Program-made: the position numbers and the translations under genes | In this document: positions 1 to 64,000 of the stretch, piece after piece | How positions within the stretch are numbered: the first letter of the stretch is position 1 | Layout of the letters: the number at the start of each line of letters is the position of its first letter | Origin: Romboutsia ilealis | GTDB taxonomy: Bacteria > Bacillota > Clostridia > Peptostreptococcales > Peptostreptococcaceae | DNA: 64,000 nucleotides | Assembly: GCF_900015215.1 (NCBI RefSeq) | Contig: NZ_LN555523.1 | Location: 1,163,481-1,227,480 of the forward strand | Direction of reading: 5' to 3' | Notes under the pieces: model-generated | Told to the model about the DNA's origin: nothing | Database searches by the model: none | The model's input: only the letters and a program-made list of their open reading frames with translations

Positions 1-323
1 CTAATAATAAAAACATTTTAATTTATAGATTTAAAACAAGTTATAAAGGTTCATTTTAACTCACTATATTATAAGTATCTATATTAAATTAATTCTATTT
101 TTAAATAACAGATGTATCCGTATCAGGAGCAAGATTATACCGTTTATAAAATTAGAAAAGCGAATTTTTTTACATTCATCTATTAACTTCATATCATTTT
201 TATAGTAGATTAGGGGAGTGTAAATTTATTTTAAAAACTCTATTTTGAAATTTCTAAAACCTTTATTTTTTATAAAAATTTCTGTATAATTATATATCAG
301 TATATAATACAAGGAGATAAAAC
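1..323. other. Gene-free stretch upstream of trmB
   Basis: I see no open reading frame with a ribosome binding site here. The only recognisable signals are the trmB promoter-like elements at its right end. The rest is AT-rich sequence without clear dyads. Confidence 0.5.
262..290 (+). promoter_or_regulatory. Putative trmB promoter
   Basis: A perfect TATAAT -10 element lies at 285-290, with a weak -35 (TTTATT, 262-267) 17 bases upstream. It is followed by AAGGAG just before the trmB ATG. The -35 is poor, so only the -10 is convincing. Confidence 0.4.
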
Positions 324-962
324 ATGAGAAGAAGAAAAGTCAAAGGCGCAGATGAAAAACTATTAAGTTATAAAGACTATGTAGTTAGAGATAATATAGA
401 AAGCTTAAAAGGAAACTGGAATAAGTTATTTAAAAATGATAATCCTATACATGCAGAGTTCGGTACTGGTAGAGGGAAATTTTTAACTACATTAGCAAAA
501 CAAAACCCTGATATAAATTACATTGCTTTTGAAATAAAGGAAGAAGTACTTTTAAAAGCTGTAGAAAAAGCAGATCGTGATAATTTAAATAATATAGTAT
601 TTGCTTGGGCAGATGTAAGCAAAGCATTAGATTATTTTGATTCAAATGAACTATCTAGAGTTTATATCAATTTCTGTGATCCATGGCCTAAGAAAAGATG
701 GGCAAAGAGAAGATTAACTCATACTAATTTCTTAAATATGTATAGAGAGATACTTAACCCAGAAGGTGAAATACATTTTAAAACCGACAATGAAGGGTTA
801 TTTGAGTTTAGTTTAAATGAAATAGCTTCTAACAACTGGATTCTTAAAAACATATCATTAAATTTAGCTAATAGCGATTTTGAAAATGTAACAACTGAAT
901 ATGAAGATAAGTTTATGTCTCAAGGATTAAAAATCTTTAGATGTGAAGCTAAATCAAAATAA
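324..962 (+). CDS. trmB: tRNA (guanine-N7-)-methyltransferase
   Basis: TrmB transfers a methyl group from S-adenosylmethionine to N7 of G46 in the variable loop of tRNAs, in the cytoplasm. At 212 residues it has the usual length for the family. The SAM-binding motif is EFGTGRGKF (about residues 45-53). The substrate-binding segment NFCDPWPKKRWAKRRLT (about 116-132) and the later FKTDNE motif are the strongest TrmB signatures. The ATG follows AAGGAG at normal spacing. The gene stands alone and ends in a terminator shared with the converging gene. Assignment is firm from motif content; nothing unusual was seen. Confidence 0.96.
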   Translation: MRRRKVKGADEKLLSYKDYVVRDNIESLKGNWNKLFKNDNPIHAEFGTGRGKFLTTLAKQNPDINYIAFEIKEEVLLKAVEKADRDNLNNIVFAWADVSKALDYFDSNELSRVYINFCDPWPKKRWAKRRLTHTNFLNMYREILNPEGEIHFKTDNEGLFEFSLNEIASNNWILKNISLNLANSDFENVTTEYEDKFMSQGLKIFRCEAKSK

Positions 963-1000
963 AAAATAAGAGGTTATATTTTATATTAACCTCTTATTTT
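963..1000. terminator. Bidirectional terminator between trmB and the 999-1277 gene
   Basis: Fourteen-base arms (AAAATAAGAGGTTA and its complement) flank a 10-base loop, with T-runs on both strands. It lies between two convergent genes, so it probably serves both. Confidence 0.85.
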
Positions 1001-1277
1001 AAAATATGCCATTTTTTTTATTGGTAGCGTATATACCTATTACAACTATAACCAAATATATACAATATAATGTTATTTTTATATTTTGAATACTCATTCC
1101 AAGTAATTCTATTCCTTTATTTGCTGGCGGAAGTATCACTAAAAGCGAAGAAATTATGATAAGCAAAGGATTTATAACTATCTGCTTATCAGTTCTTAAA
1201 ATCATTATTTTTCCAGCCCATATTATAGATAAAATAAAAAATAAAATTCTAAGCACAAACTCTAATGTATCTAACAT
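999..1277 (-). CDS. Small hydrophobic membrane protein of unknown function
   Basis: This 92-residue protein consists almost entirely of three predicted membrane helices separated by short loops. A basic stretch (LRTDKQ) after the first helix suggests a topology. I do not recognise a family. The start is taken as the ATG at 1277 because GGGGAG precedes it by seven bases; a TTG two codons upstream would sit too close to that site. It converges on trmB and has no partner gene. The function cannot be inferred. Confidence 0.6.
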   Translation of the reverse strand: MLDTLEFVLRILFFILSIIWAGKIMILRTDKQIVINPLLIIISSLLVILPPANKGIELLGMSIQNIKITLYCIYLVIVVIGIYATNKKNGIF

Positions 1278-1535
1278 AATCAAACTCCCCTTTACTCAGT
1301 GGATTTAATAGTAGTATTTCCGTATTAGTAGTATTTAATAAGTTAATAAATCAAATAACAAACTGTAAATATGGAAAATAAATGTTTATAGAACTATATT
1401 ATATTACTTATTATATAAAAAATAAATACCAAACTACATTAACTAGTAAATTAAAATCTTTAATAACATAATAAAAGATATATTTATTCTAACAAATGCA
1501 TATTAATTATATATATATTTATTAGGAGTGATACT

Positions 1536-2207
1536 ATGAAATTTAAATTTTTAGATTGGTACACCCAAGCTCTAGGTGCAACATTTGGTATTTTAGCATG
1601 TATTTATGCGTATGTAAATGGTTATATGTTTGTATATGGTAATATAGGAGGTTACTTTGATTTCCTTGGATTTAGTGGAGTAACTTCTAGTTATTTATTA
1701 TTACCACTTTGTTTACTAAGTCTATTTCTAAGTTTAATTAAGTCCTATACGATAAAAAAGGAAATATTAAATACATCTTTTGAGTCATTTAATATTTTTA
1801 TATGTATTTTAACTGTTATTATAGGTTTTATGGGGGCTAAAATTTATTTTATAATTCCTGCTGCATTTATATTATTCCATATACTAGAACCTTATTTACA
1901 TAATTACAAAAACTTAGAAAATCAAGAAGTAGTATCTGAAAATAAGAAAGAATATGATATTACACAAAATACTATCGAATTTGATAAAATAGATAGCCAT
2001 ATGCATAGTAAAGATAATGCATCTAGTGAAGCTGAGGATTTATACAAAAGTAGAAGTAATAGTCCAGATGTTATAGAGACTAAAAAAGAAATTGCTCTAG
2101 AGCTTTTAAGAAAGAATTCTAACAAGCAATTTATAGTAGAATTAACTGGATTTACCTTAGAGGAAATTAATATGTTAGAGAAAGAATCAAGAATAAATAA
2201 TATTTAA
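1536..2207 (+). CDS. Membrane protein with a cytoplasmic tail resembling Rpn tails
   Basis: The 223-residue protein has about four hydrophobic segments in residues 10-120, followed by a polar, acidic linker (about 130-180). The C-terminal helix (about 187-220) reads ALELLRKNSNKQFIVELTGF then LEEINMLEK. That tail resembles the helical C-terminal module found at the end of Rpn/PD-(D/E)XK nucleases, including the one at 52320-53216 in this window; the resemblance is by eye and short. A good AGGAG precedes the ATG. It sits just left of the defence island and of a gene remnant, so it may be accessory. I do not recognise a named family for the membrane part. Confidence 0.55.
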   Translation: MKFKFLDWYTQALGATFGILACIYAYVNGYMFVYGNIGGYFDFLGFSGVTSSYLLLPLCLLSLFLSLIKSYTIKKEILNTSFESFNIFICILTVIIGFMGAKIYFIIPAAFILFHILEPYLHNYKNLENQEVVSENKKEYDITQNTIEFDKIDSHMHSKDNASSEAEDLYKSRSNSPDVIETKKEIALELLRKNSNKQFIVELTGFTLEEINMLEKESRINNI

Positions 2208-2210
2208 TCT

Positions 2211-2315
2211 AGGTATTGATAACAACATAGGAACTGCATATATAGAAACATTACAAGGGAATTTAAGATTTGAAGTTGACTTAGAACAATTAAGCGAAGT
2301 AGAAAAATAAATTTT
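2211..2315 (+). repeat. Gene-remnant repeat, left copy (flanks the defence island)
   Basis: A 32-codon open stretch with no start codon reads GIDNNIGTAYIETLQG... and ends ...EQLSEVEK then TAA. A decayed copy of the same sequence lies at 12556-12660, matching at most positions by eye and carrying stops and small indels. The two copies bracket the 10-kb defence operon as direct repeats. The parent protein is not recognised. Lack of a start and duplication mark it as a 3-prime gene remnant. Confidence 0.7.
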
Positions 2316-2319
2316 ATAT

Positions 2320-2357
2320 AAAAAACACTTGGAATTAAGTTATTTCAAGTGTTTTTT
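2320..2357 (+). terminator. Terminator after the left remnant
   Basis: Perfect 12-bp arms (AAAAAACACTTG and complement) with a T-tract lie directly after the stop codon of the remnant open frame. It insulates the defence operon from upstream transcription. Confidence 0.8.
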
Positions 2358-2558
2358 ATATTTGTTAGCATTTTCAATCATGATTTTAGTTGAATTTATT
2401 AACATTTTAAACGCAATTTATAATAAAACCAGTGAGTTTAACGATTATAAGTAACAACAAAAAATAAATTGATTATATACATTAAGTAATGCATTAAAAA
2501 ATATAATTTTATTATGAATATAGGAACTCTTTATATAAATATCAGGGGGAGATATAGT

Positions 2559-5500
2559 ATGAAAACATTGCAACAGGCATGCATGCCAAGGCAAAGTGTA
2601 TTTGATGAAAATAAAAGGGATGACGTATTAGAACTAACAGATTTAATACAAAATAGAATAGATCCAAATGAATTCTTTAATGAAAACTTCGTAACAGAAG
2701 GTATGAAACTTTTAGTAGAAACAGCATTCAAAAGATTTCATGGAAAAAGTGCATCTGGATTAATTAAACTTACTCAGTCAATGGGTGGCGGTAAAACACA
2801 TAATATGATTTCATTAGCATTACTAGCGAAATACCCAGAAGTAAGAAAAAAAGTATTAGGAGATACACTTAAAGATTCTTACTTAGGAGAAGTTAAAGTA
2901 GTAGGATTTACTGGAAGAGAAAGTGATGCAGAATTTGGTATATGGGGAGCAATAGCAGAACAGCTAGGTAAAAAAGATCAATTTAAAAATTATTACTCAC
3001 CACTTCAAGCACCAGGTCAAACAGCATGGGTAAATTTACTTAAAGGGCAACCATTACTTATATTATTAGATGAACTACCACCATACTTAGTTAACGCAAA
3101 ATCAAAAGCTATAGGAGATTCAAACTTATCTGTAGTTACAATAACAGCTCTTGCTAACTTATTCAATGCATTAGGTAAAGAAGAACTATCTAATGTATGC
3201 GTTGTAGTATCAGATTTAAAAGCTACTTATGAAAGTGGTAGTGAACAATTGCAATCAACATTTAAAGAATTAGAAGGAGAGGTTAATCGATCTGCTTTAA
3301 ATATAGAACCAGTTGGAACAAACTCTGATGATATATATAACATACTTAAAAAACGTCTATTTGAAGAAATACTATCCGATGAAGGAATAACAGAAATAGC
3401 AAATGCCTACAAATCAAAAGTATCTGAAGCTAAACAAATGGGATATACAAATATATCACCAGAGCAAATCTTTATAGGAATAAAAGACTCCTATCCATTT
3501 CACCCATCATTAAAAGATTTATACGCAAGATTTAGAGAAAATCCAGGTTTTCAACAAACTAGAGGACTAATAAGGCTAATGCGAGTAATAGTTTCTCAAA
3601 TTTATACAAATGGAAAATCTGAAAGTAAATATATTATAAATCCATATGATATGGATTTAAATGATTCTAATATGATAGCACAAATAAAAAGTATAAAACC
3701 ATCATTAACAAATGCTATATCTCACGATATACAATCGAATGGAAAAGGTATAGCAGAGATTATAGACAATGAAATGAACAATACTAATATGAGTGATTTA
3801 AGTAAATTAATACTAGTATCATCACTTGCAGATGTACCACATGCAATTTTAGGATTATCTGAATCAGAAATGATAGGATATTTAGTAGAACCAAATAAAG
3901 ATATAAGATCTATAAAGAAATCTTTAGGTGAATTTACTTTAAAAGCTTGGTATATATATTCTACAGATAATGGAAGAATCTTCTTTCAAAATACTAAAAA
4001 TATGATAGCTGAACTTAATACTCTTATAGAATCCTATGATAATGATACAGCAAAAAAACAATTACGAGGATTTTTAGCTAGTAAATTTAAACCCTCTAAA
4101 AATACTTGTTATCAAAACGTAGAAATATTTCCTGCAATAGATGAAATAAAACTAGAACAAGATAAAGTAACTTTAGTATTATTTGAACCTAATCCAAAAT
4201 CTAATGGATTAAGTAAGGAATTACAAGACTTTTATGATTATATTGAATATAAAAATAGAGTAATGTTTTTATCTGGAAATAAAGATACGATGGATAAATT
4301 AATACAGTCATCAAAAGAGTATAAAGGTATGGAAAGCATTATAGCACAAATGGATAGAGAAAGAATAGCAAAAAATAATCCTCAATACCAACAGGCTCAT
4401 GATAAACTAGACAAAATAAAACTAAGTATACTACAATCTGCAAGAGAAACTTTTTGTAAAATTTATTATCCATCTAGTAGAGGTTTAATAAGTGCTGACT
4501 TTTTAATGGAATTCAAAGGCAATAATTATGATGGAGAAGAACAAATTATAAAAGTACTTACTGATAGAAAGAAATTTGAAACAGATGTAAGTGGAGATAC
4601 ATTTAGAAAAAAATGTGAAGATAGAATATTTACTCAAAAAGAAATGAGATTTATAGATATAAAAAGACGTGCTGCAACTGAAGGTAAATGGCAATGGCAT
4701 ATTCCTTCAGCACTTGAAGAGCTTAAAAATGCTATGGTAAATAAAGATATTTGGAGAGAAAATGGTGGATATATACAAAAGGGCCCATTCATTGAAAAAA
4801 CAGAAGTATCCATTCAAGAAGGTTATAGAGATTCTGAAACGGGAGAAGTAACACTAAAAATAAAAATTAGGTATGGAGATAAAGTATATTATGACATTAA
4901 TACTATACCTACAACACAGTCTATGGAAGTAGTAGATCTAGATAATTTCAAAACTAAAGAATTAAAAATTAACTTTTTATGTATAGACAGTACAGGAATA
5001 AACGAAACAGGAGAAGTTTATCAATGGAATAATAAAATTGACTTAAAATATAATGAATTTAATAAAAATAATAAATTATATATAGAATTAAAATCAATAC
5101 CAGTAGCTACTATAAAATATACAACAGATGGCTCAAATCCAAAAGAACATGGTTATATATACGATAAAGAATTTGAAGTACCAGATGACTGTCTATATGT
5201 ATTAGCAATAGCTCAAAAAGATGGTATTGAATCTAATCAATTAAATATAAAAATAGATAAAAATAAAGATGGTATTAAAATAAATAAAGATAATCCTCTA
5301 GTACTTTCAACTAATATTAGAATAAATGAAACGGCAAATGTGTATAAAGAAATTGATATGTTAAAAAAACATAATGTTAAAGTATCTGATGTATTGATTA
5401 ATTTGAGTATAGACAATGAATGTGATAAATGGATAGAGCTAATGTTAGGTAAGTCTACAATAATAGAAGCATCTAAGCTAGAATCAGAAATTGAAAATCT

Positions 5501-5648
5501 AAGAGAAAATTTATTAAATGGAAGTAAAGTAGATATAGAACTAAACTACTGTAAAGCATATTACGAAAATGGTCAAAGTTTTTTAGATATGGTTGCAGAT
5601 AAAAAAATGACGTTACAAGATTTTAATGAACAGGAGATTAAACAATAA
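2559..5648 (+). CDS. DUF499 ATPase of an Hma-type anti-phage system
   Basis: A large cytoplasmic P-loop ATPase, 1029 residues from the chosen start. Walker A is TQSMGGGKTHN (about residues 73-83) and Walker B is LLILLDELPP (about 166-175), placing it in the DUF499 family of AAA-like ATPases found in defence islands beside DUF1156 methylases. The C-terminal third is mixed alpha/beta without a motif I can name. I chose the ATG at 2559 because GGGGGAG precedes it and MKTLQQACMPR looks like a family start; the frame is open 15 codons further up without a site. It overlaps the DUF3780 gene by one base (TAATG), so the two are probably translationally coupled. The role in defence is inferred from gene neighbours; the biochemical step it powers is unknown. 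Confidence 0.88.
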   Translation: MKTLQQACMPRQSVFDENKRDDVLELTDLIQNRIDPNEFFNENFVTEGMKLLVETAFKRFHGKSASGLIKLTQSMGGGKTHNMISLALLAKYPEVRKKVLGDTLKDSYLGEVKVVGFTGRESDAEFGIWGAIAEQLGKKDQFKNYYSPLQAPGQTAWVNLLKGQPLLILLDELPPYLVNAKSKAIGDSNLSVVTITALANLFNALGKEELSNVCVVVSDLKATYESGSEQLQSTFKELEGEVNRSALNIEPVGTNSDDIYNILKKRLFEEILSDEGITEIANAYKSKVSEAKQMGYTNISPEQIFIGIKDSYPFHPSLKDLYARFRENPGFQQTRGLIRLMRVIVSQIYTNGKSESKYIINPYDMDLNDSNMIAQIKSIKPSLTNAISHDIQSNGKGIAEIIDNEMNNTNMSDLSKLILVSSLADVPHAILGLSESEMIGYLVEPNKDIRSIKKSLGEFTLKAWYIYSTDNGRIFFQNTKNMIAELNTLIESYDNDTAKKQLRGFLASKFKPSKNTCYQNVEIFPAIDEIKLEQDKVTLVLFEPNPKSNGLSKELQDFYDYIEYKNRVMFLSGNKDTMDKLIQSSKEYKGMESIIAQMDRERIAKNNPQYQQAHDKLDKIKLSILQSARETFCKIYYPSSRGLISADFLMEFKGNNYDGEEQIIKVLTDRKKFETDVSGDTFRKKCEDRIFTQKEMRFIDIKRRAATEGKWQWHIPSALEELKNAMVNKDIWRENGGYIQKGPFIEKTEVSIQEGYRDSETGEVTLKIKIRYGDKVYYDINTIPTTQSMEVVDLDNFKTKELKINFLCIDSTGINETGEVYQWNNKIDLKYNEFNKNNKLYIELKSIPVATIKYTTDGSNPKEHGYIYDKEFEVPDDCLYVLAIAQKDGIESNQLNIKIDKNKDGIKINKDNPLVLSTNIRINETANVYKEIDMLKKHNVKVSDVLINLSIDNECDKWIELMLGKSTIIEASKLESEIENLRENLLNGSKVDIELNYCKAYYENGQSFLDMVADKKMTLQDFNEQEIKQ

Positions 5649-6211
5649 TGATACAAGTAAGAAAAGCTATTGGATTTGGTTTTATACCAGAAGAAGATGA
5701 ACATCATTTTTTAGTTAAAATACCTAGAGCTACATCAAAAGATAAAAATGTAAGAATATATGAACGATTTACATGGCAAGAATATGATAATAAACAAGTT
5801 ATTAATCTTATGAAAGATAAGTTAAAGGCAGAAATACCTAAAGAAAAATGGGATGTTATAAGTAAGCCACTTGAGCTTGAATTTAAAGCTAGGTTAAAAG
5901 AAAATAATATAGCTGTATATAGACAGGCAAAGTGGAAAGTCGGAGATAACCCTGTAGATAGATTATTAGGAAAAGAATTACTTTTACTTGTATGGTCTAT
6001 AGAGGATTGCCAAACTAATGTTATAAATACGGCTATAAGAAATTGGTTAGGACTTGATATAGCTGAAAGATGGTGGCTATACACTATGACTAATGCAGCA
6101 ACAGGTGGAGCCTATGATAGAAATGGTTGGAGAAGAGCTATAAAATATGCCCTTTCTGAAAATCCAATAGAAGAAACAGAAGATAGTCAAATGGATTGGT
6201 TCGGAGTATAG
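5648..6211 (+). CDS. DUF3780 accessory protein of an Hma-type system
   Basis: At 187 residues it matches the DUF3780 pattern: a segment RLLGKELLLLVWSIE (about 103-117), then NWLGLDIAERWWLYTMT, and near the C-terminus NGWRRAIKYALSENP. The family is known almost only as a neighbour of DUF499 and DUF1156 proteins in predicted anti-phage operons and has no established activity. The start codon overlaps the stop of the ATPase gene, and the methylase follows 21 bases downstream, so it is an integral operon member. It has no membrane segment or signal peptide. A structural or adaptor role between ATPase and methylase is a guess. Confidence 0.85.
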   Translation: MIQVRKAIGFGFIPEEDEHHFLVKIPRATSKDKNVRIYERFTWQEYDNKQVINLMKDKLKAEIPKEKWDVISKPLELEFKARLKENNIAVYRQAKWKVGDNPVDRLLGKELLLLVWSIEDCQTNVINTAIRNWLGLDIAERWWLYTMTNAATGGAYDRNGWRRAIKYALSENPIEETEDSQMDWFGV

Positions 6212-6232
6212 ATAATAGGGGGAAAGTATATT

Positions 6233-9133
6233 ATGGGAGAAAAATCATTTATTGAAGTACAATTTCCAGTATCTAAGATATCAAAAGAAAGCTATAAAGA
6301 AAGAAAAGCAGGTTCTGGTCAAACACTAACAGGGTTAGGAAAATGGTGGGGAAGAAAGCCTCTTATATTAGTAAGAGCTACTATATTAGGTTTATTGCTT
6401 CCAGCTAGTGATAATCCAGTTAAAGATAGAGATATATTTTTAAAATTACTGACTATGGATGATGAAGGATTATACAAAAGAAAAGTAAAGCCAATACCTA
6501 CTAAAGATGTATATAGATTATTAGATGATGAAGAAAAGAATAAATACTTTATAATAGATGAAAAAGGTAACCCAAAGTATAAAAAAGGAATAAACAATAA
6601 ACATAAAGAAGAACTACAAAAAATTTGTTTTAATAGATTGTCATATGATGAAAAAATAACATTATGTTGTAGACCCGAAGAAGTTGATAATGTTTTAAGT
6701 GAAGAAGAATGGTTAGATATAAATAATCATTTAAAAACTAATGCGAATAGTTTACAGTCATTAATTGAAGAGTTAGGAAAAAGGAAGTTTGGACATATAC
6801 CAATAGTAGGAGATTGTTTTGCAGGTGGAGGTAGTATACCATTTGAAGCAGCTAGAATAGGATGTGAAGTTTATACATCAGACTTAAATCCTATAGCTTG
6901 TTTGCTTAATTGGGCAAATTTGAATATCCTTAGTAAATCTGACGAAGAAATAGAGAAGTTAAAGAATTTTCAACAAAAAGTATATGATGAGGTAGATAAT
7001 CAAATACAAGAATGGGGAATAGAAACTAATGAAGAAGGTCATAGAGCAAACTCATATTTATACTGTAGTGAAGCTGATTGTCCAGAGTGTGGTTATACAG
7101 TACCATTATCTCCAAGTTGGATTATAGATAAAAAAATAAATACAATAGCAGTTTTAAATGATAATGGTGAAAAAGGATTTTATATAGAGATTAAGTCAGG
7201 AGTATCTAATAACGAATTAAAGCAATGTGAAAATACAGGGACCATAAAAAAGAGAAAAATGATTTGTCCTAATTGTAAATCAGAAACTGATATGACAGTT
7301 ATTAGAAAAGATAAAATTGATAGTAATGGAAATAAGATATATGGAATAAGAAAATGGGATAAAGATGAGTTCATAAATAAAGAAGATGATGTTATTAGAG
7401 ATAGATTATACTGTATAAAATATATTAAAAAATATATTGATAAAAATGGAAAGCTAAAAGAAGAAAGATATTATACATCTCCAAACGAGCCAGATATAGA
7501 TAGAGAAAAAAAAGTAATAAAATTGCTTGAAGAAAGATTTAGTGAATATCAACAAAAAGGATATATACCATCAATGAAAATAGAAGGCGGATATAATACG
7601 GATCAGCCTATAAGAGAAAGAGGATGGACATATTGGCATCAACTATTTAATCCAAGACAATTATTAATACAAGGGTTACTATATGAATCAATAATGAATA
7701 TAGCAAAAAGTAAAGAGGAATACACTATTGGATTGTTAAGTATAAATAAATGCACAGATTTTAACTCTAAACTAGCAGTTTGGGATTCTGGAGCAAGTAA
7801 TGTTAAAAATACATTTTTTAACCAAGCGTTAAATACACTATTTAATTATGGAACTAGAGGATTAATAAAATTAAGTAATATTTGGAAAGATAATATTAAT
7901 AGTTGTAATTTTACAACTCATATAAATACTATAGTTGCTATAGATGCAAGGGATTTGAATACAGAATGTGATTTATGGGTTACAGATCCACCTTATGCAG
8001 ATGCTGTTAATTACCATGAATTATCCGAATTCTTTTTAGCATGGGATAAGAAAATTTTAGAAAAAGAATTTAAAGAATGGTATACAGACAGCAAAAAAGT
8101 ATTAGCTATAAAAGGGAAAGGAAAATCATTCAATGAAAGTATGATAGAGGCATACTCTAACTTATCAAAAAATATGCCTGATAATGGAATGCAAGTAGTA
8201 ATGTTTACACATCAAGATGTTAAAGTATGGGCAGAACTTGCATTAATATTATGGGCATCAAATTTACAAGTTACATCAGCTTGGAATATAGCAACAGAAA
8301 CGGAATCTGGTGGATTAAAAGATGGTGGTAACTATGTTAAGGGAACTGTTATATTAGTTCTTAGAAAACAAAACTCAGATGATACAGCATATCTAGATGA
8401 ATTATACCCAGAAATAGAAGATGAAGTAAAAAATCAAATAGACAGTATGAGGGATTTAGACGATAAAGATGACCCTAATTTTTCAGACCAAGATTATATA
8501 TTAGCTGCATATGCAGCAGCATTAAAAATATTAACATCATATAAAAATATAGAAGATATAGATGTTCAACATGAATTATTAAAATCAGATTCTAACTCGC
8601 CGATAGTAAATATAATAAATGAAGCTAAAAAAATAGCATTTGATTATTTAACACCTAAAGGATTTGATTCGTATACTTGGAGGACATTACTTCCAGAAGA
8701 GAGATTTTATATAAAGGGACTAGATACTGAAAAAGAAGGTGTATATAAAATAAGTGCATATCAAGAACTTGGTAGAGGGTTTGGAGTAAGAGAATACTCA
8801 GATATGATGGCGAGTACAAAAGCAAATCAATCAAGATTAAAAACTGCAAGTGAATTTGCCATGAAGTATACTAATGACAACTCTAAATTTGGTCATTCTG
8901 TACTTAGAAATGTACTTATAGCATTGTATAAATCAAGTAAAGATGAAGATGCAAATAAAGGTAAAGCGTGGATAAAAAATGAAGTTGAAGGATATTGGAA
9001 TGAACGAAGTAAAATAGTTGAAATACTAAATTATATATCTACCTTAGAGTATATTGAAAATATGAAGCATTGGGAAAAAGATGCTAAGTCTGCAAAAATA
9101 TTATTAGAATTAGTTAAAAATGATGGAGTATAA
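6233..9133 (+). CDS. DUF1156 DNA methyltransferase of an Hma-type system
   Basis: A 966-residue putative adenine- or cytosine-N4-specific DNA methylase. The N-terminus has the DUF1156 segment (WWGRKPLILVRA, about 37-48). SAM-binding motif I is DCFAGGGSIPFEAAR (about 194-208), and the catalytic motif IV is DPPY at about 585-588, within WVTDPPYADAVNYHELSEFF. Two CxxC pairs (CPEC about 284, CPNC about 344) could bind zinc in the inserted region. Motif I preceding motif IV at long distance is typical of DUF1156 enzymes. It presumably marks self DNA for the system; the target sequence is unknown. RBS GGGGGA precedes the ATG. The 17-base gap to the helicase gene indicates one transcript. Confidence 0.9.
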   Translation: MGEKSFIEVQFPVSKISKESYKERKAGSGQTLTGLGKWWGRKPLILVRATILGLLLPASDNPVKDRDIFLKLLTMDDEGLYKRKVKPIPTKDVYRLLDDEEKNKYFIIDEKGNPKYKKGINNKHKEELQKICFNRLSYDEKITLCCRPEEVDNVLSEEEWLDINNHLKTNANSLQSLIEELGKRKFGHIPIVGDCFAGGGSIPFEAARIGCEVYTSDLNPIACLLNWANLNILSKSDEEIEKLKNFQQKVYDEVDNQIQEWGIETNEEGHRANSYLYCSEADCPECGYTVPLSPSWIIDKKINTIAVLNDNGEKGFYIEIKSGVSNNELKQCENTGTIKKRKMICPNCKSETDMTVIRKDKIDSNGNKIYGIRKWDKDEFINKEDDVIRDRLYCIKYIKKYIDKNGKLKEERYYTSPNEPDIDREKKVIKLLEERFSEYQQKGYIPSMKIEGGYNTDQPIRERGWTYWHQLFNPRQLLIQGLLYESIMNIAKSKEEYTIGLLSINKCTDFNSKLAVWDSGASNVKNTFFNQALNTLFNYGTRGLIKLSNIWKDNINSCNFTTHINTIVAIDARDLNTECDLWVTDPPYADAVNYHELSEFFLAWDKKILEKEFKEWYTDSKKVLAIKGKGKSFNESMIEAYSNLSKNMPDNGMQVVMFTHQDVKVWAELALILWASNLQVTSAWNIATETESGGLKDGGNYVKGTVILVLRKQNSDDTAYLDELYPEIEDEVKNQIDSMRDLDDKDDPNFSDQDYILAAYAAALKILTSYKNIEDIDVQHELLKSDSNSPIVNIINEAKKIAFDYLTPKGFDSYTWRTLLPEERFYIKGLDTEKEGVYKISAYQELGRGFGVREYSDMMASTKANQSRLKTASEFAMKYTNDNSKFGHSVLRNVLIALYKSSKDEDANKGKAWIKNEVEGYWNERSKIVEILNYISTLEYIENMKHWEKDAKSAKILLELVKNDGV

Positions 9134-9150
9134 AATAAGAGGAGTAAAAA

Positions 9151-11853
9151 ATGATAAATAGATATTCTTCTAGAAAAGAAAAACTAAATGAGAGTTTTTT
9201 AAATTCAAAGCTTAAAGAGGCTAAGTCTTACGATAGAATAGCCGGATATTTTAGGTCTTCTATATTAGAGTTAACAGGTGAAGCATTAGAAAATATAGAA
9301 GGTAAGGTAAGAGTAGTTTGTAATTCAGATTTAAATATAGAAGATGTTAAAACTGCTACAGCTGCTCATAATGCAATGAGAAAAGATTGGTGCTCTAGCA
9401 ATCCAGAAGAAGAGTATAAAAATATGCCTAATAAATTAAAAAAATTATATAATCTTCTTAAAAGTGGAAAATTAGAAGTTAGGGTTATACCTAATGAAGC
9501 TTTTGGACTTATTCATGGTAAAGCAGGAGTAATAACATTTAAAGATGGTAGTAAAACTTCATTTATGGGAAGTATAAATGAATCCTATTCGGCATTTAAA
9601 ATAAATTATGAATTGATTTGGGAAGATGATTCACAAGAAGCTATAGATTGGGTTCAAGAAGAATTTAACTCTTTATGGAACAGTAGATATGCTGTTCCTT
9701 TATCTAATTTTATAATAGAAGATATAAATAGAATTTCTAAGCGTGAAAAAATAGATAGTATAGAGGCGTGGAAAAAAGAAGCTAATCCAGCTGAAATAGT
9801 TGTTGAATCATCTGTGTATAGAAAAGAGTTAGGTCTTTGGGACCATCAAAAATACTTTGTAAATTTAGCATTTAATGAACATAAAAAGAGTTATGGAGCA
9901 CGATATATACTTGCTGATATGGTTGGTCTTGGTAAAACTATTCAATTAGCATTATCAGCTCAATTAATGGCTTTATATGGAGATAAGCCTATATTGGTTA
10001 TAGCACCGAAAACTCTTATTTGGCAATGGCAAGAAGAAATCAATAATCTTTTAGATATGCCATCAGCAGTATGGGATGCTAAAGATTGGATAGATGAAAA
10101 TGGTATAAAACATATATCAGATGGAATTAATTCTATAAAGAAATGCCCTAGACGAGTTGGAATAGTATCTCAAGGATTAATTACAGCAAACTCTCCAATT
10201 ACAGAAAAATTATTAGAAGTAGAATACGAATGTATTATAGTTGATGAATGTCATAGAGCTAGGCGTAAAAATCTTGGTCAAAATAAAGAACACGAAAAAG
10301 CAAATCCTAATAATCTTATGAAATTTTTACTTCAAATATCAAAGAAAACTAAAAGTATGTTATTAGCAACAGCAACTCCAGTACAATTACATCCGATAGA
10401 AGCATATGACCTTATGAATATATTATCTCAAAAAAATGATAGTGTTTTAGGTAGTATATTTAGCAAGTGGAGAACAGAACCAAATAAAGGTTTAGATTTA
10501 GTAATGGGAAAAGAAAGCTCAATTAAAGATACTGAAATATTTGAGTGGGTTAGAGATCCATTTCCATCATCATCTGAGAATAAAGATTTTGAACTTATAA
10601 GAAGGAATCTTGAATTAAAAGATGATGACTTTATAATAACGCATAAAAGTAAAGATAAACTAAGAAAATCTGAATTAAGAAGGCTTGAAAGGCTTATTGA
10701 AGGTGATTATATTCAAAACTATAATCCTTATTTAAGGCATATTGTAAGGAGAACAAGGGATTATTTAGAAAATACTATAAATCCTGAAACGGGAGAAGTA
10801 TACCTTAAACCTGTTAGGGTAAAGTTATTTGGCGAAGATGATAGAGAAGCTATAATTTTACCAGTTTATTTAAAAGAGGCATATAAATATGCAGAACAGT
10901 TCTGTACATTACTTCAAAAAAGAGTGAAAGGCGGAGGATTTTTTAAAACTTTATTATTAAAAAGGCTTGGTAGTACTATGATAGCTGGTAAAAATACGGC
11001 TGAAAAACTACTACAAGATGTTAATTACATTTTAGATGATGATGAAGATGAATTGGTAGATTTTAATAATGAGGATTTAAGTGAATTTAAAAATTTAAGT
11101 ACGGAAGAAATTACTTGCTTAAATAATTTGATTTATATGCTTGAAGAAAATGAAGGAAATGATCCTAAGTACAACTTAATACACAAGTTATTATTAGAAT
11201 ATAAATGGTTAGAAAGAGGATGTATTATATTTTCTCAATATTATGATTCTGCATATTGGGTAGCGGAATCTTTATCAAAGGATTTAAAGAATATAAAAAT
11301 TGGAATATACGCAGGTGGAGATAAATCAGGAATTATTATTAATGGTAGATATGAGAGATGTAGTAAAGAAAATATAAAAGAAATGGTTAAAAATAAGCAG
11401 ATAAAGATACTCGTTGGTACAGATGCCGCTAGTGAAGGTCTAAACTTACAAACATTAGGATCACTTATAAATCTAGACTTACCTTGGAATCCAACTAGAT
11501 TAGAACAAAGAAAAGGAAGAATTCAAAGGATTGGTCAAGTTTATGATGAGGTATATATTTATAACATGAGATATAAGGATTCTGTTGAAGATAAGGTACA
11601 CTTTATGTTATCAGAGAGACTAGAAAGCATACATAGTTTGTTCGGACAGATTCCGGATATACTACAAGATGTTTGGATTGATGTAGCTTTAAACGAAATA
11701 GAAAAGGCTAAAGAAAGAATTGATGCAGTTCCTAAGAAGCATCCTTTTAACTTAAGATATCAAAGTTGTGTTTCATCTGTTGATTGGGAAAGCTGTTCTA
11801 GAGTATTAGATATTACAGAGAAAAGAAAACACTTGACGAATGTATGGAGATAA
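9151..11853 (+). CDS. PLD-domain SNF2-family helicase of an Hma-type system
   Basis: A 900-residue fusion. Residues 1-165 form a phospholipase-D-like nuclease domain with H122-x-K124, then S141/N143/E144 and E154, so a single HKD-type site seems intact. A Snf2/RapA-type helicase core follows: DMVGLGKT Walker A (about 256-263), DECH box (365-368), LLATATP motif III, then motif V GTDAASEGLNLQ and motif VI EQRKGRIQRIGQ in the second RecA lobe. The PLD fusion distinguishes it from a bare translocase and suggests it both moves on and cuts DNA; that is inference from domains. It is the last intact gene of the operon and has GAGGAG ahead of its ATG. Similar helicases occur in DISARM, but the DUF499/DUF3780 neighbours fit Hma better. 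Confidence 0.9.
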   Translation: MINRYSSRKEKLNESFLNSKLKEAKSYDRIAGYFRSSILELTGEALENIEGKVRVVCNSDLNIEDVKTATAAHNAMRKDWCSSNPEEEYKNMPNKLKKLYNLLKSGKLEVRVIPNEAFGLIHGKAGVITFKDGSKTSFMGSINESYSAFKINYELIWEDDSQEAIDWVQEEFNSLWNSRYAVPLSNFIIEDINRISKREKIDSIEAWKKEANPAEIVVESSVYRKELGLWDHQKYFVNLAFNEHKKSYGARYILADMVGLGKTIQLALSAQLMALYGDKPILVIAPKTLIWQWQEEINNLLDMPSAVWDAKDWIDENGIKHISDGINSIKKCPRRVGIVSQGLITANSPITEKLLEVEYECIIVDECHRARRKNLGQNKEHEKANPNNLMKFLLQISKKTKSMLLATATPVQLHPIEAYDLMNILSQKNDSVLGSIFSKWRTEPNKGLDLVMGKESSIKDTEIFEWVRDPFPSSSENKDFELIRRNLELKDDDFIITHKSKDKLRKSELRRLERLIEGDYIQNYNPYLRHIVRRTRDYLENTINPETGEVYLKPVRVKLFGEDDREAIILPVYLKEAYKYAEQFCTLLQKRVKGGGFFKTLLLKRLGSTMIAGKNTAEKLLQDVNYILDDDEDELVDFNNEDLSEFKNLSTEEITCLNNLIYMLEENEGNDPKYNLIHKLLLEYKWLERGCIIFSQYYDSAYWVAESLSKDLKNIKIGIYAGGDKSGIIINGRYERCSKENIKEMVKNKQIKILVGTDAASEGLNLQTLGSLINLDLPWNPTRLEQRKGRIQRIGQVYDEVYIYNMRYKDSVEDKVHFMLSERLESIHSLFGQIPDILQDVWIDVALNEIEKAKERIDAVPKKHPFNLRYQSCVSSVDWESCSRVLDITEKRKHLTNVWR

Positions 11854-11875
11854 GTAAATAAAGAGAACTATATAG

Positions 11876-12340
11876 TTTGGCTACTCTAAGTTTAGAGGCG
11901 GAGATTGTTACTCTATAAAAATGTTCAATGACAACGAACTCCTTACTTATTTAAATTACAAAATAATAGAAAGTAAGAAATCTCCGTACAGCTATGCTAT
12001 ATGTGATTCATATGTTGAAACTAAATTTGCCAAGAAATTTGAAGAAAGAGATGAAGTTAAAGTGTATGTAAAGTTACCAAGTTGGTTTAAGATAGAGACT
12101 CCTATTGGAAGCTATAATCCTGACTGGGCTGTTGTTATTAATGAAATAGACGAAGAGAGACTTTATTTTGTAGTAGAAACTAAAGGTAAAAGTGATATCA
12201 GTCTTCTTAGAGAAGAAGAACAATCTAAAATAAAGTGTGCTAAAAAGCATTTTGAAGCTCTTGGTGAAAAAGTTGAATTTATGGCACCAGAAAGCAACCC
12301 TGATGAATTTATGGAAAAAGCTAGAGATGTATTTGCTTAA
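11876..12340 (+). pseudogene. C-terminal nuclease fragment of a type III restriction enzyme (Res)
   Basis: The frame runs from after a stop at 11873 to 12340. Residues before the first ATG (11921) already look like coding sequence, so this is probably the 3-prime end of a larger gene. It matches the C-terminus of type III Res subunits: KLPSWFKIETPIGSYNPDW, then LYFVVETKGK, giving the PD...ExK nuclease signature, followed by a lysine/alanine-rich helix. The helicase part of Res and any mod gene are absent. No convincing ribosome binding site sits at normal distance from ATG 11921 (a GGCGGAG lies about 20 bases away). It starts 22 bases after the PLD-helicase gene. It could still be expressed as a free nuclease domain, but I favour a remnant. 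Confidence 0.75.
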
Positions 12341-12555
12341 AGTGTCTAGGAAAATTAGAGCTCATATTTCTACAGAAGCTTATACGAACCATAAATTTAA
12401 TTTATCTATTCAAAGTTTGACTTAATGACTTAATATCCGGGGTTTATAAAAATGGACCATTAAATTTTATACGTTTATATACGAATATTAATCCAAAACA
12501 CTTAAATATATTTTAGTTGATGATTATTAAAAAGAAAATACAATAAAAATACTAA

Positions 12556-12660
12556 GCGTTGATAATAATATAGGAATTGCATATGTAGAAACATTATAAG
12601 GTGAGTTTTAGGTTTGAAGTTGATTTAGAATGATTAAGTGAAGAAATAGAAAAATAAATT
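12556..12660 (+). repeat. Gene-remnant repeat, right copy
   Basis: It aligns over its whole length with 2211-2315, from GATAATAATATAGGAATTGC to the shared tail GAAAAATAAATTTT. It has internal stops (TAA, TAG, TGA) and small insertions that break the frame kept by the left copy, so it is the more decayed copy. Direct orientation. Confidence 0.7.
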
Positions 12661-12750
12661 TTATAATTAAATTACTGAAAATAATTAAAAAAATTATAAT
12701 ACATGTAAATATTAAAATTTATAATAAAAACAAATCTGTATATAAAATGA

Positions 12751-12814
12751 ATATGCATGCGTATTTATTATAATATAAATTGTAATTATAAAAATAATAA
12801 ATACGCATGCATAT
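12751..12814. repeat. 21-bp perfect inverted repeat with GCATGC cores
   Basis: Arms 12751-12771 and 12794-12814 are exact reverse complements, separated by a 22-base AT spacer. Each arm carries GCATGC. Two further ATGCATGCAT motifs occur at 12974-12983 and 13170-13179. Such GC-containing palindromes stand out in this composition. Confidence 0.8.
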
Positions 12815-12865
12815 ATAATAATAACGAAAGAAGAGAGCTATAGTATGCAATTTTCTATTATATAA

Positions 12866-12899
12866 AACTATCCTTTAAATGTATATTTAGGGTATAGTT
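12866..12899. repeat. AACTATCC dyad 1
   Basis: Imperfect inverted repeat: AACTATCCTTTAAAT at left and ATATTTAGGGTATAGTT at right around a two-base centre. The same half-site recurs in the dyad at 13259-13304. Confidence 0.55.
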
Positions 12900-13258
12900 A
12901 GTATTAAGATAAGCCACTTTCGTATAAAACCTATATTTTATAGCCAAATTACAAATTATATAAAAAATCAATTATGCATGCATATTTTATATTTTTATAT
13001 TTGATTTAATAAATTATTTTTTTATAATTTATTAATCATATTTAATTAATTTAAATTAATTAAAATCATTTATCAAACCTTAAACAACGAATCTAATCAA
13101 AACTAAAATTTATTAATTAATATTCAATTTCTAAATCTTAATCCGATATCTTAAGAATCTTTTATCTATATGCATGCATATCCACTTAAATTACATTATA
13201 TAAATTAAGCTTCTTATTTCATCTATAATATTTAGCTTATAGCTTTACAAATCCATCT

Positions 13259-13304
13259 AACTATCCCTTAAATAAATCTCAATTTCAATATTTAAGGGAT
13301 AGTT
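13259..13304. repeat. AACTATCCCTTAAATA dyad 2, upstream of the recombinase
   Basis: Sixteen-base perfect arms (13259-13274 and 13289-13304) around a 14-base loop, ending 59 bases before the recombinase ATG. It has no T-tract, so it reads more like a protein-binding or recombination site than a terminator. Confidence 0.65.
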
Positions 13305-13363
13305 GAAATGAATGTTTATATGTGTTATTTTATAAATATGAAAAATTTTAGGAGATAATTTAT

Positions 13364-14518
13364 ATGGATGATAAAAAAATTATAAAAATACATAATAAAT
13401 CAGATAAACCAGATAACATCGTATTTAAAGAGAATGTGTTAATAGAAAGATGTATAAAGGTAGAAAATAAGCTGCCTAAGTTTATGAAAGATTACTTTAT
13501 CTATCTAAAAGGATCTGTAGCAACCTCTACTCGACTTGCTTATTTAGAGGATATTCATTTCTTTTGTGTTTATCTAACAGAAACAAAAGATGTAACAAGT
13601 GCAGACAAACCTTTTGATATTACATTAGACGATTTTAAAAAGATAAAAGCTAGAGATATTAATTTATTTTTAGGCGATTATTGTAGTAGATATTATAAGC
13701 ATACTGAGAAAAATACCCTAATATTTGAAAATAATAGTCGTGCATTAGCCAGAAAAAAATCATCACTATCTACTCTATTTAAATTTTTATATAGGAATGA
13801 TCAATTAGATAACAACATAACAGATGGTTTTAACCCTATTAAGCTTCCGAAGCCTCAACCAGACGCTATAAAGCGACTTGAGATTGATGAAGTTGCAAAA
13901 ATGTTAGATGCGGTTGATACTGGTTACGGTTTAACAGATAAAGAAAAAGTTTATTGGCGAAAAACTAGGCTTCGTGATAAAGCTATCTTAGCGTTATTTG
14001 TTACATATGGACTTAGATTAAATGAGCTTCGAGAATTGAATATTTCCTCTTTTAATTTTTCTAGAGGTGAATTTAAAATTTATAGAAAAAGAGGTAAAGA
14101 AGTTTTAATGCCAATTAACCATACATGTGAGTCTGTTGTAAAAGATTATATATTAAATGAAAGACCACAAAGTGAGCTTTTAAAAGAAGAATATAAAGAT
14201 ACCTTATTTTTATCTCTTCAAAATAAGAGAATGGATCCTAAAGCTATTAGACAACTTGTAAAGAAATATACGTCTATTTCTATGGAAACTTCAAGAGAAA
14301 GCGGTTATAGTCCTCATAAATTAAGAGCTACTGCAGCAACTTCTTTAATACAAAGCGGTTTCTCTATATACGATGTTCAAAATTTACTAGATCATGACAA
14401 TGTTACAACAACACAACTTTATGCAGCTCATAAAAAGAATGTTAAAAGAGATATTGTTAACAATTTTGAATGGATTGATGAAGATGAAAAAAATGAAATT
14501 GAAGATTTAAATATTTAA
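13364..14518 (+). CDS. Tyrosine site-specific recombinase (XerC/D-like)
   Basis: A 384-residue phage-integrase-family recombinase. The N-terminal SAM-like core-binding domain spans about residues 35-170. The catalytic domain shows R in YGLRLNELRE (about 218), a beta-hairpin lysine in YRKRGKE (about 243), HKLR (H-x-x-R, about 323-326), a later H in LLDHDN, and the nucleophile Y in TTQLYAAH (about 363), so all active-site residues are present. RBS AGGAGA precedes the ATG. It lies 102 bases upstream of lexA, in the same direction. It may be a resident recombinase linked to lexA rather than the integrase of the island; the dyads upstream are candidate substrates. Confidence 0.9.
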   Translation: MDDKKIIKIHNKSDKPDNIVFKENVLIERCIKVENKLPKFMKDYFIYLKGSVATSTRLAYLEDIHFFCVYLTETKDVTSADKPFDITLDDFKKIKARDINLFLGDYCSRYYKHTEKNTLIFENNSRALARKKSSLSTLFKFLYRNDQLDNNITDGFNPIKLPKPQPDAIKRLEIDEVAKMLDAVDTGYGLTDKEKVYWRKTRLRDKAILALFVTYGLRLNELRELNISSFNFSRGEFKIYRKRGKEVLMPINHTCESVVKDYILNERPQSELLKEEYKDTLFLSLQNKRMDPKAIRQLVKKYTSISMETSRESGYSPHKLRATAATSLIQSGFSIYDVQNLLDHDNVTTTQLYAAHKKNVKRDIVNNFEWIDEDEKNEIEDLNI

Positions 14519-14541
14519 AAAGTATCATTTTATACGTTCGA

Positions 14542-14553
14542 GAACAAATGTTT
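14542..14553 (+). promoter_or_regulatory. LexA (SOS) box upstream of lexA
   Basis: GAACAAATGTTT fits the Gram-positive SOS-box pattern GAACRNNYGTTY. It overlaps the first bases of the -35 hexamer of the lexA promoter, as expected for autorepression. Confidence 0.8.
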
Positions 14554-14580
14554 GTACAAATGTATTCATTGTGTTACAAT
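14552..14580 (+). promoter_or_regulatory. lexA promoter
   Basis: TTGTAC (14552-14557) and TACAAT (14575-14580) are separated by exactly 17 bases. The LexA box overlaps the -35 element. Confidence 0.75.
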
Positions 14581-14620
14581 ATAATTATAAATTAAAATTA
14601 GGTTAGAAAGGATAACTTTT

Positions 14621-15247
14621 ATGTATTTAGATTTAAGCCCAAAGCAAATATTGATACTAGAGTTTATCAAGGAACAAATTGCACTTAAAGGATATCCACC
14701 TTCAGTTAGAGAAACATGTGAAGCTGTTGGTTTAAAGTCTACATCTACTGTACACTCACATTTAAATAAACTTGAAAAATATGGATATATAAGAAGAGAT
14801 GCAACAAAACCTAGAGCTATTGAAGTCTTAGATGGAAACAAAACAACATTTAATCATGAAGTACTTAATCTACCATTAGTTGGTCAAGTAACTGCTGGAC
14901 AACCAATATTAGCTGAAGAGAATGTTGAAGAATATATCCCCTTCCCTGCTAACTTCGTAAAAGGTAATGACAACTTCGTGTTAAAAATTAAAGGCGATAG
15001 TATGATTAATGCAGGTATTTTAAATGGTGATTACGTAATAGTAGATAGAAAAAATACTTCATCTAATGGACAAATAGTAGTTGCTCTTATCCATAAAGAA
15101 TATGCTACTGTAAAAAGATTTTTTAGTGAAGATAATAATATGATACGCCTTCAGCCAGAAAATGATTTTATGGATCCTATAATGTTAAATTATAAAGATG
15201 TTGAAGTTATAGGAATAGTTACTGGGGTATTTAGAGTTATAAAATAA
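14621..15247 (+). CDS. lexA: SOS regulator LexA
   Basis: A 208-residue repressor that is self-cleaved on contact with RecA filaments and controls DNA-damage genes. The N-terminal winged helix-turn-helix (about 1-65) has the LexA hallmark GYPPSVRETCEAVGLKSTST. The cleavage site is Ala-Gly in QVTAGQP (about 93-96). The catalytic serine is in KGDSM (about 126-130) and the lysine in YATVKRFF (about 166-168). RBS AGAAAGGA precedes the ATG. The upstream SOS box indicates autoregulation. Full length, no anomalies. Confidence 0.97.
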   Translation: MYLDLSPKQILILEFIKEQIALKGYPPSVRETCEAVGLKSTSTVHSHLNKLEKYGYIRRDATKPRAIEVLDGNKTTFNHEVLNLPLVGQVTAGQPILAEENVEEYIPFPANFVKGNDNFVLKIKGDSMINAGILNGDYVIVDRKNTSSNGQIVVALIHKEYATVKRFFSEDNNMIRLQPENDFMDPIMLNYKDVEVIGIVTGVFRVIK

Positions 15248-15281
15248 AAAAGATAAGGTTTTATATTGCCTTATCTTTTTT
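15245..15281. terminator. Bidirectional terminator lexA/deoD
   Basis: AAAAAAGATAAGG and its complement flank a 10-base loop, with T-runs in both directions, between the convergent lexA and deoD genes. Confidence 0.85.
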
Positions 15282-15326
15282 ATTTATTTTAATTTTTTAA
15301 TAATCATATAGCTAAAAATGATTTAA

Positions 15327-16037
15327 TTAAGCTAATTCTAAAGCTATCTCCATCATTTTAGTAAATGCTACTTGTCTTTCATGAGATGTTGTTTCTTCTC
15401 CTGTTAAAGGACAATCTGAAATAGTAAGTATTGCTAAAGCATTAACACCAGCTCTAGCTGCATTCATATAAAGACCTGCTGCTTCCATTTCAACACAAAG
15501 AACGCCCATCTTTTGCCATTTAGCTAAGTTATCTAATCCTGCATCACTATAAAATACGTCATTTGAAAGAACATTTCCAACTGATACCTTTGTTCCTTGC
15601 TCTTTTGCAACTTCAATAGCCTTTTGCATTAATTCATAACTAGCTATTGGAGCAAATGTTCCAGGTAAATTATATTGTGAAGCATAGTTTGAATCTGTGC
15701 ATGCTCCCATACCTATAACTACATCATGTAATTTTAAATCTTTGTTTATAGCTCCAGCTGAACCTACTCTTATTAAGTTCTTAACGTTATAAAAATGTAT
15801 AAGCTCATAAGAGTATATTCCTATAGATGGTATACCCATACCTGATCCTTGAACAGATATTCTTTTTCCTTTATAGTATCCTGTATATCCAAACATTCCT
15901 CTTACAGTGTTATATTGAACTACATCTTCTAAGAAAGTTTCTGCTATAAATTTAGCTCTTAATGGGTCTCCTGGCAATAAGACTGTTTCTGCTATATCGC
16001 CTAATTTTGCATTATTGTGTGGTGTTGGTGTACTCAT
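15327..16037 (-). CDS. deoD: Purine-nucleoside phosphorylase, DeoD type
   Basis: It catalyses phosphorolysis of purine (deoxy)nucleosides to free base and (deoxy)ribose-1-phosphate in purine salvage. At 236 residues it has the length of hexameric DeoD enzymes. It starts [17 protein letters not shown] with the phosphate loop [14 protein letters not shown] (about 20-33), the segment [23 protein letters not shown], and the purine-binding [15 protein letters not shown] with the catalytic Asp near the C-terminus. RBS AGGAGGC precedes the ATG. It stands alone with divergent neighbours. The upstream region holds repeated TATAGTAT/ATACTATA half sites that could be an operator. Confidence 0.96.
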
Positions 16038-16163
16038 TTATCCTGCCTCCTAATTTTGTTATTGTATGTACATATAATGTATTCCCAAATAAATGATTAT
16101 TAATTCATTTTTTGGCATCTATAGTAGTATACTATAAATAAGATTATATTTTCTATACTATAA

Positions 16164-16640
16164 ATGGAAATTTTTTATCAGGAGGGATATTTTATTAAAA
16201 ATAATCAAATACTTTCTATATTAATACTAATACCCATGTTAATCCTATCATTTATACTTACTTTCAAGTCTGATTCTATTGATAATAATGCAAAAGCTAC
16301 TATTTATAATTATGTTGAATGTATTAATAAAAAAGATTTAGATTCGATTTCAAAATTAGTTACAAAAGATAAAGTTTCAGATTTAAAATTACAAATTGAT
16401 AATATAAAAAGTATATCTTTAATAAAAGTTGAAGAAGAAACAGATATAAATTTAATAAATGATTATCTAAAAGATAACTCTCTATATGATAAAAACTTAA
16501 AGATTTTTAAAATAAACTATAGTATTAATTATGAAAATGAAACAGAAAGCAAAATTTATGAAAGTTTATGTTCCTTAATTTCTGATCAATCAGATAGGTG
16601 GTTAATTAATAATTTTAATATCGTATTATCTAAAAAGTAG
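16164..16640 (+). CDS. Membrane-anchored small protein of unknown function; start uncertain
   Basis: The product has one N-terminal hydrophobic anchor (ILSILILIPMLILSFILTF), then a soluble domain (about residues 40-158) of NTF2-like or lipoprotein-like character with many Asp/Lys/Ser. No named family was recognised. The first ATG is 16164, but the only strong ribosome binding site (AGGAGGG, 16180-16186) lies inside the frame and is correctly spaced for an ATT codon at 16194, which would give a cleaner signal-anchor start KNNQILS. ATT starts are rare, so either initiation is at ATT or an ATG has mutated. It lies divergent to deoD and upstream of nhaA, separated from nhaA by a terminator. Confidence 0.6.
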   Translation: MEIFYQEGYFIKNNQILSILILIPMLILSFILTFKSDSIDNNAKATIYNYVECINKKDLDSISKLVTKDKVSDLKLQIDNIKSISLIKVEEETDINLINDYLKDNSLYDKNLKIFKINYSINYENETESKIYESLCSLISDQSDRWLINNFNIVLSKK

Positions 16641-16663
16641 CTTAATTAATTTAAGCTGCTTTT
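16632..16663 (+). terminator. Terminator after the 16.2-kb gene
   Basis: AAAAAGTAGCTTAA and TTAAGCTGCTTTT form a near-perfect stem with a short loop and overlap the stop codon. Confidence 0.75.
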
Positions 16664-16775
16664 AAATTTATATACATATTCTATTTATCATATTTATAAC
16701 TCTAGTCTCATACATTTATTTATAGTTATTTTATGATAGATAACAAAATTTTTTATAATTGGTTGGTGAATTTAA

Positions 16776-17975
16776 TTGAGATTATTGCGTACTTATAGAA
16801 AAAGTATAAAGATTGAAGCTCTTACCAGTATATTTTTACTGATTGCAACTATATCTGCTTTATTTGTTTATAATACTTCACTAAAAGATATGTACGACTA
16901 TATATTAAATGACATATACATAGTAAATGAATTTTCGATACATATGTTTATAAATGAATTTTTAATGTCTATATTCTTTTTAGTTGCAGGTTTAGAAATA
17001 AAAGCTGAAATATTACATGGTAACCTATCATCTTTTAAAAAAGCTTCTTTTCCAGTTTTTGCGTCCATAGGAGGCGTAATTGTTCCTGCGTTAATATTTA
17101 TATTCATAAATAGGAATAGCCCATTTTTAAGTGGATTTTGTATTCCTATATCTACAGATATTGCATTTGCAGTAGGTATATTTATTTTATTTTCTAATAA
17201 GTTTAATCCTGCACTTAAAGTGTTTTTATTGTCTTTAGCTGTTGTTGATGATTTAATATCTATAGCTTTCATAGCCATCCTATATTCTTTAGATATAAAT
17301 TTTACATATTTGATAATTTCATTTGCAATTTTAATAACTTTGATTATAGCCAATAAATTATTTAAAGTTGAAAGTATTATATACTACCTTATAAGTGGGT
17401 TATGTTTATGGTATTTTGTACATTTAAGTGGAGTACATTCTACTATAAGTGGAATTATATTAGCTATTGCTATTCCATCAAAATCTTATACATGTAGAAA
17501 AAGTACCTTAGATAGATTACAATGTCTATTGGTACCTATAAATAGTTTATTTATTATACCGTTATTTGCTTTTGCAAATACTGGTATAGAACTTACATAT
17601 AATATTGATATAAGTAGCGCTAAACCTCTTTATATAGGCATAATATTGGGACTTAGTGTAGGTAAACCTCTAGGTATTATGTTATTTTGCTATTTAGGAA
17701 ATTTACTTAAGTTTACAGAAAAACCTAAAAATATAAGTTGGCTGGCTATATTTTTTGTATCGCTTATTGCTGGTATCGGATTTACCATGTCTATATTTGT
17801 ATCAGAACTAGCATTTGTTCATAATCTAACACTTATAAATATAGCTAAAATGGCAATACTTATTTCTGCATCTATATCTATAGCCGCAAGTTTTATAACA
17901 ATAAGTATTTACATATATGTATGTAAATTAAAAAACAAAACTACAAACTTAACTAGTAAATATTTAATATCTTGA
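16776..17975 (+). CDS. nhaA: Na+/H+ antiporter NhaA
   Basis: A 399-residue inner-membrane antiporter that exports Na+ (or Li+) in exchange for protons. It contains the NhaA signatures FFLVAGLEIKAEIL, the helix FCIPISTDIAFAVGIF, and the adjacent aspartates in LAVVDDLISIAF that bind ion and proton (equivalent to D163-D164 of E. coli), plus the HLSGVHSTISGIILA segment and a conserved late helix AGIGFTMSIFVSELAF. About 12 helices. The start is TTG after GGTTGGTGA, with no better ATG nearby. Monocistronic. Confidence 0.93.
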   Translation: MRLLRTYRKSIKIEALTSIFLLIATISALFVYNTSLKDMYDYILNDIYIVNEFSIHMFINEFLMSIFFLVAGLEIKAEILHGNLSSFKKASFPVFASIGGVIVPALIFIFINRNSPFLSGFCIPISTDIAFAVGIFILFSNKFNPALKVFLLSLAVVDDLISIAFIAILYSLDINFTYLIISFAILITLIIANKLFKVESIIYYLISGLCLWYFVHLSGVHSTISGIILAIAIPSKSYTCRKSTLDRLQCLLVPINSLFIIPLFAFANTGIELTYNIDISSAKPLYIGIILGLSVGKPLGIMLFCYLGNLLKFTEKPKNISWLAIFFVSLIAGIGFTMSIFVSELAFVHNLTLINIAKMAILISASISIAASFITISIYIYVCKLKNKTTNLTSKYLIS

Positions 17976-18120
17976 AAATAATATTTTTTATAAATAATTA
18001 TAATTTGCAATTAGATAAAATTAGATAAAAAAAGTTTTTATTTTGTAAGATAAAGTTTTTATTGTTTTAAATTTACTTTTTTAAGTAAAATGCTATTTCT
18101 TCAAATGGCCTGACTTAAAA

Positions 18121-18164
18121 AAATAAAGAAGTTATCTCTTAAAGAGGTAGCTTCTTTATTTTTT
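18121..18164. terminator. Bidirectional terminator nhaA / arsC-like gene
   Basis: AAATAAAGAAG pairs with CTTCTTTATTT, with a further inner stem CTCTT/AAGAG, T-runs on both sides, between convergent genes. Confidence 0.8.
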
Positions 18165-18176
18165 ATATTAATTAAA

Positions 18177-18530
18177 TTATAATAGCTTTTCTTTCCATTC
18201 ATCTACTTTAAATCCTATAACTACATTTTTACCATCATAAGCTATAGGTCTTTTTATAAGCATTCCGTCGCTTGATAATATATCTAAAAGCTTTTCATCT
18301 GATTCGGTTTTAACGATATCTTTTAAACCAAGTTCTCTATATTTTACTCCACTAGTGTTAAAGAACTTTTTAAGCTCATATCCACTTACTTCATACATTT
18401 CTTTTAATTCTTCTTTACTTGGTGGATTTTTAACTATTTCTATATTTTCAAATTCTAAATTATTTTCCTCAAGCCAAACCTTGGCCTTTCTTACGGTAGA
18501 TCATTTTGAATATCCATAAAATTTTATCAT
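18177..18530 (-). CDS. ArsC/Spx-family reductase, candidate selenoprotein (in-frame TGA at Cys10)
   Basis: Read from the ATG at 18530 (RBS GAAAGGATG), the frame gives 117 residues, the normal length of ArsC/Spx-family thiol oxidoreductases, interrupted once by TGA at codon 10 (18501-18503). The context is FYGYSK-[TGA]-STVRKAK, where the family has the catalytic cysteine (KCSTCRKA). The rest is intact, including NPPSKEELKE, KKFFNTSG, YRELGLKD, SSDGMLIKRPI and VGFKVDEWKE. Sixteen bases after the TGA the mRNA can form GCCAA-GGU-UUGGC, matching the bacterial SECIS pattern. If read as selenocysteine, it would act as a redox or arsenate reductase. The alternative is a pseudogene with a nonsense mutation, leaving a 73-residue piece from ATG 18398. 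I favour recoding: one stop, exactly at the Cys, with the rest undamaged. Confidence 0.7.
18473..18485 (-). promoter_or_regulatory. Candidate bacterial SECIS hairpin
   Basis: On the coding strand, GCCAA GGT TTGGC forms a 5-bp stem with the loop GGU. An outer AA/UU extension is possible past a bulged G. The loop G is 21 nucleotides after the UGA. Bacterial SECIS elements are read by SelB and typically have a short upper stem with G (often GGU) in the loop about 16-37 nucleotides after UGA, so position and loop both fit. No folding energy was computed. Confidence 0.6.
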
Positions 18531-18578
18531 ATTTATCATCCTTTCTATTATATATCTATATACCCTCAAATAAATAAT

Positions 18579-19889
18579 CTAATCTAATTTATTCCAAGGT
18601 ACAACTTCGACTTCTCCAAACCATCTTTCTTTAAGTCTATTCGAATACTCACCTTTATATCCTATAAAAGAAAGAACTATAAGCTCAATATACTTTGTAC
18701 CTATTTGGATTATATTCCACATATCTTCCACTGTTAAATTAGCTCTATTGTCTTTTCTAACTGGATGAACTATTTTATTTCTAAAATATATTACAAGATC
18801 TACTCCATCATCAAATTTTCCTCTTATCCAATCATCAAATAATTCAAGTTCATCACTTCCATGAGGTATATTACAAGCATTTAAAACCAATTTAATATTT
18901 TTAGAGGCATTGTTTTGATCAAATTGCTCATCATCTAATAAACCTTCTTTTTCTACAAGGATTATATATGAAAGAGCTTCTAAGGCAATTTGAATCGATA
19001 TTATATTATTTTCTAAGGTTATATCTCCAAGGGATTCTATATACCAATCTATAACATGTTTTATAGCTGGTCCATAATAACCATCCTCTAATTTATTACA
19101 CATAAGTGACAAATACTTTTCTATGTTATGATGATTTGAAATAGTGTCTGTCCAAGTTGGAACAAATCTAAATGGTGTAACTATATTTTCTATCCATAGT
19201 CTATATGTATTATTATTATTTTTATATCCCTTAGCAAGACATATGCCTATATACCTACCACACATAAAACTAAGGGCTGTAGATATTCTATCTAAGAAAT
19301 TTATAATATTATTAGTTTTAAAAGGTCGATTGTCTTTTCGCTTAATGCGCCCTATATGAGTTATTAAAAAACCTGATTTAGATTTTAGTTCATCATTAAG
19401 CTCTCTTCTATAATCATATCTTTTATCTATAGTAATATGAAAATCACTTATATCAAACTCTATTCTACCTGCAAATAATTTATCAACATGCTTTATCAAA
19501 TCACCTGGAAACTTATCTAAATTAACTATATTAAAATCAACATAATCTACAAAAGAGTTTTTCGATTTTATATGGTTATCATTTATATAACCTTCCATAT
19601 TAAAATCATTTCTAGCATTTATAGTTATTGAGATTGGTTTATATCCATAAATCTCAAGTATTGCATTGTCATAATCTAATTCTAAATCAACATCCTCGTC
19701 TTCAACGAATAGTATCTGTGCTTTAAAATTTATAGATATGGGAGGAGTCATTTTGTAATAGATTATACCACTACATCTATATTTTCTATCTAAGTAAATA
19801 CAGAAACGTCCTTCATAAATGCTTATATCTTCGTCTATTTTGTACCTCAAATACTCAGAAGATATTGCATTCCTAATTACTTTAGCCAT
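18579..19889 (-). CDS. HEPN-type protein, possible ApeA-like defence effector
   Basis: A soluble 436-residue protein of unknown function. The N-terminal half (about 1-200) is beta-rich. The C-terminal half is helical and carries YFRNKIVHPVRKDNR (about 376-390), a HEPN-type R-x4-H motif (RNKIVH) seen in RNases of toxin and abortive-infection systems. A beta-rich N-terminus plus a C-terminal HEPN with RN...H resembles ApeA-type anti-phage proteins; this is a domain-level resemblance by eye only. RBS AGGGGTGG precedes the ATG. It lies 48 bases upstream of the arsC-like gene on the same strand but is probably unrelated in function. It could equally be a non-defence HEPN protein. Confidence 0.5.
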   Translation of the reverse strand: MAKVIRNAISSEYLRYKIDEDISIYEGRFCIYLDRKYRCSGIIYYKMTPPISINFKAQILFVEDEDVDLELDYDNAILEIYGYKPISITINARNDFNMEGYINDNHIKSKNSFVDYVDFNIVNLDKFPGDLIKHVDKLFAGRIEFDISDFHITIDKRYDYRRELNDELKSKSGFLITHIGRIKRKDNRPFKTNNIINFLDRISTALSFMCGRYIGICLAKGYKNNNNTYRLWIENIVTPFRFVPTWTDTISNHHNIEKYLSLMCNKLEDGYYGPAIKHVIDWYIESLGDITLENNIISIQIALEALSYIILVEKEGLLDDEQFDQNNASKNIKLVLNACNIPHGSDELELFDDWIRGKFDDGVDLVIYFRNKIVHPVRKDNRANLTVEDMWNIIQIGTKYIELIVLSFIGYKGEYSNRLKERWFGEVEVVPWNKLD

Positions 19890-20018
19890 TTACCCACCCC
19901 TGTAATATTATAGTATACATTATTATATCATAATAAGTAGTTTAATATATAGATTTAAATTTTTAATATTATGGTATATAATTAATAAAATATGAAAAGA
20001 AAATAAGAGGTGAATAAT

Positions 20019-20798
20019 TTGATAACTATAATATCTCCTGCAACCACTATGAATTTTGATAAAGATATTAATTTAGAAAACTCTTTTGACCCAGTATTTA
20101 AAGAAGACATAAATTATCTTATAAGTATACTAAAAGAACTAAATATAAAAGAAATAAGCGATTTGATGAATTTGAGTGAAGATTTGTCTAAATTAAATTA
20201 TGATAGATACCAAAACTTATTAAATTCTAATAATAAAAAGCTTCAAAGCATACTTGCTTTTGATGGAGAAGTATTTAATTCTATGAATACTTCAGATTTT
20301 AATGAATATGATTTTAACTTTGCAAATGAACATCTAAGGATTTTATCTGGTTTATATGGAATATTATCCCCTTTAGATTTAATAGAGCCTTATAGGCTTG
20401 AAATGAAAGCTAAACTTGAAAATAAAAACGGAAAAGATTTATATAAGTTCTGGAAAAGTAAAATAACAGATTACATAATTAAAGAATTAGAGAATCATGA
20501 AAATAAAGTACTATTAAACTTAGCTTCATCAGAATATCTAAAATGTATTGACTTAAAACTTATAAAAAAAGATTTTAAGTTTATAGATGTGGTATTTAAA
20601 GATTATGATTTAAAGACAAATACATATAAGGTAAAAGGACTTTATGCTAAAAAAGCTCGTGGATATATGTGTAGATTTATAATAAAAAATAAAATAGATT
20701 CTGTTGATGATTTATTAAAATTTAATATTGAAGGTTATACCTATAATAATGACCTATCGTATGATGATGTAATAACATTTACAAGAAAAAATATATAA
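20019..20798 (+). CDS. yaaA: Peroxide stress protein YaaA
   Basis: A cytoplasmic DUF328/UPF0246 protein that limits free iron and oxidative DNA damage during H2O2 stress. Family features: N-terminal ISPATTMNF, LLAFDGEVF-type segment (here LQSILAFDGEVFNSMN), LRILSGLYGILSPLDLIEPYRLEM, WKSKITDYI, LNLASSEYLKCID, and the C-terminal KKARGYMCRFIIKN. I chose TTG at 20019 because AAGAGGTG sits six bases before it and homologues start MI-x-IISPA; a GTG at 20010 overlaps that site. Length is then 259 residues, as expected. Confidence 0.93.
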   Translation: MITIISPATTMNFDKDINLENSFDPVFKEDINYLISILKELNIKEISDLMNLSEDLSKLNYDRYQNLLNSNNKKLQSILAFDGEVFNSMNTSDFNEYDFNFANEHLRILSGLYGILSPLDLIEPYRLEMKAKLENKNGKDLYKFWKSKITDYIIKELENHENKVLLNLASSEYLKCIDLKLIKKDFKFIDVVFKDYDLKTNTYKVKGLYAKKARGYMCRFIIKNKIDSVDDLLKFNIEGYTYNNDLSYDDVITFTRKNI

Positions 20799-20800
20799 AT

Positions 20801-20848
20801 AAAAAGAGTATCTATTATGGTATTAATCATATTTAGATACTCTTTTTT
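20801..20848. terminator. Bidirectional terminator yaaA / yihY
   Basis: Fourteen-base arms AAAAAGAGTATCTA and complement with a 19-base loop and T-run; its distal part overlaps the 3-prime end of the convergent gene. Confidence 0.8.
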
Positions 20849-21675
20849 GCCTTTTTTAATTTTCTAAAGTATAATCGTACATTTACTTCTAATCCTATTA
20901 ATATAGACCAACTACTTAAATAAAGCCATGTTATTAAAACTATAATTCCGCCAATACTTCCATAGACAACTTCATAATTTGAATAGTTATTAGTATAATA
21001 TGAATAAAAAAATGATATAAATAACCACACTAATGTAGCTATTATAGAGCCAGGTATTACATCTTTTGTTTTTATCTTCTTATTTGGTGTGTATTTATAT
21101 AAATTAACTAATATAATTATAAGGGTAGATATTCCTACTATATATCTAAGAATATTCCATATATATATAAATATACTATTAAGGCCTATAATATTAAATA
21201 TAAAGTATCCTATCAATTCTCCATAAATCAATAGTATTATAGATGAGAAAATAAGAACTAAAATACTTATAGTAAAAATAAAACTAATTATACATACTTT
21301 AAGAAAAGATCTAGTTTCTTTAACTTTATAAGATTTATTCATCCATCGAATTAATGATCTGATTCCTCTTGATGAAGTCCATAAAGTAAAAACAAAACTT
21401 AATATTAAAAATCCTAAGCTTTTATTATCTATTGCTGAATTTATTATAGATAATATTATAGTAAATACACTTTCTGGAAGGATATTTCTTATTGTTAAAA
21501 TAGACTTATTTAAATGAAACGTTGGTATATAAACTATAATACTTATAGTAAATATTAAAAATGGAAACATAGATAATAGTAAATAAAAAGACATTTCAGC
21601 AGCTTTAGAATTTATTTCATTATAATTAAATTTTCTAGAAATATCTCTAATATAATCTACATTTAATTTTTTCAT
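20833..21675 (-). CDS. YihY/BrkB-family inner-membrane protein
   Basis: A 280-residue membrane protein with six predicted helices. It has the YihY (formerly misnamed RNase BN) hallmarks: the N-terminal segment SKAAEMSFYLLLSMFPFLIF and the middle FTLWTSSRGIRSLIRWMNKSY, then NLYKYTPNKK and PGSIIATLVW, ending LTWLYLSSWSILIGLEVN. Function is not established for the family; a transport role is suspected. A short basic tail (LRKLKKAKKS-like) is cytoplasmic. The ATG follows AGGAG. It is monocistronic, with terminators on both sides. Confidence 0.88.
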   Translation of the reverse strand: MKKLNVDYIRDISRKFNYNEINSKAAEMSFYLLLSMFPFLIFTISIIVYIPTFHLNKSILTIRNILPESVFTIILSIINSAIDNKSLGFLILSFVFTLWTSSRGIRSLIRWMNKSYKVKETRSFLKVCIISFIFTISILVLIFSSIILLIYGELIGYFIFNIIGLNSIFIYIWNILRYIVGISTLIIILVNLYKYTPNKKIKTKDVIPGSIIATLVWLFISFFYSYYTNNYSNYEVVYGSIGGIIVLITWLYLSSWSILIGLEVNVRLYFRKLKKAKKSI

Positions 21676-21786
21676 AAATTACTCCTATAAACTTTTTGAT
21701 TTATTTTATATTGTATTTTAAATTCTATATATTAATTACTTATATTTAAAATTAAATTATTTAAAATTGTAACTTATATATAATAA

Positions 21787-21829
21787 AAGAGCTCTATTTA
21801 GTGAAAAACAACACTATATAGAACTCTTA
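21787..21829 (-). terminator. Terminator after the phosphosugar mutase gene
   Basis: On the minus strand, AAGAGTTCTATATAGTG pairs with CACTAAATAGAGCTCTT (15 of 17 positions), followed by a short T-rich run. Confidence 0.65.
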
Positions 21830-21851
21830 CTATATATATTATATTAAGCTA

Positions 21852-23588
21852 TTAACAGTAAAGCTTACTAGTAGCTTCTTTATTTTCTATAATTAGACTA
21901 TTAACAGTAGTATCTATATATTTATTTATACTATCAATCTTATCAGTAGCTTCATTTTCATTTATACCTTTTACAGCTATATAGAATTTAAGTTTAGGTT
22001 CAGTTCCAGACGGTCTTATAGCAACCCAAGATCCATCCTCTAAAAAGAACTTTAATACATCAGCTTTTGGAAGATTATCTATACCCTTTGAATAGTCTTT
22101 CATATCAACCACCTTAAAGTCTCCCATAGAACTTACTTTATTTTCTCTAAAATAGCTTATGATATCTTTTATCTTAGCTAAACCTTCTATACCTTTTAAT
22201 GTTATTGATATAGTTTTCTCTTTAAAGAATCCATACTTTTCATATAAAGATATTAAACCTTCATATAAGCTCATACCTTTTGAATAGTAGTAAGCAGCCA
22301 TTTCAGATATTAAAACTGAAGCAACTACACCATCTTTATCTCTAGCATGAGTTCCAACTAAGTATCCATAACTTTCTTCATATCCGAATAAATAAGTCTT
22401 TTCATTATTATTTTCTTCAAATGACTTAATCTTCTCTCCTATAAATTTAAATCCAGTTAAAACATTTAATACTTCTACATTATTAGCTTTAGCAATATCT
22501 GCACCAAACTCAGAAGTAACTATAGTTTTTATAAGTGTAGAGTTTTCTTTTAACTCACCTTTTTCTTTTAATCCTTCTATTATATAGTCAGTTAAAAGTC
22601 CACCTATTTGGTTTCCAGTTAAAAGTGCATAATCTCCAGTAGTAGTCTTAACAGCTACACCAACTCTATCACAATCAGGGTCAGTTGCTATAACTAAATC
22701 AGCACCATTTCTTTTAGCTAATTCTATACCTCTACTTAGAGCTTTTTGTTCTTCTGGATTAGGATATTCTATTCCTGCAAAGTTAGGATCTGGATTTTCC
22801 TCTTCTTTAACGACTATTATATTTTCAAATCCAACTTCTGATAAAGCACGTCTTATTGGTTTATTACCAGTACCGCAAAGTGGAGTAAACACTATTTTAA
22901 ATTCTTTTCCTACTTTTTCTATTAAATCTTTTCTTATAACTTGTTTTTTAACAGCTTCAATAAATTCAGTATCTGCTTTTTCATCTAATGTCACAACTAA
23001 ATTTTTATTTTCCTCTGTTAATGTAGGTATTGTGCTATAATCATGTATACTGTTTATTTCTTCAGTTATAGCATTTGCAATATGTGGCATAACTTGAGCT
23101 CCATCTTCCCAGTATACTTTGTATCCATTATATTCTGGTGGATTGTGACTAGCAGTTATAACTATACCAGCTATAGTATTTAAGTTTCTAACTGCAAAAG
23201 ATAATTCAGGAGTAGTTCTTAAAGAGTCAAATATATATGCTTTTATACCACAAGCCGCTAATGTATTTGCTGCTTCTATACAAAATTCTCTAGACATATG
23301 TCTATTATCGTGAGCTATTACAACACCTCTACTTTTTTCTTCTTCAGTAGTGTTCTTTATTATGTAATTAGCAAGACCAAAAGTAGCTCTTCTTACTGTA
23401 TATATATTAATTCTATTAGTTCCAGCAGCTATAACACCTCTTAACCCTGCTGTACCAAACTCTAAATCCTTGTAAAATCTATCTTCAATTTCCTTTTCAT
23501 TACCTTCTAAATTTAATAGTTCTTCCTTAGTTTCTTTGTCAAAGTATGGATTGTTTCTCCATTCTTTATACTTATCCATATAGTTCAT
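21852..23588 (-). CDS. pgcA: Phosphoglucomutase/phosphomannomutase (alpha-D-phosphohexomutase)
   Basis: Interconverts hexose-1- and 6-phosphates (most likely glucose), feeding UDP-glucose and cell-envelope glycan synthesis. At 578 residues it has four domains: active-site serine loop TASHNPPEYNGYKVYW (about 147-162), metal-binding loop DPDCDRVGV (about 309-317), sugar-binding loop FGYEESYGYL (about 402-411) and phosphate-binding loop RPSGTEPKLKFY (about 538-549). The extended N-terminus with AGLRGVIAAGTNRIN matches Firmicute PgcA. Start is ATG after GGGGGG-type sequence. Monocistronic. Confidence 0.94.
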   Translation of the reverse strand: MNYMDKYKEWRNNPYFDKETKEELLNLEGNEKEIEDRFYKDLEFGTAGLRGVIAAGTNRINIYTVRRATFGLANYIIKNTTEEEKSRGVVIAHDNRHMSREFCIEAANTLAACGIKAYIFDSLRTTPELSFAVRNLNTIAGIVITASHNPPEYNGYKVYWEDGAQVMPHIANAITEEINSIHDYSTIPTLTEENKNLVVTLDEKADTEFIEAVKKQVIRKDLIEKVGKEFKIVFTPLCGTGNKPIRRALSEVGFENIIVVKEEENPDPNFAGIEYPNPEEQKALSRGIELAKRNGADLVIATDPDCDRVGVAVKTTTGDYALLTGNQIGGLLTDYIIEGLKEKGELKENSTLIKTIVTSEFGADIAKANNVEVLNVLTGFKFIGEKIKSFEENNNEKTYLFGYEESYGYLVGTHARDKDGVVASVLISEMAAYYYSKGMSLYEGLISLYEKYGFFKEKTISITLKGIEGLAKIKDIISYFRENKVSSMGDFKVVDMKDYSKGIDNLPKADVLKFFLEDGSWVAIRPSGTEPKLKFYIAVKGINENEATDKIDSINKYIDTTVNSLIIENKEATSKLYC

Positions 23589-23705
23589 TATAAAAATGCC
23601 CCCCTTAAATTACTTATATTTTGATAATATATATTTATGTATATTTTATACTGTTTTAATATTTTAGTAAAGATTACTTATATAGTCAATAATTTGTATT
23701 TGCTT

Positions 23706-24497
23706 TTAATTTAATATGTATATATCTATTGTTTGCCTTCCCCAGCTATATGCCTCTTTCTTACTTCCCATAAATATATCTATTTTATTCCCTTTTATAG
23801 CTCCACCGCAGTCTTCTGCAGTAAATGTCATATTAAATTTTGGAATATATACTTTTGTACCATAGGGTATTACGTTTGGATCAACAGCTATTGTTCCCCA
23901 TTTAGGTTTTGTTCCTGTTGAAGTTATTGTGCCCGTTGCATAAGCTGTTGCAACAACACTCATTTGCCTAGAGTTACTTCCCCTTGAAGCTACCGTAATC
24001 TCTTCTTTTGTTCCCTTTTTTATAACTTTATCAGTTGGATTCTTTATTACTTTTTCTGATACTAAATTTTTCTCAACCAATTTCCCATCTTCATAAATTA
24101 GTTCATATGTAATTTCTTTTTCTCCATCTTTTCCTTCCTGATCTACTTTAGTTTCTCCTTTTGATAAGCTATCATCTTCATTTATAGTTATCTCAAACGG
24201 TACTTTCTCATATTCTTTTTGCTCTTTTATATCAATCTTTACTATATTTATTTGCATATAGTCTTTTAATTCATCATTTATATCAGGTGTTATCTTGTCA
24301 TAATCATCGTATTCTATGCCTTTTTCATCTAATAGAGATTTTATATTTTTCTTAAATGATGATGTTATTATTTCTTTACCATTTACCGTTATTTTGATTT
24401 GTTCTTTTTTTAGTATCTGGTATGAAAACAATGATATTATCATTATTAAAACAGAAGATAAAAATACAACTATTTTATGTTTCTCCTTAATTTTCAT
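23706..24497 (-). CDS. G5/3D-domain cell-wall protein (YabE/RpfB-like)
   Basis: A 263-residue surface protein with an N-terminal signal anchor (about 8-28), a DUF348-type segment (KITVNGKEIITSS, LLDEKGIEYDDYDKITP, about 35-75), a G5 domain (about 85-165, with EKVPFEITINEDD and KVDQEGKDGEKEITYELIYEDG) and a C-terminal 3D domain (about 178-263: VVATAYATG, GTIAVDPNVIPYGTKVYIP, AEDCGGAIKG, KIDIFM) whose Asp residues resemble lytic transglycosylase MltA and RpfB catalytic sites. The family remodels peptidoglycan during resuscitation or spore-related growth. RBS AGGAGG before the ATG. Monocistronic, AT-rich flanks. Confidence 0.9.
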   Translation of the reverse strand: MKIKEKHKIVVFLSSVLIMIISLFSYQILKKEQIKITVNGKEIITSSFKKNIKSLLDEKGIEYDDYDKITPDINDELKDYMQINIVKIDIKEQKEYEKVPFEITINEDDSLSKGETKVDQEGKDGEKEITYELIYEDGKLVEKNLVSEKVIKNPTDKVIKKGTKEEITVASRGSNSRQMSVVATAYATGTITSTGTKPKWGTIAVDPNVIPYGTKVYIPKFNMTFTAEDCGGAIKGNKIDIFMGSKKEAYSWGRQTIDIYILN

Positions 24498-24651
24498 ATA
24501 TCCTCCTTAAAAATCATATTATTTTCAAATTTATCTATTCAATAGCTTGTTTTTAAATATATATTAATAAATTAATAAAATATGTAATAAATTTGTAATG
24601 TATATATATGATAAAGAGAATAATAACTTTGCAATAAAATAATAAATAAAT

Positions 24652-24683
24652 AAAAAAGCTATCTAAATATAGATAGCTTTTTT
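24652..24683 (-). terminator. Terminator after the cystine-type symporter gene
   Basis: AAAAAAGCTATCT and its exact complement with a six-base loop; T-run on either strand, 11 bases beyond the stop codon. Confidence 0.85.
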
Positions 24684-24694
24684 ATTTATTTATT

Positions 24695-26095
24695 TTACTT
24701 ATTTTCTGAAACTGAAGCACCATTAAATACTTCTTTATCTAACTTTTTAAGAGACTTACCAACTGTTACAGCTGTAGTGGTTGCACCATTTACATTTAAC
24801 ATTGTACGTCCCATATCAAGTATTGGATCTATTGCAAGTATTCCACCAGCTAGTGGGAAGTATGATCCGATACCTACCCCTGATAAAACTACTGAAACTG
24901 CCATTGTAGCTGTTCCTGGAAGTCCTGCTATACCTAACGAACTTATAGTTATAACAACTAAAAGCATAGCGTAGAAGCTCGCGTTCATTTCAATGTTAGC
25001 CATATTAGCTATTGTTACTGCCATTAATGCAGGGTATATACCAGCACATCCATTCATACCCATATTAGCGCCTAAACTTGCAGTGAAACTTGCAACACCT
25101 TCTTCAACACCTTGTTTATCAGTTAAAGCCTCTATTGTAACAGGTAATGTACCTAAACTTGATCTAGATGTAAACGCAAGAAGTAATGGTTCTGCAGCAT
25201 TTTTTATATAAGTTATTGGATTTAATCCATTTATTGCTATTATTACTAAATGTACGATAAACATTATAGCAACTGATATGTATAATGCTACTACAAACTG
25301 AACAACAGATATCATAGATGCTAATCCGCGAGCTGTTATAGTATTAGCTAGTAAAGCAACTACTGCATACGGCATAAACTTAATTACTGTCATAGCAACT
25401 GAGACTATTATTTTATAGAATGCTTCTACTAAATCTATAAATGGCTTTATAATATCTAAATACTTTTTGCTTAGTCTCTTTACTGCAAGTCCTAAGAAAG
25501 TAGCAAATATTATTATAGCAACTATATTTCCATCAGCCATAGATGCAACAGGATTTGATGGTAGTAATCCTCTTAAAGTATCAACTAAAGGAGTTATTTC
25601 TCTAAGTTCTGTATCGGCTGTAGCTACTACATCCGTTCCTACCCCTAGTTTCATAACATTACCTACTACTATACCAACTATTGCAGCAAGTGCAGTTGTC
25701 ATAAGTAACATTCCTAATGATTTAAATGTTAATCTTCCTAAATCATCACCTTCACCCATGTTTATGATAACTCTTAATATTGATACAAATACCATTGGAA
25801 CAACTAACATCTTTAATAGATCCATAAATCCTGAACCAAATAATCCATACCATTTAGTAACTTCTTGTAACCAAGTAACCCCTGCTGGATCTTCTGGAAG
25901 TCCTGCTACTAATTGTATGATAACCCCTAATATAAGTCCTATTATTGTTGCATATATTGTTCTTGTAGAAAATTTAACTTTCTTCTTTTCGAACTGCTTA
26001 ACAATAAAGAATGTTCCTATAAGTACAGCTATAAAAATAATAGTTTTTATATCTGTAATCATAAGGAATTGTGGAAAAAATGAACTCTCTCCCAT
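24695..26095 (-). CDS. Sodium/proton-dicarboxylate (DAACS) symporter, probable L-cystine transporter
   Basis: A 466-residue membrane symporter of the DAACS family with about nine helices and re-entrant loops. Characteristic segments are GLLPSNPVASMADGNIVAII, the serine-rich re-entrant FTSRSSLGTLPVTIEAL, and ASFTASLGANMGMNGCAGIY. The N-terminal arrangement (KFSTRTIYATIIGLILGVII) and the TSRSSLGTLPVT loop resemble the TcyP cystine transporter more than GltP glutamate carriers. Cystine supply would fit the thiol and sulfur metabolism elsewhere in the window, but substrate is inferred. ATG after GGAGG. Monocistronic. Confidence 0.85.
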   Translation of the reverse strand: MGESSFFPQFLMITDIKTIIFIAVLIGTFFIVKQFEKKKVKFSTRTIYATIIGLILGVIIQLVAGLPEDPAGVTWLQEVTKWYGLFGSGFMDLLKMLVVPMVFVSILRVIINMGEGDDLGRLTFKSLGMLLMTTALAAIVGIVVGNVMKLGVGTDVVATADTELREITPLVDTLRGLLPSNPVASMADGNIVAIIIFATFLGLAVKRLSKKYLDIIKPFIDLVEAFYKIIVSVAMTVIKFMPYAVVALLANTITARGLASMISVVQFVVALYISVAIMFIVHLVIIAINGLNPITYIKNAAEPLLLAFTSRSSLGTLPVTIEALTDKQGVEEGVASFTASLGANMGMNGCAGIYPALMAVTIANMANIEMNASFYAMLLVVITISSLGIAGLPGTATMAVSVVLSGVGIGSYFPLAGGILAIDPILDMGRTMLNVNGATTTAVTVGKSLKKLDKEVFNGASVSENK

Positions 26096-26240
26096 TATAA
26101 TATTCCTCCATGTATATGAAATTTTTACGTCAATCTTCTGACAAAACTATGATATATTATTAACATATTAAAGTCAATATATATTATATATATATTAGGT
26201 ATTTTAACTAAATTTTATATGTATAATACTCATTTTTACT

Positions 26241-26669
26241 TTATTTTTCACTATATATTTTTTTACTTCTACTTTCTTTTTTAATCTTCTTTTTGATTTT
26301 CTTTTTTCTTATAGGTCTAGATTTTCTAATTAATGTTGACTCCACCTCTTCAGATGTTTCATCTGTACCAATATCTATACTAGCACTTTGAGCAGCTTGA
26401 CTTTTAGCTAATCTTCCCTTTTTTATAAGTAATAGCGCTAGGTCACCAGATATCATTCCAAGAAAAGTTATTAGTATCTCTAAGTCTTCTACACTTACTT
26501 CTTCTGCTATTGCATATGATATTGTTGATGATAGTAAAACAAAATCTGCATAACTAAATCTGTTTAAACCTGTATTTACATTTTGAGAGGTATTATTAGA
26601 AGCGCCAGTACTAGCACTTGTGCTAGCTGTACTTGAACTAGTTTGGCGATTGTTACTATTAATATTCAT
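26241..26669 (-). CDS. Small Ser/Thr-rich protein with a highly basic tail, unknown
   Basis: 142 residues in three parts. The N-terminus (1-35) is rich in Ser, Thr, Ala and Asn. The middle (about 36-90) is an amphipathic/hydrophobic helical region (FVLLSSTISYAIAEEVSVEDL, LITFLGMISGDLALLLIKKG, split by acidic residues). The tail (about 110-142) is strongly basic, with RKKKIKKKIKKE. No family was recognised. A good AGGGAGG-type site precedes the ATG. The layout resembles a small membrane-associated or nucleic-acid-binding protein. Neighbours give no clue. Confidence 0.55.
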   Translation of the reverse strand: MNINSNNRQTSSSTASTSASTGASNNTSQNVNTGLNRFSYADFVLLSSTISYAIAEEVSVEDLEILITFLGMISGDLALLLIKKGRLAKSQAAQSASIDIGTDETSEEVESTLIRKSRPIRKKKIKKKIKKESRSKKIYSEK

Positions 26670-26770
26670 AATAATCCTCCCTTCTTATTATTTACATTAG
26701 TAAATTATATGCAAGGTATTACAATACTTTCATAAAAAATTCGCTTGAGTTGATATGTGGGCGAAGCATT

Positions 26771-28192
26771 TTAAAACGAAATATGATCTAAATTATCTCC
26801 TGTAATAACTAATACATCTCCATCTTCTATAATTGTAACACCTTTAGGTACTATAGTTTTTCCTCTTCGCTTTATCATAAGTATTAGAATATCCTCTGAT
26901 ATATCTGCATCTGCAATACTTTTATTTACCAACTTACTATCAGAAGTAATATTTACTTCTATTAATTGTCTGTCTATATCACTTGCATAGTCATTAAATG
27001 TTTTTAATACTAAAGTATTATTATCAACTAAATCAAGTTTTTTAGCAAATTTAGGAAGTAATGTTCCTTGAATTGATACTGAAAATAGTGCTACGAAAAA
27101 AACAATATGAAAAATATCATAGGTCATATTAACACCATAAGTCGTTGCATATATAGCAAAAACTATAGATGCAGCTCCTCTTAACCCAACCCAAGAAATG
27201 AATAACTTTTCTTTTATTGAGTATTTAAACGGATGCAATGTTATAAATGTAGCTACTGGTCTTGCAACAAGAATCATAAATATGGAAATAGATACTGATA
27301 TACTTATTATGTTAATGAACTTTGATGGAAATGATAACAGACCCAACATAAAGAATAAAACTATTTGCATAATCCAAGAAATACAATCAAAGAATTGAAA
27401 CAGGATTTTTTTATAAGGTAGTTGGTTGCTATTTCCAAGAATTATCCCAGACATATAAACACTTAAGTATCCATTACCACCTAAATATTCACTTAACGAA
27501 TATGATAATATTGCAATCGCTAATATAAATATTGGATAAAATCCTTTTATTTCAAACTTTAAATTTTTTATAAAAAATATAGTGCACTTTGCTAGTAATA
27601 TTCCAACTAACAATCCAAATACAACTTGTTTTATTACCATAGGAAATAAAGTAGATAGTCCGTTATTGTCCATAAGTAGTAATATTGATAATGTAGCCAT
27701 ATAAGCAACTGGGTCATTACTCCCACTTTCAACTTCAAGTAGCGGTGCAAGTGAACCTTTTAAATTTAGTTTCTGTGAACGTAGTATTGCAAATACTGAT
27801 GCTGCATCTGTAGATGCTACTACTGCACCTATAAGTAATCCTTCTAATAATGTGATTTTTAGTACAATATGTGAAAAAAATCCGGTAAGAGTTGCAGTTA
27901 TTATTACTCCTAAGGTTGACATAAGTATAGATGGAAGGGCTGATGGCTTTGCCATTGACCAATTAGTTCCAAATCCACCATAAAACATTATAATAACTAA
28001 TGCGATTGAACTTATCTCTTTGGTTAATTCATAATCTGAAAAATATATCCCTACAATACCATCAGATCCAAATAGCATTCCTAATGCAATAAAAATAAGT
28101 AGTATTGGAACTCCAAATTTGTATAACACTTTACTTGATGTTATTGAAATTAGTAATACTAAACTAGATATAATCATTAATTCAATCATCAA
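26771..28192 (-). CDS. CPA-type K+/H+ (NhaP2-like) antiporter with RCK-C domain
   Basis: A 473-residue antiporter with 12-13 helices, then a cytoplasmic TrkA-C/RCK-C domain (about 400-473: VNITSDSKLVNKSIADADI, GDVLVITGDN). The ion-binding aspartate region is VVASTDAASVFAILRSQ (about 124-140), followed by LEVESGSNDPVAYM, which matches the potassium/proton antiporter NhaP2/CvrA subgroup, as does MFYGGFGTNW. It exports K+ (or Na+) for protons; the RCK-C domain suggests nucleotide or c-di-AMP gating, as in related Firmicute antiporters. Start is ATG after a GGGAGGGG-type site. Monocistronic. Confidence 0.88.
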   Translation of the reverse strand: MMIELMIISSLVLLISITSSKVLYKFGVPILLIFIALGMLFGSDGIVGIYFSDYELTKEISSIALVIIMFYGGFGTNWSMAKPSALPSILMSTLGVIITATLTGFFSHIVLKITLLEGLLIGAVVASTDAASVFAILRSQKLNLKGSLAPLLEVESGSNDPVAYMATLSILLLMDNNGLSTLFPMVIKQVVFGLLVGILLAKCTIFFIKNLKFEIKGFYPIFILAIAILSYSLSEYLGGNGYLSVYMSGIILGNSNQLPYKKILFQFFDCISWIMQIVLFFMLGLLSFPSKFINIISISVSISIFMILVARPVATFITLHPFKYSIKEKLFISWVGLRGAASIVFAIYATTYGVNMTYDIFHIVFFVALFSVSIQGTLLPKFAKKLDLVDNNTLVLKTFNDYASDIDRQLIEVNITSDSKLVNKSIADADISEDILILMIKRRGKTIVPKGVTIIEDGDVLVITGDNLDHISF

Positions 28193-28513
28193 GTATAACC
28201 CCTCCCTTACTTCTATTTATTAATAAGTAACATATTATTTCTTTAAAGTAAATTCTCTTTTCTTTTTCTAAGTTTTTAGCTGTACTCGCAACTATATGCT
28301 CATAAATAATAGGTACCATAAAACTAGTTATAGTTTATAATACCTATTACAATAAAAGTGTATGAACTTGACATTATTAATATATGCATAACGATATATT
28401 TTGATGATTCCTTATAATTGCTTTTAATTTAAATAATCATTCTATAAATCCCCCCTTAGGTAGCGAAACGCTACATAAGGGGGGATTATATAAAATCATA
28501 AGTATTTAATTTT
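28193..28513. other. Intergenic region upstream of the antiporter
   Basis: About 320 bases with no gene. It holds promoter-like AT sequence for the antiporter and the terminator of the TIM-barrel gene at its left end (28447-28487). Confidence 0.5.
28447..28487 (-). terminator. Terminator after the TIM-barrel gene
   Basis: A GC-rich stem: AATCCCCCCTTA and its exact complement, with an inner GTAGCG/CGCTAC helix. It is unusually strong for this genome. It lies 26 bases beyond the start of the flank, upstream-facing gene end at 28514. Confidence 0.8.
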
Positions 28514-29482
28514 TTATAAACCTAAAACTTTATCTTGTATTTTTATAAAATCACTAAGCTCCTCTAGTGATGTAGTTATAAATTCATAAACTAAAAATTT
28601 TGGATTTATCATTTCTATTAAATTCTTTATTTTATTATTTGTAAACGGTTTATGCTCATCTATATTTAGTATATGATAAATTATCTCATTATTTGCTTCA
28701 CTATAATCAGCATCTAATTTTTTATACTTTTCTATTTGTTCTTTAACATATTTTCCAGAAAGTGACTTACTTAGATGTATTCCTTTTATATAATCTTTCA
28801 TATCACCTAGATTATTTATAGTTTCTATTAAATAGTCTATTCCCTCTTCTTCATTATTTATATCTAAGTTTGTATTAAGCAAATGTCCTGTATCTAACAT
28901 AATACCTTTATTCTCATATTCTATATTTTCAATAAAGTATCTCACTAACTCTGGATCTGTCATTTTTAGACCTGGCCACCATAAGTTTTCAAATAGTATC
29001 GTTATATTAGTATCTAAACCTTTAAATATTTCATTTACTATCTCAATAGTTGCATCTACTACTTCTTTATCTGTATATGTAAACTCATAGTTAAAACAGT
29101 CTTTTGTTCTTACATTTGATACATGAAATACTGCATATTCAGCATTTAATTTTTCTGCTAATTTTATTTCTTCTCTATATTTATCTATTATTACTTTTTT
29201 ATCAAGTTTTCCATAGTAGTTTATTATATCTTCTTTACTACTAAATTCCTCAAATAACCCCTCTTCATCTCCATTCCAAAAATCTAACCATACAGGATAA
29301 TGCATTAAATGTGCTCCTATTATTTTATCCTTTGGTATTAATTCTTCGTTGTATAATTGTAAACCAAATAACTCTATTGCATTTATATTATTATCTTCTA
29401 AGAATTTGTTTACATTTTTATAGTTATTATTGTATCTGTCCATATCATATTGATATGTAGATAAATTTATAGCTTTTATCAT
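28514..29482 (-). CDS. Xylose isomerase-like TIM-barrel protein
   Basis: A 322-residue soluble TIM-barrel of the AP-endonuclease-2/sugar isomerase superfamily. The barrel strands end in metal-ligand candidates: AHLMHYP (H about 59, 62), AVFHVSN (H about 118), ILFENLWW (E about 162), LDTGHLL (D/H about 195-199) and GIHLSKS (H about 237). This pattern supports a divalent-metal isomerase/epimerase or hydrolase. I cannot name a substrate. Start ATG follows AGGAGA. Bounded by terminators, so it is monocistronic. Confidence 0.75.
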   Translation of the reverse strand: MIKAINLSTYQYDMDRYNNNYKNVNKFLEDNNINAIELFGLQLYNEELIPKDKIIGAHLMHYPVWLDFWNGDEEGLFEEFSSKEDIINYYGKLDKKVIIDKYREEIKLAEKLNAEYAVFHVSNVRTKDCFNYEFTYTDKEVVDATIEIVNEIFKGLDTNITILFENLWWPGLKMTDPELVRYFIENIEYENKGIMLDTGHLLNTNLDINNEEEGIDYLIETINNLGDMKDYIKGIHLSKSLSGKYVKEQIEKYKKLDADYSEANNEIIYHILNIDEHKPFTNNKIKNLIEMINPKFLVYEFITTSLEELSDFIKIQDKVLGL

Positions 29483-29670
29483 TTAAAATTTCTCCTACCC
29501 ATTTATTTTTAATTTGCTAGACCTTGTAGCTTAACTTATATCAATACTGTATAGTATTTACCATATTATTTAAATCACATAATATTTAATTTCGATTTTT
29601 AATTTAATTAAATTTAATATATAATCCATTTATATAATTATACTAAATTTTATAGTATCTAGGCATAAAA

Positions 29671-29697
29671 AAGAGAATCAAAATATCTGATTCTCTT
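29671..29697 (-). terminator. Terminator after bcp
   Basis: AAGAGAATCA and its exact complement with a seven-base loop; minus-strand T-run follows. Confidence 0.8.
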
Positions 29698-29701
29698 TAT
29701 A

Positions 29702-30157
29702 CTATCCTAAGTACTCTAATACTTCACCTACATTTTTATCAGTTTTAACTTTATCATATACTTTTTCTATCATTCCATTTTCATCTATTATATAAGTAGT
29801 TCTAACTACTCCCATACTTACCTTTCCATATAGCTTTTTTTCTTGCCATACATCATAAGCTTTTATAGCTTCAAGCTCTGGATCTGATAATAATATAAAT
29901 GGTAAGTCATGCTTTTTGGCAAAGTTTGTATGAGATTTTATACTATCCTTGCTTATTCCTATAACTACTACATCTTTAGATTTAAATTCTTCGTAATTAT
30001 CTCTAAATGAACATGCTTGTTTAGTACATCCTGGTGTATTATCTCTTGGATAAAAATATAATACTATTTTTTTATTTTTAAAATCTGATAAACTTACTAA
30101 ATTTCCATCTTTATCTTGTAATTTAAATTCTGGTGCTTTTACTCCTGCGTCTAACAT
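29702..30157 (-). CDS. bcp: Thioredoxin-dependent thiol peroxidase (Bcp/PrxQ)
   Basis: A 151-residue peroxiredoxin reducing hydroperoxides with electrons from thioredoxin. The active site is YPRDNTPGCTKQACSF, with peroxidatic Cys about 44 and resolving Cys about 49 (PrxQ Cx4C pattern). The DPELEAIKAYDVW and VRTTYIIDENG segments are typical. No selenocysteine here: both cysteines are TGT or TGC. ATG follows AGGAG. Monocistronic. Confidence 0.95.
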   Translation of the reverse strand: MLDAGVKAPEFKLQDKDGNLVSLSDFKNKKIVLYFYPRDNTPGCTKQACSFRDNYEEFKSKDVVVIGISKDSIKSHTNFAKKHDLPFILLSDPELEAIKAYDVWQEKKLYGKVSMGVVRTTYIIDENGMIEKVYDKVKTDKNVGEVLEYLG

Positions 30158-30250
30158 ATTTTACTCCTTTGTTTGTTTTATATTACATATTATACCAAAT
30201 ATACTTATATTTAAACATTAGTATATATAGTTTATATTATATTAATATAA

Positions 30251-30281
30251 AAAATAACCTAGGTTAAAACTAGGTTATTTT
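30251..30281 (-). terminator. Terminator after the propeller histidine kinase
   Basis: AAAATAACCTA and its complement with a nine-base loop, T-run following on the minus strand. Confidence 0.8.
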
Positions 30282-30292
30282 TATAATTATTT

Positions 30293-33200
30293 TTATTCTT
30301 TATTTGGATCTACAGGTAATATTATAACAAAATTACTACCTTCTCCTACCTTACTTTCTACGTATATTTCACCTTTATGTAGCTCTACTATTTTGCTAGT
30401 TATACTAAGACCTAATCCACTTCCACTTTTTGATTCATCATTATCTACTTGATTAAATCTATCAAATATCGTTTTATGATATTTTTCTTCAATTCCAACT
30501 CCAGTATCTAATACACTAATCATAACTTTATCATCTAAATCCTTTATAGTTATAGTTATATTTCCACCTTCTGGTGTAAACTTAGCTGCATTACTTACTA
30601 GATTTACTATACATCTTTCTATTTCATAATCATCACATAATATAACCTTTTCTTCAACCTCAGGATCTATTATAAGTTCTATAGATTTAGATTTTATATA
30701 GTCAATTAAAGTTAAAGATGTTTCTTCAACTAAGTATATTATGTCTACTTCTTTTAAATTTAATGTATACATTCTGCTTTGTAACTTAGTGTTATCTAAT
30801 ATATTATTAACAAGGTTTAATAATCGATTACAATTTCTTTCAGAAATATCTATATAGTAAGCTAATTTATCTGCCTTAATAGCATCCTTTTTAGATAATT
30901 CTAGTAATAATTGATTAGTACTACTTATTACATTTAGAGGAGTTCTAAGCTCATGAGATAAATTAACTAAGTATTTATTCTTATTTTCTTCGATTTTTTT
31001 ATTATTATATAACTCTTCATTTTTTATCATTTGTTCTTCAAGCTCTTTAGTTCTTGACTTTACTAATCTATCTAGGTATTTTAACTTATACTTATTATTT
31101 ATTATAAATAATATAGCAATAACTAAATATATAAAGCAAGCAATTGGGCTCATCCAAAATGGATATTTAATAGAAAACTCTATTGTTTTACTATCACTTA
31201 TATCTCCTCTACTGTCTACTGCTCTAACTTTAAAAGTATATTTTCCTGGCAATAAGTCATTATATATAACATAATTTTCTTTAGTTGTTGCTTTAGATGA
31301 ATTTGATCCTATTAACTCATATTCATAACTTATATTTTTATTACTTGAATATACCGGAGTAAAGAACTTGATTTTAATATTTTCTGTATTGTTGTCAAAC
31401 TTTAATCCATTTATATCTAAGTAATCTTTATCGTTAACTTTAAATCCATCAAATATTACTTTTGATTTATTATTAATACTATTTACATCCTCTGGATAAA
31501 ATGCATTTAATCCATTTATCCCACCAAAGAATAATTCTCCACTTTTACTTTTAAATGCTGCATTTCCATTAAACTCATTCCCTTGAAGTCCATCTGTAAC
31601 ACTTAGGTTATTTACAGTGTTATTTTTAGTATCTATTTGGCTAATACCTTTATTGGTACTTACCCAAATATTATCATTATCATCTACTAATACTCCATAT
31701 ATAGTATTATTAGCTATACCATCACTTGTTGTATACCTTTTAAACACTTTTGTTTTAGGATCGTATTTATTTAAACCGTAACTTGTACCGATCCATATGT
31801 TTCCTTTTGAGTCTTCATTTATATATCTTATACGATTACTACTTATACTAGTTTTATCATTAGGTATATTTTTATAGTATTTAGTTTCTTTAGAGTTAGG
31901 TTCTATAATTCCAAGTCCACCATCTCTTAAAAATCCTATATAGTAACTTCCATCTTGTCCTTGATATACATATCTAACATATGAACCTTCATCTACATAA
32001 TCAGTCATATCTATGATTTTATCATTTTCTATATCAAGTAAATTTAAACCATTTGTACTTCCTATCCATAGATAATTTTTATCACATACAAAAATATCTT
32101 TAACATTTTCTCCTATTAATCCATCTTCTAGATTATAGTTTTGTATTGTATTTTCTTTTTTATTAATTTTTAATACTCCAGCATCTGTAGCTACAAATAT
32201 AAAATCTTTATACCCTGTAATGTCATTTATACTATTACTTTGTATTACATTGTTATTTTCCATGCTAATAGATTTAGATGTGTTATTTTCTCTATCAATT
32301 ATATTGACACCTTTAGTTCTACTACCAACCCATAAATATCCTTCATCATCTTCATAGATTCCGTGAACCATATTTTCACTTAATAAGTATCCATCATCTA
32401 AACCTGCATTGTAGTATTTTATACTACTTTCTGTATCAAATATACTTATTCCAGAATATGTACCAACCCATAAAACGCCTTCTCTATCTTCTATAATAGA
32501 CCTTACATCGTTATATACTAAGCTATTTTTATCATAAACTTTATTTTTATAAACATCAAAACTGTCATTTTTTTCATTGTATCTAGCAAGTCCATTTGTA
32601 GTACCTACCCATAAATTTCCTTTGCTATCTCTTATTATCGCTCCAACTTGATTTGCAGGAAGAGAATTTAAATCTTCTATATTATTTATGTATTGTTTTA
32701 CTTCTTTAGTTTTTGTATCTATTTTTAATAAACCTGAACTATCAGACCCTGCCCATACAAATCCATTTTCATCATCACAAAATATATTGTAGATTTCACT
32801 TTCACTTGTATATGTTTCTAAAACTTTAAAATCTTTAGATAGCTTATTTAAACCTAATTCCGTACCTATCCATATATTCCCGTTAATATCTTCATCTATT
32901 GAATATATACAACTACTTAAGATTCCATCTTTCTCTTCTAATATAACATCAAATCTATCTTCTTTAGCATTGTATATGTTTAATCCTTCATATGTACCTA
33001 CTAAAATATTGTTATCTTTTGTTACTATAATTTCTGTAGTACTATCCTCTTTTATTTTTCCGTTAAGTTCTGTGTAGTTTGATATTTTTTCTGTCTTTTT
33101 ATTTATCTTATTTACTCCACTAACTGTATTTACCCAAATGTTACCGTATTTGTCTTCAGTTATATCTGTTATTCCATTATGACTTATACTATTTTGATAT

Positions 33201-33454
33201 TCTTCATAGTTGTAAATTTTAAATTCATATCCATTATACCTATTTAAACCATCATTTGTCCCTAGCCATATATACCCTTCACTATCTTGGAATATAGCCT
33301 CTATAGTAGATTGACTTATACCTTGTTCTATATTTATGTTATTAAATATTAAGTTTTTGGATTGGGCATAAGATAATTTATTTATAGGTGTAAGTACAGT
33401 AATTCCAACTAATGTTGTTGTTATTAATTTTTTAAAATGCCTTTTTATAACCAT
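30293..33454 (-). CDS. Sensor histidine kinase with two-component regulator propeller
   Basis: A 1053-residue one-pass sensor kinase. A cleavable signal-like N-terminus (LITTTLVGITVLTP) is followed by about 14 extracytoplasmic propeller repeats with the pattern D..G.iW.GT..GLN.y (about 35-690), a Y_Y_Y domain (about 690-780, with YEYELIG), a membrane helix (about 790-810), a coiled coil, HisKA (phospho-His in NLSHELRTPLNVI) and HATPase_c (NLVSNAAKF, DTGVGI, GSGLGLSI). Unlike Bacteroides hybrid systems, it lacks a receiver and AraC domain, and no response regulator gene is adjacent. The propeller family usually senses oligosaccharides or other extracellular ligands. I start at the second in-frame ATG (33454), which has AAAGGC upstream; 33469 is the alternative. 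Confidence 0.88.
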   Translation of the reverse strand: MVIKRHFKKLITTTLVGITVLTPINKLSYAQSKNLIFNNINIEQGISQSTIEAIFQDSEGYIWLGTNDGLNRYNGYEFKIYNYEEYQNSISHNGITDITEDKYGNIWVNTVSGVNKINKKTEKISNYTELNGKIKEDSTTEIIVTKDNNILVGTYEGLNIYNAKEDRFDVILEEKDGILSSCIYSIDEDINGNIWIGTELGLNKLSKDFKVLETYTSESEIYNIFCDDENGFVWAGSDSSGLLKIDTKTKEVKQYINNIEDLNSLPANQVGAIIRDSKGNLWVGTTNGLARYNEKNDSFDVYKNKVYDKNSLVYNDVRSIIEDREGVLWVGTYSGISIFDTESSIKYYNAGLDDGYLLSENMVHGIYEDDEGYLWVGSRTKGVNIIDRENNTSKSISMENNNVIQSNSINDITGYKDFIFVATDAGVLKINKKENTIQNYNLEDGLIGENVKDIFVCDKNYLWIGSTNGLNLLDIENDKIIDMTDYVDEGSYVRYVYQGQDGSYYIGFLRDGGLGIIEPNSKETKYYKNIPNDKTSISSNRIRYINEDSKGNIWIGTSYGLNKYDPKTKVFKRYTTSDGIANNTIYGVLVDDNDNIWVSTNKGISQIDTKNNTVNNLSVTDGLQGNEFNGNAAFKSKSGELFFGGINGLNAFYPEDVNSINNKSKVIFDGFKVNDKDYLDINGLKFDNNTENIKIKFFTPVYSSNKNISYEYELIGSNSSKATTKENYVIYNDLLPGKYTFKVRAVDSRGDISDSKTIEFSIKYPFWMSPIACFIYLVIAILFIINNKYKLKYLDRLVKSRTKELEEQMIKNEELYNNKKIEENKNKYLVNLSHELRTPLNVISSTNQLLLELSKKDAIKADKLAYYIDISERNCNRLLNLVNNILDNTKLQSRMYTLNLKEVDIIYLVEETSLTLIDYIKSKSIELIIDPEVEEKVILCDDYEIERCIVNLVSNAAKFTPEGGNITITIKDLDDKVMISVLDTGVGIEEKYHKTIFDRFNQVDNDESKSGSGLGLSITSKIVELHKGEIYVESKVGEGSNFVIILPVDPNKE

Positions 33455-33469
33455 ATTTTTGCCTTTCAT

Positions 33470-33899
33470 AATAATTCATAATTGAATATTCCCTATATAT
33501 TTTGTTAGATTATCCATTATGTACCTTATCATTATACACCCTATTATTCTATAATATTCTACATCTTTTTACAAGTTTTTCCAGTTGATATTTATTGTAT
33601 TATTTAACTTTTGAATTTTAAATACTATATTCCTTTATAATGAGATGATACTATTTTGAGATAATTGTGACTATAAATTATCTTTTAGTTAGATTTAGCT
33701 ATATAATGTATTCTTTTAATAAACTAATTTAATCAGAAAAATAGACTCTAATTAAAAAATAATAAAGTTAATAAAATATTAAAATTTATTAAAAGTTTAT
33801 ATTATATGGTTAAATCAAATAGTTTCTAATGTATAATTAAATATATAAATTGAAAAAGAAATTAGTATTATAAGATAAACTAAAGGGGGAAAATAAACT
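33470..33899. other. Intergenic region between divergent genes
   Basis: About 430 AT-rich bases between the histidine kinase (minus) and the TauE/SafE gene (plus). Only promoter-like AT tracts and the AGGGGG site before 33900 are recognisable. No gene or structured RNA was seen. Confidence 0.5.
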
Positions 33900-34676
33900 A
33901 TGTTATATCTTGTTTATATTTTAGCCGGAGCTGGTGCTGGTGTTGTAACTGGGCTTGCGGGTCTTTCTGCCGCAGTAGTTATCACACCTTTACTTGTCAG
34001 TGTATGTGAATGGCAAAGTTATGATGCTGTAACAGTAGCACTTGCAGCTGATGTTCTTGCTAGTTTACTTACTGCATACACTTATTATAAAAATAAGAAT
34101 ATTGATTTAAAAAATGGTATGCTTGTTGCAATTACAGCTTTTATAGGAACTATTATAGGTAGCTATTGTGGATACCTTTTTTCACAGTCTCAACCAGATG
34201 GACTAGGATATATTTCTATGATAACTACAATTGGACTTGGTATAAAGTTTTTAATAAAGCCTATTGAAGAAGGTCATGATGCTGAATCTGGATTAGAACA
34301 CATAAGTAAGAAAAAAATCACACAAGCAATGTTATTTGGATGTGGTATAGGTTGGATTTGTGGATTTACTGGAAGTGGCGGAGGAATTTTAATGCTTACA
34401 GTATTTACATTGCATCTTGGTTATAATTTAAAAGTGGCTGTAGGTACAAGTACTATGATTATGACTTTGGTTGCTTTAACTGGTACTGTAAGTCATATTT
34501 CTATGGGAGCTACAGTTGAAATTTTACCAACTTTATTAGTTGTAATTTGTTGTGTTATTGGTGCTTATGTTAGTGCAAAGTTTGCAAATAAGTGTGAGAT
34601 TAAAAAGTTAAATAAAGTTGTAGGTACATGTCTTGGAATTCTTGGTGTAATAACTATTTTATTAAAATTAATATAG
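33900..34676 (+). CDS. TSUP (TauE/SafE) family membrane permease
   Basis: A 258-residue protein with about eight helices in two homologous halves, each opening with a glycine-rich motif: AGAGAGVVTGLAGLSAAVV (about 8-26) and GCGIGWICGFTGSGGG (about 145-160). The TSUP family exports or imports sulfite, sulfonates, thiosulfate and related anions. With asrC and an FNT channel in the same window, sulfite or sulfur-compound transport is plausible, but the loci are 28 kb apart. ATG after AGGGGG. Monocistronic, with its own terminator. Confidence 0.88.
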   Translation: MLYLVYILAGAGAGVVTGLAGLSAAVVITPLLVSVCEWQSYDAVTVALAADVLASLLTAYTYYKNKNIDLKNGMLVAITAFIGTIIGSYCGYLFSQSQPDGLGYISMITTIGLGIKFLIKPIEEGHDAESGLEHISKKKITQAMLFGCGIGWICGFTGSGGGILMLTVFTLHLGYNLKVAVGTSTMIMTLVALTGTVSHISMGATVEILPTLLVVICCVIGAYVSAKFANKCEIKKLNKVVGTCLGILGVITILLKLI

Positions 34677-34692
34677 TTTCCTTGTACATAAA

Positions 34693-34741
34693 AAATACCC
34701 TTAGGTAGCGATTCACTACCCAAGGGTATTTTAGTATTAAA
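34693..34741. terminator. Bidirectional terminator TauE / histidine kinase
   Basis: AAATACCCTT with an inner GGTAG stem pairs with CTACC then AAGGGTATTT; T-runs both ways, between convergent genes. The core TTAGGTAGCG also occurs in the terminator at 28447-28487. Confidence 0.85.
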
Positions 34742-34750
34742 ATAATTAAA

Positions 34751-36043
34751 TTAATTATTACGCTTTAAAACTATCATTATAGTAAGACCACCATAAGAAT
34801 TATTTTTTGCATATATCTTTCCACCATGTCCTTTTACTATACTCTTACAAATTGACAACCCTAATCCTGCTACATTTCTACTTTTATCAGATGTATAAAG
34901 TGCTTCAAAAATTTTCTCTATCTTATCATCATCCACTCCACATCCATTATCTTCTATAGAAATCAAAATATTTTCTTGATTCTCCTTAAAGTTAATTTCA
35001 ATTTTCTTGTAGTCTTTTTTCATATTTTTCATACTATTTCCAATAATATTTCCAAAAACTCTCCTCATTTTTGACATATCTATATTTAATATAAATTCAT
35101 CACAATTAGATTTTATATCAAATTGTATACCTAATTGTGTTAATTCATCTCTATACTCTTCATCAATAATTTTTGATAATTCTTTTACTGATATAGGTTT
35201 CTTTTTTATACTACTTTCTAAATTAGATCCTAAATAAATATCAAACTCATCTATTAATTCTTTAATATTTTGAGATTTAGAATATATTATTTCCATGTAT
35301 CTATTTTTTCTTTCTTGAGGCATATTTTTATTTTTAATCATCTCTGAATATCCCATAATAGATGTAAGCGGTGTTTTTATATCATGTGAAATAGAAGCAA
35401 TTATTCTATTTTGATTTTTCTTTTCTTCATCTAGTTTTTCCGTAAGCTCTACAAAGTTATTTTTTAACCATCCTATTTCATCGCAACTGTTAGCTCTACT
35501 TGGATTTATTCCAAACTTATAATTTTCTATATCCTTTTGTAGATACATTATTGGCTTTACTATTTTATAATAAATAATAATTAGTATAAAATAGTAAATA
35601 AGTACTCCTATAATAACTTCAGCTACTACAATCTCTTTAATAAATGGAATTTTCCTAATCTTACTTATTTGAAGAGGTTTCTCGGCCTTTATCATATATA
35701 CATTTTCTTTAATATTAATTAAATCTGTAGATATTACATTTAGTAATGATTTTTTATCCGTTTTATGTTCATATAATAAGGTATTATCTTCTTTTTCTAT
35801 AGTGACATTAATACTTTCAATATTATCAATGTTATTTATCCAATCTTTGATATTATCTATACCTTGTAATCTTTTTATTTGTGATGATATATAATTAACA
35901 TCATTATTTAAATCAATCTGTATAGTATTAAGTGTTTCTTCTATATTATCATATAAAACTAATTCATAATAACCAAATAAAAGTAACATATTTAAAGTAA
36001 AGCATATTAAAACTATAATACTAAGTTTTCTTTTTAACGTCAT
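34751..36043 (-). CDS. Sensor histidine kinase (OmpR-system partner)
   Basis: About 430 residues: N-terminal membrane helix, an extracytoplasmic domain (about 30-140), a second helix (about 150-175), a HAMP-like linker, HisKA with phospho-His in IASISHDIKTPLTSIMGY and HATPase_c with N-box FGNIIGNSMKN, DNGCGVDD and GLGLSICKSI. I set the start at ATG 36043 because it overlaps the response regulator stop as ATGA and GGAGAAGG lies just upstream; an upstream in-frame ATG at 36088 lies inside the regulator gene. Translational coupling makes them a cognate pair. The nearby MMPL exporter operon is a plausible target. Confidence 0.92.
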   Translation of the reverse strand: MTLKRKLSIIVLICFTLNMLLLFGYYELVLYDNIEETLNTIQIDLNNDVNYISSQIKRLQGIDNIKDWINNIDNIESINVTIEKEDNTLLYEHKTDKKSLLNVISTDLINIKENVYMIKAEKPLQISKIRKIPFIKEIVVAEVIIGVLIYYFILIIIYYKIVKPIMYLQKDIENYKFGINPSRANSCDEIGWLKNNFVELTEKLDEEKKNQNRIIASISHDIKTPLTSIMGYSEMIKNKNMPQERKNRYMEIIYSKSQNIKELIDEFDIYLGSNLESSIKKKPISVKELSKIIDEEYRDELTQLGIQFDIKSNCDEFILNIDMSKMRRVFGNIIGNSMKNMKKDYKKIEINFKENQENILISIEDNGCGVDDDKIEKIFEALYTSDKSRNVAGLGLSICKSIVKGHGGKIYAKNNSYGGLTIMIVLKRNN

Positions 36044-36729
36044 ATACCTTCTCCTATAGGCTTTACAAGTTTGTACCCTACACCCCATATAGTTTTTATA
36101 TATTTATTTTCCTTATCAATTTTATCTCTTAAGCTTTTTATATTTACTGCTACAGTACCTATATCACCAAAATCACTTCCCCATACAGAATTAAATATTT
36201 GTTCTCTAGATAATACTTGTCCTGCATTTTCACATAAGTATAAAAACAATTGAAATTCTCTAGTTGATAAATCTATTAATTCTTTATTAAGGTATACTTC
36301 ATAGCTATCTTTATGTATTTCTATTTCACCAATTTTGATTATATTATTTCCTATACTATTTCTTCTTTTTTCTCTTCTTAAATGAGCCTTTACCCTTGCA
36401 ACTAATTCATCTACTATAAAAGGTTTAGTTATATAATCATCTGCTCCTATTTCTAATCCTAATACAGTATCTAATGTCCTACTTTTTGCACTTACCAATA
36501 TTATTGGACAACTTACTTTTTCTCTTATTTTTCTACACACTTCCAAGCCATCTACTTTAGGCATCATAATATCAAGTATAATCATTTCTAAATCTAAATT
36601 GTTAGATACTTTCTCTAGTGCAACCTCTCCGTCATAGGCCAATAAAGTTTCATAACCTTCATCATATAAACTATCACCTATAAGTGATGCTATTTCTTTA
36701 TCATCATCAACAATTAATATTTTAGACAT
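36040..36729 (-). CDS. OmpR/PhoB-family response regulator
   Basis: A 229-residue DNA-binding regulator. The receiver domain has the acidic pair DDD near residue 8, phospho-acceptor Asp in MIILDIMMPKVDG (about 53), and Lys in DDYITKPF. The C-terminal winged helix (about 130-225) shows LSTREFQLFLYLCENAGQVL and the GVGYKL wing. It overlaps the kinase gene by four bases. ATG follows GGGGAG. A terminator separates its 5-prime side from the MMPL partner operon upstream, so it has its own promoter. Confidence 0.94.
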   Translation of the reverse strand: MSKILIVDDDKEIASLIGDSLYDEGYETLLAYDGEVALEKVSNNLDLEMIILDIMMPKVDGLEVCRKIREKVSCPIILVSAKSRTLDTVLGLEIGADDYITKPFIVDELVARVKAHLRREKRRNSIGNNIIKIGEIEIHKDSYEVYLNKELIDLSTREFQLFLYLCENAGQVLSREQIFNSVWGSDFGDIGTVAVNIKSLRDKIDKENKYIKTIWGVGYKLVKPIGEGI

Positions 36730-36752
36730 ATCAATTCTCCCCTATATTACTT

Positions 36753-36790
36753 AAGGGCTTACCTTAAGTAATAACTTAAGATATGCCCTT
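36753..36790 (-). terminator. Terminator between the MMPL operon and the two-component genes
   Basis: AAGGGC pairs with GCCCTT and an inner TTAAGT pairs with ACTTAA. It is placed to end the operon of 41002-36853. Confidence 0.65.
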
Positions 36791-36852
36791 TTATTTCATT
36801 TTACTTATATATTTTACCATGTTTTGTAAATTTTTAACAAAGTTAATTTTAA

Positions 36853-38931
36853 CTATTTACCTTTTTTAAATAAATCTGTAAATAGTTGCCACATATTTTT
36901 TTCTTCTACTTTTTCTTCTTCAACCTTCTCTTCTTCTTTTACCTTTATTGCATCAGTTCTTATAGCAAATTGTACTGATTCTACATTAATATTTTCTTCA
37001 CTTGCAAAAGATACTGGATTAAAATCACTATTAGAGTATTTTGATACCATTTCATCTATTTTATCATCTATCTCATCTGGTAAATTTGATGTTTTACTAT
37101 TAAGCTCATTAGTTCCTTTACTTAAAGCTGATACACCTTCTCCTATACTATCAATTCCACTTACTAATGTGCTACTTCCATTTTTTAAACTTGATGCTCC
37201 ACCTTCTATTTCATTTATTCCACTTACTAATGCACTACTTCCACTTTTTAAGCTTGATGCTCCACCTTCTATTTCATTTATCCCACTTACTAATGCACTA
37301 CTTCCACTTTTTAAACTTGATGCTCCACCTTCTATTTCATTTATTCCACTTACTAATGAATTACTTCCACTTTTTAAACTTGATGCTCCACCCTCTATTT
37401 CATTTATTCCACTTACTAAGGCATTACTTCCACTACTAAGTGCTTCAATACCACTGTAAAGATTACTTGAGCCTTGAGATAAAATACCTATATTACTTGC
37501 TAAGCTTCCTGCTCCATCACTTATTGAACTAGCACCAGATTTAGATTGATTTATACCTGCATCTATACTTTCATATCCTGATGCTAATCCTTGCGCACCA
37601 GATATAAGAGCATCTAAGTTTAAAGCTTGTATTTGCTCTTCTGTTAAGTTTGATTTTAATGCTGATACAACTTGATTTACTGATTGTGCATAGTTATTTA
37701 CGTTTTGCTTATAACTAGCTGATCCCTGAGATAATGTATTTAACCCGGACTCTAAATTACTAGATCCTTGATTTAGCAAATTAACTCCAGATTCTAAAGC
37801 TTCTACACCACTATTTAAACTTTTAGCACCTTCTAATAACTTTTGACTATTTGTATAAAGGGAAGTAACTCCATTTTTATATCCATTTAATCCACTTTGT
37901 AAACTATTTATTCCTTTATCTAAACTATTTACACCACTTTTGTAGTTACTAACTCCCTCTTGTAATTGTGAACTACCTTTATAAAGCGTATTTACTCCAT
38001 TTTTATAGCTACTGACTCCTGTTAGCAATTTTGAGCTACCTGTATAAAGTGTATTTACACCACTTTTATAGTTGCTAACTCCTTCTAACAATTTTGAACT
38101 ACCAGTATAAAGTGTACTTACTCCATTTTTGTAAGTATCTACCCCATTTTTTAAATCTGAAGCTCCACCATTTAGCTCATCTATTGCATCAACTAAAGTA
38201 TCAAATGAACTGGTCATATCATCAACATTTATATCTACGTTAATATCCATATTTAATCCATTAAAAGATATTGAGTCCATTTCAAAATTCTCAACATTTG
38301 AGTTTATAGTGTAGCTTGCTTCTTCTCCAGCTAATTTTATATATGTAATAGTCTTATTATTTCCTACACTAGCAATAGTTGCCCCATCAGCTATAATATT
38401 ACTACATTTGTCTCCATCTAAAGTTAGAGATATTTGCAGTGCATAATTATTAAAGAAAACTTCATCTACAGTATCATTTTTCTTTATATCAAAACTTATT
38501 TCTAAGTTGCCACTTTTACCTGCTAACTCTTCTGAAGATATATTTTTACCATCAAGAGTATATCTTATATCTATATTCCAAGGTATTTCACAATCTTTCA
38601 TATCTCCTTGATAATAAAACTTTTTATTTGTATCACTTATATTAGCATTAATCACGTTATTTGAATAATTCAGTTTATCACTTGTAGAAAGATTTACTAC
38701 ATTAGAATAGATTCCATAATCTACTAATTTTTCTCCGTTTTTTATATCAAAACTATTTACAACATATACATTGTCTACATTTCCATTGTTGTTTAATTTA
38801 ACGTATACAACTTCATCTTTAGATGTATTTGTATCTGCAAATACAGGATATACATTACTCATTAATATAGATGTAGTAAGTACAAAAGTACTTGCTTTTT
38901 TTACATTCTTAGTTTTTACATAATTGTTCAT
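36853..38931 (-). CDS. Repeat-rich secreted/anchored partner of the MMPL exporter (YhgE-like helical)
   Basis: A 692-residue exported protein: signal peptide (about 12-32, ending VFADT), a beta-rich N-terminal domain (about 35-225), and then a long helical region (about 235-620) of 21-residue repeats such as GSSALVSGINEIEGGASSLKS and GVSNYKSGVNTLYTGSSKLL, then an acidic/basic tail. Heptad-like hydrophobics predict a long coiled coil, as in the YhgE/Pip and X-x-x repeat regions that accompany MMPL exporters in Firmicutes. It overlaps the transporter gene by 23 bases, so the two are co-translated. It probably acts as a periplasm-analogue adaptor spanning the wall. Four 63-bp units near the end are almost identical (37190-37441), open to slippage. 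Confidence 0.8.
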   Translation of the reverse strand: MNNYVKTKNVKKASTFVLTTSILMSNVYPVFADTNTSKDEVVYVKLNNNGNVDNVYVVNSFDIKNGEKLVDYGIYSNVVNLSTSDKLNYSNNVINANISDTNKKFYYQGDMKDCEIPWNIDIRYTLDGKNISSEELAGKSGNLEISFDIKKNDTVDEVFFNNYALQISLTLDGDKCSNIIADGATIASVGNNKTITYIKLAGEEASYTINSNVENFEMDSISFNGLNMDINVDINVDDMTSSFDTLVDAIDELNGGASDLKNGVDTYKNGVSTLYTGSSKLLEGVSNYKSGVNTLYTGSSKLLTGVSSYKNGVNTLYKGSSQLQEGVSNYKSGVNSLDKGINSLQSGLNGYKNGVTSLYTNSQKLLEGAKSLNSGVEALESGVNLLNQGSSNLESGLNTLSQGSASYKQNVNNYAQSVNQVVSALKSNLTEEQIQALNLDALISGAQGLASGYESIDAGINQSKSGASSISDGAGSLASNIGILSQGSSNLYSGIEALSSGSNALVSGINEIEGGASSLKSGSNSLVSGINEIEGGASSLKSGSSALVSGINEIEGGASSLKSGSSALVSGINEIEGGASSLKNGSSTLVSGIDSIGEGVSALSKGTNELNSKTSNLPDEIDDKIDEMVSKYSNSDFNPVSFASEENINVESVQFAIRTDAIKVKEEEKVEEEKVEEKNMWQLFTDLFKKGK
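37190..37441 (-). repeat. Four tandem 63-bp units within the exporter partner gene
   Basis: Unit starts at 37190, 37253, 37316 and 37379, each encoding a 21-residue SGINEIEGGASSLKxGSxxL-type unit with only a few base differences; a more diverged unit precedes them. Unit length is a multiple of three and of seven (three heptads), so unit gain or loss keeps both frame and coiled-coil register. Confidence 0.9.
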
Positions 38932-41002
38932 TTTTTTCTCCCTCCTTATAAAAATGTGCTTTCATAGTTGTTTTTTCAATTAATTTATCACATATAATTA
39001 GTACGGTTGGTAAGAAGAATAATACGGATATCATTGAAAGCAATGCTCCTCTACCTATTAGTATTCCAAGTTGTGCTATTACTTCATTTGTAGATATTTT
39101 ACCTAAAGTAAATCCAGCTAAAGCTAAAATAGCCCCAGAAGTAAGTATTGCACCTGTAGAGCTTTTTAATGTGTTAATAGCTGAGTCGTGCTTATTGTAT
39201 TCTTTTCTATTTTCTAAGTATCCATTTGCAAATAATATTGCATAGTCAACTGTTGCCCCTAACTGAACCGCACTTATTACCATAAATCCAATGTAAGCTA
39301 TGCTTATACCATTAAAATATGAATAAGAAAGATTTATCCATATAGAAGATTCAATTGCTATTAATAATATTATTGGTATTAATAAAGAACGATAAGTAAG
39401 CATAATTACAACTCCTATTGCTATAATTGCTCCTAAAGTTGTAATTACATTATCGCTAGTTACAGTTTCCTTAATATCATAAGCACTTGGACTTCCTCCA
39501 GCTATATAATAATTATCACCAAAGTACTTTTTACCTAAATTACTCATTTCTTTTACTGCATTAAAAGCAATATCACTTTCCTCATCTGCAGAAAGTGTTA
39601 TTATCATCCTGCTATAATCGCCACTAACTAAATCTGATAATTGTTCTTTAGGTACATAGTCTTTAGGTATTTCATTTCCAACATTATTTGAGTAAGATAT
39701 AATACTAGTTACACCTTCAATATTATTAATCTCTTCTCCGATTTTTTTTTCCTCTACTGGATCATCTGATGGAACTATAAATACAACTTGATTGCTTTTA
39801 CCAAAGGTGTCATCTATTTTTTTAGTATCTCTACCTATTTGTGTTTTTTCACTACTTGCCATAGATGATGCACCATATGTAAATTTATTTTTACCTTGAG
39901 CTAAATAAGATGGTACAACTACAATTGCTACTATTATTACAACTATAGGACCTACCTTTAATGCCACTTTGCTAAATTTTTCAAAGCTAGGCATAAAACT
40001 TCTATGATGTGTTTTGTCTATTATTTTGTAAGTGTATATTGTTAAAACTGGAAGTAAGAACATCACAGATAAAAGACTAAATACTATTCCCTTTGCAAGC
40101 ACTGTCCCTAAATCTGGCCCTATCTTAAATCTCATAAGTGTAAGAGCTAAGAATCCAAGTATAGTTGTAAGTCCACTTGACAATATAGATGTGTAAGATT
40201 TTTTCATAGCATTAACTATAGCTTCTTTTACGTCTTGCCCTTCATCTCTAAATTCAGCAAATCTGTGAAGTAAAAATATTGCATAGTCCATAGATACTGC
40301 TAGCTGTAAAATTGCAGCTGTTGCATTTGTTATAAATGAAATCTCCCCTAAAAATATATTTGTTCCTGTATTTATTAGTATTGATATCCCTACTGTAAAT
40401 AAAAATAAAAATGGTTCAAACCAAGAACTAGTACTTATCATAAGAATTAATAGTATTAGTGGTATAACAAATAGCATAATCTTTTGAATTTCTTCACTTG
40501 TTGATGTTTCTGCATAGTTTTCTGTTACTGCATCTCCAGAAACTATTCCTTTATCACCTACTACTTCTTTTATATCTTCAATAGTTTGATTTAAAGTATC
40601 ACCTTTATCTACTAATGCTGTAAATAATACATTATTGTCTTTGTACCAAGAGTTTAGAGTATCTGTATCTATCATGTCTAATGGCTGTTCTATATTAACA
40701 CTATCATCTAGCCAGTTGATTTCCTTTACTCCCTCAACTTTTGATATTTTTTCTTTATAATCTAATGCTTGTGCTATACTTACATCCTCTAACATTATCC
40801 TTACATTTGGAGGACTTTTCTCAAATTCTTTGTTCATTAAATTTAATGATACTGTTGATTTTGAATCCTCTGGTAAATAGTCTGCCATTTGGTAATTTAT
40901 ACTTACATTAGGTGCTGCAAATATACTAAATACTACCATTAGTATAAAGGCTATAATTATTGTACCTTTGTACTTTATTGTTTTTTCTGCAAGCCAGTTC
41001 AC
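38909..41002 (-). CDS. MMPL/RND-family exporter
   Basis: A 697-residue membrane transporter with 12 helices in two halves, each with a large external loop (about 35-165 and 365-515). The helices carry MMPL signatures AVSMDYAIFLLHRFAEFRDE and, in the second half, GATVDYAILFANGYLENRK, whose Asp residues relay protons. Family members export lipids, siderophores or peptides. The repeat protein gene overlaps its 3-prime end, and a two-component system lies directly downstream, an arrangement like envelope-stress or bacteriocin-response exporters. ATG after GGGGG. Substrate unknown. Confidence 0.9.
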   Translation of the reverse strand: MNWLAEKTIKYKGTIIIAFILMVVFSIFAAPNVSINYQMADYLPEDSKSTVSLNLMNKEFEKSPPNVRIMLEDVSIAQALDYKEKISKVEGVKEINWLDDSVNIEQPLDMIDTDTLNSWYKDNNVLFTALVDKGDTLNQTIEDIKEVVGDKGIVSGDAVTENYAETSTSEEIQKIMLFVIPLILLILMISTSSWFEPFLFLFTVGISILINTGTNIFLGEISFITNATAAILQLAVSMDYAIFLLHRFAEFRDEGQDVKEAIVNAMKKSYTSILSSGLTTILGFLALTLMRFKIGPDLGTVLAKGIVFSLLSVMFLLPVLTIYTYKIIDKTHHRSFMPSFEKFSKVALKVGPIVVIIVAIVVVPSYLAQGKNKFTYGASSMASSEKTQIGRDTKKIDDTFGKSNQVVFIVPSDDPVEEKKIGEEINNIEGVTSIISYSNNVGNEIPKDYVPKEQLSDLVSGDYSRMIITLSADEESDIAFNAVKEMSNLGKKYFGDNYYIAGGSPSAYDIKETVTSDNVITTLGAIIAIGVVIMLTYRSLLIPIILLIAIESSIWINLSYSYFNGISIAYIGFMVISAVQLGATVDYAILFANGYLENRKEYNKHDSAINTLKSSTGAILTSGAILALAGFTLGKISTNEVIAQLGILIGRGALLSMISVLFFLPTVLIICDKLIEKTTMKAHFYKEGEKNEQLCKN

Positions 41003-41232
41003 TTTGTATTCCCCCTATTTATTTTGCTATTTTTAATTATATAAAATAAAATTTATTAGAAATTATTAAGAAGGTATAATATATCCATATATCTTATATT
41101 ATTTGATAATAGAGTTATATATGAAAACAAAAAATATTATTTATAAAAATATACTTTGATAAAGCAACATATTGCCAAAATACTAATGGCTTTTATATAG
41201 AATTAAATTTATTATTTATACGGAGGATGTTT

Positions 41233-41826
41233 ATGAAAGTATTTATATTATCATGTGGTGTTTTTGAACTAGAATTAAATAAAGTATTAAAGGAAATTAG
41301 AGAAGAAAAAATATTTAACAAGGATATTAATGTAAAATACTTACCTTTTGGATTGCATGCAAACTTAGATAAATTAAAATCAGAAATAATTAGTAATTTA
41401 GATAAAATTAAAGATAATAAAGTTATATTGTTATATGGTAGCAAATGTCATTATAATTTTCATGAGTTTTTAAAAGACTATAAAAATATAATTACTTTTG
41501 ACGATTCAAATTGTATGGAATTAATAGTTAAGGATATTAAAAATAAAAGAAGTATTATGGATAATAAAAATTTATACATAACGCCTGGATGGGTTCTTAA
41601 ATTTGATGAGTTAAATAATTTTATTAATGCCGTTGATATATATGATGTTAGACAGCAATATGGTCAATATGAAAATGTTATAGTTGGCAATACAAATGTT
41701 TTTGATATTACTGATAAAATGATATTTGACTTATTTGAAAAAATTCAAGTACCTATTGAAGTTGAAAATATAGGTATTAATAATTTTAAAAATAAAATTA
41801 TTGATGCTATAAATAAATGTATATAA
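41233..41826 (+). CDS. DUF1638-type protein
   Basis: A 197-residue soluble protein. It opens MKVFILSCGVFELELNKVL and has LPFGLHANLDKLKSEI (about 38-53), LLYGSKCHYNFHEF (about 70-83), DSNCMELIVKDI (about 94-105) and a C-terminal Rossmann-like repeat ending GVEN-type segments. These positions match the DUF1638 family, found next to corrinoid methyltransferases; no such genes are seen nearby. I chose ATG 41233 because GGAGG lies six bases upstream and overlaps the alternative ATG at 41227. Function unknown. Confidence 0.65.
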   Translation: MKVFILSCGVFELELNKVLKEIREEKIFNKDINVKYLPFGLHANLDKLKSEIISNLDKIKDNKVILLYGSKCHYNFHEFLKDYKNIITFDDSNCMELIVKDIKNKRSIMDNKNLYITPGWVLKFDELNNFINAVDIYDVRQQYGQYENVIVGNTNVFDITDKMIFDLFEKIQVPIEVENIGINNFKNKIIDAINKCI

Positions 41827-41949
41827 TTATTAAGCAAGCACACCACAGTATCTAGATACCTTTAAAGTATTTTATAATATTATTGATAATATTTGTATTT
41901 ATAGGTTATCTACATTTTTTTCTTACTATATTTTTCTTTAAGTTTAAAA

Positions 41950-41978
41950 AAGGTATTGCTATTATGTAGCAATACCTT
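41950..41978 (-). terminator. Terminator overlapping the end of the first MATE gene
   Basis: AAGGTATTGCTA and TAGCAATACCTT pair perfectly and include the last codons and stop of the gene; a T-run follows on the minus strand. Confidence 0.8.
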
Positions 41979-43314
41979 CTTGATTTTCTGGAATTATTTT
42001 TTTAATTTTACTATAATAAGTAAACATTAGAGGAAGAGCTGCTGCTATCCATGCTATTGGATCTGCTAAACATATACCAGTAAATCCAATATACTTTGGT
42101 AGTATAAAAACAACTAAACTTCTAGCTATTAACTCATAAACACCTGCCATCATCGGTACAAAAGACTCTCCTATACCTTGTAGTACATTTCTATATACAA
42201 ATATATAACCTAAGAATATCATAAATACAGCAGAATAATTTAATACTTCTTGAGTATGTCTAATTATTTCAACAGTTGGATTATCTATAAATAACATTAC
42301 AAAATACTTTGTAAAGAACACTAAAATAGCCCCTGCTATTATACTAGTTACTATAGATATAATATTCATTATTTTAATTCCATATTTAATACGGTCATAG
42401 TTTTTTGCACCTAAGTTTTGACCTGCATAAGTTGCTATTGTAACACCAAATGAAACTAATGGTTGCATAACTAATTGAAGAATCTTAGATGATGCTGTAT
42501 AAGATGCAATAATATCTGATCCAAATGCATTTACAGCACTTTGAACTATAATTACACCAACTGCTGTTACTGAGTTTTGTAATCCCATTGGTATACCAAT
42601 TTTTAAATGTGTTTTATAGTAATCTTTTTCTACTTTAAAATCTTCTTTCTTAAGTCTTAAAACTTTAAATTTCTTATAACTATATACTAAACATAATATT
42701 GCAGAAAAACCTTGAGCTATATTTGTAGCATAAGCTGCTCCTGCAACTCCCATTTTAAAGTTAATAATAAATACTAAATCTAAAACTATGTTAAGTATTG
42801 ATGATATTATTAAAAAATATAATGGCGTTTTGCTATCTCCTAAAGCCCTTAATATCCCAGCTGCCATATTATAAGCTGTTTGAGTAAATATACCTGCAAA
42901 TATTATAGTTATATATATGTTTGCATCATTTAAAATATTATCTGGAGTATTCATAATAAAAAGCAATGGATTTTTTACTAATAATGAAACTACTGTAATT
43001 ATTATTGTTGAAATTACTGTTAACTTTATATTACTAGCTACTGCTTTTTTTATTCCAGTTTCATCTTTTGCTCCAAATTTTTGAGAAACTAATATAGAAA
43101 ACCCGCTTGTTAGTCCTAATATCATTCCATTTATTAAAAAGAATAATGATCCTGTAGAACCTACCGCTGCTAAAGCATTAACTCCTACGAATCTACCTAC
43201 TATTATAGTATCTACCATACTATATAATTGTTGAAATATGTTTCCTATAAGTAGTGGTATAGAAAATAGTATAAAAATTTTTAAGGGACTTCCCTTTGTC
43301 ATATCATTTGTCAT
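41962..43314 (-). CDS. MATE-family efflux transporter (first copy)
   Basis: A 450-residue drug/metabolite exporter with 12 helices in two MatE halves. Typical segments are LLIGNIFQQLYSMVDTIIVG (about 21-40), VGSTGSLFFLINGM, and in the second half GIPMGLQNSVTAVGVIIVQS. It uses a Na+ or H+ gradient. This is one of three MATE genes in the window. The start ATG is preceded by GAGGTG. The promoter (43363-43392) has a perfect dyad across its -10, implying a repressor, but no regulator gene is adjacent. Confidence 0.92.
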   Translation of the reverse strand: MTNDMTKGSPLKIFILFSIPLLIGNIFQQLYSMVDTIIVGRFVGVNALAAVGSTGSLFFLINGMILGLTSGFSILVSQKFGAKDETGIKKAVASNIKLTVISTIIITVVSLLVKNPLLFIMNTPDNILNDANIYITIIFAGIFTQTAYNMAAGILRALGDSKTPLYFLIISSILNIVLDLVFIINFKMGVAGAAYATNIAQGFSAILCLVYSYKKFKVLRLKKEDFKVEKDYYKTHLKIGIPMGLQNSVTAVGVIIVQSAVNAFGSDIIASYTASSKILQLVMQPLVSFGVTIATYAGQNLGAKNYDRIKYGIKIMNIISIVTSIIAGAILVFFTKYFVMLFIDNPTVEIIRHTQEVLNYSAVFMIFLGYIFVYRNVLQGIGESFVPMMAGVYELIARSLVVFILPKYIGFTGICLADPIAWIAAALPLMFTYYSKIKKIIPENQEGIAT

Positions 43315-43350
43315 AATTCACCTCTAGTCACTTTAATTTTAAATAAAAAT

Positions 43351-43392
43351 ACCTAAATATAAATTATATATTTAGGTATATATTTATGTCAA
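43351..43392 (-). promoter_or_regulatory. Promoter with dyad operator for the first MATE gene
   Basis: On the minus strand, TTGACA (43392-43387), 18 bases, then TATAAT (43368-43363). A perfect 10-bp dyad ACCTAAATAT/ATATTTAGGT spans 43351-43377 and covers the -10, suiting a MarR- or TetR-like repressor. Confidence 0.75.
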
Positions 43393-43471
43393 TTAAATAT
43401 ATTAATCGTACATAATTTATTTTAATTTTGTTTATTCATTAGACTTTAATGCATCAATCATATCAACCTTT

Positions 43472-44803
43472 TTAATTTAATACCTTTTCAAATCTTTTAT
43501 TATTTAATAATCTATAGCATAATAGTATAGTCATAATATCTGCAAAAACTATAGTTATCCATATTCCATTTATACCAAATATATACGGAAGTATAACTAT
43601 TCCTATAAGTATAAATACTATACCTCTATTCATTGCTACTATTATAGAATTTTTAGGATCATCTATTGCAGTAAAGTATGAAGATATTAATATATTAGTT
43701 CCATTAAATAAAAATGCTATTCCATAAATTTTTGCACCTGTGCTAGCAATTTCAACTACATATTTTCCATCCTTTAAGAAAATCTCTATAAGTTGTTTAG
43801 AGAAAGTAGCCATAACTATAAATATTATTGCTCCAATTATTATATTTACTATAATAGATATCTTTAAAGTTTTATTTACTCTATTTTCATTTTGTGCTCC
43901 AAAGTTATAACTTATTATTGGTCTTATTCCATCTGATATTCCAAACAACACCATATAACCTACTTGAGCTATATAATTTATTATAGAAAATGCTGCTATT
44001 CCATTTTCTCCAGCTATTTTCATCAAAGCTGTATTAAATAAGAACATTGAAATAGCATTTGAAATTGATGAAACCCCTTCTGAAGATCCATTGTAAATCA
44101 TTTGAAATAAAACACTTTTGTCAAATCTTCCTTTATATAAATTTATAATAGTTTTTTTACTTACAAAAGGAATAATATTTATTAAAAATGCCATAGTATA
44201 AGAAATACCAGTAGCTAAAGCTGCACCTTTTATTCCTAGATTAAATTTATTTATTAATAAATAGTCTAAAATAATATTTAAAACTACTGATATAATCATA
44301 CTTACTAATGAAATATTTGGATTTCCAATAACCCTAACTATCATTTCAAATAAAAACATTATGGCAATAAAAGCTGTAAAGTAAGATATTATTTGAATAT
44401 ATGTTGATGAACCTTCTAAAAGCACTTCATTAGCACCTAAGATTAATGCTATTTTTTCACTAAAAAATACTCCCAAAATAGTAACTAATATAGAAATTAA
44501 TATAAGTAAAATTGATGCTGTTCTAAAAATATTTTGTGCTTTTTCACTTTCACCTTTACCTAAATTTATTCCAATTATACTCTGTGCTCCTACACTTATT
44601 ATAAGTGCTGCGGCCATTATTATTTGCATATATGGTTGAACTAAATTTACTGATGCTAAAGCATTACCTCCTAGCACATTCCCTACAAATAGCCCATCAA
44701 TTATTCCTTGTATTCCTACAAATATCATACCAATTATGCTTGGAATAGTAAATTTAATAAATAATTTTGAAAGTTTTTCTGTACCCAATATTTTTTGATC
44801 CAT
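43472..44803 (-). CDS. MATE-family efflux transporter (MerR-controlled)
   Basis: A 443-residue exporter with 12 helices. Landmarks are FIKFTIPSIIGMIFVGIQGI, IDGLFVGNVLGGNALASVNL and NYIAQVGYMVLFGISDGIRP, giving a MepA-type MATE subgroup. It is the immediate downstream neighbour of a MerR-family regulator on the same strand, with a MerR-type promoter between them. I set the start at ATG 44803 because GAGGTGATAAGT precedes it; the longer frame adds MIS only. Likely exports the compound sensed by the regulator. Confidence 0.92.
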   Translation of the reverse strand: MDQKILGTEKLSKLFIKFTIPSIIGMIFVGIQGIIDGLFVGNVLGGNALASVNLVQPYMQIIMAAALIISVGAQSIIGINLGKGESEKAQNIFRTASILLILISILVTILGVFFSEKIALILGANEVLLEGSSTYIQIISYFTAFIAIMFLFEMIVRVIGNPNISLVSMIISVVLNIILDYLLINKFNLGIKGAALATGISYTMAFLINIIPFVSKKTIINLYKGRFDKSVLFQMIYNGSSEGVSSISNAISMFLFNTALMKIAGENGIAAFSIINYIAQVGYMVLFGISDGIRPIISYNFGAQNENRVNKTLKISIIVNIIIGAIIFIVMATFSKQLIEIFLKDGKYVVEIASTGAKIYGIAFLFNGTNILISSYFTAIDDPKNSIIVAMNRGIVFILIGIVILPYIFGINGIWITIVFADIMTILLCYRLLNNKRFEKVLN

Positions 44804-44821
44804 ACTTATCACCTCGAACTA

Positions 44822-44852
44822 AGTATAAACCTTTGTGTAACACAAATGTCAA
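44822..44852 (-). promoter_or_regulatory. MerR-type promoter (19-bp spacer) for the second MATE gene
   Basis: Minus strand: TTGACA (44852-44847), a 19-base spacer, TATACT (44827-44822). The spacer carries the dyad TTTGTGTTACACAAA. An overlong 19-bp spacer with a centred dyad is the defining form of MerR-activated promoters. Confidence 0.88.
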
Positions 44853-44876
44853 TAAAAAATTATAGTTTTACAATAT

Positions 44877-45686
44877 CTATATGTTTAATGGAATATCTAT
44901 TTCTACAAAATTAATTGTAGCTTTTTCATTATACACACTCCATATAAAACTTATATTTATATCTAAATCTAAGTTATCCTTATTTTTATAAAAATGCTTT
45001 ACTATAGACATTATACAATCTTCTATTTCATCAAAAGTTCCAACAAATTTTGTTTTTATTAATTTTTTACTATAATTAGTTTTATAAATTTTTATTTTTT
45101 CATCTATTAATAAATTATCTGTATTCTTTTCATATATAGTCATATATTCTTTATCATCTATTATAGTGTTTTTATCTTTTACTTTATACTTTATCATCCA
45201 AGGCTCAAGGTACATTGATTTTAGCGAGCTATCTTTTTGTTTTATTTTTCCTTGAACTATTGCTTCTATAGGAATATTAAGTATTATATTATCTTCTTTT
45301 ACTATTTCTAATTCTTCAAAGTTGTAATTATTTTTAAAGTTCATCATTTCATTTAAAATAGTCTTCTTTTCTTTTGCTTGCTCTTTTATTTTTAATAAAT
45401 GATCTATCTTTTCATCTATTGTTTTCTCTTGCAAATCTATTAATTCTATGTAATTTTCAATACTATCATTTGATATAACATCTTTTATATTTGACAATGG
45501 AATTTCCAAATATTTTGCGTCTAATATCAAATCTAATTTTTCCATTTCTTTTATCGAATAATACCTGTATCCATTTTCTTCATCTACTATAGGCTTAAGT
45601 AATCCGATTCTATCATAATGTCTAAGCGTTTCTGCTGTAATATTAAAAAGCTTACTCATCTGACCTACTGTCATAATCCATTTCAC
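44877..45686 (-). CDS. MerR-family transcriptional regulator
   Basis: A 269-residue regulator. The N-terminal winged HTH (about 1-75) reads [25 protein letters not shown] and NGYRYYS, followed by a long dimerisation helix (about 80-125). The C-terminal domain (about 130-269) resembles GyrI/effector-binding beta folds of BmrR/TipA-type regulators, fitting small-molecule sensing. The start is GTG with AAAGGAG seven bases upstream. It probably activates the MATE gene below through the 19-bp-spacer promoter. Its ribosome binding site lies at the end of a CpdB pseudogene, so it arrived or survived at a decayed locus. Confidence 0.9.
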
Positions 45687-45699
45687 ATTTATTCTCCTT

Positions 45700-46135
45700 T
45701 AAGTTATTTCCACCAGCTCTATAGTTATTAGTAGCTATTAAGAATTCTTGGTCTGAGTCTATAGGTTGTCCATTATAAGTTAAGTTGTATATTCTTGAAG
45801 AATAAGGATTTATCACTTGTCCATTTTTATCATACTTAGGAACTTTAGTTACATCTATTTCATATTCAACTCCATCTAATACGTCAAAGTTGAATGTAGG
45901 GAAATCTCTGTTTATTAAATCTTGTTCTTTAGTCGAGTTAGGGTCTATTGTATTAAACATATTAGCACAGAACTATAACCATTCTTTTACATCTGAACCA
46001 GCTAATTTTATAACTGATACTGCATTATCATAAGTCTCTTATAGCAATGCCTCCTGCTTTTATATCAACATAATTGTCCGCACTGCTTCTTGCTTTAAAT
46101 GGAGCTACTGCTGATAATATTGGAAGGTCATATTA
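45700..46135 (-). pseudogene. Remnant of a 2',3'-cyclic-nucleotide phosphodiesterase/3'-nucleotidase (CpdB-like)
   Basis: The minus strand reads as fragments of a 5-prime-nucleotidase C-terminal domain. From 46135 there is LPILSAVAPFKARSSADNYV and then KAGGIAI; a frame break and stop follow; then AVSVIKLAGSDVKEWL, a stop, and a 102-codon open stretch with [20 protein letters not shown] and [17 protein letters not shown] ending NNYRAGG. The N-terminal catalytic domain and the wall anchor are missing, and at least one frameshift and two stops occur. CpdB-type surface enzymes hydrolyse cyclic and 3-prime nucleotides. This copy is dead. Confidence 0.85.
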
Positions 46136-46485
46136 TAAACATATTTTTTCCAAATACAACCTACTATTTTATTGTTTTTTTGAAAATTTTTATATTTAAT
46201 AAGTTATTTTATGTATATTTATGATGTTTTTTTAATTTTTTATTTTTAAAATATAATTTTATTTTATATTTAATATATATTACTTATACTTTTTATCATA
46301 ATACACATTAATACGAACATTTTAATTAAATTTTCTATTTTTCAATAATCATATTTAACTATCACAATGAATTAATATCATAAGGAGTTATCTAAATAAA
46401 TTAGATAAAGAGATTCTTTTATTAAAACATTAGCTGTATCCCCTAATACATTCCTACTTAATGAACAATCCTCTTCACTTGATTA
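46136..46485. other. AT-rich intergenic stretch
   Basis: About 350 bases of low-complexity AT sequence between the CpdB remnant and the C39-like gene. No gene, clear dyad or promoter with both hexamers was seen. Confidence 0.5.
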
Positions 46486-47082
46486 TTAGGTAATAATTAT
46501 CATACCTCCCTTTTCATCATATCCTGTATCCCATAGATTCTTAAATGAAATCCATCTATATTTTCCATAAGTTGCTATTTTCACAAGTAAATCATCCTCT
46601 GTTTTTTCATATCCAACAATTAAAAACCAATGCCACACTAATTCATTTAGCTTTTTATTTTTATGCTTTAATAAAAGAAATGGTATTGGAATTTCTTTTT
46701 CTATTTGACTTACTACTATTTTTTCACCATCATATACTGAATTTTCCCCACTAAATGGTTCCATCTTTATTTCTTCATCATTGATATCATATAAATATGA
46801 GCTAAAACCATCTATATATAATTGTAAAGTATTTATACCCTTCATTCTTGGATGCAGATATTTTTTCATAATTTTTGAAAACTTAATATAATCCTTTTTT
46901 TGTAAATAATCTATATTAAATGGATATAAATGCTTATTTCCTCTATATAAATTTAAATAAATGCACAAATCACAAGTTGCAATTGCCGCACAGCCTCCTA
47001 ATCTCATCATTGGGTCATAAAACCAATTTTGGTTTCCTCCATATTCGCCTTCTATATTAAAATATGTTAATTCTTTTTTCAT
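46486..47082 (-). CDS. C39-like papain-fold protein, unknown
   Basis: A 198-residue protein without signal peptide. The N-terminus GGNQNWFYDPMMRLGGCAAI has a Gln/Asn followed by a candidate nucleophile Cys (about 31), and the C-terminal part has LVWHWFLIVGYEK with a His (about 151) in the position of C39-like peptidases, then a Gly-rich end. The order Gln-Cys-His suggests a papain-like fold, but I cannot confirm a peptidase. The same arrangement occurs in uncharacterised clostridial proteins. Start ATG; upstream AGGAAA. Flanked by pseudogenes on both sides. Confidence 0.5.
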   Translation of the reverse strand: MKKELTYFNIEGEYGGNQNWFYDPMMRLGGCAAIATCDLCIYLNLYRGNKHLYPFNIDYLQKKDYIKFSKIMKKYLHPRMKGINTLQLYIDGFSSYLYDINDEEIKMEPFSGENSVYDGEKIVVSQIEKEIPIPFLLLKHKNKKLNELVWHWFLIVGYEKTEDDLLVKIATYGKYRWISFKNLWDTGYDEKGGMIIIT

Positions 47083-47250
47083 ACTTGATTTTTCCTTTCT
47101 AATATTATTTATATTATATTAAAACCTTTAATATAATATAAATGCTAAAAATTAATAGTTTATTATAAATATTTATCTTATTTATTCTACATAAAATTAA
47201 TTTTTAAAGTATATTCAACATAATCTTAAAAAATATAATTTACTATAATA

Positions 47251-47278
47251 AAAAGACTATAAATATTTATAGCCTTTT
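47251..47278 (-). terminator. Terminator-like hairpin after the dehydratase/activase pseudogene
   Basis: AAAAG-CTATAAA pairs with TTTATAG-CTTTT around a two-base centre, with one mismatch; T-run follows. Confidence 0.6.
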
Positions 47279-47291
47279 ATTATATAAAACA

Positions 47292-47952
47292 TTATATTAA
47301 TTTTTCTAAAGTATATAAAGCAGCACCTGTAGCACCAACTATTTCAGGTTCTTCACAAATATATAATTTACTACCTATTTTATCGTCAACAGCCTTCACA
47401 ACTCCTAAATTTTTTGCAACTCCACCTGTCATCATAAACTCCTTTTCTTTTAAGTAAAGAATATGATTTAGATGTTATTAAATTATGAATACAATGAATA
47501 ATATCACATTTTTCCTTGTTACTAGCAATTAAAGATATAACTTCAGACTCTGCAAAAACTGAGCACATACTAGTTATTTGAATATTTTAAATTTTGCTTT
47601 TGAGCTAAGTATCTAAAAGTATTTAAATTACCATCACAAGCAAAAGAAGTAGTTACAGCAAATTTAGGTTTAGGTATAACCTTACTATCAATAGCTCCTA
47701 TAAAACCTTTATAATAGGAACAAAGCGTAGGAGCAAATACATTACACTATACAGCCTTATCTGGATTATAAAAGGCTTCTGTGCTCATTTTCATAATAAG
47801 GTGTTCTAATTTTCTATTGCCTTTAGCATATTTTTTATTAGGTATGATATTGGTCCTAAGTTTATTAGCTTAAATTCCAGTACAAATTAAGTTCCAACTT
47901 TATCATTTATATTCTTTTTTATGTAGTTTCTATAGTTTTTTATAATATCCAT
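47292..47952 (-). pseudogene. Decayed 2-hydroxyacyl-CoA dehydratase-type reductase fused by deletion to its activase
   Basis: From ATG 47952 (RBS GGAAGGTG) the minus strand encodes MDIIKNYRNYIKKNINDK, then broken frames containing NKLRTNIIPNKKYAKGNRKL, AFYNPDKAV, YYKGFIGAIDSKVIPKP and AVTTSFACDGNLNTFRYLA, matching the N-terminus of the HgdB/double-cubane protein family. At about 47570 the similarity jumps to the C-terminal half of an HgdC-type ATPase activase (CSVFAESEVISLIASNKEK, then in another frame TGGVAKNLGVVKAVD and IVGATGAALYTLEKLI). Multiple stops and frameshifts are present. An internal deletion probably removed the rest of both genes, which are usually adjacent in an operon. Confidence 0.8.
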
Positions 47953-48086
47953 TTTACACCTTCCTTTATACATCCCTTTTTTATTCTTAAAAAACAGATA
48001 TTATTCTTTTTGGCATAAATATAGAAGTAAATATTATTTACAGTCCTCAAGTAGTAATTCAATGTACTCTTTAATAATTGCTTAGA

Positions 48087-48235
48087 TTTACATAAAAAAT
48101 TCGCTACGCTCATGTCGCCAACGACTTCGTCCGTTGCTCAAAATCATTTTTACGCTCAAAACCAATTTATTAATATTACTTACATTCAGAAGTTATCCAC
48201 AATTTTTAAAGTATTATAATATCCTTAAGCGTAAA
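48087..48235. repeat. Dispersed repeat, copy 1
   Basis: About 125 bases from 48115 match 57691-57815 almost without gaps (roughly three-quarters identical by eye), from TCGCCAA to the end TTAAGCGTAAAAATA. It includes an inverted pair TTTTTACGCT/AGCGTAAAAA. On the minus strand it begins directly after the T-run of the ABC-F terminator. Non-coding, MITE-like. Confidence 0.6.
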
Positions 48236-48275
48236 AATAGCCCTATATTAGTGAATTCACTAATATAGGGCTATT
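48236..48275 (-). terminator. Perfect 40-base palindromic terminator of the ABC-F gene
   Basis: AATAGCCCTATATTAGTGAA is followed at once by its exact reverse complement. A minus-strand T-run follows. Placed eight bases after the stop codon. Confidence 0.85.
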
Positions 48276-48282
48276 ATCTAGA

Positions 48283-50025
48283 TTAAAGTAACTTAATCAA
48301 TTCTTCTAACTCTTTAGATAAAGTTTTTGCAAGTTCAAAATTAGTATCCATTAAAGCTCTTTCTATCTTAGTTTCAACTAATTTTTTCTTTTGTTCAATT
48401 TCTAAATAATCCTTATCAAAGTAATTAGCATAAATCATCTTTCTAAACTTTCTCATGCTAACCTTTCTAATAGTCTTATCTTCAATCATTAAAACATAGT
48501 CCATACAATTAACTATAAATTGATAATCATGAGAAATCATTAAAATAGCACCATTGTAATTTTGTATAGCCTTCTCAAGTGCCATTTGAGAATAAGTATC
48601 TAAATGGCTTGTAGGTTCATCAAGAAGTAACATATTAGCACGACTTGCTGAAACTTTAGCTAATTGAAGAATATTTCTTTCCCCCCCAGATAAAGAACTT
48701 ATCTTTTGTTTTAAAATATCTTCATTAAAACCATAGCTTGAAATATATCTTCTAACTTCACCATAGTTTTTAAATCCTGCCTCATAAAACTCTTCAAGAA
48801 TTATACTAGACTCATTTAATCCATTTCCTTGCATTTGAGATAAATAACATAGTTCGATATTATCATTTATTTCAATACACTCATTATTGTTTTTAAATAT
48901 TTCTTTCATTAAAGTAGTTTTACCAACACCATTTGTACCGATTATAGCCACTTTATCATTAGACTTAATTTCAAAATTAACATCTTTTAAAAGTACATCA
49001 TCAAAAGTTATTCCAAAATTATTAACTCTTAAAGCAGTAATTTCTTCTTCGATTTCATTGTCAGTAGTTAAGTTTATATAAGGCTCTTTAATATATACAA
49101 ATGGAGCTTTGATTCTACGTTCTTGTAATCTTTCTTGTATTTTAACTCTAGCTTTTAAAGCTCTTCCTCTAGAAGCTTCCGCATTATAAGTTGCTTTTTC
49201 TCTTAATATATTAATTAAAGCTTCATTTCTTGCAATCTCTTCTTCTTCAGCAATAAATATTTCTTGTGTTTCAATTTTAGTTTGAAGTAATGAGAAGTTA
49301 TAATCAATAAATCTTCCATCAAACTCTTGAAGTTCAGTGTTTTCAAGGTGAATAATCTTGTTAAAGCAATTATTAAGTAGATATCTATTATGTGTAATAA
49401 CTAATATTGTTTTCTTGTGAGTATTAATTAAATTTTTAAGAGCATTAAGATTTTCAAAATCTAAAAATACATCTGGTTCATCCATAATCATTAAGTCTGG
49501 ATTATTAAGCATTTCCTTAATAACTTGAATAAGTTTAAATTCCCCTCCACTAAGTTCAGATATCATTTTATCTTTGTGTTTACTTAAGTTTGCAAGATTA
49601 AGTTTTTTATTAATGTTACTTTCATAATCATGCCCATCTATTGCATCAAATTTATCTGAAGCTTCTTGGTACTTTTCTAATAATACTTCAATATCTGAAG
49701 AATTTTCCATTTGTGAACAGATATGTGCTATTTCTTCTTCTAGCCTTATAAATTCTTGTGCTATATATTCAAAAACTGTTGTTTCTTTACTTTTATCACA
49801 TTGTGAAAACTGGCTTACATATCCAATTTTACAATTTTGGTCCATTTCTAAGCTACCATCAAAAAGGTATCTTTCAGGATCCATTATTATATCTATTAAT
49901 GTACTTTTTCCACTACCACTTGCTCCTATAAATGCACAGTGTTGACCTTCTTCTATTGTAAATGAAATATTGTTATATAGATCTTTTTGTGGAAGTGAGT
50001 AAGATAAGTTGTCAACTTTTATCAT
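48283..50025 (-). CDS. ABC-F family ATPase (ribosome-associated, possible antibiotic protection)
   Basis: A 580-residue soluble protein with two ABC domains and no membrane segment. NBD1 has Walker A GASGSGKST (about 30-38), signature SELSGGEFK and DEPDVFLDFEN; NBD2 has GTNGVGKTT, signature SSLSGGERN and DEPTSHLD. The interdomain linker is basic and helical (about 230-310), typical of ABC-F factors that enter the ribosomal E site. The C-terminus is a charged helical tail. Such proteins either relieve stalled translation or displace antibiotics. An intrinsic terminator between its promoter and start suggests induction by attenuation, common for resistance ABC-Fs. The start is ATG 50025 after GAGAGGTAATAAT; the frame is open for seven more codons. 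Confidence 0.9.
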   Translation of the reverse strand: MIKVDNLSYSLPQKDLYNNISFTIEEGQHCAFIGASGSGKSTLIDIIMDPERYLFDGSLEMDQNCKIGYVSQFSQCDKSKETTVFEYIAQEFIRLEEEIAHICSQMENSSDIEVLLEKYQEASDKFDAIDGHDYESNINKKLNLANLSKHKDKMISELSGGEFKLIQVIKEMLNNPDLMIMDEPDVFLDFENLNALKNLINTHKKTILVITHNRYLLNNCFNKIIHLENTELQEFDGRFIDYNFSLLQTKIETQEIFIAEEEEIARNEALINILREKATYNAEASRGRALKARVKIQERLQERRIKAPFVYIKEPYINLTTDNEIEEEITALRVNNFGITFDDVLLKDVNFEIKSNDKVAIIGTNGVGKTTLMKEIFKNNNECIEINDNIELCYLSQMQGNGLNESSIILEEFYEAGFKNYGEVRRYISSYGFNEDILKQKISSLSGGERNILQLAKVSASRANMLLLDEPTSHLDTYSQMALEKAIQNYNGAILMISHDYQFIVNCMDYVLMIEDKTIRKVSMRKFRKMIYANYFDKDYLEIEQKKKLVETKIERALMDTNFELAKTLSKELEELIKLL

Positions 50026-50048
50026 ATTATTACCTCTCTTGGTCATTT

Positions 50049-50077
50049 AAAAAGAGCTTATAAAATAAGCTCTTTTT
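50049..50077 (-). promoter_or_regulatory. Leader terminator (attenuator) before the ABC-F gene
   Basis: Perfect 12-bp hairpin AAAAAGAGCTTA/TAAGCTCTTTTT with a five-base loop and terminal T-run, 24 bases upstream of the start and downstream of the promoter at 50108-50136. Placed so that it would stop transcripts before the gene unless relieved. A start-stop ATGTAA lies between promoter and hairpin. Confidence 0.7.
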
Positions 50078-50107
50078 AGTTACATTATTTTTTAATTTAC
50101 TTTTGTT

Positions 50108-50136
50108 AGCATAACACTTTTTTCGACTAATTTCAA
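50108..50136 (-). promoter_or_regulatory. ABC-F gene promoter
   Basis: Minus strand: TTGAAA (50136-50131), 17 bases, TATGCT (50113-50108). Confidence 0.65.
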
Positions 50137-50261
50137 TCATTTTTGATGTTAGATATATAATTTCCTTTTATATATAGTATTTAATGCAAAGCACAATCTA
50201 TTTCATGTAATAACAAGCTGATATGTTAAACTTGTAATTTTTAAGTCAATTGAAATAACAA

Positions 50262-51623
50262 TTAATCTATAATTATTTTCCAAGGTCCTTTAATTTCATA
50301 TTCACTTCCTAATACTTTTATAAATAACTTATCATCATTTTGCTTTGGTAATTTAAAGGTTATAGTTCTATTTCCATCTTTTGAAATATTTCCTGAAAGA
50401 CCTTCCTCAAACCAATTTTCTGCTTTTGTTGTAATACTATTTCCAGCTGGTACTACTACACATTCTAACATTTTTACTTCCCTATCTTTATTATCTGGAT
50501 AATGTAGTTCAATAGTATAGTACTCACCTTCTCTTTGGATACTCACTATATTTACGTGTGGATTTGCTTTCATAAACATTTCATCTTCATTATTTATCAT
50601 TATGTTTTTATTAATATCTATCTTATCCTCATTAGTAGGTATCGGTAGTTCTACTATATCACTGCTATTTATCCCTTCAGGTATTACTATATTTATAGAT
50701 GGTATCTCCAGGGTAAAAGGTTTCTTAAGATTTGTTATATCTATACAGTATCTATTATCAGTTAATAAGTCTGTCCCTTCTTCTAATTTTCCTTTTGATA
50801 TATTTCCATCTCTATCTTTTAAAGTTATAATACCTTCTATTGTTCTATCTAAATCATAATTAGTAGGATATGGAGATACTCCATAATTTACTACCATATT
50901 TTCTTTAGGTAAGTTATCTAATAATGTTACATATAGTTTATTATTTTCTTCATCAACTATCGCCGTTATTTCTATATTTTTATTAAATGCACTATATCCT
51001 AATTCACTAATATTATTTACCTGCTTAGCTTTACTTAGCTTACAGTTAAATATTGCCTTATTTCCATTATCTAAAGTAAATTCTAGTTCTACATTTTTTT
51101 CATTGTACTTTTTATCATATTCAAAAAAATAATTTCCTCTCCAAGAGGCATAGGAGCTTGTATCATATATTTTTGTAATATTACATGTATTACTTTTTAG
51201 TTTATATTTGTTAATTTTAATTGTAGCCTCATTACTAGGTAATTGACCATTTCCTTCTACACTTACTATTATCATTTTATTTTTTACGTCATAACTAAGT
51301 TCCTTTAATGTTACTTTTCTACTTCCTATTTTTTTATTTATAGTTTTTTCTAATAGATATATAGTACTATCGGTACTTATTATATTTCCTGTACTTGGTA
51401 TATAGGTATAAAACATATCTTTTAAAGCCTTTATACTAAGAGGTGTTATGCTTAGAAATATTATCACAGATGCAGCTGCAATAACTTTTTTATTGTTAAT
51501 TGTTTTTTTATTACTTAAACTTTTTAAAGTTTCATCTATCCCTTTAGATATATTTCTTGGAACTACAATATCATCATTTTCTTGTAATATTTGTTTTATC
51601 TTTGTATCTGGTTTTTTATTCAT
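50262..51623 (-). CDS. Anti-sigma factor, DUF4179 type
   Basis: A 453-residue single-pass membrane protein. A short cytoplasmic N-terminus (about 1-55) precedes one membrane helix (VIAAASVIIFLSITPLS, about 48-64). The large extracytoplasmic part begins SIKALKDMFYTYIPSTG, the hallmark of DUF4179 anti-sigma factors, and is beta-rich. It should sequester the ECF sigma factor encoded one base upstream in the same operon and release it on an envelope signal. Start ATG 51623 follows GAGGAGGTG; the frame is open six codons above, inside the sigma gene. Confidence 0.88.
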   Translation of the reverse strand: MNKKPDTKIKQILQENDDIVVPRNISKGIDETLKSLSNKKTINNKKVIAAASVIIFLSITPLSIKALKDMFYTYIPSTGNIISTDSTIYLLEKTINKKIGSRKVTLKELSYDVKNKMIIVSVEGNGQLPSNEATIKINKYKLKSNTCNITKIYDTSSYASWRGNYFFEYDKKYNEKNVELEFTLDNGNKAIFNCKLSKAKQVNNISELGYSAFNKNIEITAIVDEENNKLYVTLLDNLPKENMVVNYGVSPYPTNYDLDRTIEGIITLKDRDGNISKGKLEEGTDLLTDNRYCIDITNLKKPFTLEIPSINIVIPEGINSSDIVELPIPTNEDKIDINKNIMINNEDEMFMKANPHVNIVSIQREGEYYTIELHYPDNKDREVKMLECVVVPAGNSITTKAENWFEEGLSGNISKDGNRTITFKLPKQNDDKLFIKVLGSEYEIKGPWKIIID

Positions 51624-51624
51624 A

Positions 51625-52140
51625 TTACAGCACCTCCTCATTTATACTAAGTATTTTTTTTAGCTTTTTTCTTGCCCTTGATAATCTTGACTTTATTGTT
51701 CCTTGTGGTATATTTAAACTTTCTGATATATCTTTTATGCTCATATCTTCATAATAGTAAAGAATCACTATTATTTTTAAATCACTATCTAAATTATTTA
51801 TACTCTCTTTTAAATCTAATTTGTATGATTCTTCTATTTTTAACTCTCCTGTAATTTCCATATCTAAGTTCATTATTTTTTTATTCTTTTTTAATAGGGC
51901 ATTACATTTATTTATAAGTATTTTTATTAACCATGTTTTAAAATACTCTTCTTGTCTTAAATCTTTTATACTTATGTAGGATTGAAGTATAGCCTCTTGT
52001 ATACAATCTAGAGCATCTTCTTCATTTTTAGTCATAGTGATAGCTACTTTATATAAATCTTTTTCATAAGCTTTAATTAATGTTGAAAAAGCTAAGTTAT
52101 TTCCTTTTTTGCTTTTTCTTACAAGTTTTATTTCATCCAT
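51625..52140 (-). CDS. ECF RNA polymerase sigma factor
   Basis: A 171-residue ECF sigma factor. Region 2 (about 15-80) shows LAFSTLIKAYEKDLYKVAIT, and DALDCIQEAILQSYISIKDL. Region 4 (about 115-165) shows KIIVILYYYEDMSIKDISES and GTIKSRLSRARKKLKKIL. The start chosen is ATG 52140 (MDEIKLV), with CAGGGG nine bases upstream; the frame is open nine codons higher. The anti-sigma gene follows directly. The regulon is unknown; autoregulation is likely for this arrangement. Confidence 0.92.
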   Translation of the reverse strand: MDEIKLVRKSKKGNNLAFSTLIKAYEKDLYKVAITMTKNEEDALDCIQEAILQSYISIKDLRQEEYFKTWLIKILINKCNALLKKNKKIMNLDMEITGELKIEESYKLDLKESINNLDSDLKIIVILYYYEDMSIKDISESLNIPQGTIKSRLSRARKKLKKILSINEEVL

Positions 52141-52277
52141 CTTATTCATCCCCTGCTGTGTATTCATTATTCTTATATTAGATGTAATTTAAGCCATATT
52201 GGTTCACGTAATTTTATTTTTTTATAAAATATTTAATATAAATCATATATTTTAACTTATTCATTCTGTAAATAAAA

Positions 52278-52316
52278 ATAAGGCAAGACGATTATTTAAT
52301 AAATATCTTGCCTTAT
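52278..52316 (-). terminator. Terminator after the Rpn nuclease gene
   Basis: ATAAGGCAAGA and TCTTGCCTTAT pair exactly around a 17-base loop, directly beyond the stop codon. Confidence 0.7.
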
Positions 52317-52319
52317 AGT

Positions 52320-53216
52320 TTATATATTATTTTTTATGTTTAATATCTCATTTTCAGAAAGACCCGTAGCAAGTATAATTTCATTTATAGGTATCCCCAT
52401 ATCTAAAAGGTTTTTAGCTACTTTTTCTATTCCTTTTTCTATTCCTTTTCGTTCAGCTTCATTTAATGCACTATTTTTATCTTTTAAAGTTTTAGATCTC
52501 ATTTCATAAAGTAATCGTTGCTCTTTATCATTACTAATTCTGATAAGTTCATCCTTTGCTTCCCTTATTTCTGAAATAGTTAGTTCAAGACTTCTAACTT
52601 TTTCACTTTCAGGATTTTTTAAAAACTCCATCCACGCAACAAGCATGTCTTTTTCATCACTATCCTCTGATAACTTAGGTATTTCTATAAAATGAATTTC
52701 TTGTATATTAGTTAATTCTTCATTAGTTTCAATTTCTTTTAATATATATCCATTGTGGAATCTATTATTATCTAAATATTTAAAGTTTAATATATTAATA
52801 CAAATAGTTCTTTCTAGTTTAGAATAATCATCACCTTCATTTAATTGTTCTTCATACATTTTACTCCAATAGTATAAACTTCTTTTTATCATATTGTATT
52901 CATTTTTGAGTAACGGATGTTCCTGAAACGGTAGTGAAGGAATATCGTTGACGAGATGATTGAAATGAATTTTTAACTGTATTTCAATATTAATAATTTC
53001 ATTTTTATTAGTTCTAGCCTTTATATCAAGTCTTGAAAATTTATCATCTAAAAATTCTTTTTCTAAGTCTGAATTTCTAATTTCTACATTGCTTATCGGA
53101 TTTATAGGTTTTAGTATAGCATTTAAAAAAGATATCAATACTCTAGGATGTTTTTCTGAGCCAAATATTTTTTTAAATACAAAATCTATTTTAGGATCAA
53201 GTAGTCCTCTATTCAT
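52320..53216 (-). CDS. Rpn-family PD-(D/E)XK nuclease / recombination-promoting protein
   Basis: A 298-residue Rpn/PDDEXK_2 protein. The N-terminus DPKIDFVFKKIFGSEKHP and LISFLNAIL are diagnostic. The nuclease core is SRLDIKARTNKNEIINIEIQ (about 61-80; D-x...ExQ). The helical region has MIKRSLYYWSKMYEEQL. The C-terminal repeat tail is AERKGIEKGIEKVAKNLL and GLSENEI. Such proteins promote RecA-independent recombination and are often multicopy. It contains an unusual insertion at residues about 83-103, directly after the catalytic ExQ, absent from family members as I remember them (listed separately). Start ATG after AAGGAGATG. Confidence 0.9.
   Translation of the reverse strand: MNRGLLDPKIDFVFKKIFGSEKHPRVLISFLNAILKPINPISNVEIRNSDLEKEFLDDKFSRLDIKARTNKNEIINIEIQLKIHFNHLVNDIPSLPFQEHPLLKNEYNMIKRSLYYWSKMYEEQLNEGDDYSKLERTICINILNFKYLDNNRFHNGYILKEIETNEELTNIQEIHFIEIPKLSEDSDEKDMLVAWMEFLKNPESEKVRSLELTISEIREAKDELIRISNDKEQRLLYEMRSKTLKDKNSALNEAERKGIEKGIEKVAKNLLDMGIPINEIILATGLSENEILNIKNNI
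52908..52970 (-). other. In-frame insertion within the Rpn gene
   Basis: Residues about 83-103 (IHFNHLVNDIPSLP then FQEHPLL) split IEIQLK from NEYNMIKRS. Codons here (CTC, GTC, AAC, CCG) are GC-richer than the neighbouring sequence. The length keeps the frame. An incomplete inverted repeat TTCCT...AGGAA lies inside. Confidence 0.55.
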
Positions 53217-53345
53217 ACATTCATCTCCTTTTATCTTGTGATTATATTTTTATTATATCATACTTATTAAATTTATACTTTATCATGCTACTATAAGAAA
53301 TAATTATAATAGATATATTTATTACAAATTTATAATTTAAACACA

Positions 53346-53382
53346 AAAATACCCCGTCGTAGAATCCGACGGGGGGTATTTT
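53346..53382 (-). terminator. Terminator of the nag operon
   Basis: A GC-rich hairpin: AATACCCCGTCG pairs with CGACGGGG...TATT, with two extra G bases, followed by a T-run on the minus strand. Confidence 0.85.
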
Positions 53383-53393
53383 CACTCAAATAA

Positions 53394-54143
53394 TTATGCT
53401 ATTTTATAGTCTTCTTCCTTTAAAAACTTAGCAGCTTCTTTATCTAATATTAAAACTATATCACTATGAAACTGTAATATAGATGCTGGTACTTCAGGTA
53501 CTACCTTTCCATATACAGTATTGTAAATAGCTTCAGCTTTATTTTCTCCTGTTGCAACTAACATTATCTTTTTACTTTTAAATATTGATCCTACTCCCAT
53601 TGTTATTGCTTTTTTAGGAACATCTTCTATATTATCAAAGAATCTTGAGTTTGCTTCTATTGTAGAGTCTTCTAACTGTACTAAATGAGTTCCCTTTTCA
53701 AAATTTATTGTTGGCTCATTAAACCCTATATGTGCATTATTTCCTATTCCTAATACTTGTATATCTACTCCACCAGCTTCTTTAATAAGTTCATCATATC
53801 TTTCACATTCAGCATCAACATCATCTGTCATACCATTTGGTATGTGTATATTTTCTGGATTTATATTTATATGGTCAAATAAATTTTTATACATAAAATA
53901 ATGATAGCTTTGGTCATTTTCTTTAGGTAAGTTATAATATTCATCTAAATTAAATGTTCTCACTTCTGAAAAATCAATATCCCCTTTTTTATTAAGACTT
54001 ACTAAATTTTCATACATTCCTATAGGTGTAGAACCTGTTGCAAGACCTAAAACTGAATTTGGCTTTAAAGTAACTTGACTTAATATCATTTGTGCAGCTT
54101 TTTTACTTACTTCTTCATAATTTTCACAAACTATTATTCTCAT
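53394..54143 (-). CDS. nagB: Glucosamine-6-phosphate deaminase
   Basis: Converts glucosamine-6-phosphate to fructose-6-phosphate and ammonia, the last step of amino-sugar breakdown. 249 residues. It starts MRIIVCENYEEVSKKAAQ; the phosphate loop is LGLATGSTPIGMYENL (about 33-48), the catalytic Asp lies in TFNLDEYY (about 67), then GIGNNAHIGFNEP (about 130-142) with the catalytic His, and later VATGENKAEAI. I use ATG 54143, preceded by GGGGTGA; a GTG three codons above overlaps that site. Fifteen bases from nagA, in the nagR-nagA-nagB operon. Confidence 0.97.
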   Translation of the reverse strand: MRIIVCENYEEVSKKAAQMILSQVTLKPNSVLGLATGSTPIGMYENLVSLNKKGDIDFSEVRTFNLDEYYNLPKENDQSYHYFMYKNLFDHININPENIHIPNGMTDDVDAECERYDELIKEAGGVDIQVLGIGNNAHIGFNEPTINFEKGTHLVQLEDSTIEANSRFFDNIEDVPKKAITMGVGSIFKSKKIMLVATGENKAEAIYNTVYGKVVPEVPASILQFHSDIVLILDKEAAKFLKEEDYKIA

Positions 54144-54158
54144 ATAATTCACCCCAAA

Positions 54159-55295
54159 TTAATTTATCTTATTGTATACTATATCGCCTTGTACTATAGT
54201 AGCTAGGCAATTCATATCTTTATTAAATATAGCTATATCTGCATCTTTACCTATTTCTAAACTTCCCTTTTTATCATCTACTTTTATTGATTTTGCTGGG
54301 TTTAAAGATGCTAAGTTTATTGCTTCATATATATTTAAGTTTGTACTTTCTTTAAAATTATATACTGCTTTATTTAAGGTTAATACACTTCCTGCTAAAC
54401 TTCCATTTGATATCCTTGCTGAATTATTTTTAACGTATACAGTTTGACCACCTAACTCATACTCGCCATCAGGCATACATCCTGCTCTCATAGAGTCTGT
54501 AATTAATACTAATTTATCTTTTCCTTTATTATCAATTATAAATTGAAATAAGTCTGGATTTATATGTATTTTATCTGCTATAAGTTCACAGTACATATCT
54601 GACATTAAACCTAATCCAACAACTCCTGGATTTCTATGATTTAATGGAGTCATAGCATTAAATAAATGTGTTATATTAGTTACTCCTAAATCTTTAGCTT
54701 CTTTTCCAATACTATAGCTAGCATCACTATGACATATTGATAAAACTATATCAGTTTCTTTTTTTACTTTTTTTGTGAATTTAAAATCTTTATCCACTTC
54801 TGGGGAATATGATATTATTTTTATAATGTCTTTATAATCTTTTATAAAATCAAAGCTTGGACTATATGTATATTTAGAATCTTGTGCACCTTTATATTTT
54901 TCATTTATAAAAGGTCCTTCCATATGTGCTCCTAATACTTTTGCCCCTTTAATACTCTTATTTTTAGCTTTTATTATATTATCAAAAGCCTTGTAAATTC
55001 TTTCAGTCGACATGGTCATTGTAGTTGGTAAGAAAGATGTAACTCCTGTTTTTGCTAATCCTTTACTTATAACTTCTAACGCATTTTCATCTTCATCCAT
55101 AGCATCAAAACCATTACATCCATGTATATGAATATCTATAAGTCCTGGAGATACATAGTTTCCTTGTGCATCTATAATCTTACTATTAGTTGGTACATCA
55201 TCACATATATCTATTATCTTTTTATCAAATACTATTACTTTGTTTTCTAGAATACAATTTTTTAAAACAATTTTACCATTTATAATTGCTTTCAT
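54159..55295 (-). CDS. nagA: N-acetylglucosamine-6-phosphate deacetylase
   Basis: Removes the acetyl group from GlcNAc-6-phosphate, upstream of NagB. 378-residue metal-dependent amidohydrolase: metal ligands in GLIDIHIHGCNGFD (about 53-66), LGAHMEGPFI (Glu about 129), SICHSDAS (His about 192) and THLFNAMTPLNHRNPG (His about 213), and the catalytic Asp in LVLITDSMRAG (about 272). Starts ATG with AGGGGG upstream, 13 bases after the GntR regulator. Complete. Confidence 0.97.
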   Translation of the reverse strand: MKAIINGKIVLKNCILENKVIVFDKKIIDICDDVPTNSKIIDAQGNYVSPGLIDIHIHGCNGFDAMDEDENALEVISKGLAKTGVTSFLPTTMTMSTERIYKAFDNIIKAKNKSIKGAKVLGAHMEGPFINEKYKGAQDSKYTYSPSFDFIKDYKDIIKIISYSPEVDKDFKFTKKVKKETDIVLSICHSDASYSIGKEAKDLGVTNITHLFNAMTPLNHRNPGVVGLGLMSDMYCELIADKIHINPDLFQFIIDNKGKDKLVLITDSMRAGCMPDGEYELGGQTVYVKNNSARISNGSLAGSVLTLNKAVYNFKESTNLNIYEAINLASLNPAKSIKVDDKKGSLEIGKDADIAIFNKDMNCLATIVQGDIVYNKIN

Positions 55296-55308
55296 ATTAA
55301 TTTTCCCC

Positions 55309-56043
55309 CTATTCAGTCATCATAATTTGGTACTGATGCTTATCACTAGTAAAAATCGATATAGTATATTCTAATATGCTTTGGTCATTAGTATATACTT
55401 TTCTATCAAATTTTAAAGCCAATGAATTTAACTCTCTATTTAAAAGATTTGAGCTCTCTTTATTTAAAGTTATTGGTTCTATTGTTTGTATTGCTTTTTC
55501 TATTTTGTAATTATATTCTTCTCTAAATACCCTATATAAAGAATCATCTTCTTTTAGAATTTCTTTTAATCCTTCACACATTTTTTCTGGAATATATACA
55601 GTTTCTAAGGCAAAAGGTTCATTATCTATTATTCTAAGCCTTTTTATTTTATACACAAGTTCATGTTCATTTTTTATTCCTAAATTTTCTCGGACAATAT
55701 CATTTTGAGTATCTATTTCAAATGCTAGTATCTTATTATTTATATTAAATCCTCTTTCACTCATAACTTCTGTAAATCCTTTTAGCTTTTGAAATCTATA
55801 CTGTTGTTTTTTATATGATACAAAAGTTCCTTTTCCTTGTCTTCTTTCTAATAAACCTTCATTTACTAAGTTTATAATTGCTTTATTTACTGTCATTCTA
55901 CTAATATTTTGAAGTTTACAAAGCTCTCTTTCTGGCATTAAACTTGCACCTTCTACAAGCTCTTTACTTTCTATCATATCTTTAATTATTTGATAAAGCT
56001 GAGTATGAAGTGCTATATCTAAGTTTTTATCTACTATTTTCAT
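55309..56043 (-). CDS. GntR/HutC-family repressor of the nag operon
   Basis: A 244-residue regulator of the NagR/YvoA (DasR) type. The winged-helix (about 5-72) has ELVEGASLMPERELCKLQNI and SRMTVNKAI, with ERRQGKGTFV at the wing. The UTRA effector domain (about 90-240) shows FTEVMSERGF, VYKIKRLRIID, PFALETVYIP and the C-terminal sensor LKFDRKVYTND. It should bind GlcN-6-P or GlcNAc-6-P. As the first gene of nagR-nagA-nagB, behind an array of palindromic sites matching the family operator, it most likely represses its own operon. ATG start. Confidence 0.93.
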   Translation of the reverse strand: MKIVDKNLDIALHTQLYQIIKDMIESKELVEGASLMPERELCKLQNISRMTVNKAIINLVNEGLLERRQGKGTFVSYKKQQYRFQKLKGFTEVMSERGFNINNKILAFEIDTQNDIVRENLGIKNEHELVYKIKRLRIIDNEPFALETVYIPEKMCEGLKEILKEDDSLYRVFREEYNYKIEKAIQTIEPITLNKESSNLLNRELNSLALKFDRKVYTNDQSILEYTISIFTSDKHQYQIMMTE

Positions 56044-56070
56044 TTTTCACCATTTTAATTATTTTTATAT

Positions 56071-56127
56071 TGGACTATACCATTTGGTATATACCAATAT
56101 ATTATACCAAACCTTTTCCTGTGTCAA
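56071..56127 (-). promoter_or_regulatory. nag operon promoter with tandem NagR/YvoA-type operators
   Basis: Minus strand: TTGACA (56127-56122), 17 bases, then TAATAT (or TATAAT with a 15-base spacer). Two palindromes follow: TTGGTATATACCAA (56084-56097) and TGGACTATACCA (56071-56082); a half site TTTGGTATAA overlaps the -10. They resemble the TGGTnTAnACCA dre-type operator. Confidence 0.8.
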
Positions 56128-56200
56128 CTTATTTTTCATAATTATTATTTATTATTTTATCTATGTAATAGTTAAAAATATATTGCTAAAAGAACAATAA

Positions 56201-56247
56201 AAAAATAACCATACTTAGTTATTAAAAACTTATGTATGATTATTTTT
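56201..56247 (-). terminator. Terminator after the third MATE gene
   Basis: AAAAATAACCATAC pairs with GTATGATTATTTTT with one mismatch; T-runs in both directions. Ten bases past the stop codon. Confidence 0.7.
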
Positions 56248-56257
56248 ATACTTACTA

Positions 56258-57589
56258 TTATCTTAAAGCTAGATAACCTTGCCTTTTAGTTAAATAAATA
56301 TATATTCCTAAAAAAGTTATAACTTCCGTAAGAGGTACTACAAGCCATAAGCCGTTTCCACCTAAAACAAGTGGCATTATAAGTACAAGAATAATATTTA
56401 ATAAAAATCCTCTTATTATTGATATACTAACAGATATCTTTTCTTTTCCAATTGATTGGAAGTAGTTACACATTAATATATTAATATTCATAATACAAAA
56501 TGCACTTAAATACATTCTTATAGATGGTATACCCATATTTATAATAGACTCATCTGCTTTTACAAATACTAATATTACTTTCTTTGTGAAAACAAATATT
56601 ATAGCAAATAAAATAATACCTATAGCTATCGTAGTGTACATTGCATACTTTAATACAGTTTTTACTCTATTAACTTCATCAGCACCATGATTGGTTGCTA
56701 TAACTGGCTGAGTTGCTTGAGCAATACCATTAAACAATGATGTTCCAACAATTATACAGTTTGAAATTATCCCATATACTACGATTCCATTATCTCCTAT
56801 ATACTTTAAAATCTGTATATTAAATATAAATATTACAAATCCACTTGCAACTTCCATTAAAAAACTTGAACTACCACATGATATTATTTTCTTTACCATG
56901 TCAAAAGATATTCCATTTATACATATTTTTATTCTATTTTTCTTTTTTATAAAATGAGTAAGTAATACTAAAGATGTTGTAATACTACCTATAACAGTTG
57001 CCATTGCAGCCCCTTTCATACCCATTTGCATTGGAAAAACAAATATATAGTCAAGTACTATATTAAGTCCTGCTCCAAGTAATACGGCTACCATACATAA
57101 ATTAGGTTCTTTTCGATTTCTAACTATAGGTCCTAAGAAATTAGTACAAATAAATATTGGTGTAGAATAAACTATATATCTACCATATTCCATAACTAAG
57201 TCAATACTACTTTCATTTGCACCTAACATATAACTTATTTTTCTTAAGTTAAAACTTGAAACTAACGTTAATATAATTGCAACTAATGAAACACATAGTA
57301 TACTTGTTATAAAATATTTTTTCGATTTTTCAGTATTACCAACACCATCTTCTGTCGACATTAATATACCTGCTCCTATTCCAAACATCAATCCTATTCC
57401 CATATAAATAGAATAAAAGGGTAAAAATATATTAAGAGCTGATATACCTTCTGCTCCAACTCCTTGGCCAATTATAAGTGTGTCTACTAATATATAAATT
57501 GAATTTACCAAAGTAGAGCAAATTGATGGTATTAAGTAATGATAAAAAACTTTTTTTTCGTTATCTTTTAATAAATCTAATGATGACAT
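56258..57589 (-). CDS. MATE-family transporter under a candidate guanidine-IV riboswitch (MepA-like)
   Basis: A 443-residue, 12-helix MATE exporter. Landmarks are YHYLIPSICSTLVNSIYILV, DTLIIGQGVGAEGISALNIF and, in the second half, CGSSSFLMEVASGFVIFIFN, placing it with MepA-like MATE proteins. Its leader (57590-57980) carries an RNA structure I associate with the guanidine-IV (mepA) riboswitch, followed by an intrinsic terminator, so a guanidine or guanidinyl-compound export role is suggested; substrate is inference. A dispersed repeat separates the leader terminator from the ATG. RBS GGAGG. Confidence 0.9.
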   Translation of the reverse strand: MSSLDLLKDNEKKVFYHYLIPSICSTLVNSIYILVDTLIIGQGVGAEGISALNIFLPFYSIYMGIGLMFGIGAGILMSTEDGVGNTEKSKKYFITSILCVSLVAIILTLVSSFNLRKISYMLGANESSIDLVMEYGRYIVYSTPIFICTNFLGPIVRNRKEPNLCMVAVLLGAGLNIVLDYIFVFPMQMGMKGAAMATVIGSITTSLVLLTHFIKKKNRIKICINGISFDMVKKIISCGSSSFLMEVASGFVIFIFNIQILKYIGDNGIVVYGIISNCIIVGTSLFNGIAQATQPVIATNHGADEVNRVKTVLKYAMYTTIAIGIILFAIIFVFTKKVILVFVKADESIINMGIPSIRMYLSAFCIMNINILMCNYFQSIGKEKISVSISIIRGFLLNIILVLIMPLVLGGNGLWLVVPLTEVITFLGIYIYLTKRQGYLALR

Positions 57590-57616
57590 TATAATACCTC
57601 CTTAAAAACTTTCTGC

Positions 57617-57815
57617 ATAAAAATTTTGATTCGCTTAAGCAGACGTATCATCAAAACACATTAAGCCATGTATGACCTATATTTTTTATATCGCCAAAGA
57701 CGTTTTCCTTTGCTTAAAATATTTTTTACACTCAAAATCAGTTTATTGATATTGCTTATATTAAGAAGCTATCATCACATTTTAATGTATTATAATATAT
57801 TTAAGCATAAAAAAA
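57617..57815. repeat. Dispersed repeat, copy 2
   Basis: Matches 48115-48239 along 57691-57815, including TCGCCAA, GTTTATTGATATT, AGAAGCTATC, GTATTATAATAT and the closing TTAAGCATAAAAA. On the minus strand it begins just after the T-run of the leader terminator at 57814-57850, as copy 1 begins after the ABC-F terminator. Non-coding; lies between the riboswitch and the MATE start. Confidence 0.6.
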
Positions 57816-57850
57816 TCCAAGTAAATACTACTAGTGTACCCACTTGGATT
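57814..57850 (-). terminator. Leader terminator (expression platform) of the MATE riboswitch
   Basis: Minus strand: AATCCAAGT, a 19-base loop, then ACTTGGATT and a T7 run. It lies about 70 bases after the aptamer-like structure and upstream of the gene, so it can act as a conditional terminator. Confidence 0.75.
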
Positions 57851-57921
57851 GTTATTTCTTATTTAAATTTAGCTAAAACCATACTCCTAATATACTATAT
57901 ACACTGCAATATTGCTTATAA

Positions 57922-57975
57922 TCTATAATACGCCATAGGACATGGCTCTTTTACTAAAGACAATTATATTATAGA
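57922..57975 (-). ncRNA. Candidate guanidine-IV (mepA-motif) riboswitch aptamer
   Basis: Minus strand: an outer helix TCTATAATA/TATTATAGA encloses TTGTCTTTAGTAAAAGA and a strong inner hairpin GCCAT-GTCCT-ATGGC. It lies in the leader of a MepA-like MATE gene and is followed by an intrinsic terminator. Location, gene partner and nested-hairpin layout fit the mepA motif (guanidine-IV class), a transcriptional ON switch of Clostridia. I matched this from memory of the class and not by a covariance model, so the class name is less certain than the structured leader. Confidence 0.55.
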
Positions 57976-58108
57976 CTTTTTATAAAGTCAATAATATTAA
58001 TTAACCATTTTTTCCATTGTTGTAGATATATATCAATATTTTAATTCTATCTTTTATTTTTGCCTATTTCCATTGTAAGATAATACATATTTATATCATA
58101 TTTTTTAC

Positions 58109-59422
58109 TTATGCTACTTCATTTGATTTTATATTTTTTAATAATACATTAGAGAATGTAATTGATAATATTCCACATATAAACATTAATCCTGGATAAT
58201 AAAGAAAAGGTATAATTTCTACTGGTGATATAGCCGCTACACCTGCTGCAGTTAATAATTGTGCTCCATATGGTATTATACCTTGCCAACAAGATGAGAA
58301 TATATCAAGTATACTCGCAGTCTTTCTCTTATCTATGTCATACTTATCTGCAATATCTTTTGCTAATGGCCCTGCTGCAACTATTGCTATAGTATTGTTT
58401 GCTGTACATAAATCTATAATACTAACTAATGCCGCTATTCCAAATTCAGCACCTTTTTTACTGTTTATTTTACTAGTTATAAAGTATAATACATAGTCTA
58501 TTCCACCATTGAATTTTATAAGTGAAACAACTCCACCAATTGTTATAGCTAATAAACTTAATTCATACATACCAGAAATACCACCTGATATAGCTTCTAT
58601 AAGTCCAAATATATCAAAAGAATTAGTTAAAAGACCTACTATACTTGCAAATATTATACCACTTCCAAGTAAAGCAAATACATTTATTCCACATAATGCT
58701 CCTACTAATACTAAAAGATATGGTAAAACTTTTATTAATTCATAATTATAATTATCAGTTAATATAGTAGAATATCCTGATGTTACTACTGTCAATAATA
58801 TTACTGTAATTATTGCTGCTGGTAAAACTATTAAAAAATTAACTTTAAATTTATCTTTAAGTTCGCAACCTTGAGTTCTAACTGCTGCTATTGTTGTATC
58901 CGAGATCATAGATAAGTTATCTCCAAACATTGCACCACCTACAACGGCTCCCATTACTAATGCTACTGGTATTCCTATTTTTTCTGATATCCCTAGTCCT
59001 ATAGGAGCAAGTGCTGCTATTGTTCCTACTGAAGTTCCCATTGATACAGATATAAAACATCCTATTATAAATAATCCTGTTACTAAAAGATTTGATGGAA
59101 GTATAGATAAACTTAAGTTTACTGTTGAATCTACTCCACCCATTGCTTTAGCTACACTTGAAAATGCTCCTGCAAGTAAAAATATTATAACCATTAAAAT
59201 TATATTAGAGTCTCCTGCTCCTTTGCAAAATATATTCATTTTTTCTTCTAAACTTACTTTTCTATTAAATAATAATGCAACTCCTCCTGCTATTAAAAAT
59301 GCTACTAGCGATGGCATTTTATAAAAGTCACCTGTTATTACTCCACTTCCTACGAATAATACTAAAAATACTCCTAGTGGTAATAAAGCTAATGGATTTC
59401 CTTTTTTTACTTCTGTTTTCAT
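58109..59422 (-). CDS. metT: NhaC-family transporter, probable methionine carrier (MetT-like)
   Basis: A 437-residue membrane protein with about 11-12 helices of the NhaC superfamily: GCFISVSMGTSVGTIAALAP, then GAVVGGAMFGDNLSMISDTT, and LCTANNTIAIVAAGPLAKDI in the second half. NhaC relatives include amino-acid carriers called MetT. A T-box leader upstream has an apparent AUG specifier, which argues for methionine transport under control of uncharged tRNA-Met, rather than simple Na+/H+ exchange. I set the start at ATG 59422, after GGGGGAG; the frame opens six codons upstream. No terminator was recognised after its stop. Confidence 0.8.
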   Translation of the reverse strand: MKTEVKKGNPLALLPLGVFLVLFVGSGVITGDFYKMPSLVAFLIAGGVALLFNRKVSLEEKMNIFCKGAGDSNIILMVIIFLLAGAFSSVAKAMGGVDSTVNLSLSILPSNLLVTGLFIIGCFISVSMGTSVGTIAALAPIGLGISEKIGIPVALVMGAVVGGAMFGDNLSMISDTTIAAVRTQGCELKDKFKVNFLIVLPAAIITVILLTVVTSGYSTILTDNYNYELIKVLPYLLVLVGALCGINVFALLGSGIIFASIVGLLTNSFDIFGLIEAISGGISGMYELSLLAITIGGVVSLIKFNGGIDYVLYFITSKINSKKGAEFGIAALVSIIDLCTANNTIAIVAAGPLAKDIADKYDIDKRKTASILDIFSSCWQGIIPYGAQLLTAAGVAAISPVEIIPFLYYPGLMFICGILSITFSNVLLKNIKSNEVA

Positions 59423-59646
59423 ATTAATTCTCCCCCTCATCTTAATTTTTATTAAATTAATTCATCATACTATTTTAAATTTGAAAATTTTATAAAGTCT
59501 AATTTAACTTATGTTTATATACTATTTTTAGTTTAAAATATTACCTTTCAATATACTATTAACGTATACGGTCGCGCGCACCTTATCACTTTAATAGATA
59601 TAGCTTTTTGATATTATTAAGATGGATAAATTTAAGTAAACAAAAA

Positions 59647-59932
59647 AACTCTCGACCCTAAGAACTAAGTCTTAGGAACGAGAGTGTTAACTTCGTGTTA
59701 CCATCCTAATTTATTTGTATCTCACAATACAAACCTCATCAAGTACGCCAAATTTTGGTTATACTTTATCACTGTAACGGGTGAACCCGTTGTAGCCTAA
59801 ATCAAAGATCTCGGTACACCGCTCCAAGGCCATTTTCGCTTTAATATCCTTTGCTCCTTCTCACCAATAGGAACTCTCTGTAAAAGTATTCTTAAAGTTA
59901 CTTTCCTTTTCATAGCATTTTATTTAACTTGT
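59647..59932 (-). ncRNA. T-box riboswitch with apparent AUG (Met) specifier
   Basis: On the minus strand the leader carries all T-box landmarks in order: AAAGTA of the specifier loop, AGAGAG (AG bulge), GGTGAGAAGG distal loop, then CGAAA-ATG-G, where ATG (59833-59831) sits in the specifier slot. I placed it by aligning to the layout of the glyQS leader, where the specifier follows CGAAA. After Stem II/III come the antiterminator bulge GATGGTAACACG (UGGU pairs with ACCA) and a terminator: ACTCTCG with CCTAAGA pairs with TCTTAGG and CGAGAGT, then T7. It reads uncharged tRNA and controls the NhaC-family gene downstream. Confidence 0.9.
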
Positions 59933-59945
59933 TGTTTATACTTAT

Positions 59946-59974
59946 ATAATATACTCTTTAGAATATTTTGTCAA
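59946..59974 (-). promoter_or_regulatory. Promoter of the T-box leader
   Basis: Minus strand: TTGACA (59974-59969), 17 bases, TATTAT (59951-59946), about 15 bases upstream of the T-box. Confidence 0.85.
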
Positions 59975-60042
59975 TATATTTTCAGAAAATTTATAAAATT
60001 ATTTATAGTTTAAATTTATATTATTCAAAATAACACTTAATC

Positions 60043-60834
60043 TTATTTATTACTTAGTATTGATTTAAAATCCAAAGTCTTTAATAAGTTATCAAAATAC
60101 CTAGGTGAAGATGTATACCCGACTCCATATCTATTATTTTCAATATCAACTCTTTTATATTCATAACAAGCTTTTTTTACTTTATTGTATTCAGATTTAT
60201 TTTTTACTTTATATATCACTCTATTTTTTACTGGTATAGATTTTAAATATTGAGGCTTTATAAAATAAAGTGCATCTTTTACTTTTCCTTCGTCTTTAAG
60301 ATTTTTTAAAACTTGGCCATTTTTTATATGCATAGGATGGTCATCGTACTCATAGTGGTGTGATATGTGCGTTACATTTTCAAGGCTATTTTCAAATTCA
60401 AGTATTGTTTTTTCCATTAATTCAAATATATCCTCATTTTCTTTATTTATATCTGATAATATTATTATATTTTCTTCTTTTACGCCTAATTGGCTCAAAG
60501 CTGCCTTAAATTCTTTATCCCTTATTTCTTTTTTTTCTTCATTTGTCATGTTTTTATATTCATTATTGTTAAATACATTTACTCCTAAACCGTCTGCTAC
60601 TAAGACTACATATATATTATCTTGGCCACATGTTTCAATTGCTCTTAATATAGCACTTGCACCCCATAAAACTTCATCATCTTGATGTTGAGGATAAAAT
60701 ACAACATTTTGCTTAAATGTTTTTTCGCAAGTTTTATCTGTTAAATTTATTTTTATATATATAAGTACCTGTCCTAATAATATAATTAGTAACAATATAA
60801 TTATATTATTTGTAATTATACTTTTTCTTTTCAC
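60043..60834 (-). CDS. PIG-L family deacetylase, membrane anchored
   Basis: A 263-residue protein with an N-terminal anchor (IIILLLIILLGQVLIYI, about 12-28) and an extracytoplasmic PIG-L/LmbE domain. The zinc motif is YPQHQDDEVLWG, with His-x-Asp-Asp as in PHPDDE, and a third ligand in HHYEYDDHPMH (about 158-168). Family members de-N-acetylate GlcNAc-containing glycans or antibiotic precursors; here a cell-surface glycan is likely but unproven. Start is GTG 60834, seven bases after GTAGGGG; an upstream in-frame ATG would overlap that site. Monocistronic. Confidence 0.85.
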   Translation of the reverse strand: MKRKSIITNNIIILLLIILLGQVLIYIKINLTDKTCEKTFKQNVVFYPQHQDDEVLWGASAILRAIETCGQDNIYVVLVADGLGVNVFNNNEYKNMTNEEKKEIRDKEFKAALSQLGVKEENIIILSDINKENEDIFELMEKTILEFENSLENVTHISHHYEYDDHPMHIKNGQVLKNLKDEGKVKDALYFIKPQYLKSIPVKNRVIYKVKNKSEYNKVKKACYEYKRVDIENNRYGVGYTSSPRYFDNLLKTLDFKSILSNK

Positions 60835-60855
60835 AATACATCCCCTACCTATCAA

Positions 60856-61266
60856 AATCTATTTGTCAAAGTATTGTTGCTAATGGTTTAAATTTTTATT
60901 TAAATTAAAAATATATATTTTTCTTATACTAACCCATTGTGCTAGTTAAATTTAATCGTTGAAAATACTATAGTTTAACAAGATGTCTTTTTAAAGTTAG
61001 AAAACTTTATATAGCAATTTCAATATTTTTACTAAAATAACTAGCATAACAGATTATACTATTAAATAATTATTAGTATAATATATTAATATCTTTTATA
61101 TTGTTTACATAATTTAATTAAAGATACTTTTTAAACTATCTTTTTATTTTCTCCAAGTATTAAATATATATATATGTTTTAATAATTTTTTTATTGTACA
61201 ACTAAAAATTTATTTTCGCGTATGATATTATTATAGTAAGTAAATTAATTTTTAATAGGAGATAAA
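60856..61266. other. Intergenic region between PIG-L and EcsC genes
   Basis: About 410 AT-rich bases between divergent genes. Only promoter-like elements (TATGAT near 61220) and the AGGAGA before EcsC were recognised; no structured RNA or gene. Confidence 0.5.
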
Positions 61267-62037
61267 ATGGAAGATTACAATTATACAAAATTAAAAGAGC
61301 TAGAAATATGGAAAGAAAAAATGAGAAAAAAGCCTTCTCTTTTAAATAAAGCTTCAAAAGGAGTTCAAAATAAATTCAATTCTATACTACCTGATAATTA
61401 TCATAATATAGTTACTTCTGCTATAAAAAATATGACTAAAGTTGTTTTATTCGGATCTAAGTATACTACTAAAAAGCCATTAATAGGACTTACTTTAAAG
61501 GAAAGAGATGATTTAGCATTAGATAAAATAAAAACTTATAAAAATACTGCTATGATTGAAGGAGCAGGTACTGGAGCTGGAGGTATATTAATTGGTCTTA
61601 CTGATTTGCCACTTTTACTTGGTATAAAAATTAAGCTTCTTTATGAGCTTGCTAGCATTTATGGATTTGATGTTAAAGACTATAGAGAAAGGATGTATAT
61701 ATTAAGTATTTTTCAATTAGCTTTTTCTAGCCAAGATCATGTTAATAAGGTTTTTGCTAAAATAGAAAATTGGGATGAATATAAAAATACTTTATCTGAT
61801 GATATAAATGATTTAGATTGGCGAAGTTTTCAACAAGAATACCGAGATTATATAGATTTAGCTAAACTTTTACAGCTTGTTCCTGGTATTGGTGCTTTTG
61901 TTGGCGCTTATGTTAATAATAAGTTGGTTGATAAGCTTGGTGAATACGCTATGTATGCTTATAGAATGAGGATTTTATCTGATGAAGTTTGTGTTACTAA
62001 AAAAACTAGTTGGTTTAGCAAGATATTTATAAAGTAG
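61267..62037 (+). CDS. EcsC-family protein
   Basis: A 256-residue EcsC-domain protein, cytoplasmic face or peripheral membrane. Landmarks: an N-terminal helical segment with KASKGVQNKFNSILPD, a hydrophobic stretch GAGTGAGGILIGLTDLPLLL (about 99-118) with IKIKLLYELASIYGFD, and the C-terminal LLQLVPGIGAFVGAYVN and KLGEYAMYAYRMR. Function of EcsC is unknown; in Bacillus it is encoded with an ABC transporter (EcsAB) that controls secretion, but no such genes are adjacent here. ATG after AGGAGA. Converges on the FNT gene with a shared terminator. Confidence 0.88.
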   Translation: MEDYNYTKLKELEIWKEKMRKKPSLLNKASKGVQNKFNSILPDNYHNIVTSAIKNMTKVVLFGSKYTTKKPLIGLTLKERDDLALDKIKTYKNTAMIEGAGTGAGGILIGLTDLPLLLGIKIKLLYELASIYGFDVKDYRERMYILSIFQLAFSSQDHVNKVFAKIENWDEYKNTLSDDINDLDWRSFQQEYRDYIDLAKLLQLVPGIGAFVGAYVNNKLVDKLGEYAMYAYRMRILSDEVCVTKKTSWFSKIFIK

Positions 62038-62068
62038 AATATATTATTATAACTTATGAATATATAAA

Positions 62069-62125
62069 AAGCTATCTTAAAATGTAGCAAAATTTAAACC
62101 TTTTTGCATACATTTTAGATAGCTT
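62069..62125. terminator. Bidirectional terminator EcsC / FNT
   Basis: AAGCTATCT...AAAATGTA with GCAAAA pairs with TTTTGC, TACATTTT and AGATAGCTT, a long stem with a small internal mismatch, between convergent genes. Confidence 0.85.
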
Positions 62126-62134
62126 ATTAATTTA

Positions 62135-62938
62135 TTATATAGCTTTATTATTTAAAGAATTAACTTTGCCTTTTTCACTTCCAAGTATATAAACCCCAAT
62201 ACCCATAACTATAGCTCCTCCTACCATATTTCCAAGTGTTACTATAGCTAAGTTGTATATAGCTCCTCCTAAAGTAGCTCCAGCTATAGCTTTAGAAAAT
62301 AACACTATACCAAATATAGTCATATTAGCTATACTGTGCTCAAACCCACTAGTTATAAATGTAAATAAACATAAGAATATCATTATTAACTTGGCACTCT
62401 CATCACTAGTTCTAAAAGAACAAAGCACTGCAACACAAACTAATATATTACATAAAACTCCTCTAAAGAAAAGATGCATTGCTGGTGCTGAAGCTTTTGA
62501 TATTGATGTTGTAGCAAAAAACTCCATTACAGGACCTTTATCAACTAATCCACTTCCTACAAAAAATGCTGCAACTAAAAGTGAACCTAATAAGTTTCCT
62601 ATATAACTATACATCCAAACCTTAGCTACACTCTTACCACTTACACCTTTATTTAACATACCTGCACTCATTACCATGTTATTACCTGTAAATAATTCAC
62701 TCCCTGTCATAACAACTAAACATAGTGCTACTGCAAAAGATAATCCCATCATTATTTTAGTCATAGGAGAATCAGCTGCACTTAAAAGTCCTCCAACTGT
62801 AAATATTAATATTATTCCAAGTCCTACATATAATCCTGCAAAAGCAGATGATACTAAATATTTTAATTTACTATTATTTAGCATGTTAATCTTATTTTTC
62901 GCAGCATTAGTTAATTTTTCTAAAGTTTCGTTATGCAT
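62135..62938 (-). CDS. Formate/nitrite transporter family channel, probable hydrosulfide channel
   Basis: A 267-residue pentameric-type FNT channel with six helices. It has the paired re-entrant motifs: GSELFTGNNMVMSAG (about 79-93) in the first half and SGFEHSIANMTIFG (about 196-209), with the central conserved His, in the second. It follows asrC by 20 bases, on the same strand. FNT channels next to asrABC (known from C. difficile) carry HS-, the product of sulfite reduction, out of the cell, which fits here better than formate. ATG with GGGGG upstream. Last gene of the asr operon. Confidence 0.9.
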   Translation of the reverse strand: MHNETLEKLTNAAKNKINMLNNSKLKYLVSSAFAGLYVGLGIILIFTVGGLLSAADSPMTKIMMGLSFAVALCLVVMTGSELFTGNNMVMSAGMLNKGVSGKSVAKVWMYSYIGNLLGSLLVAAFFVGSGLVDKGPVMEFFATTSISKASAPAMHLFFRGVLCNILVCVAVLCSFRTSDESAKLIMIFLCLFTFITSGFEHSIANMTIFGIVLFSKAIAGATLGGAIYNLAIVTLGNMVGGAIVMGIGVYILGSEKGKVNSLNNKAI

Positions 62939-62958
62939 AATATACCCCCTAATTTATA

Positions 62959-63927
62959 TTAATATCTTATACCACTCCAATATATATTTTCACTAACCTT
63001 AACTATATCACCTAACTCAATACCTTCAAGTGCCCACTTTTTAAATTCCATAAATCCAGTTCTATCAACAATATAACCTATGTGTTCTTTTCCTCCTGGG
63101 GCATTTTTATCTATATATTCATTAACATATTTATAAGTATTAAGTATTATCTTAATTATAGATTCTTCATCTGCCCAAATTAAAAAATCTTCTGCTAGTC
63201 TTGGATTTTTCTTACCAGTTCTACCCATTATAGCAAGTCTATAATATTTTTTATCATCTCTAGTCCATGCACTAGTTGGACAGTTAAGAACACATTCCCC
63301 ACATCCTATACACTTATCATGATCTCTTACTATTTTGTAGTTTTCCATTTTAAGTGCTCCTGTTGATAACCTTTTACACTTTTTAACACACGCTCCACAA
63401 GATACACATCTATCTCTTTCATATAAAGGAAGTGTCATACCTATTATTCCAAAGTCATGAGTTCTTGCCTTTATACAGTCATTTGGACATCCCGTTAATG
63501 CTATTTTAAAATGTAGATCATTTGGGAATACTGCTTTTTCTATTTTCTTTGCAAATTCTGTTGTATTATATTGAGCCTTTGGACAGACTTTATTACCTAT
63601 ACAAGCACATATATTTCTAGTTCCTGCCGCTGGATATCCAGAGTTTTTTTCACCTTGATTTATATCCATTTTTTCTATAACTGGTTGTATTAATTTATTA
63701 ACCTCACCCATATCTTCCATTTTTATACCAAGTATTTCAAATCCTTGTCTAGTTGTTATATGTATATCTCCATTACCATATTCACTAGCAATTTTAGATA
63801 CTATCATTAAACTTTCAGGATCTACACATCCTCCTGGTATTCTAACTCTAAGAGAAGTTTGATATTTATTTTTAGTAATTCTATAAGCATTTTTCATAGT
63901 TTTTTTAGTATTTAAATCTCTTATCAT
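62959..63927 (-). CDS. asrC: Anaerobic sulfite reductase subunit C
   Basis: A 322-residue sirohaem-iron-sulfur subunit that reduces sulfite to sulfide with six electrons from AsrA/AsrB. The N-terminal ferrite-like half shows VRIPGGCVDPESL and ITTRQGFEILGI. The sirohaem-[4Fe-4S] ligands are CACIGNKVCP and TGCPNDC (about 107-116 and 148-154). A two-cluster ferredoxin insert follows: CVSCGACVKKCKR and CIGCGECVLNCP (about 172-218). It overlaps nothing but starts 13 bases after asrB. ATG after AGGAGG. Confidence 0.96.
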   Translation of the reverse strand: MIRDLNTKKTMKNAYRITKNKYQTSLRVRIPGGCVDPESLMIVSKIASEYGNGDIHITTRQGFEILGIKMEDMGEVNKLIQPVIEKMDINQGEKNSGYPAAGTRNICACIGNKVCPKAQYNTTEFAKKIEKAVFPNDLHFKIALTGCPNDCIKARTHDFGIIGMTLPLYERDRCVSCGACVKKCKRLSTGALKMENYKIVRDHDKCIGCGECVLNCPTSAWTRDDKKYYRLAIMGRTGKKNPRLAEDFLIWADEESIIKIILNTYKYVNEYIDKNAPGGKEHIGYIVDRTGFMEFKKWALEGIELGDIVKVSENIYWSGIRY

Positions 63928-63940
63928 AACATGTATCCTC

Positions 63941-64000
63941 CTAATCTATAAGATTTTTAGCATAAGAATAATCAAACACAGGTCCATCTATACATATATA
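63941..64000 (-). CDS. asrB: Anaerobic sulfite reductase subunit B, C-terminal end (runs off the window)
   Basis: The last 19 codons are visible: YICIDGPVFDYSYAKNLID then TAG. AsrB is the flavin/NADH-binding partner that feeds electrons to AsrC; DGPVFDY is the characteristic end of the subunit. Position directly upstream of asrC agrees. The rest lies beyond 64000. Confidence 0.85.
   Translation of the reverse strand, partial: YICIDGPVFDYSYAKNLID

Follow-up and report, generated by a model that had tools for sequence, protein, structure and literature searches.

A candidate Cys-free selenoprotein of the ArsC/Spx type encoded through an in-frame TGA in Romboutsia ilealis and its relatives

Introduction

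In the 64,000-nucleotide stretch of the Romboutsia ilealis genome analysed here (the window, C1:1163481-1227480), an arsC-like gene is crossed by a TGA at codon 10, where its homologues encode their catalytic Cys. Is this gene broken, or is the TGA read as selenocysteine (Sec), and what would the resulting protein do? A sequence-only reading, made beforehand without database searches, had proposed a Sec ArsC/Spx-family reductase and had pointed to known ArsC-like selenoproteins; these have indeed been reported since 2006 (PMC1794560). The data presented below lead us to regard the locus, with high confidence, as a functional selenoprotein gene placing Sec10 in an ArsC/Spx-type protein, most likely a mono-selenol disulfide reductase.

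Results

The TGA at codon 10 is the only interruption of the 117-codon frame (Table 1). The sequence-only reading had given the coordinates of this frame exactly, and its other observations on the gene were reproduced: the frame has its own ribosome binding site and no further stop, the second Cys of the common CxxC is replaced by Val (codon 13 is GTA), and the standard code yields only a 73-residue product from 18398. A Rfam search of the gene region returned nothing relevant. The 436-aa protein encoded upstream matched nothing in Pfam or NCBIfam, and its gene is conserved directly upstream of the arsC-like gene in many relatives. At locus L064, the TGA gene is immediately preceded by an ABC transporter of the polar amino-acid type (binding protein, permease and ATPase, L064:832-2936), and the arrangement is similar in L028, L032 and L035-L046, which belong to several genera; the nearest named models of this transporter are of the glutamine or cystine type, and it is not at that place in the genus of the window. 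A functional link of the TGA gene to amino-acid uptake is possible.

Table 1. Features of the arsC-like gene and its immediate surroundings in the window.
Feature	Position	Strand	Basis
ArsC/Spx-type (TIGR01617) CDS, 117 aa, predicted Sec at residue 10	18177..18530	-	profile match and orthologues
ATG start codon of the arsC-like gene	18530-18528	-	sequence
Stop codon TAA of the arsC-like gene	18177-18179	-	sequence
In-frame TGA, codon 10, aligned with the catalytic Cys of homologues	18501..18503	-	alignment
Ribosome binding site AAAGGA, 8 nt before the ATG	18539..18544	-	sequence
73-aa ORF under the standard code, without active site	18177..18398 (ATG 18398)	-	ORF list
SECIS apical hairpin GCCAA-GGU-UUGGC	18473..18485	-	sequence, family comparison, hairpin scan
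Hairpin resembling an intrinsic terminator, T runs on both strands, in the gap between the arsC-like gene and convergent nhaA	18118..18164	.	hairpin scan and sequence
Upstream neighbour, 436 aa	18579..19889	-	ORF list

Of the 71 genomes compared from the same bacterial family, a homologue is present in 49. Among 44 close homologues, codon 10 is TGA, with no other stop, in 24 (23 genomes, 10 genera) and TGC or TGT in 20; the alignment places the TGA at the catalytic Cys, as had been read. Named organisms among the matches are Romboutsia lituseburensis, R. sedimentorum, Paraclostridium benzoelyticum and Peptacetobacter. Among the close homologues only G044 has CxxC; in every other one residue 13 is Val, save for three TGA copies with Ala. 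The Bacillaceae relatives are nearly all CxxC. The nearest relative of the window's genome, G047 of the same genus, has Cys (TGT) at codon 10, and Cys is also found in the 4-Mb genomes of genus g4 (probably Clostridioides), which makes Sec a lineage-variable replacement and not a family rule. On a 69-row tree, nine Sec/Cys changes are needed, at least six of them forced by well-supported branches.

That the TGA reflects a non-functional gene or a misread codon 10, through a nonsense mutation, a sequencing error at 18501-18503 or decay into a pseudogene, as the in-frame TGA beside the TGT of G047 could suggest, is refuted by the same TGA in 24 genes without any other stop, frameshift or lesion, by its recurrence in 23 genomes, which no sequencing error explains, by purifying selection downstream of it (dN/dS 0.04-0.15 in 12 computed pairs, of which 10 are TGA-TGA) and by the retention of the ribosome binding site and hairpin, and we give it practically no weight.

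Downstream of the TGA, the sequence-only reading had proposed the hairpin GCCAA-GGU-UUGGC. It was located at 18485-18473 and recovered by the hairpin scan, with its loop G, at 18480, being the 21st nucleotide after the TGA, as had been stated, and its stem extends through G-U and A-U pairs to 18471-18487. The folding that had been suggested as a check was not significant for the single sequence (z -0.6 to -1.4), and over 45 nt the MFE structure favours a different pairing. Comparison of the family genes reveals a conserved hairpin with a small G-containing loop shortly after the UGA. Over the 24 TGA and 20 Cys genes, GCCAA-GGY-UUGGC is preserved where codon 10 is TGA and eroded where it encodes Cys. 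For Ala16, 20/24 TGA genes use GCC and 4/24 use GCT, whereas GCC occurs in 0/20 of the Cys genes; the Lys17 codon is AAG in 24/24 against 3/20, and the same counts, 24/24 against 3/20, are obtained for a G at loop position 23. As a baseline, the ORFs of the window use GCC for 28 of 822 Ala codons (3.4%) and AAG for 289 of 1386 Lys codons. All five apical pairs are present in 23/24 TGA genes versus 4/20 Cys genes (Fisher p 1.7e-7, uncorrected for relatedness). Once relatedness is taken into account, four independent Sec/Cys contrasts are left, all in the expected direction or without difference and too few for significance; in a sign test on the GCC codon, 3.9 of 4 contrasts on average go in the expected direction, a number of pairs that cannot reach significance. 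Compensatory changes are almost absent, the support being one of differential conservation: the argument for more than chance lies in the comparison, TGA and Cys genes diverging at the silent positions of which the hairpin is made. In the Cys gene of G047, the GGU loop is intact and one stem pair is broken (GCAAA-GGT-TTGGC), a state that a recent change from Sec to Cys would be expected to leave.

The selD gene of R. ilealis carries a hairpin, GCCAGA-GGU-UCUGGC, whose loop and spacing (loop G at +21) are the same as in the arsC-like gene. The pattern GCCAN{1,2}GGYN{1,2}TGGC occurs 16 times in the 2.59-Mb (2,588,193-bp) genome, namely in the arsC-like gene, in selD and at 14 other sites, 13 of which are identical and one of which differs by a single base; the two examined in context (L167 and L175) are 23S rRNA sequence. 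Outside the family, TGA copies of the UxxC form were found (L143, L144, L146, L151 and L152), together with one UxxA form (L145) that has the same GCCAAGGCTTGGC hairpin. In L143 and L151, from another family of the order, the strongest hairpin is TTGGCT-GGA-AGCCAA, about 30 nt after the TGA, which suggests that their SECIS formed independently. Since these outside copies are UxxC, the resolving Cys was probably lost in the Peptostreptococcaceae-like lineage, Sec being used elsewhere together with it.

SelB, tRNA-Sec (UCA), SelA and SelD, which the sequence-only reading had named as the machinery to look for, are all encoded in the genome. The selB gene lies at C1:487167-489032 and scores 375.7 bits; tRNA-Sec, at C1:490935-491027, scores 68.8 bits and has the anticodon TCA (UCA) according to ARAGORN, and SelA and SelD were recognised by sequence and operon place. 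The genes selD, selA and selB are consecutive, and selD is itself interrupted by TGA (TTSGG-U-AAKIGPEVL). In the family sample, SelB and tRNA-Sec score above the cut-off in all genomes that contain a TGA copy. Neither is found in G069 and G070, both with Cys at codon 10; in G068, a fragmented draft that also has Cys, SelB is present and no tRNA-Sec reaches the threshold. In G065, selB, selA, selD and tRNA-Sec lie on a plasmid-like contig of 21,319 bp (C2, L177), which resembles published Terrisporobacter plasmids (PMC10564238), apart from the TGA arsC-like gene on the 4.04-Mb contig C1 (L055). The chromosomal TGA gene of G065 thus appears to rely on plasmid-borne machinery for its decoding; two genomes of its genus without Sec machinery carry Cys.

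The UGA could also be read by another tRNA (for example Trp or a near-cognate one) or be regulatory, the main product then being the 73-aa protein, for which an ATG is available. That product would be without the active site, though codons 1-9, upstream of the TGA, are conserved; moreover, the TGA stands exactly at the catalytic Cys, alternates with Cys codons only, co-occurs with the Sec machinery and is followed by a SECIS of the same geometry as in selD. Recoding to another amino acid was rejected on these grounds, and this explanation as a whole is very improbable. The gene, its TGA and the conservation of that codon, the hairpin, the machinery and the purifying selection are all features of the sequences themselves, and they indicate that Sec would almost certainly be inserted at UGA codon 10.

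Other Sec clients were sought in the genome by single-family searches and by the hairpin pattern. Single-family searches found neither FdhA nor, with a weak control, GrdA, and PF07355 (GrdB-type) gave only a partial frame of ~173 aa without TGA (G000:C1:858876-859379, L166). This frame is flanked by genes for a PTS-like transporter and a glycosylasparaginase-like protein, both named by eye. The hairpin pattern common to selD and the arsC-like gene gave no other apparent protein-coding match in the genome. We suggest, tentatively, that besides selD the arsC-like gene might be the main or only Sec-decoding client in R. ilealis.

The predicted Sec protein reaches 110.8 bits against the curated profile TIGR01617 (arsC_related), above the cut-off of 75.05, and 65.6 bits against PF03960 (ArsC), and remains below the cut-off of NF041106 (ArsC_rel_Se_1; 23.1 against 85 bits). 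Its AlphaFold model (pLDDT 95.3) places residue 10 just before a helix spanning residues 11-22, and the best PDB fold match of this model is 3gkx (TM 0.94, 45% identity). The closest solved structures, 2m46, 3gkx and 3fz4, are deposited as ArsC-like proteins and are 45-48% identical to it. Cys is absent from all 24 TGA-encoded proteins of the family.

Discussion

If Sec insertion is accepted, the function of the product has to be considered. A selenium-containing arsenate reductase would agree with the PF03960 match and with the name that surveys give to other selenium ArsC proteins. The score against TIGR00014, the glutaredoxin-type arsenate reductase, is only 49.8 bits for a cut-off of 106.05. 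In the alignment with E. coli ArsC (in a sequence that differs from 1i9d at a few positions, none of them in the triad), Arg60 is replaced by Asn58, Arg94 is kept, Arg107 falls outside the alignment and His8 aligns with Gly6. The TIGR00014 shortfall and the incomplete arsenate-binding triad count against this function, the listed ORFs surrounding the arsC-like gene include no ars genes, and we consider it unlikely.

The alternative that survives best, while still having a rather low probability, is a transcription regulator of the Spx/MgsR kind that would sense oxidants through its Sec instead of acting as a reductase. The NCBIfam name of TIGR01617 is Spx/MgsR family RNA polymerase-binding regulatory protein, and the fold matches that of Spx bound to the C-terminal domain of the RNA polymerase alpha subunit (TM about 0.86). 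The Sec protein, however, misses all three Spx cut-offs (56.3 versus 123, 47.1 versus 159 and 43.6 versus 152 bits), and its identity to Spx is only about 25%, versus the 45-48% found with 3gkx, 3fz4 and 2m46. Its motif is UxxV and there is no second Cys, so that the CxxC disulfide switch of Spx cannot operate. Both proteins have the fold and superfamily in common, but Spx also has a longer C-terminus.

We therefore return to the mono-selenol disulfide reductase, which is favoured by the absence of Cys, the broken Arg triad and the precedent of YffB. From the earlier wording, "Sec ArsC/Spx-family reductase", the Sec gene and the family (TIGR01617) stand, while "reductase" is a deduction, the cut-offs of classical ArsC and of Spx being missed. 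In the proposed mechanism, UGA codon 10 would be decoded by SelB and tRNA-Sec(UCA), aided by the hairpin that closely follows it, to yield a 117-aa ArsC/Spx-type protein of thioredoxin fold with Sec10, at the start of helix 1, as its sole redox residue. The selenolate would attack an oxidised sulfur, either a disulfide or a low-molecular-weight mixed disulfide, forming a selenenyl-sulfide. As there is no Cys in the protein, this bond would have to be resolved from outside, by an external thiol or by a partner of the thioredoxin/glutaredoxin type, in a monothiol-type mechanism, and as none of the 24 TGA proteins has Cys, the redox cycle would start and end at Sec10 with an outside thiol. We hold this reductase mechanism to be somewhat better than an even chance.

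YffB (P. aeruginosa 1rw1, Brucella 2kok) offers a parallel to such a mechanism in having, like the Sec protein, an ArsC fold, one redox residue and one triad Arg; it has a single Cys, binds glutathione and has been proposed to be a thiol reductase (PMC3169414). It differs by its Cys in place of Sec, by an identity of about 21-25% and by its thiol partner, glutathione, which is not an established one for R. ilealis. SACOL0876 (2m46), 3gkx of B. fragilis, 3fz4 of S. mutans and the Bacillus relatives (TM 0.88-0.94, 45-48% identity) have the FFNT and KRP motifs in common with the Sec protein, but these Cys homologues have CxxC where it has Sec and Val.

Selenium ArsC proteins with UxxS and UxxC motifs are known from a marine survey and reviews, as ArsC 1 (UxxS, TIGR00014/COG1393) and as ArsC-like (UxxC, assigned to cd03032 in the marine survey and to NF041106 in the 2026 review) (PMC2398784, PMC9312934, PMC13188914). 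The Sec protein has in common with both the PF03960 superfamily and a UGA-encoded Sec for the first catalytic Cys; it differs in missing the TIGR00014 and NF041106 cut-offs, in belonging to TIGR01617, in its UxxV motif and in being Cys-free. The 2026 review mentions neither TIGR01617 nor MgsR, and its one UxxV entry is TsoY, of a different family; our literature search found no paper joining selenoprotein, Spx, thioredoxin and C. difficile. The Cys-free UxxV form within TIGR01617 thus appears new, though the work of Haft and Gwadz on selenoprotein families of C. difficile, or a 2025 follow-up, may name it.

These results add a predicted conserved selenoprotein to the gut and soil bacteria of the Peptostreptococcaceae type. 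As the same TGA coding is conserved across the family, a genuine enzyme would be overlooked or cut short by automatic annotation, and as Sec would be the only redox residue of this protein, Sec chemistry would have to drive its function. If the arsC-like gene proved to be the main client besides selD, a whole amino-acid insertion pathway would be kept largely for one small mono-selenol redox protein. The repeated Sec/Cys exchanges on a small tree, one of them within a genus and with a decayed hairpin, constitute a natural experiment on the gain and loss of Sec.
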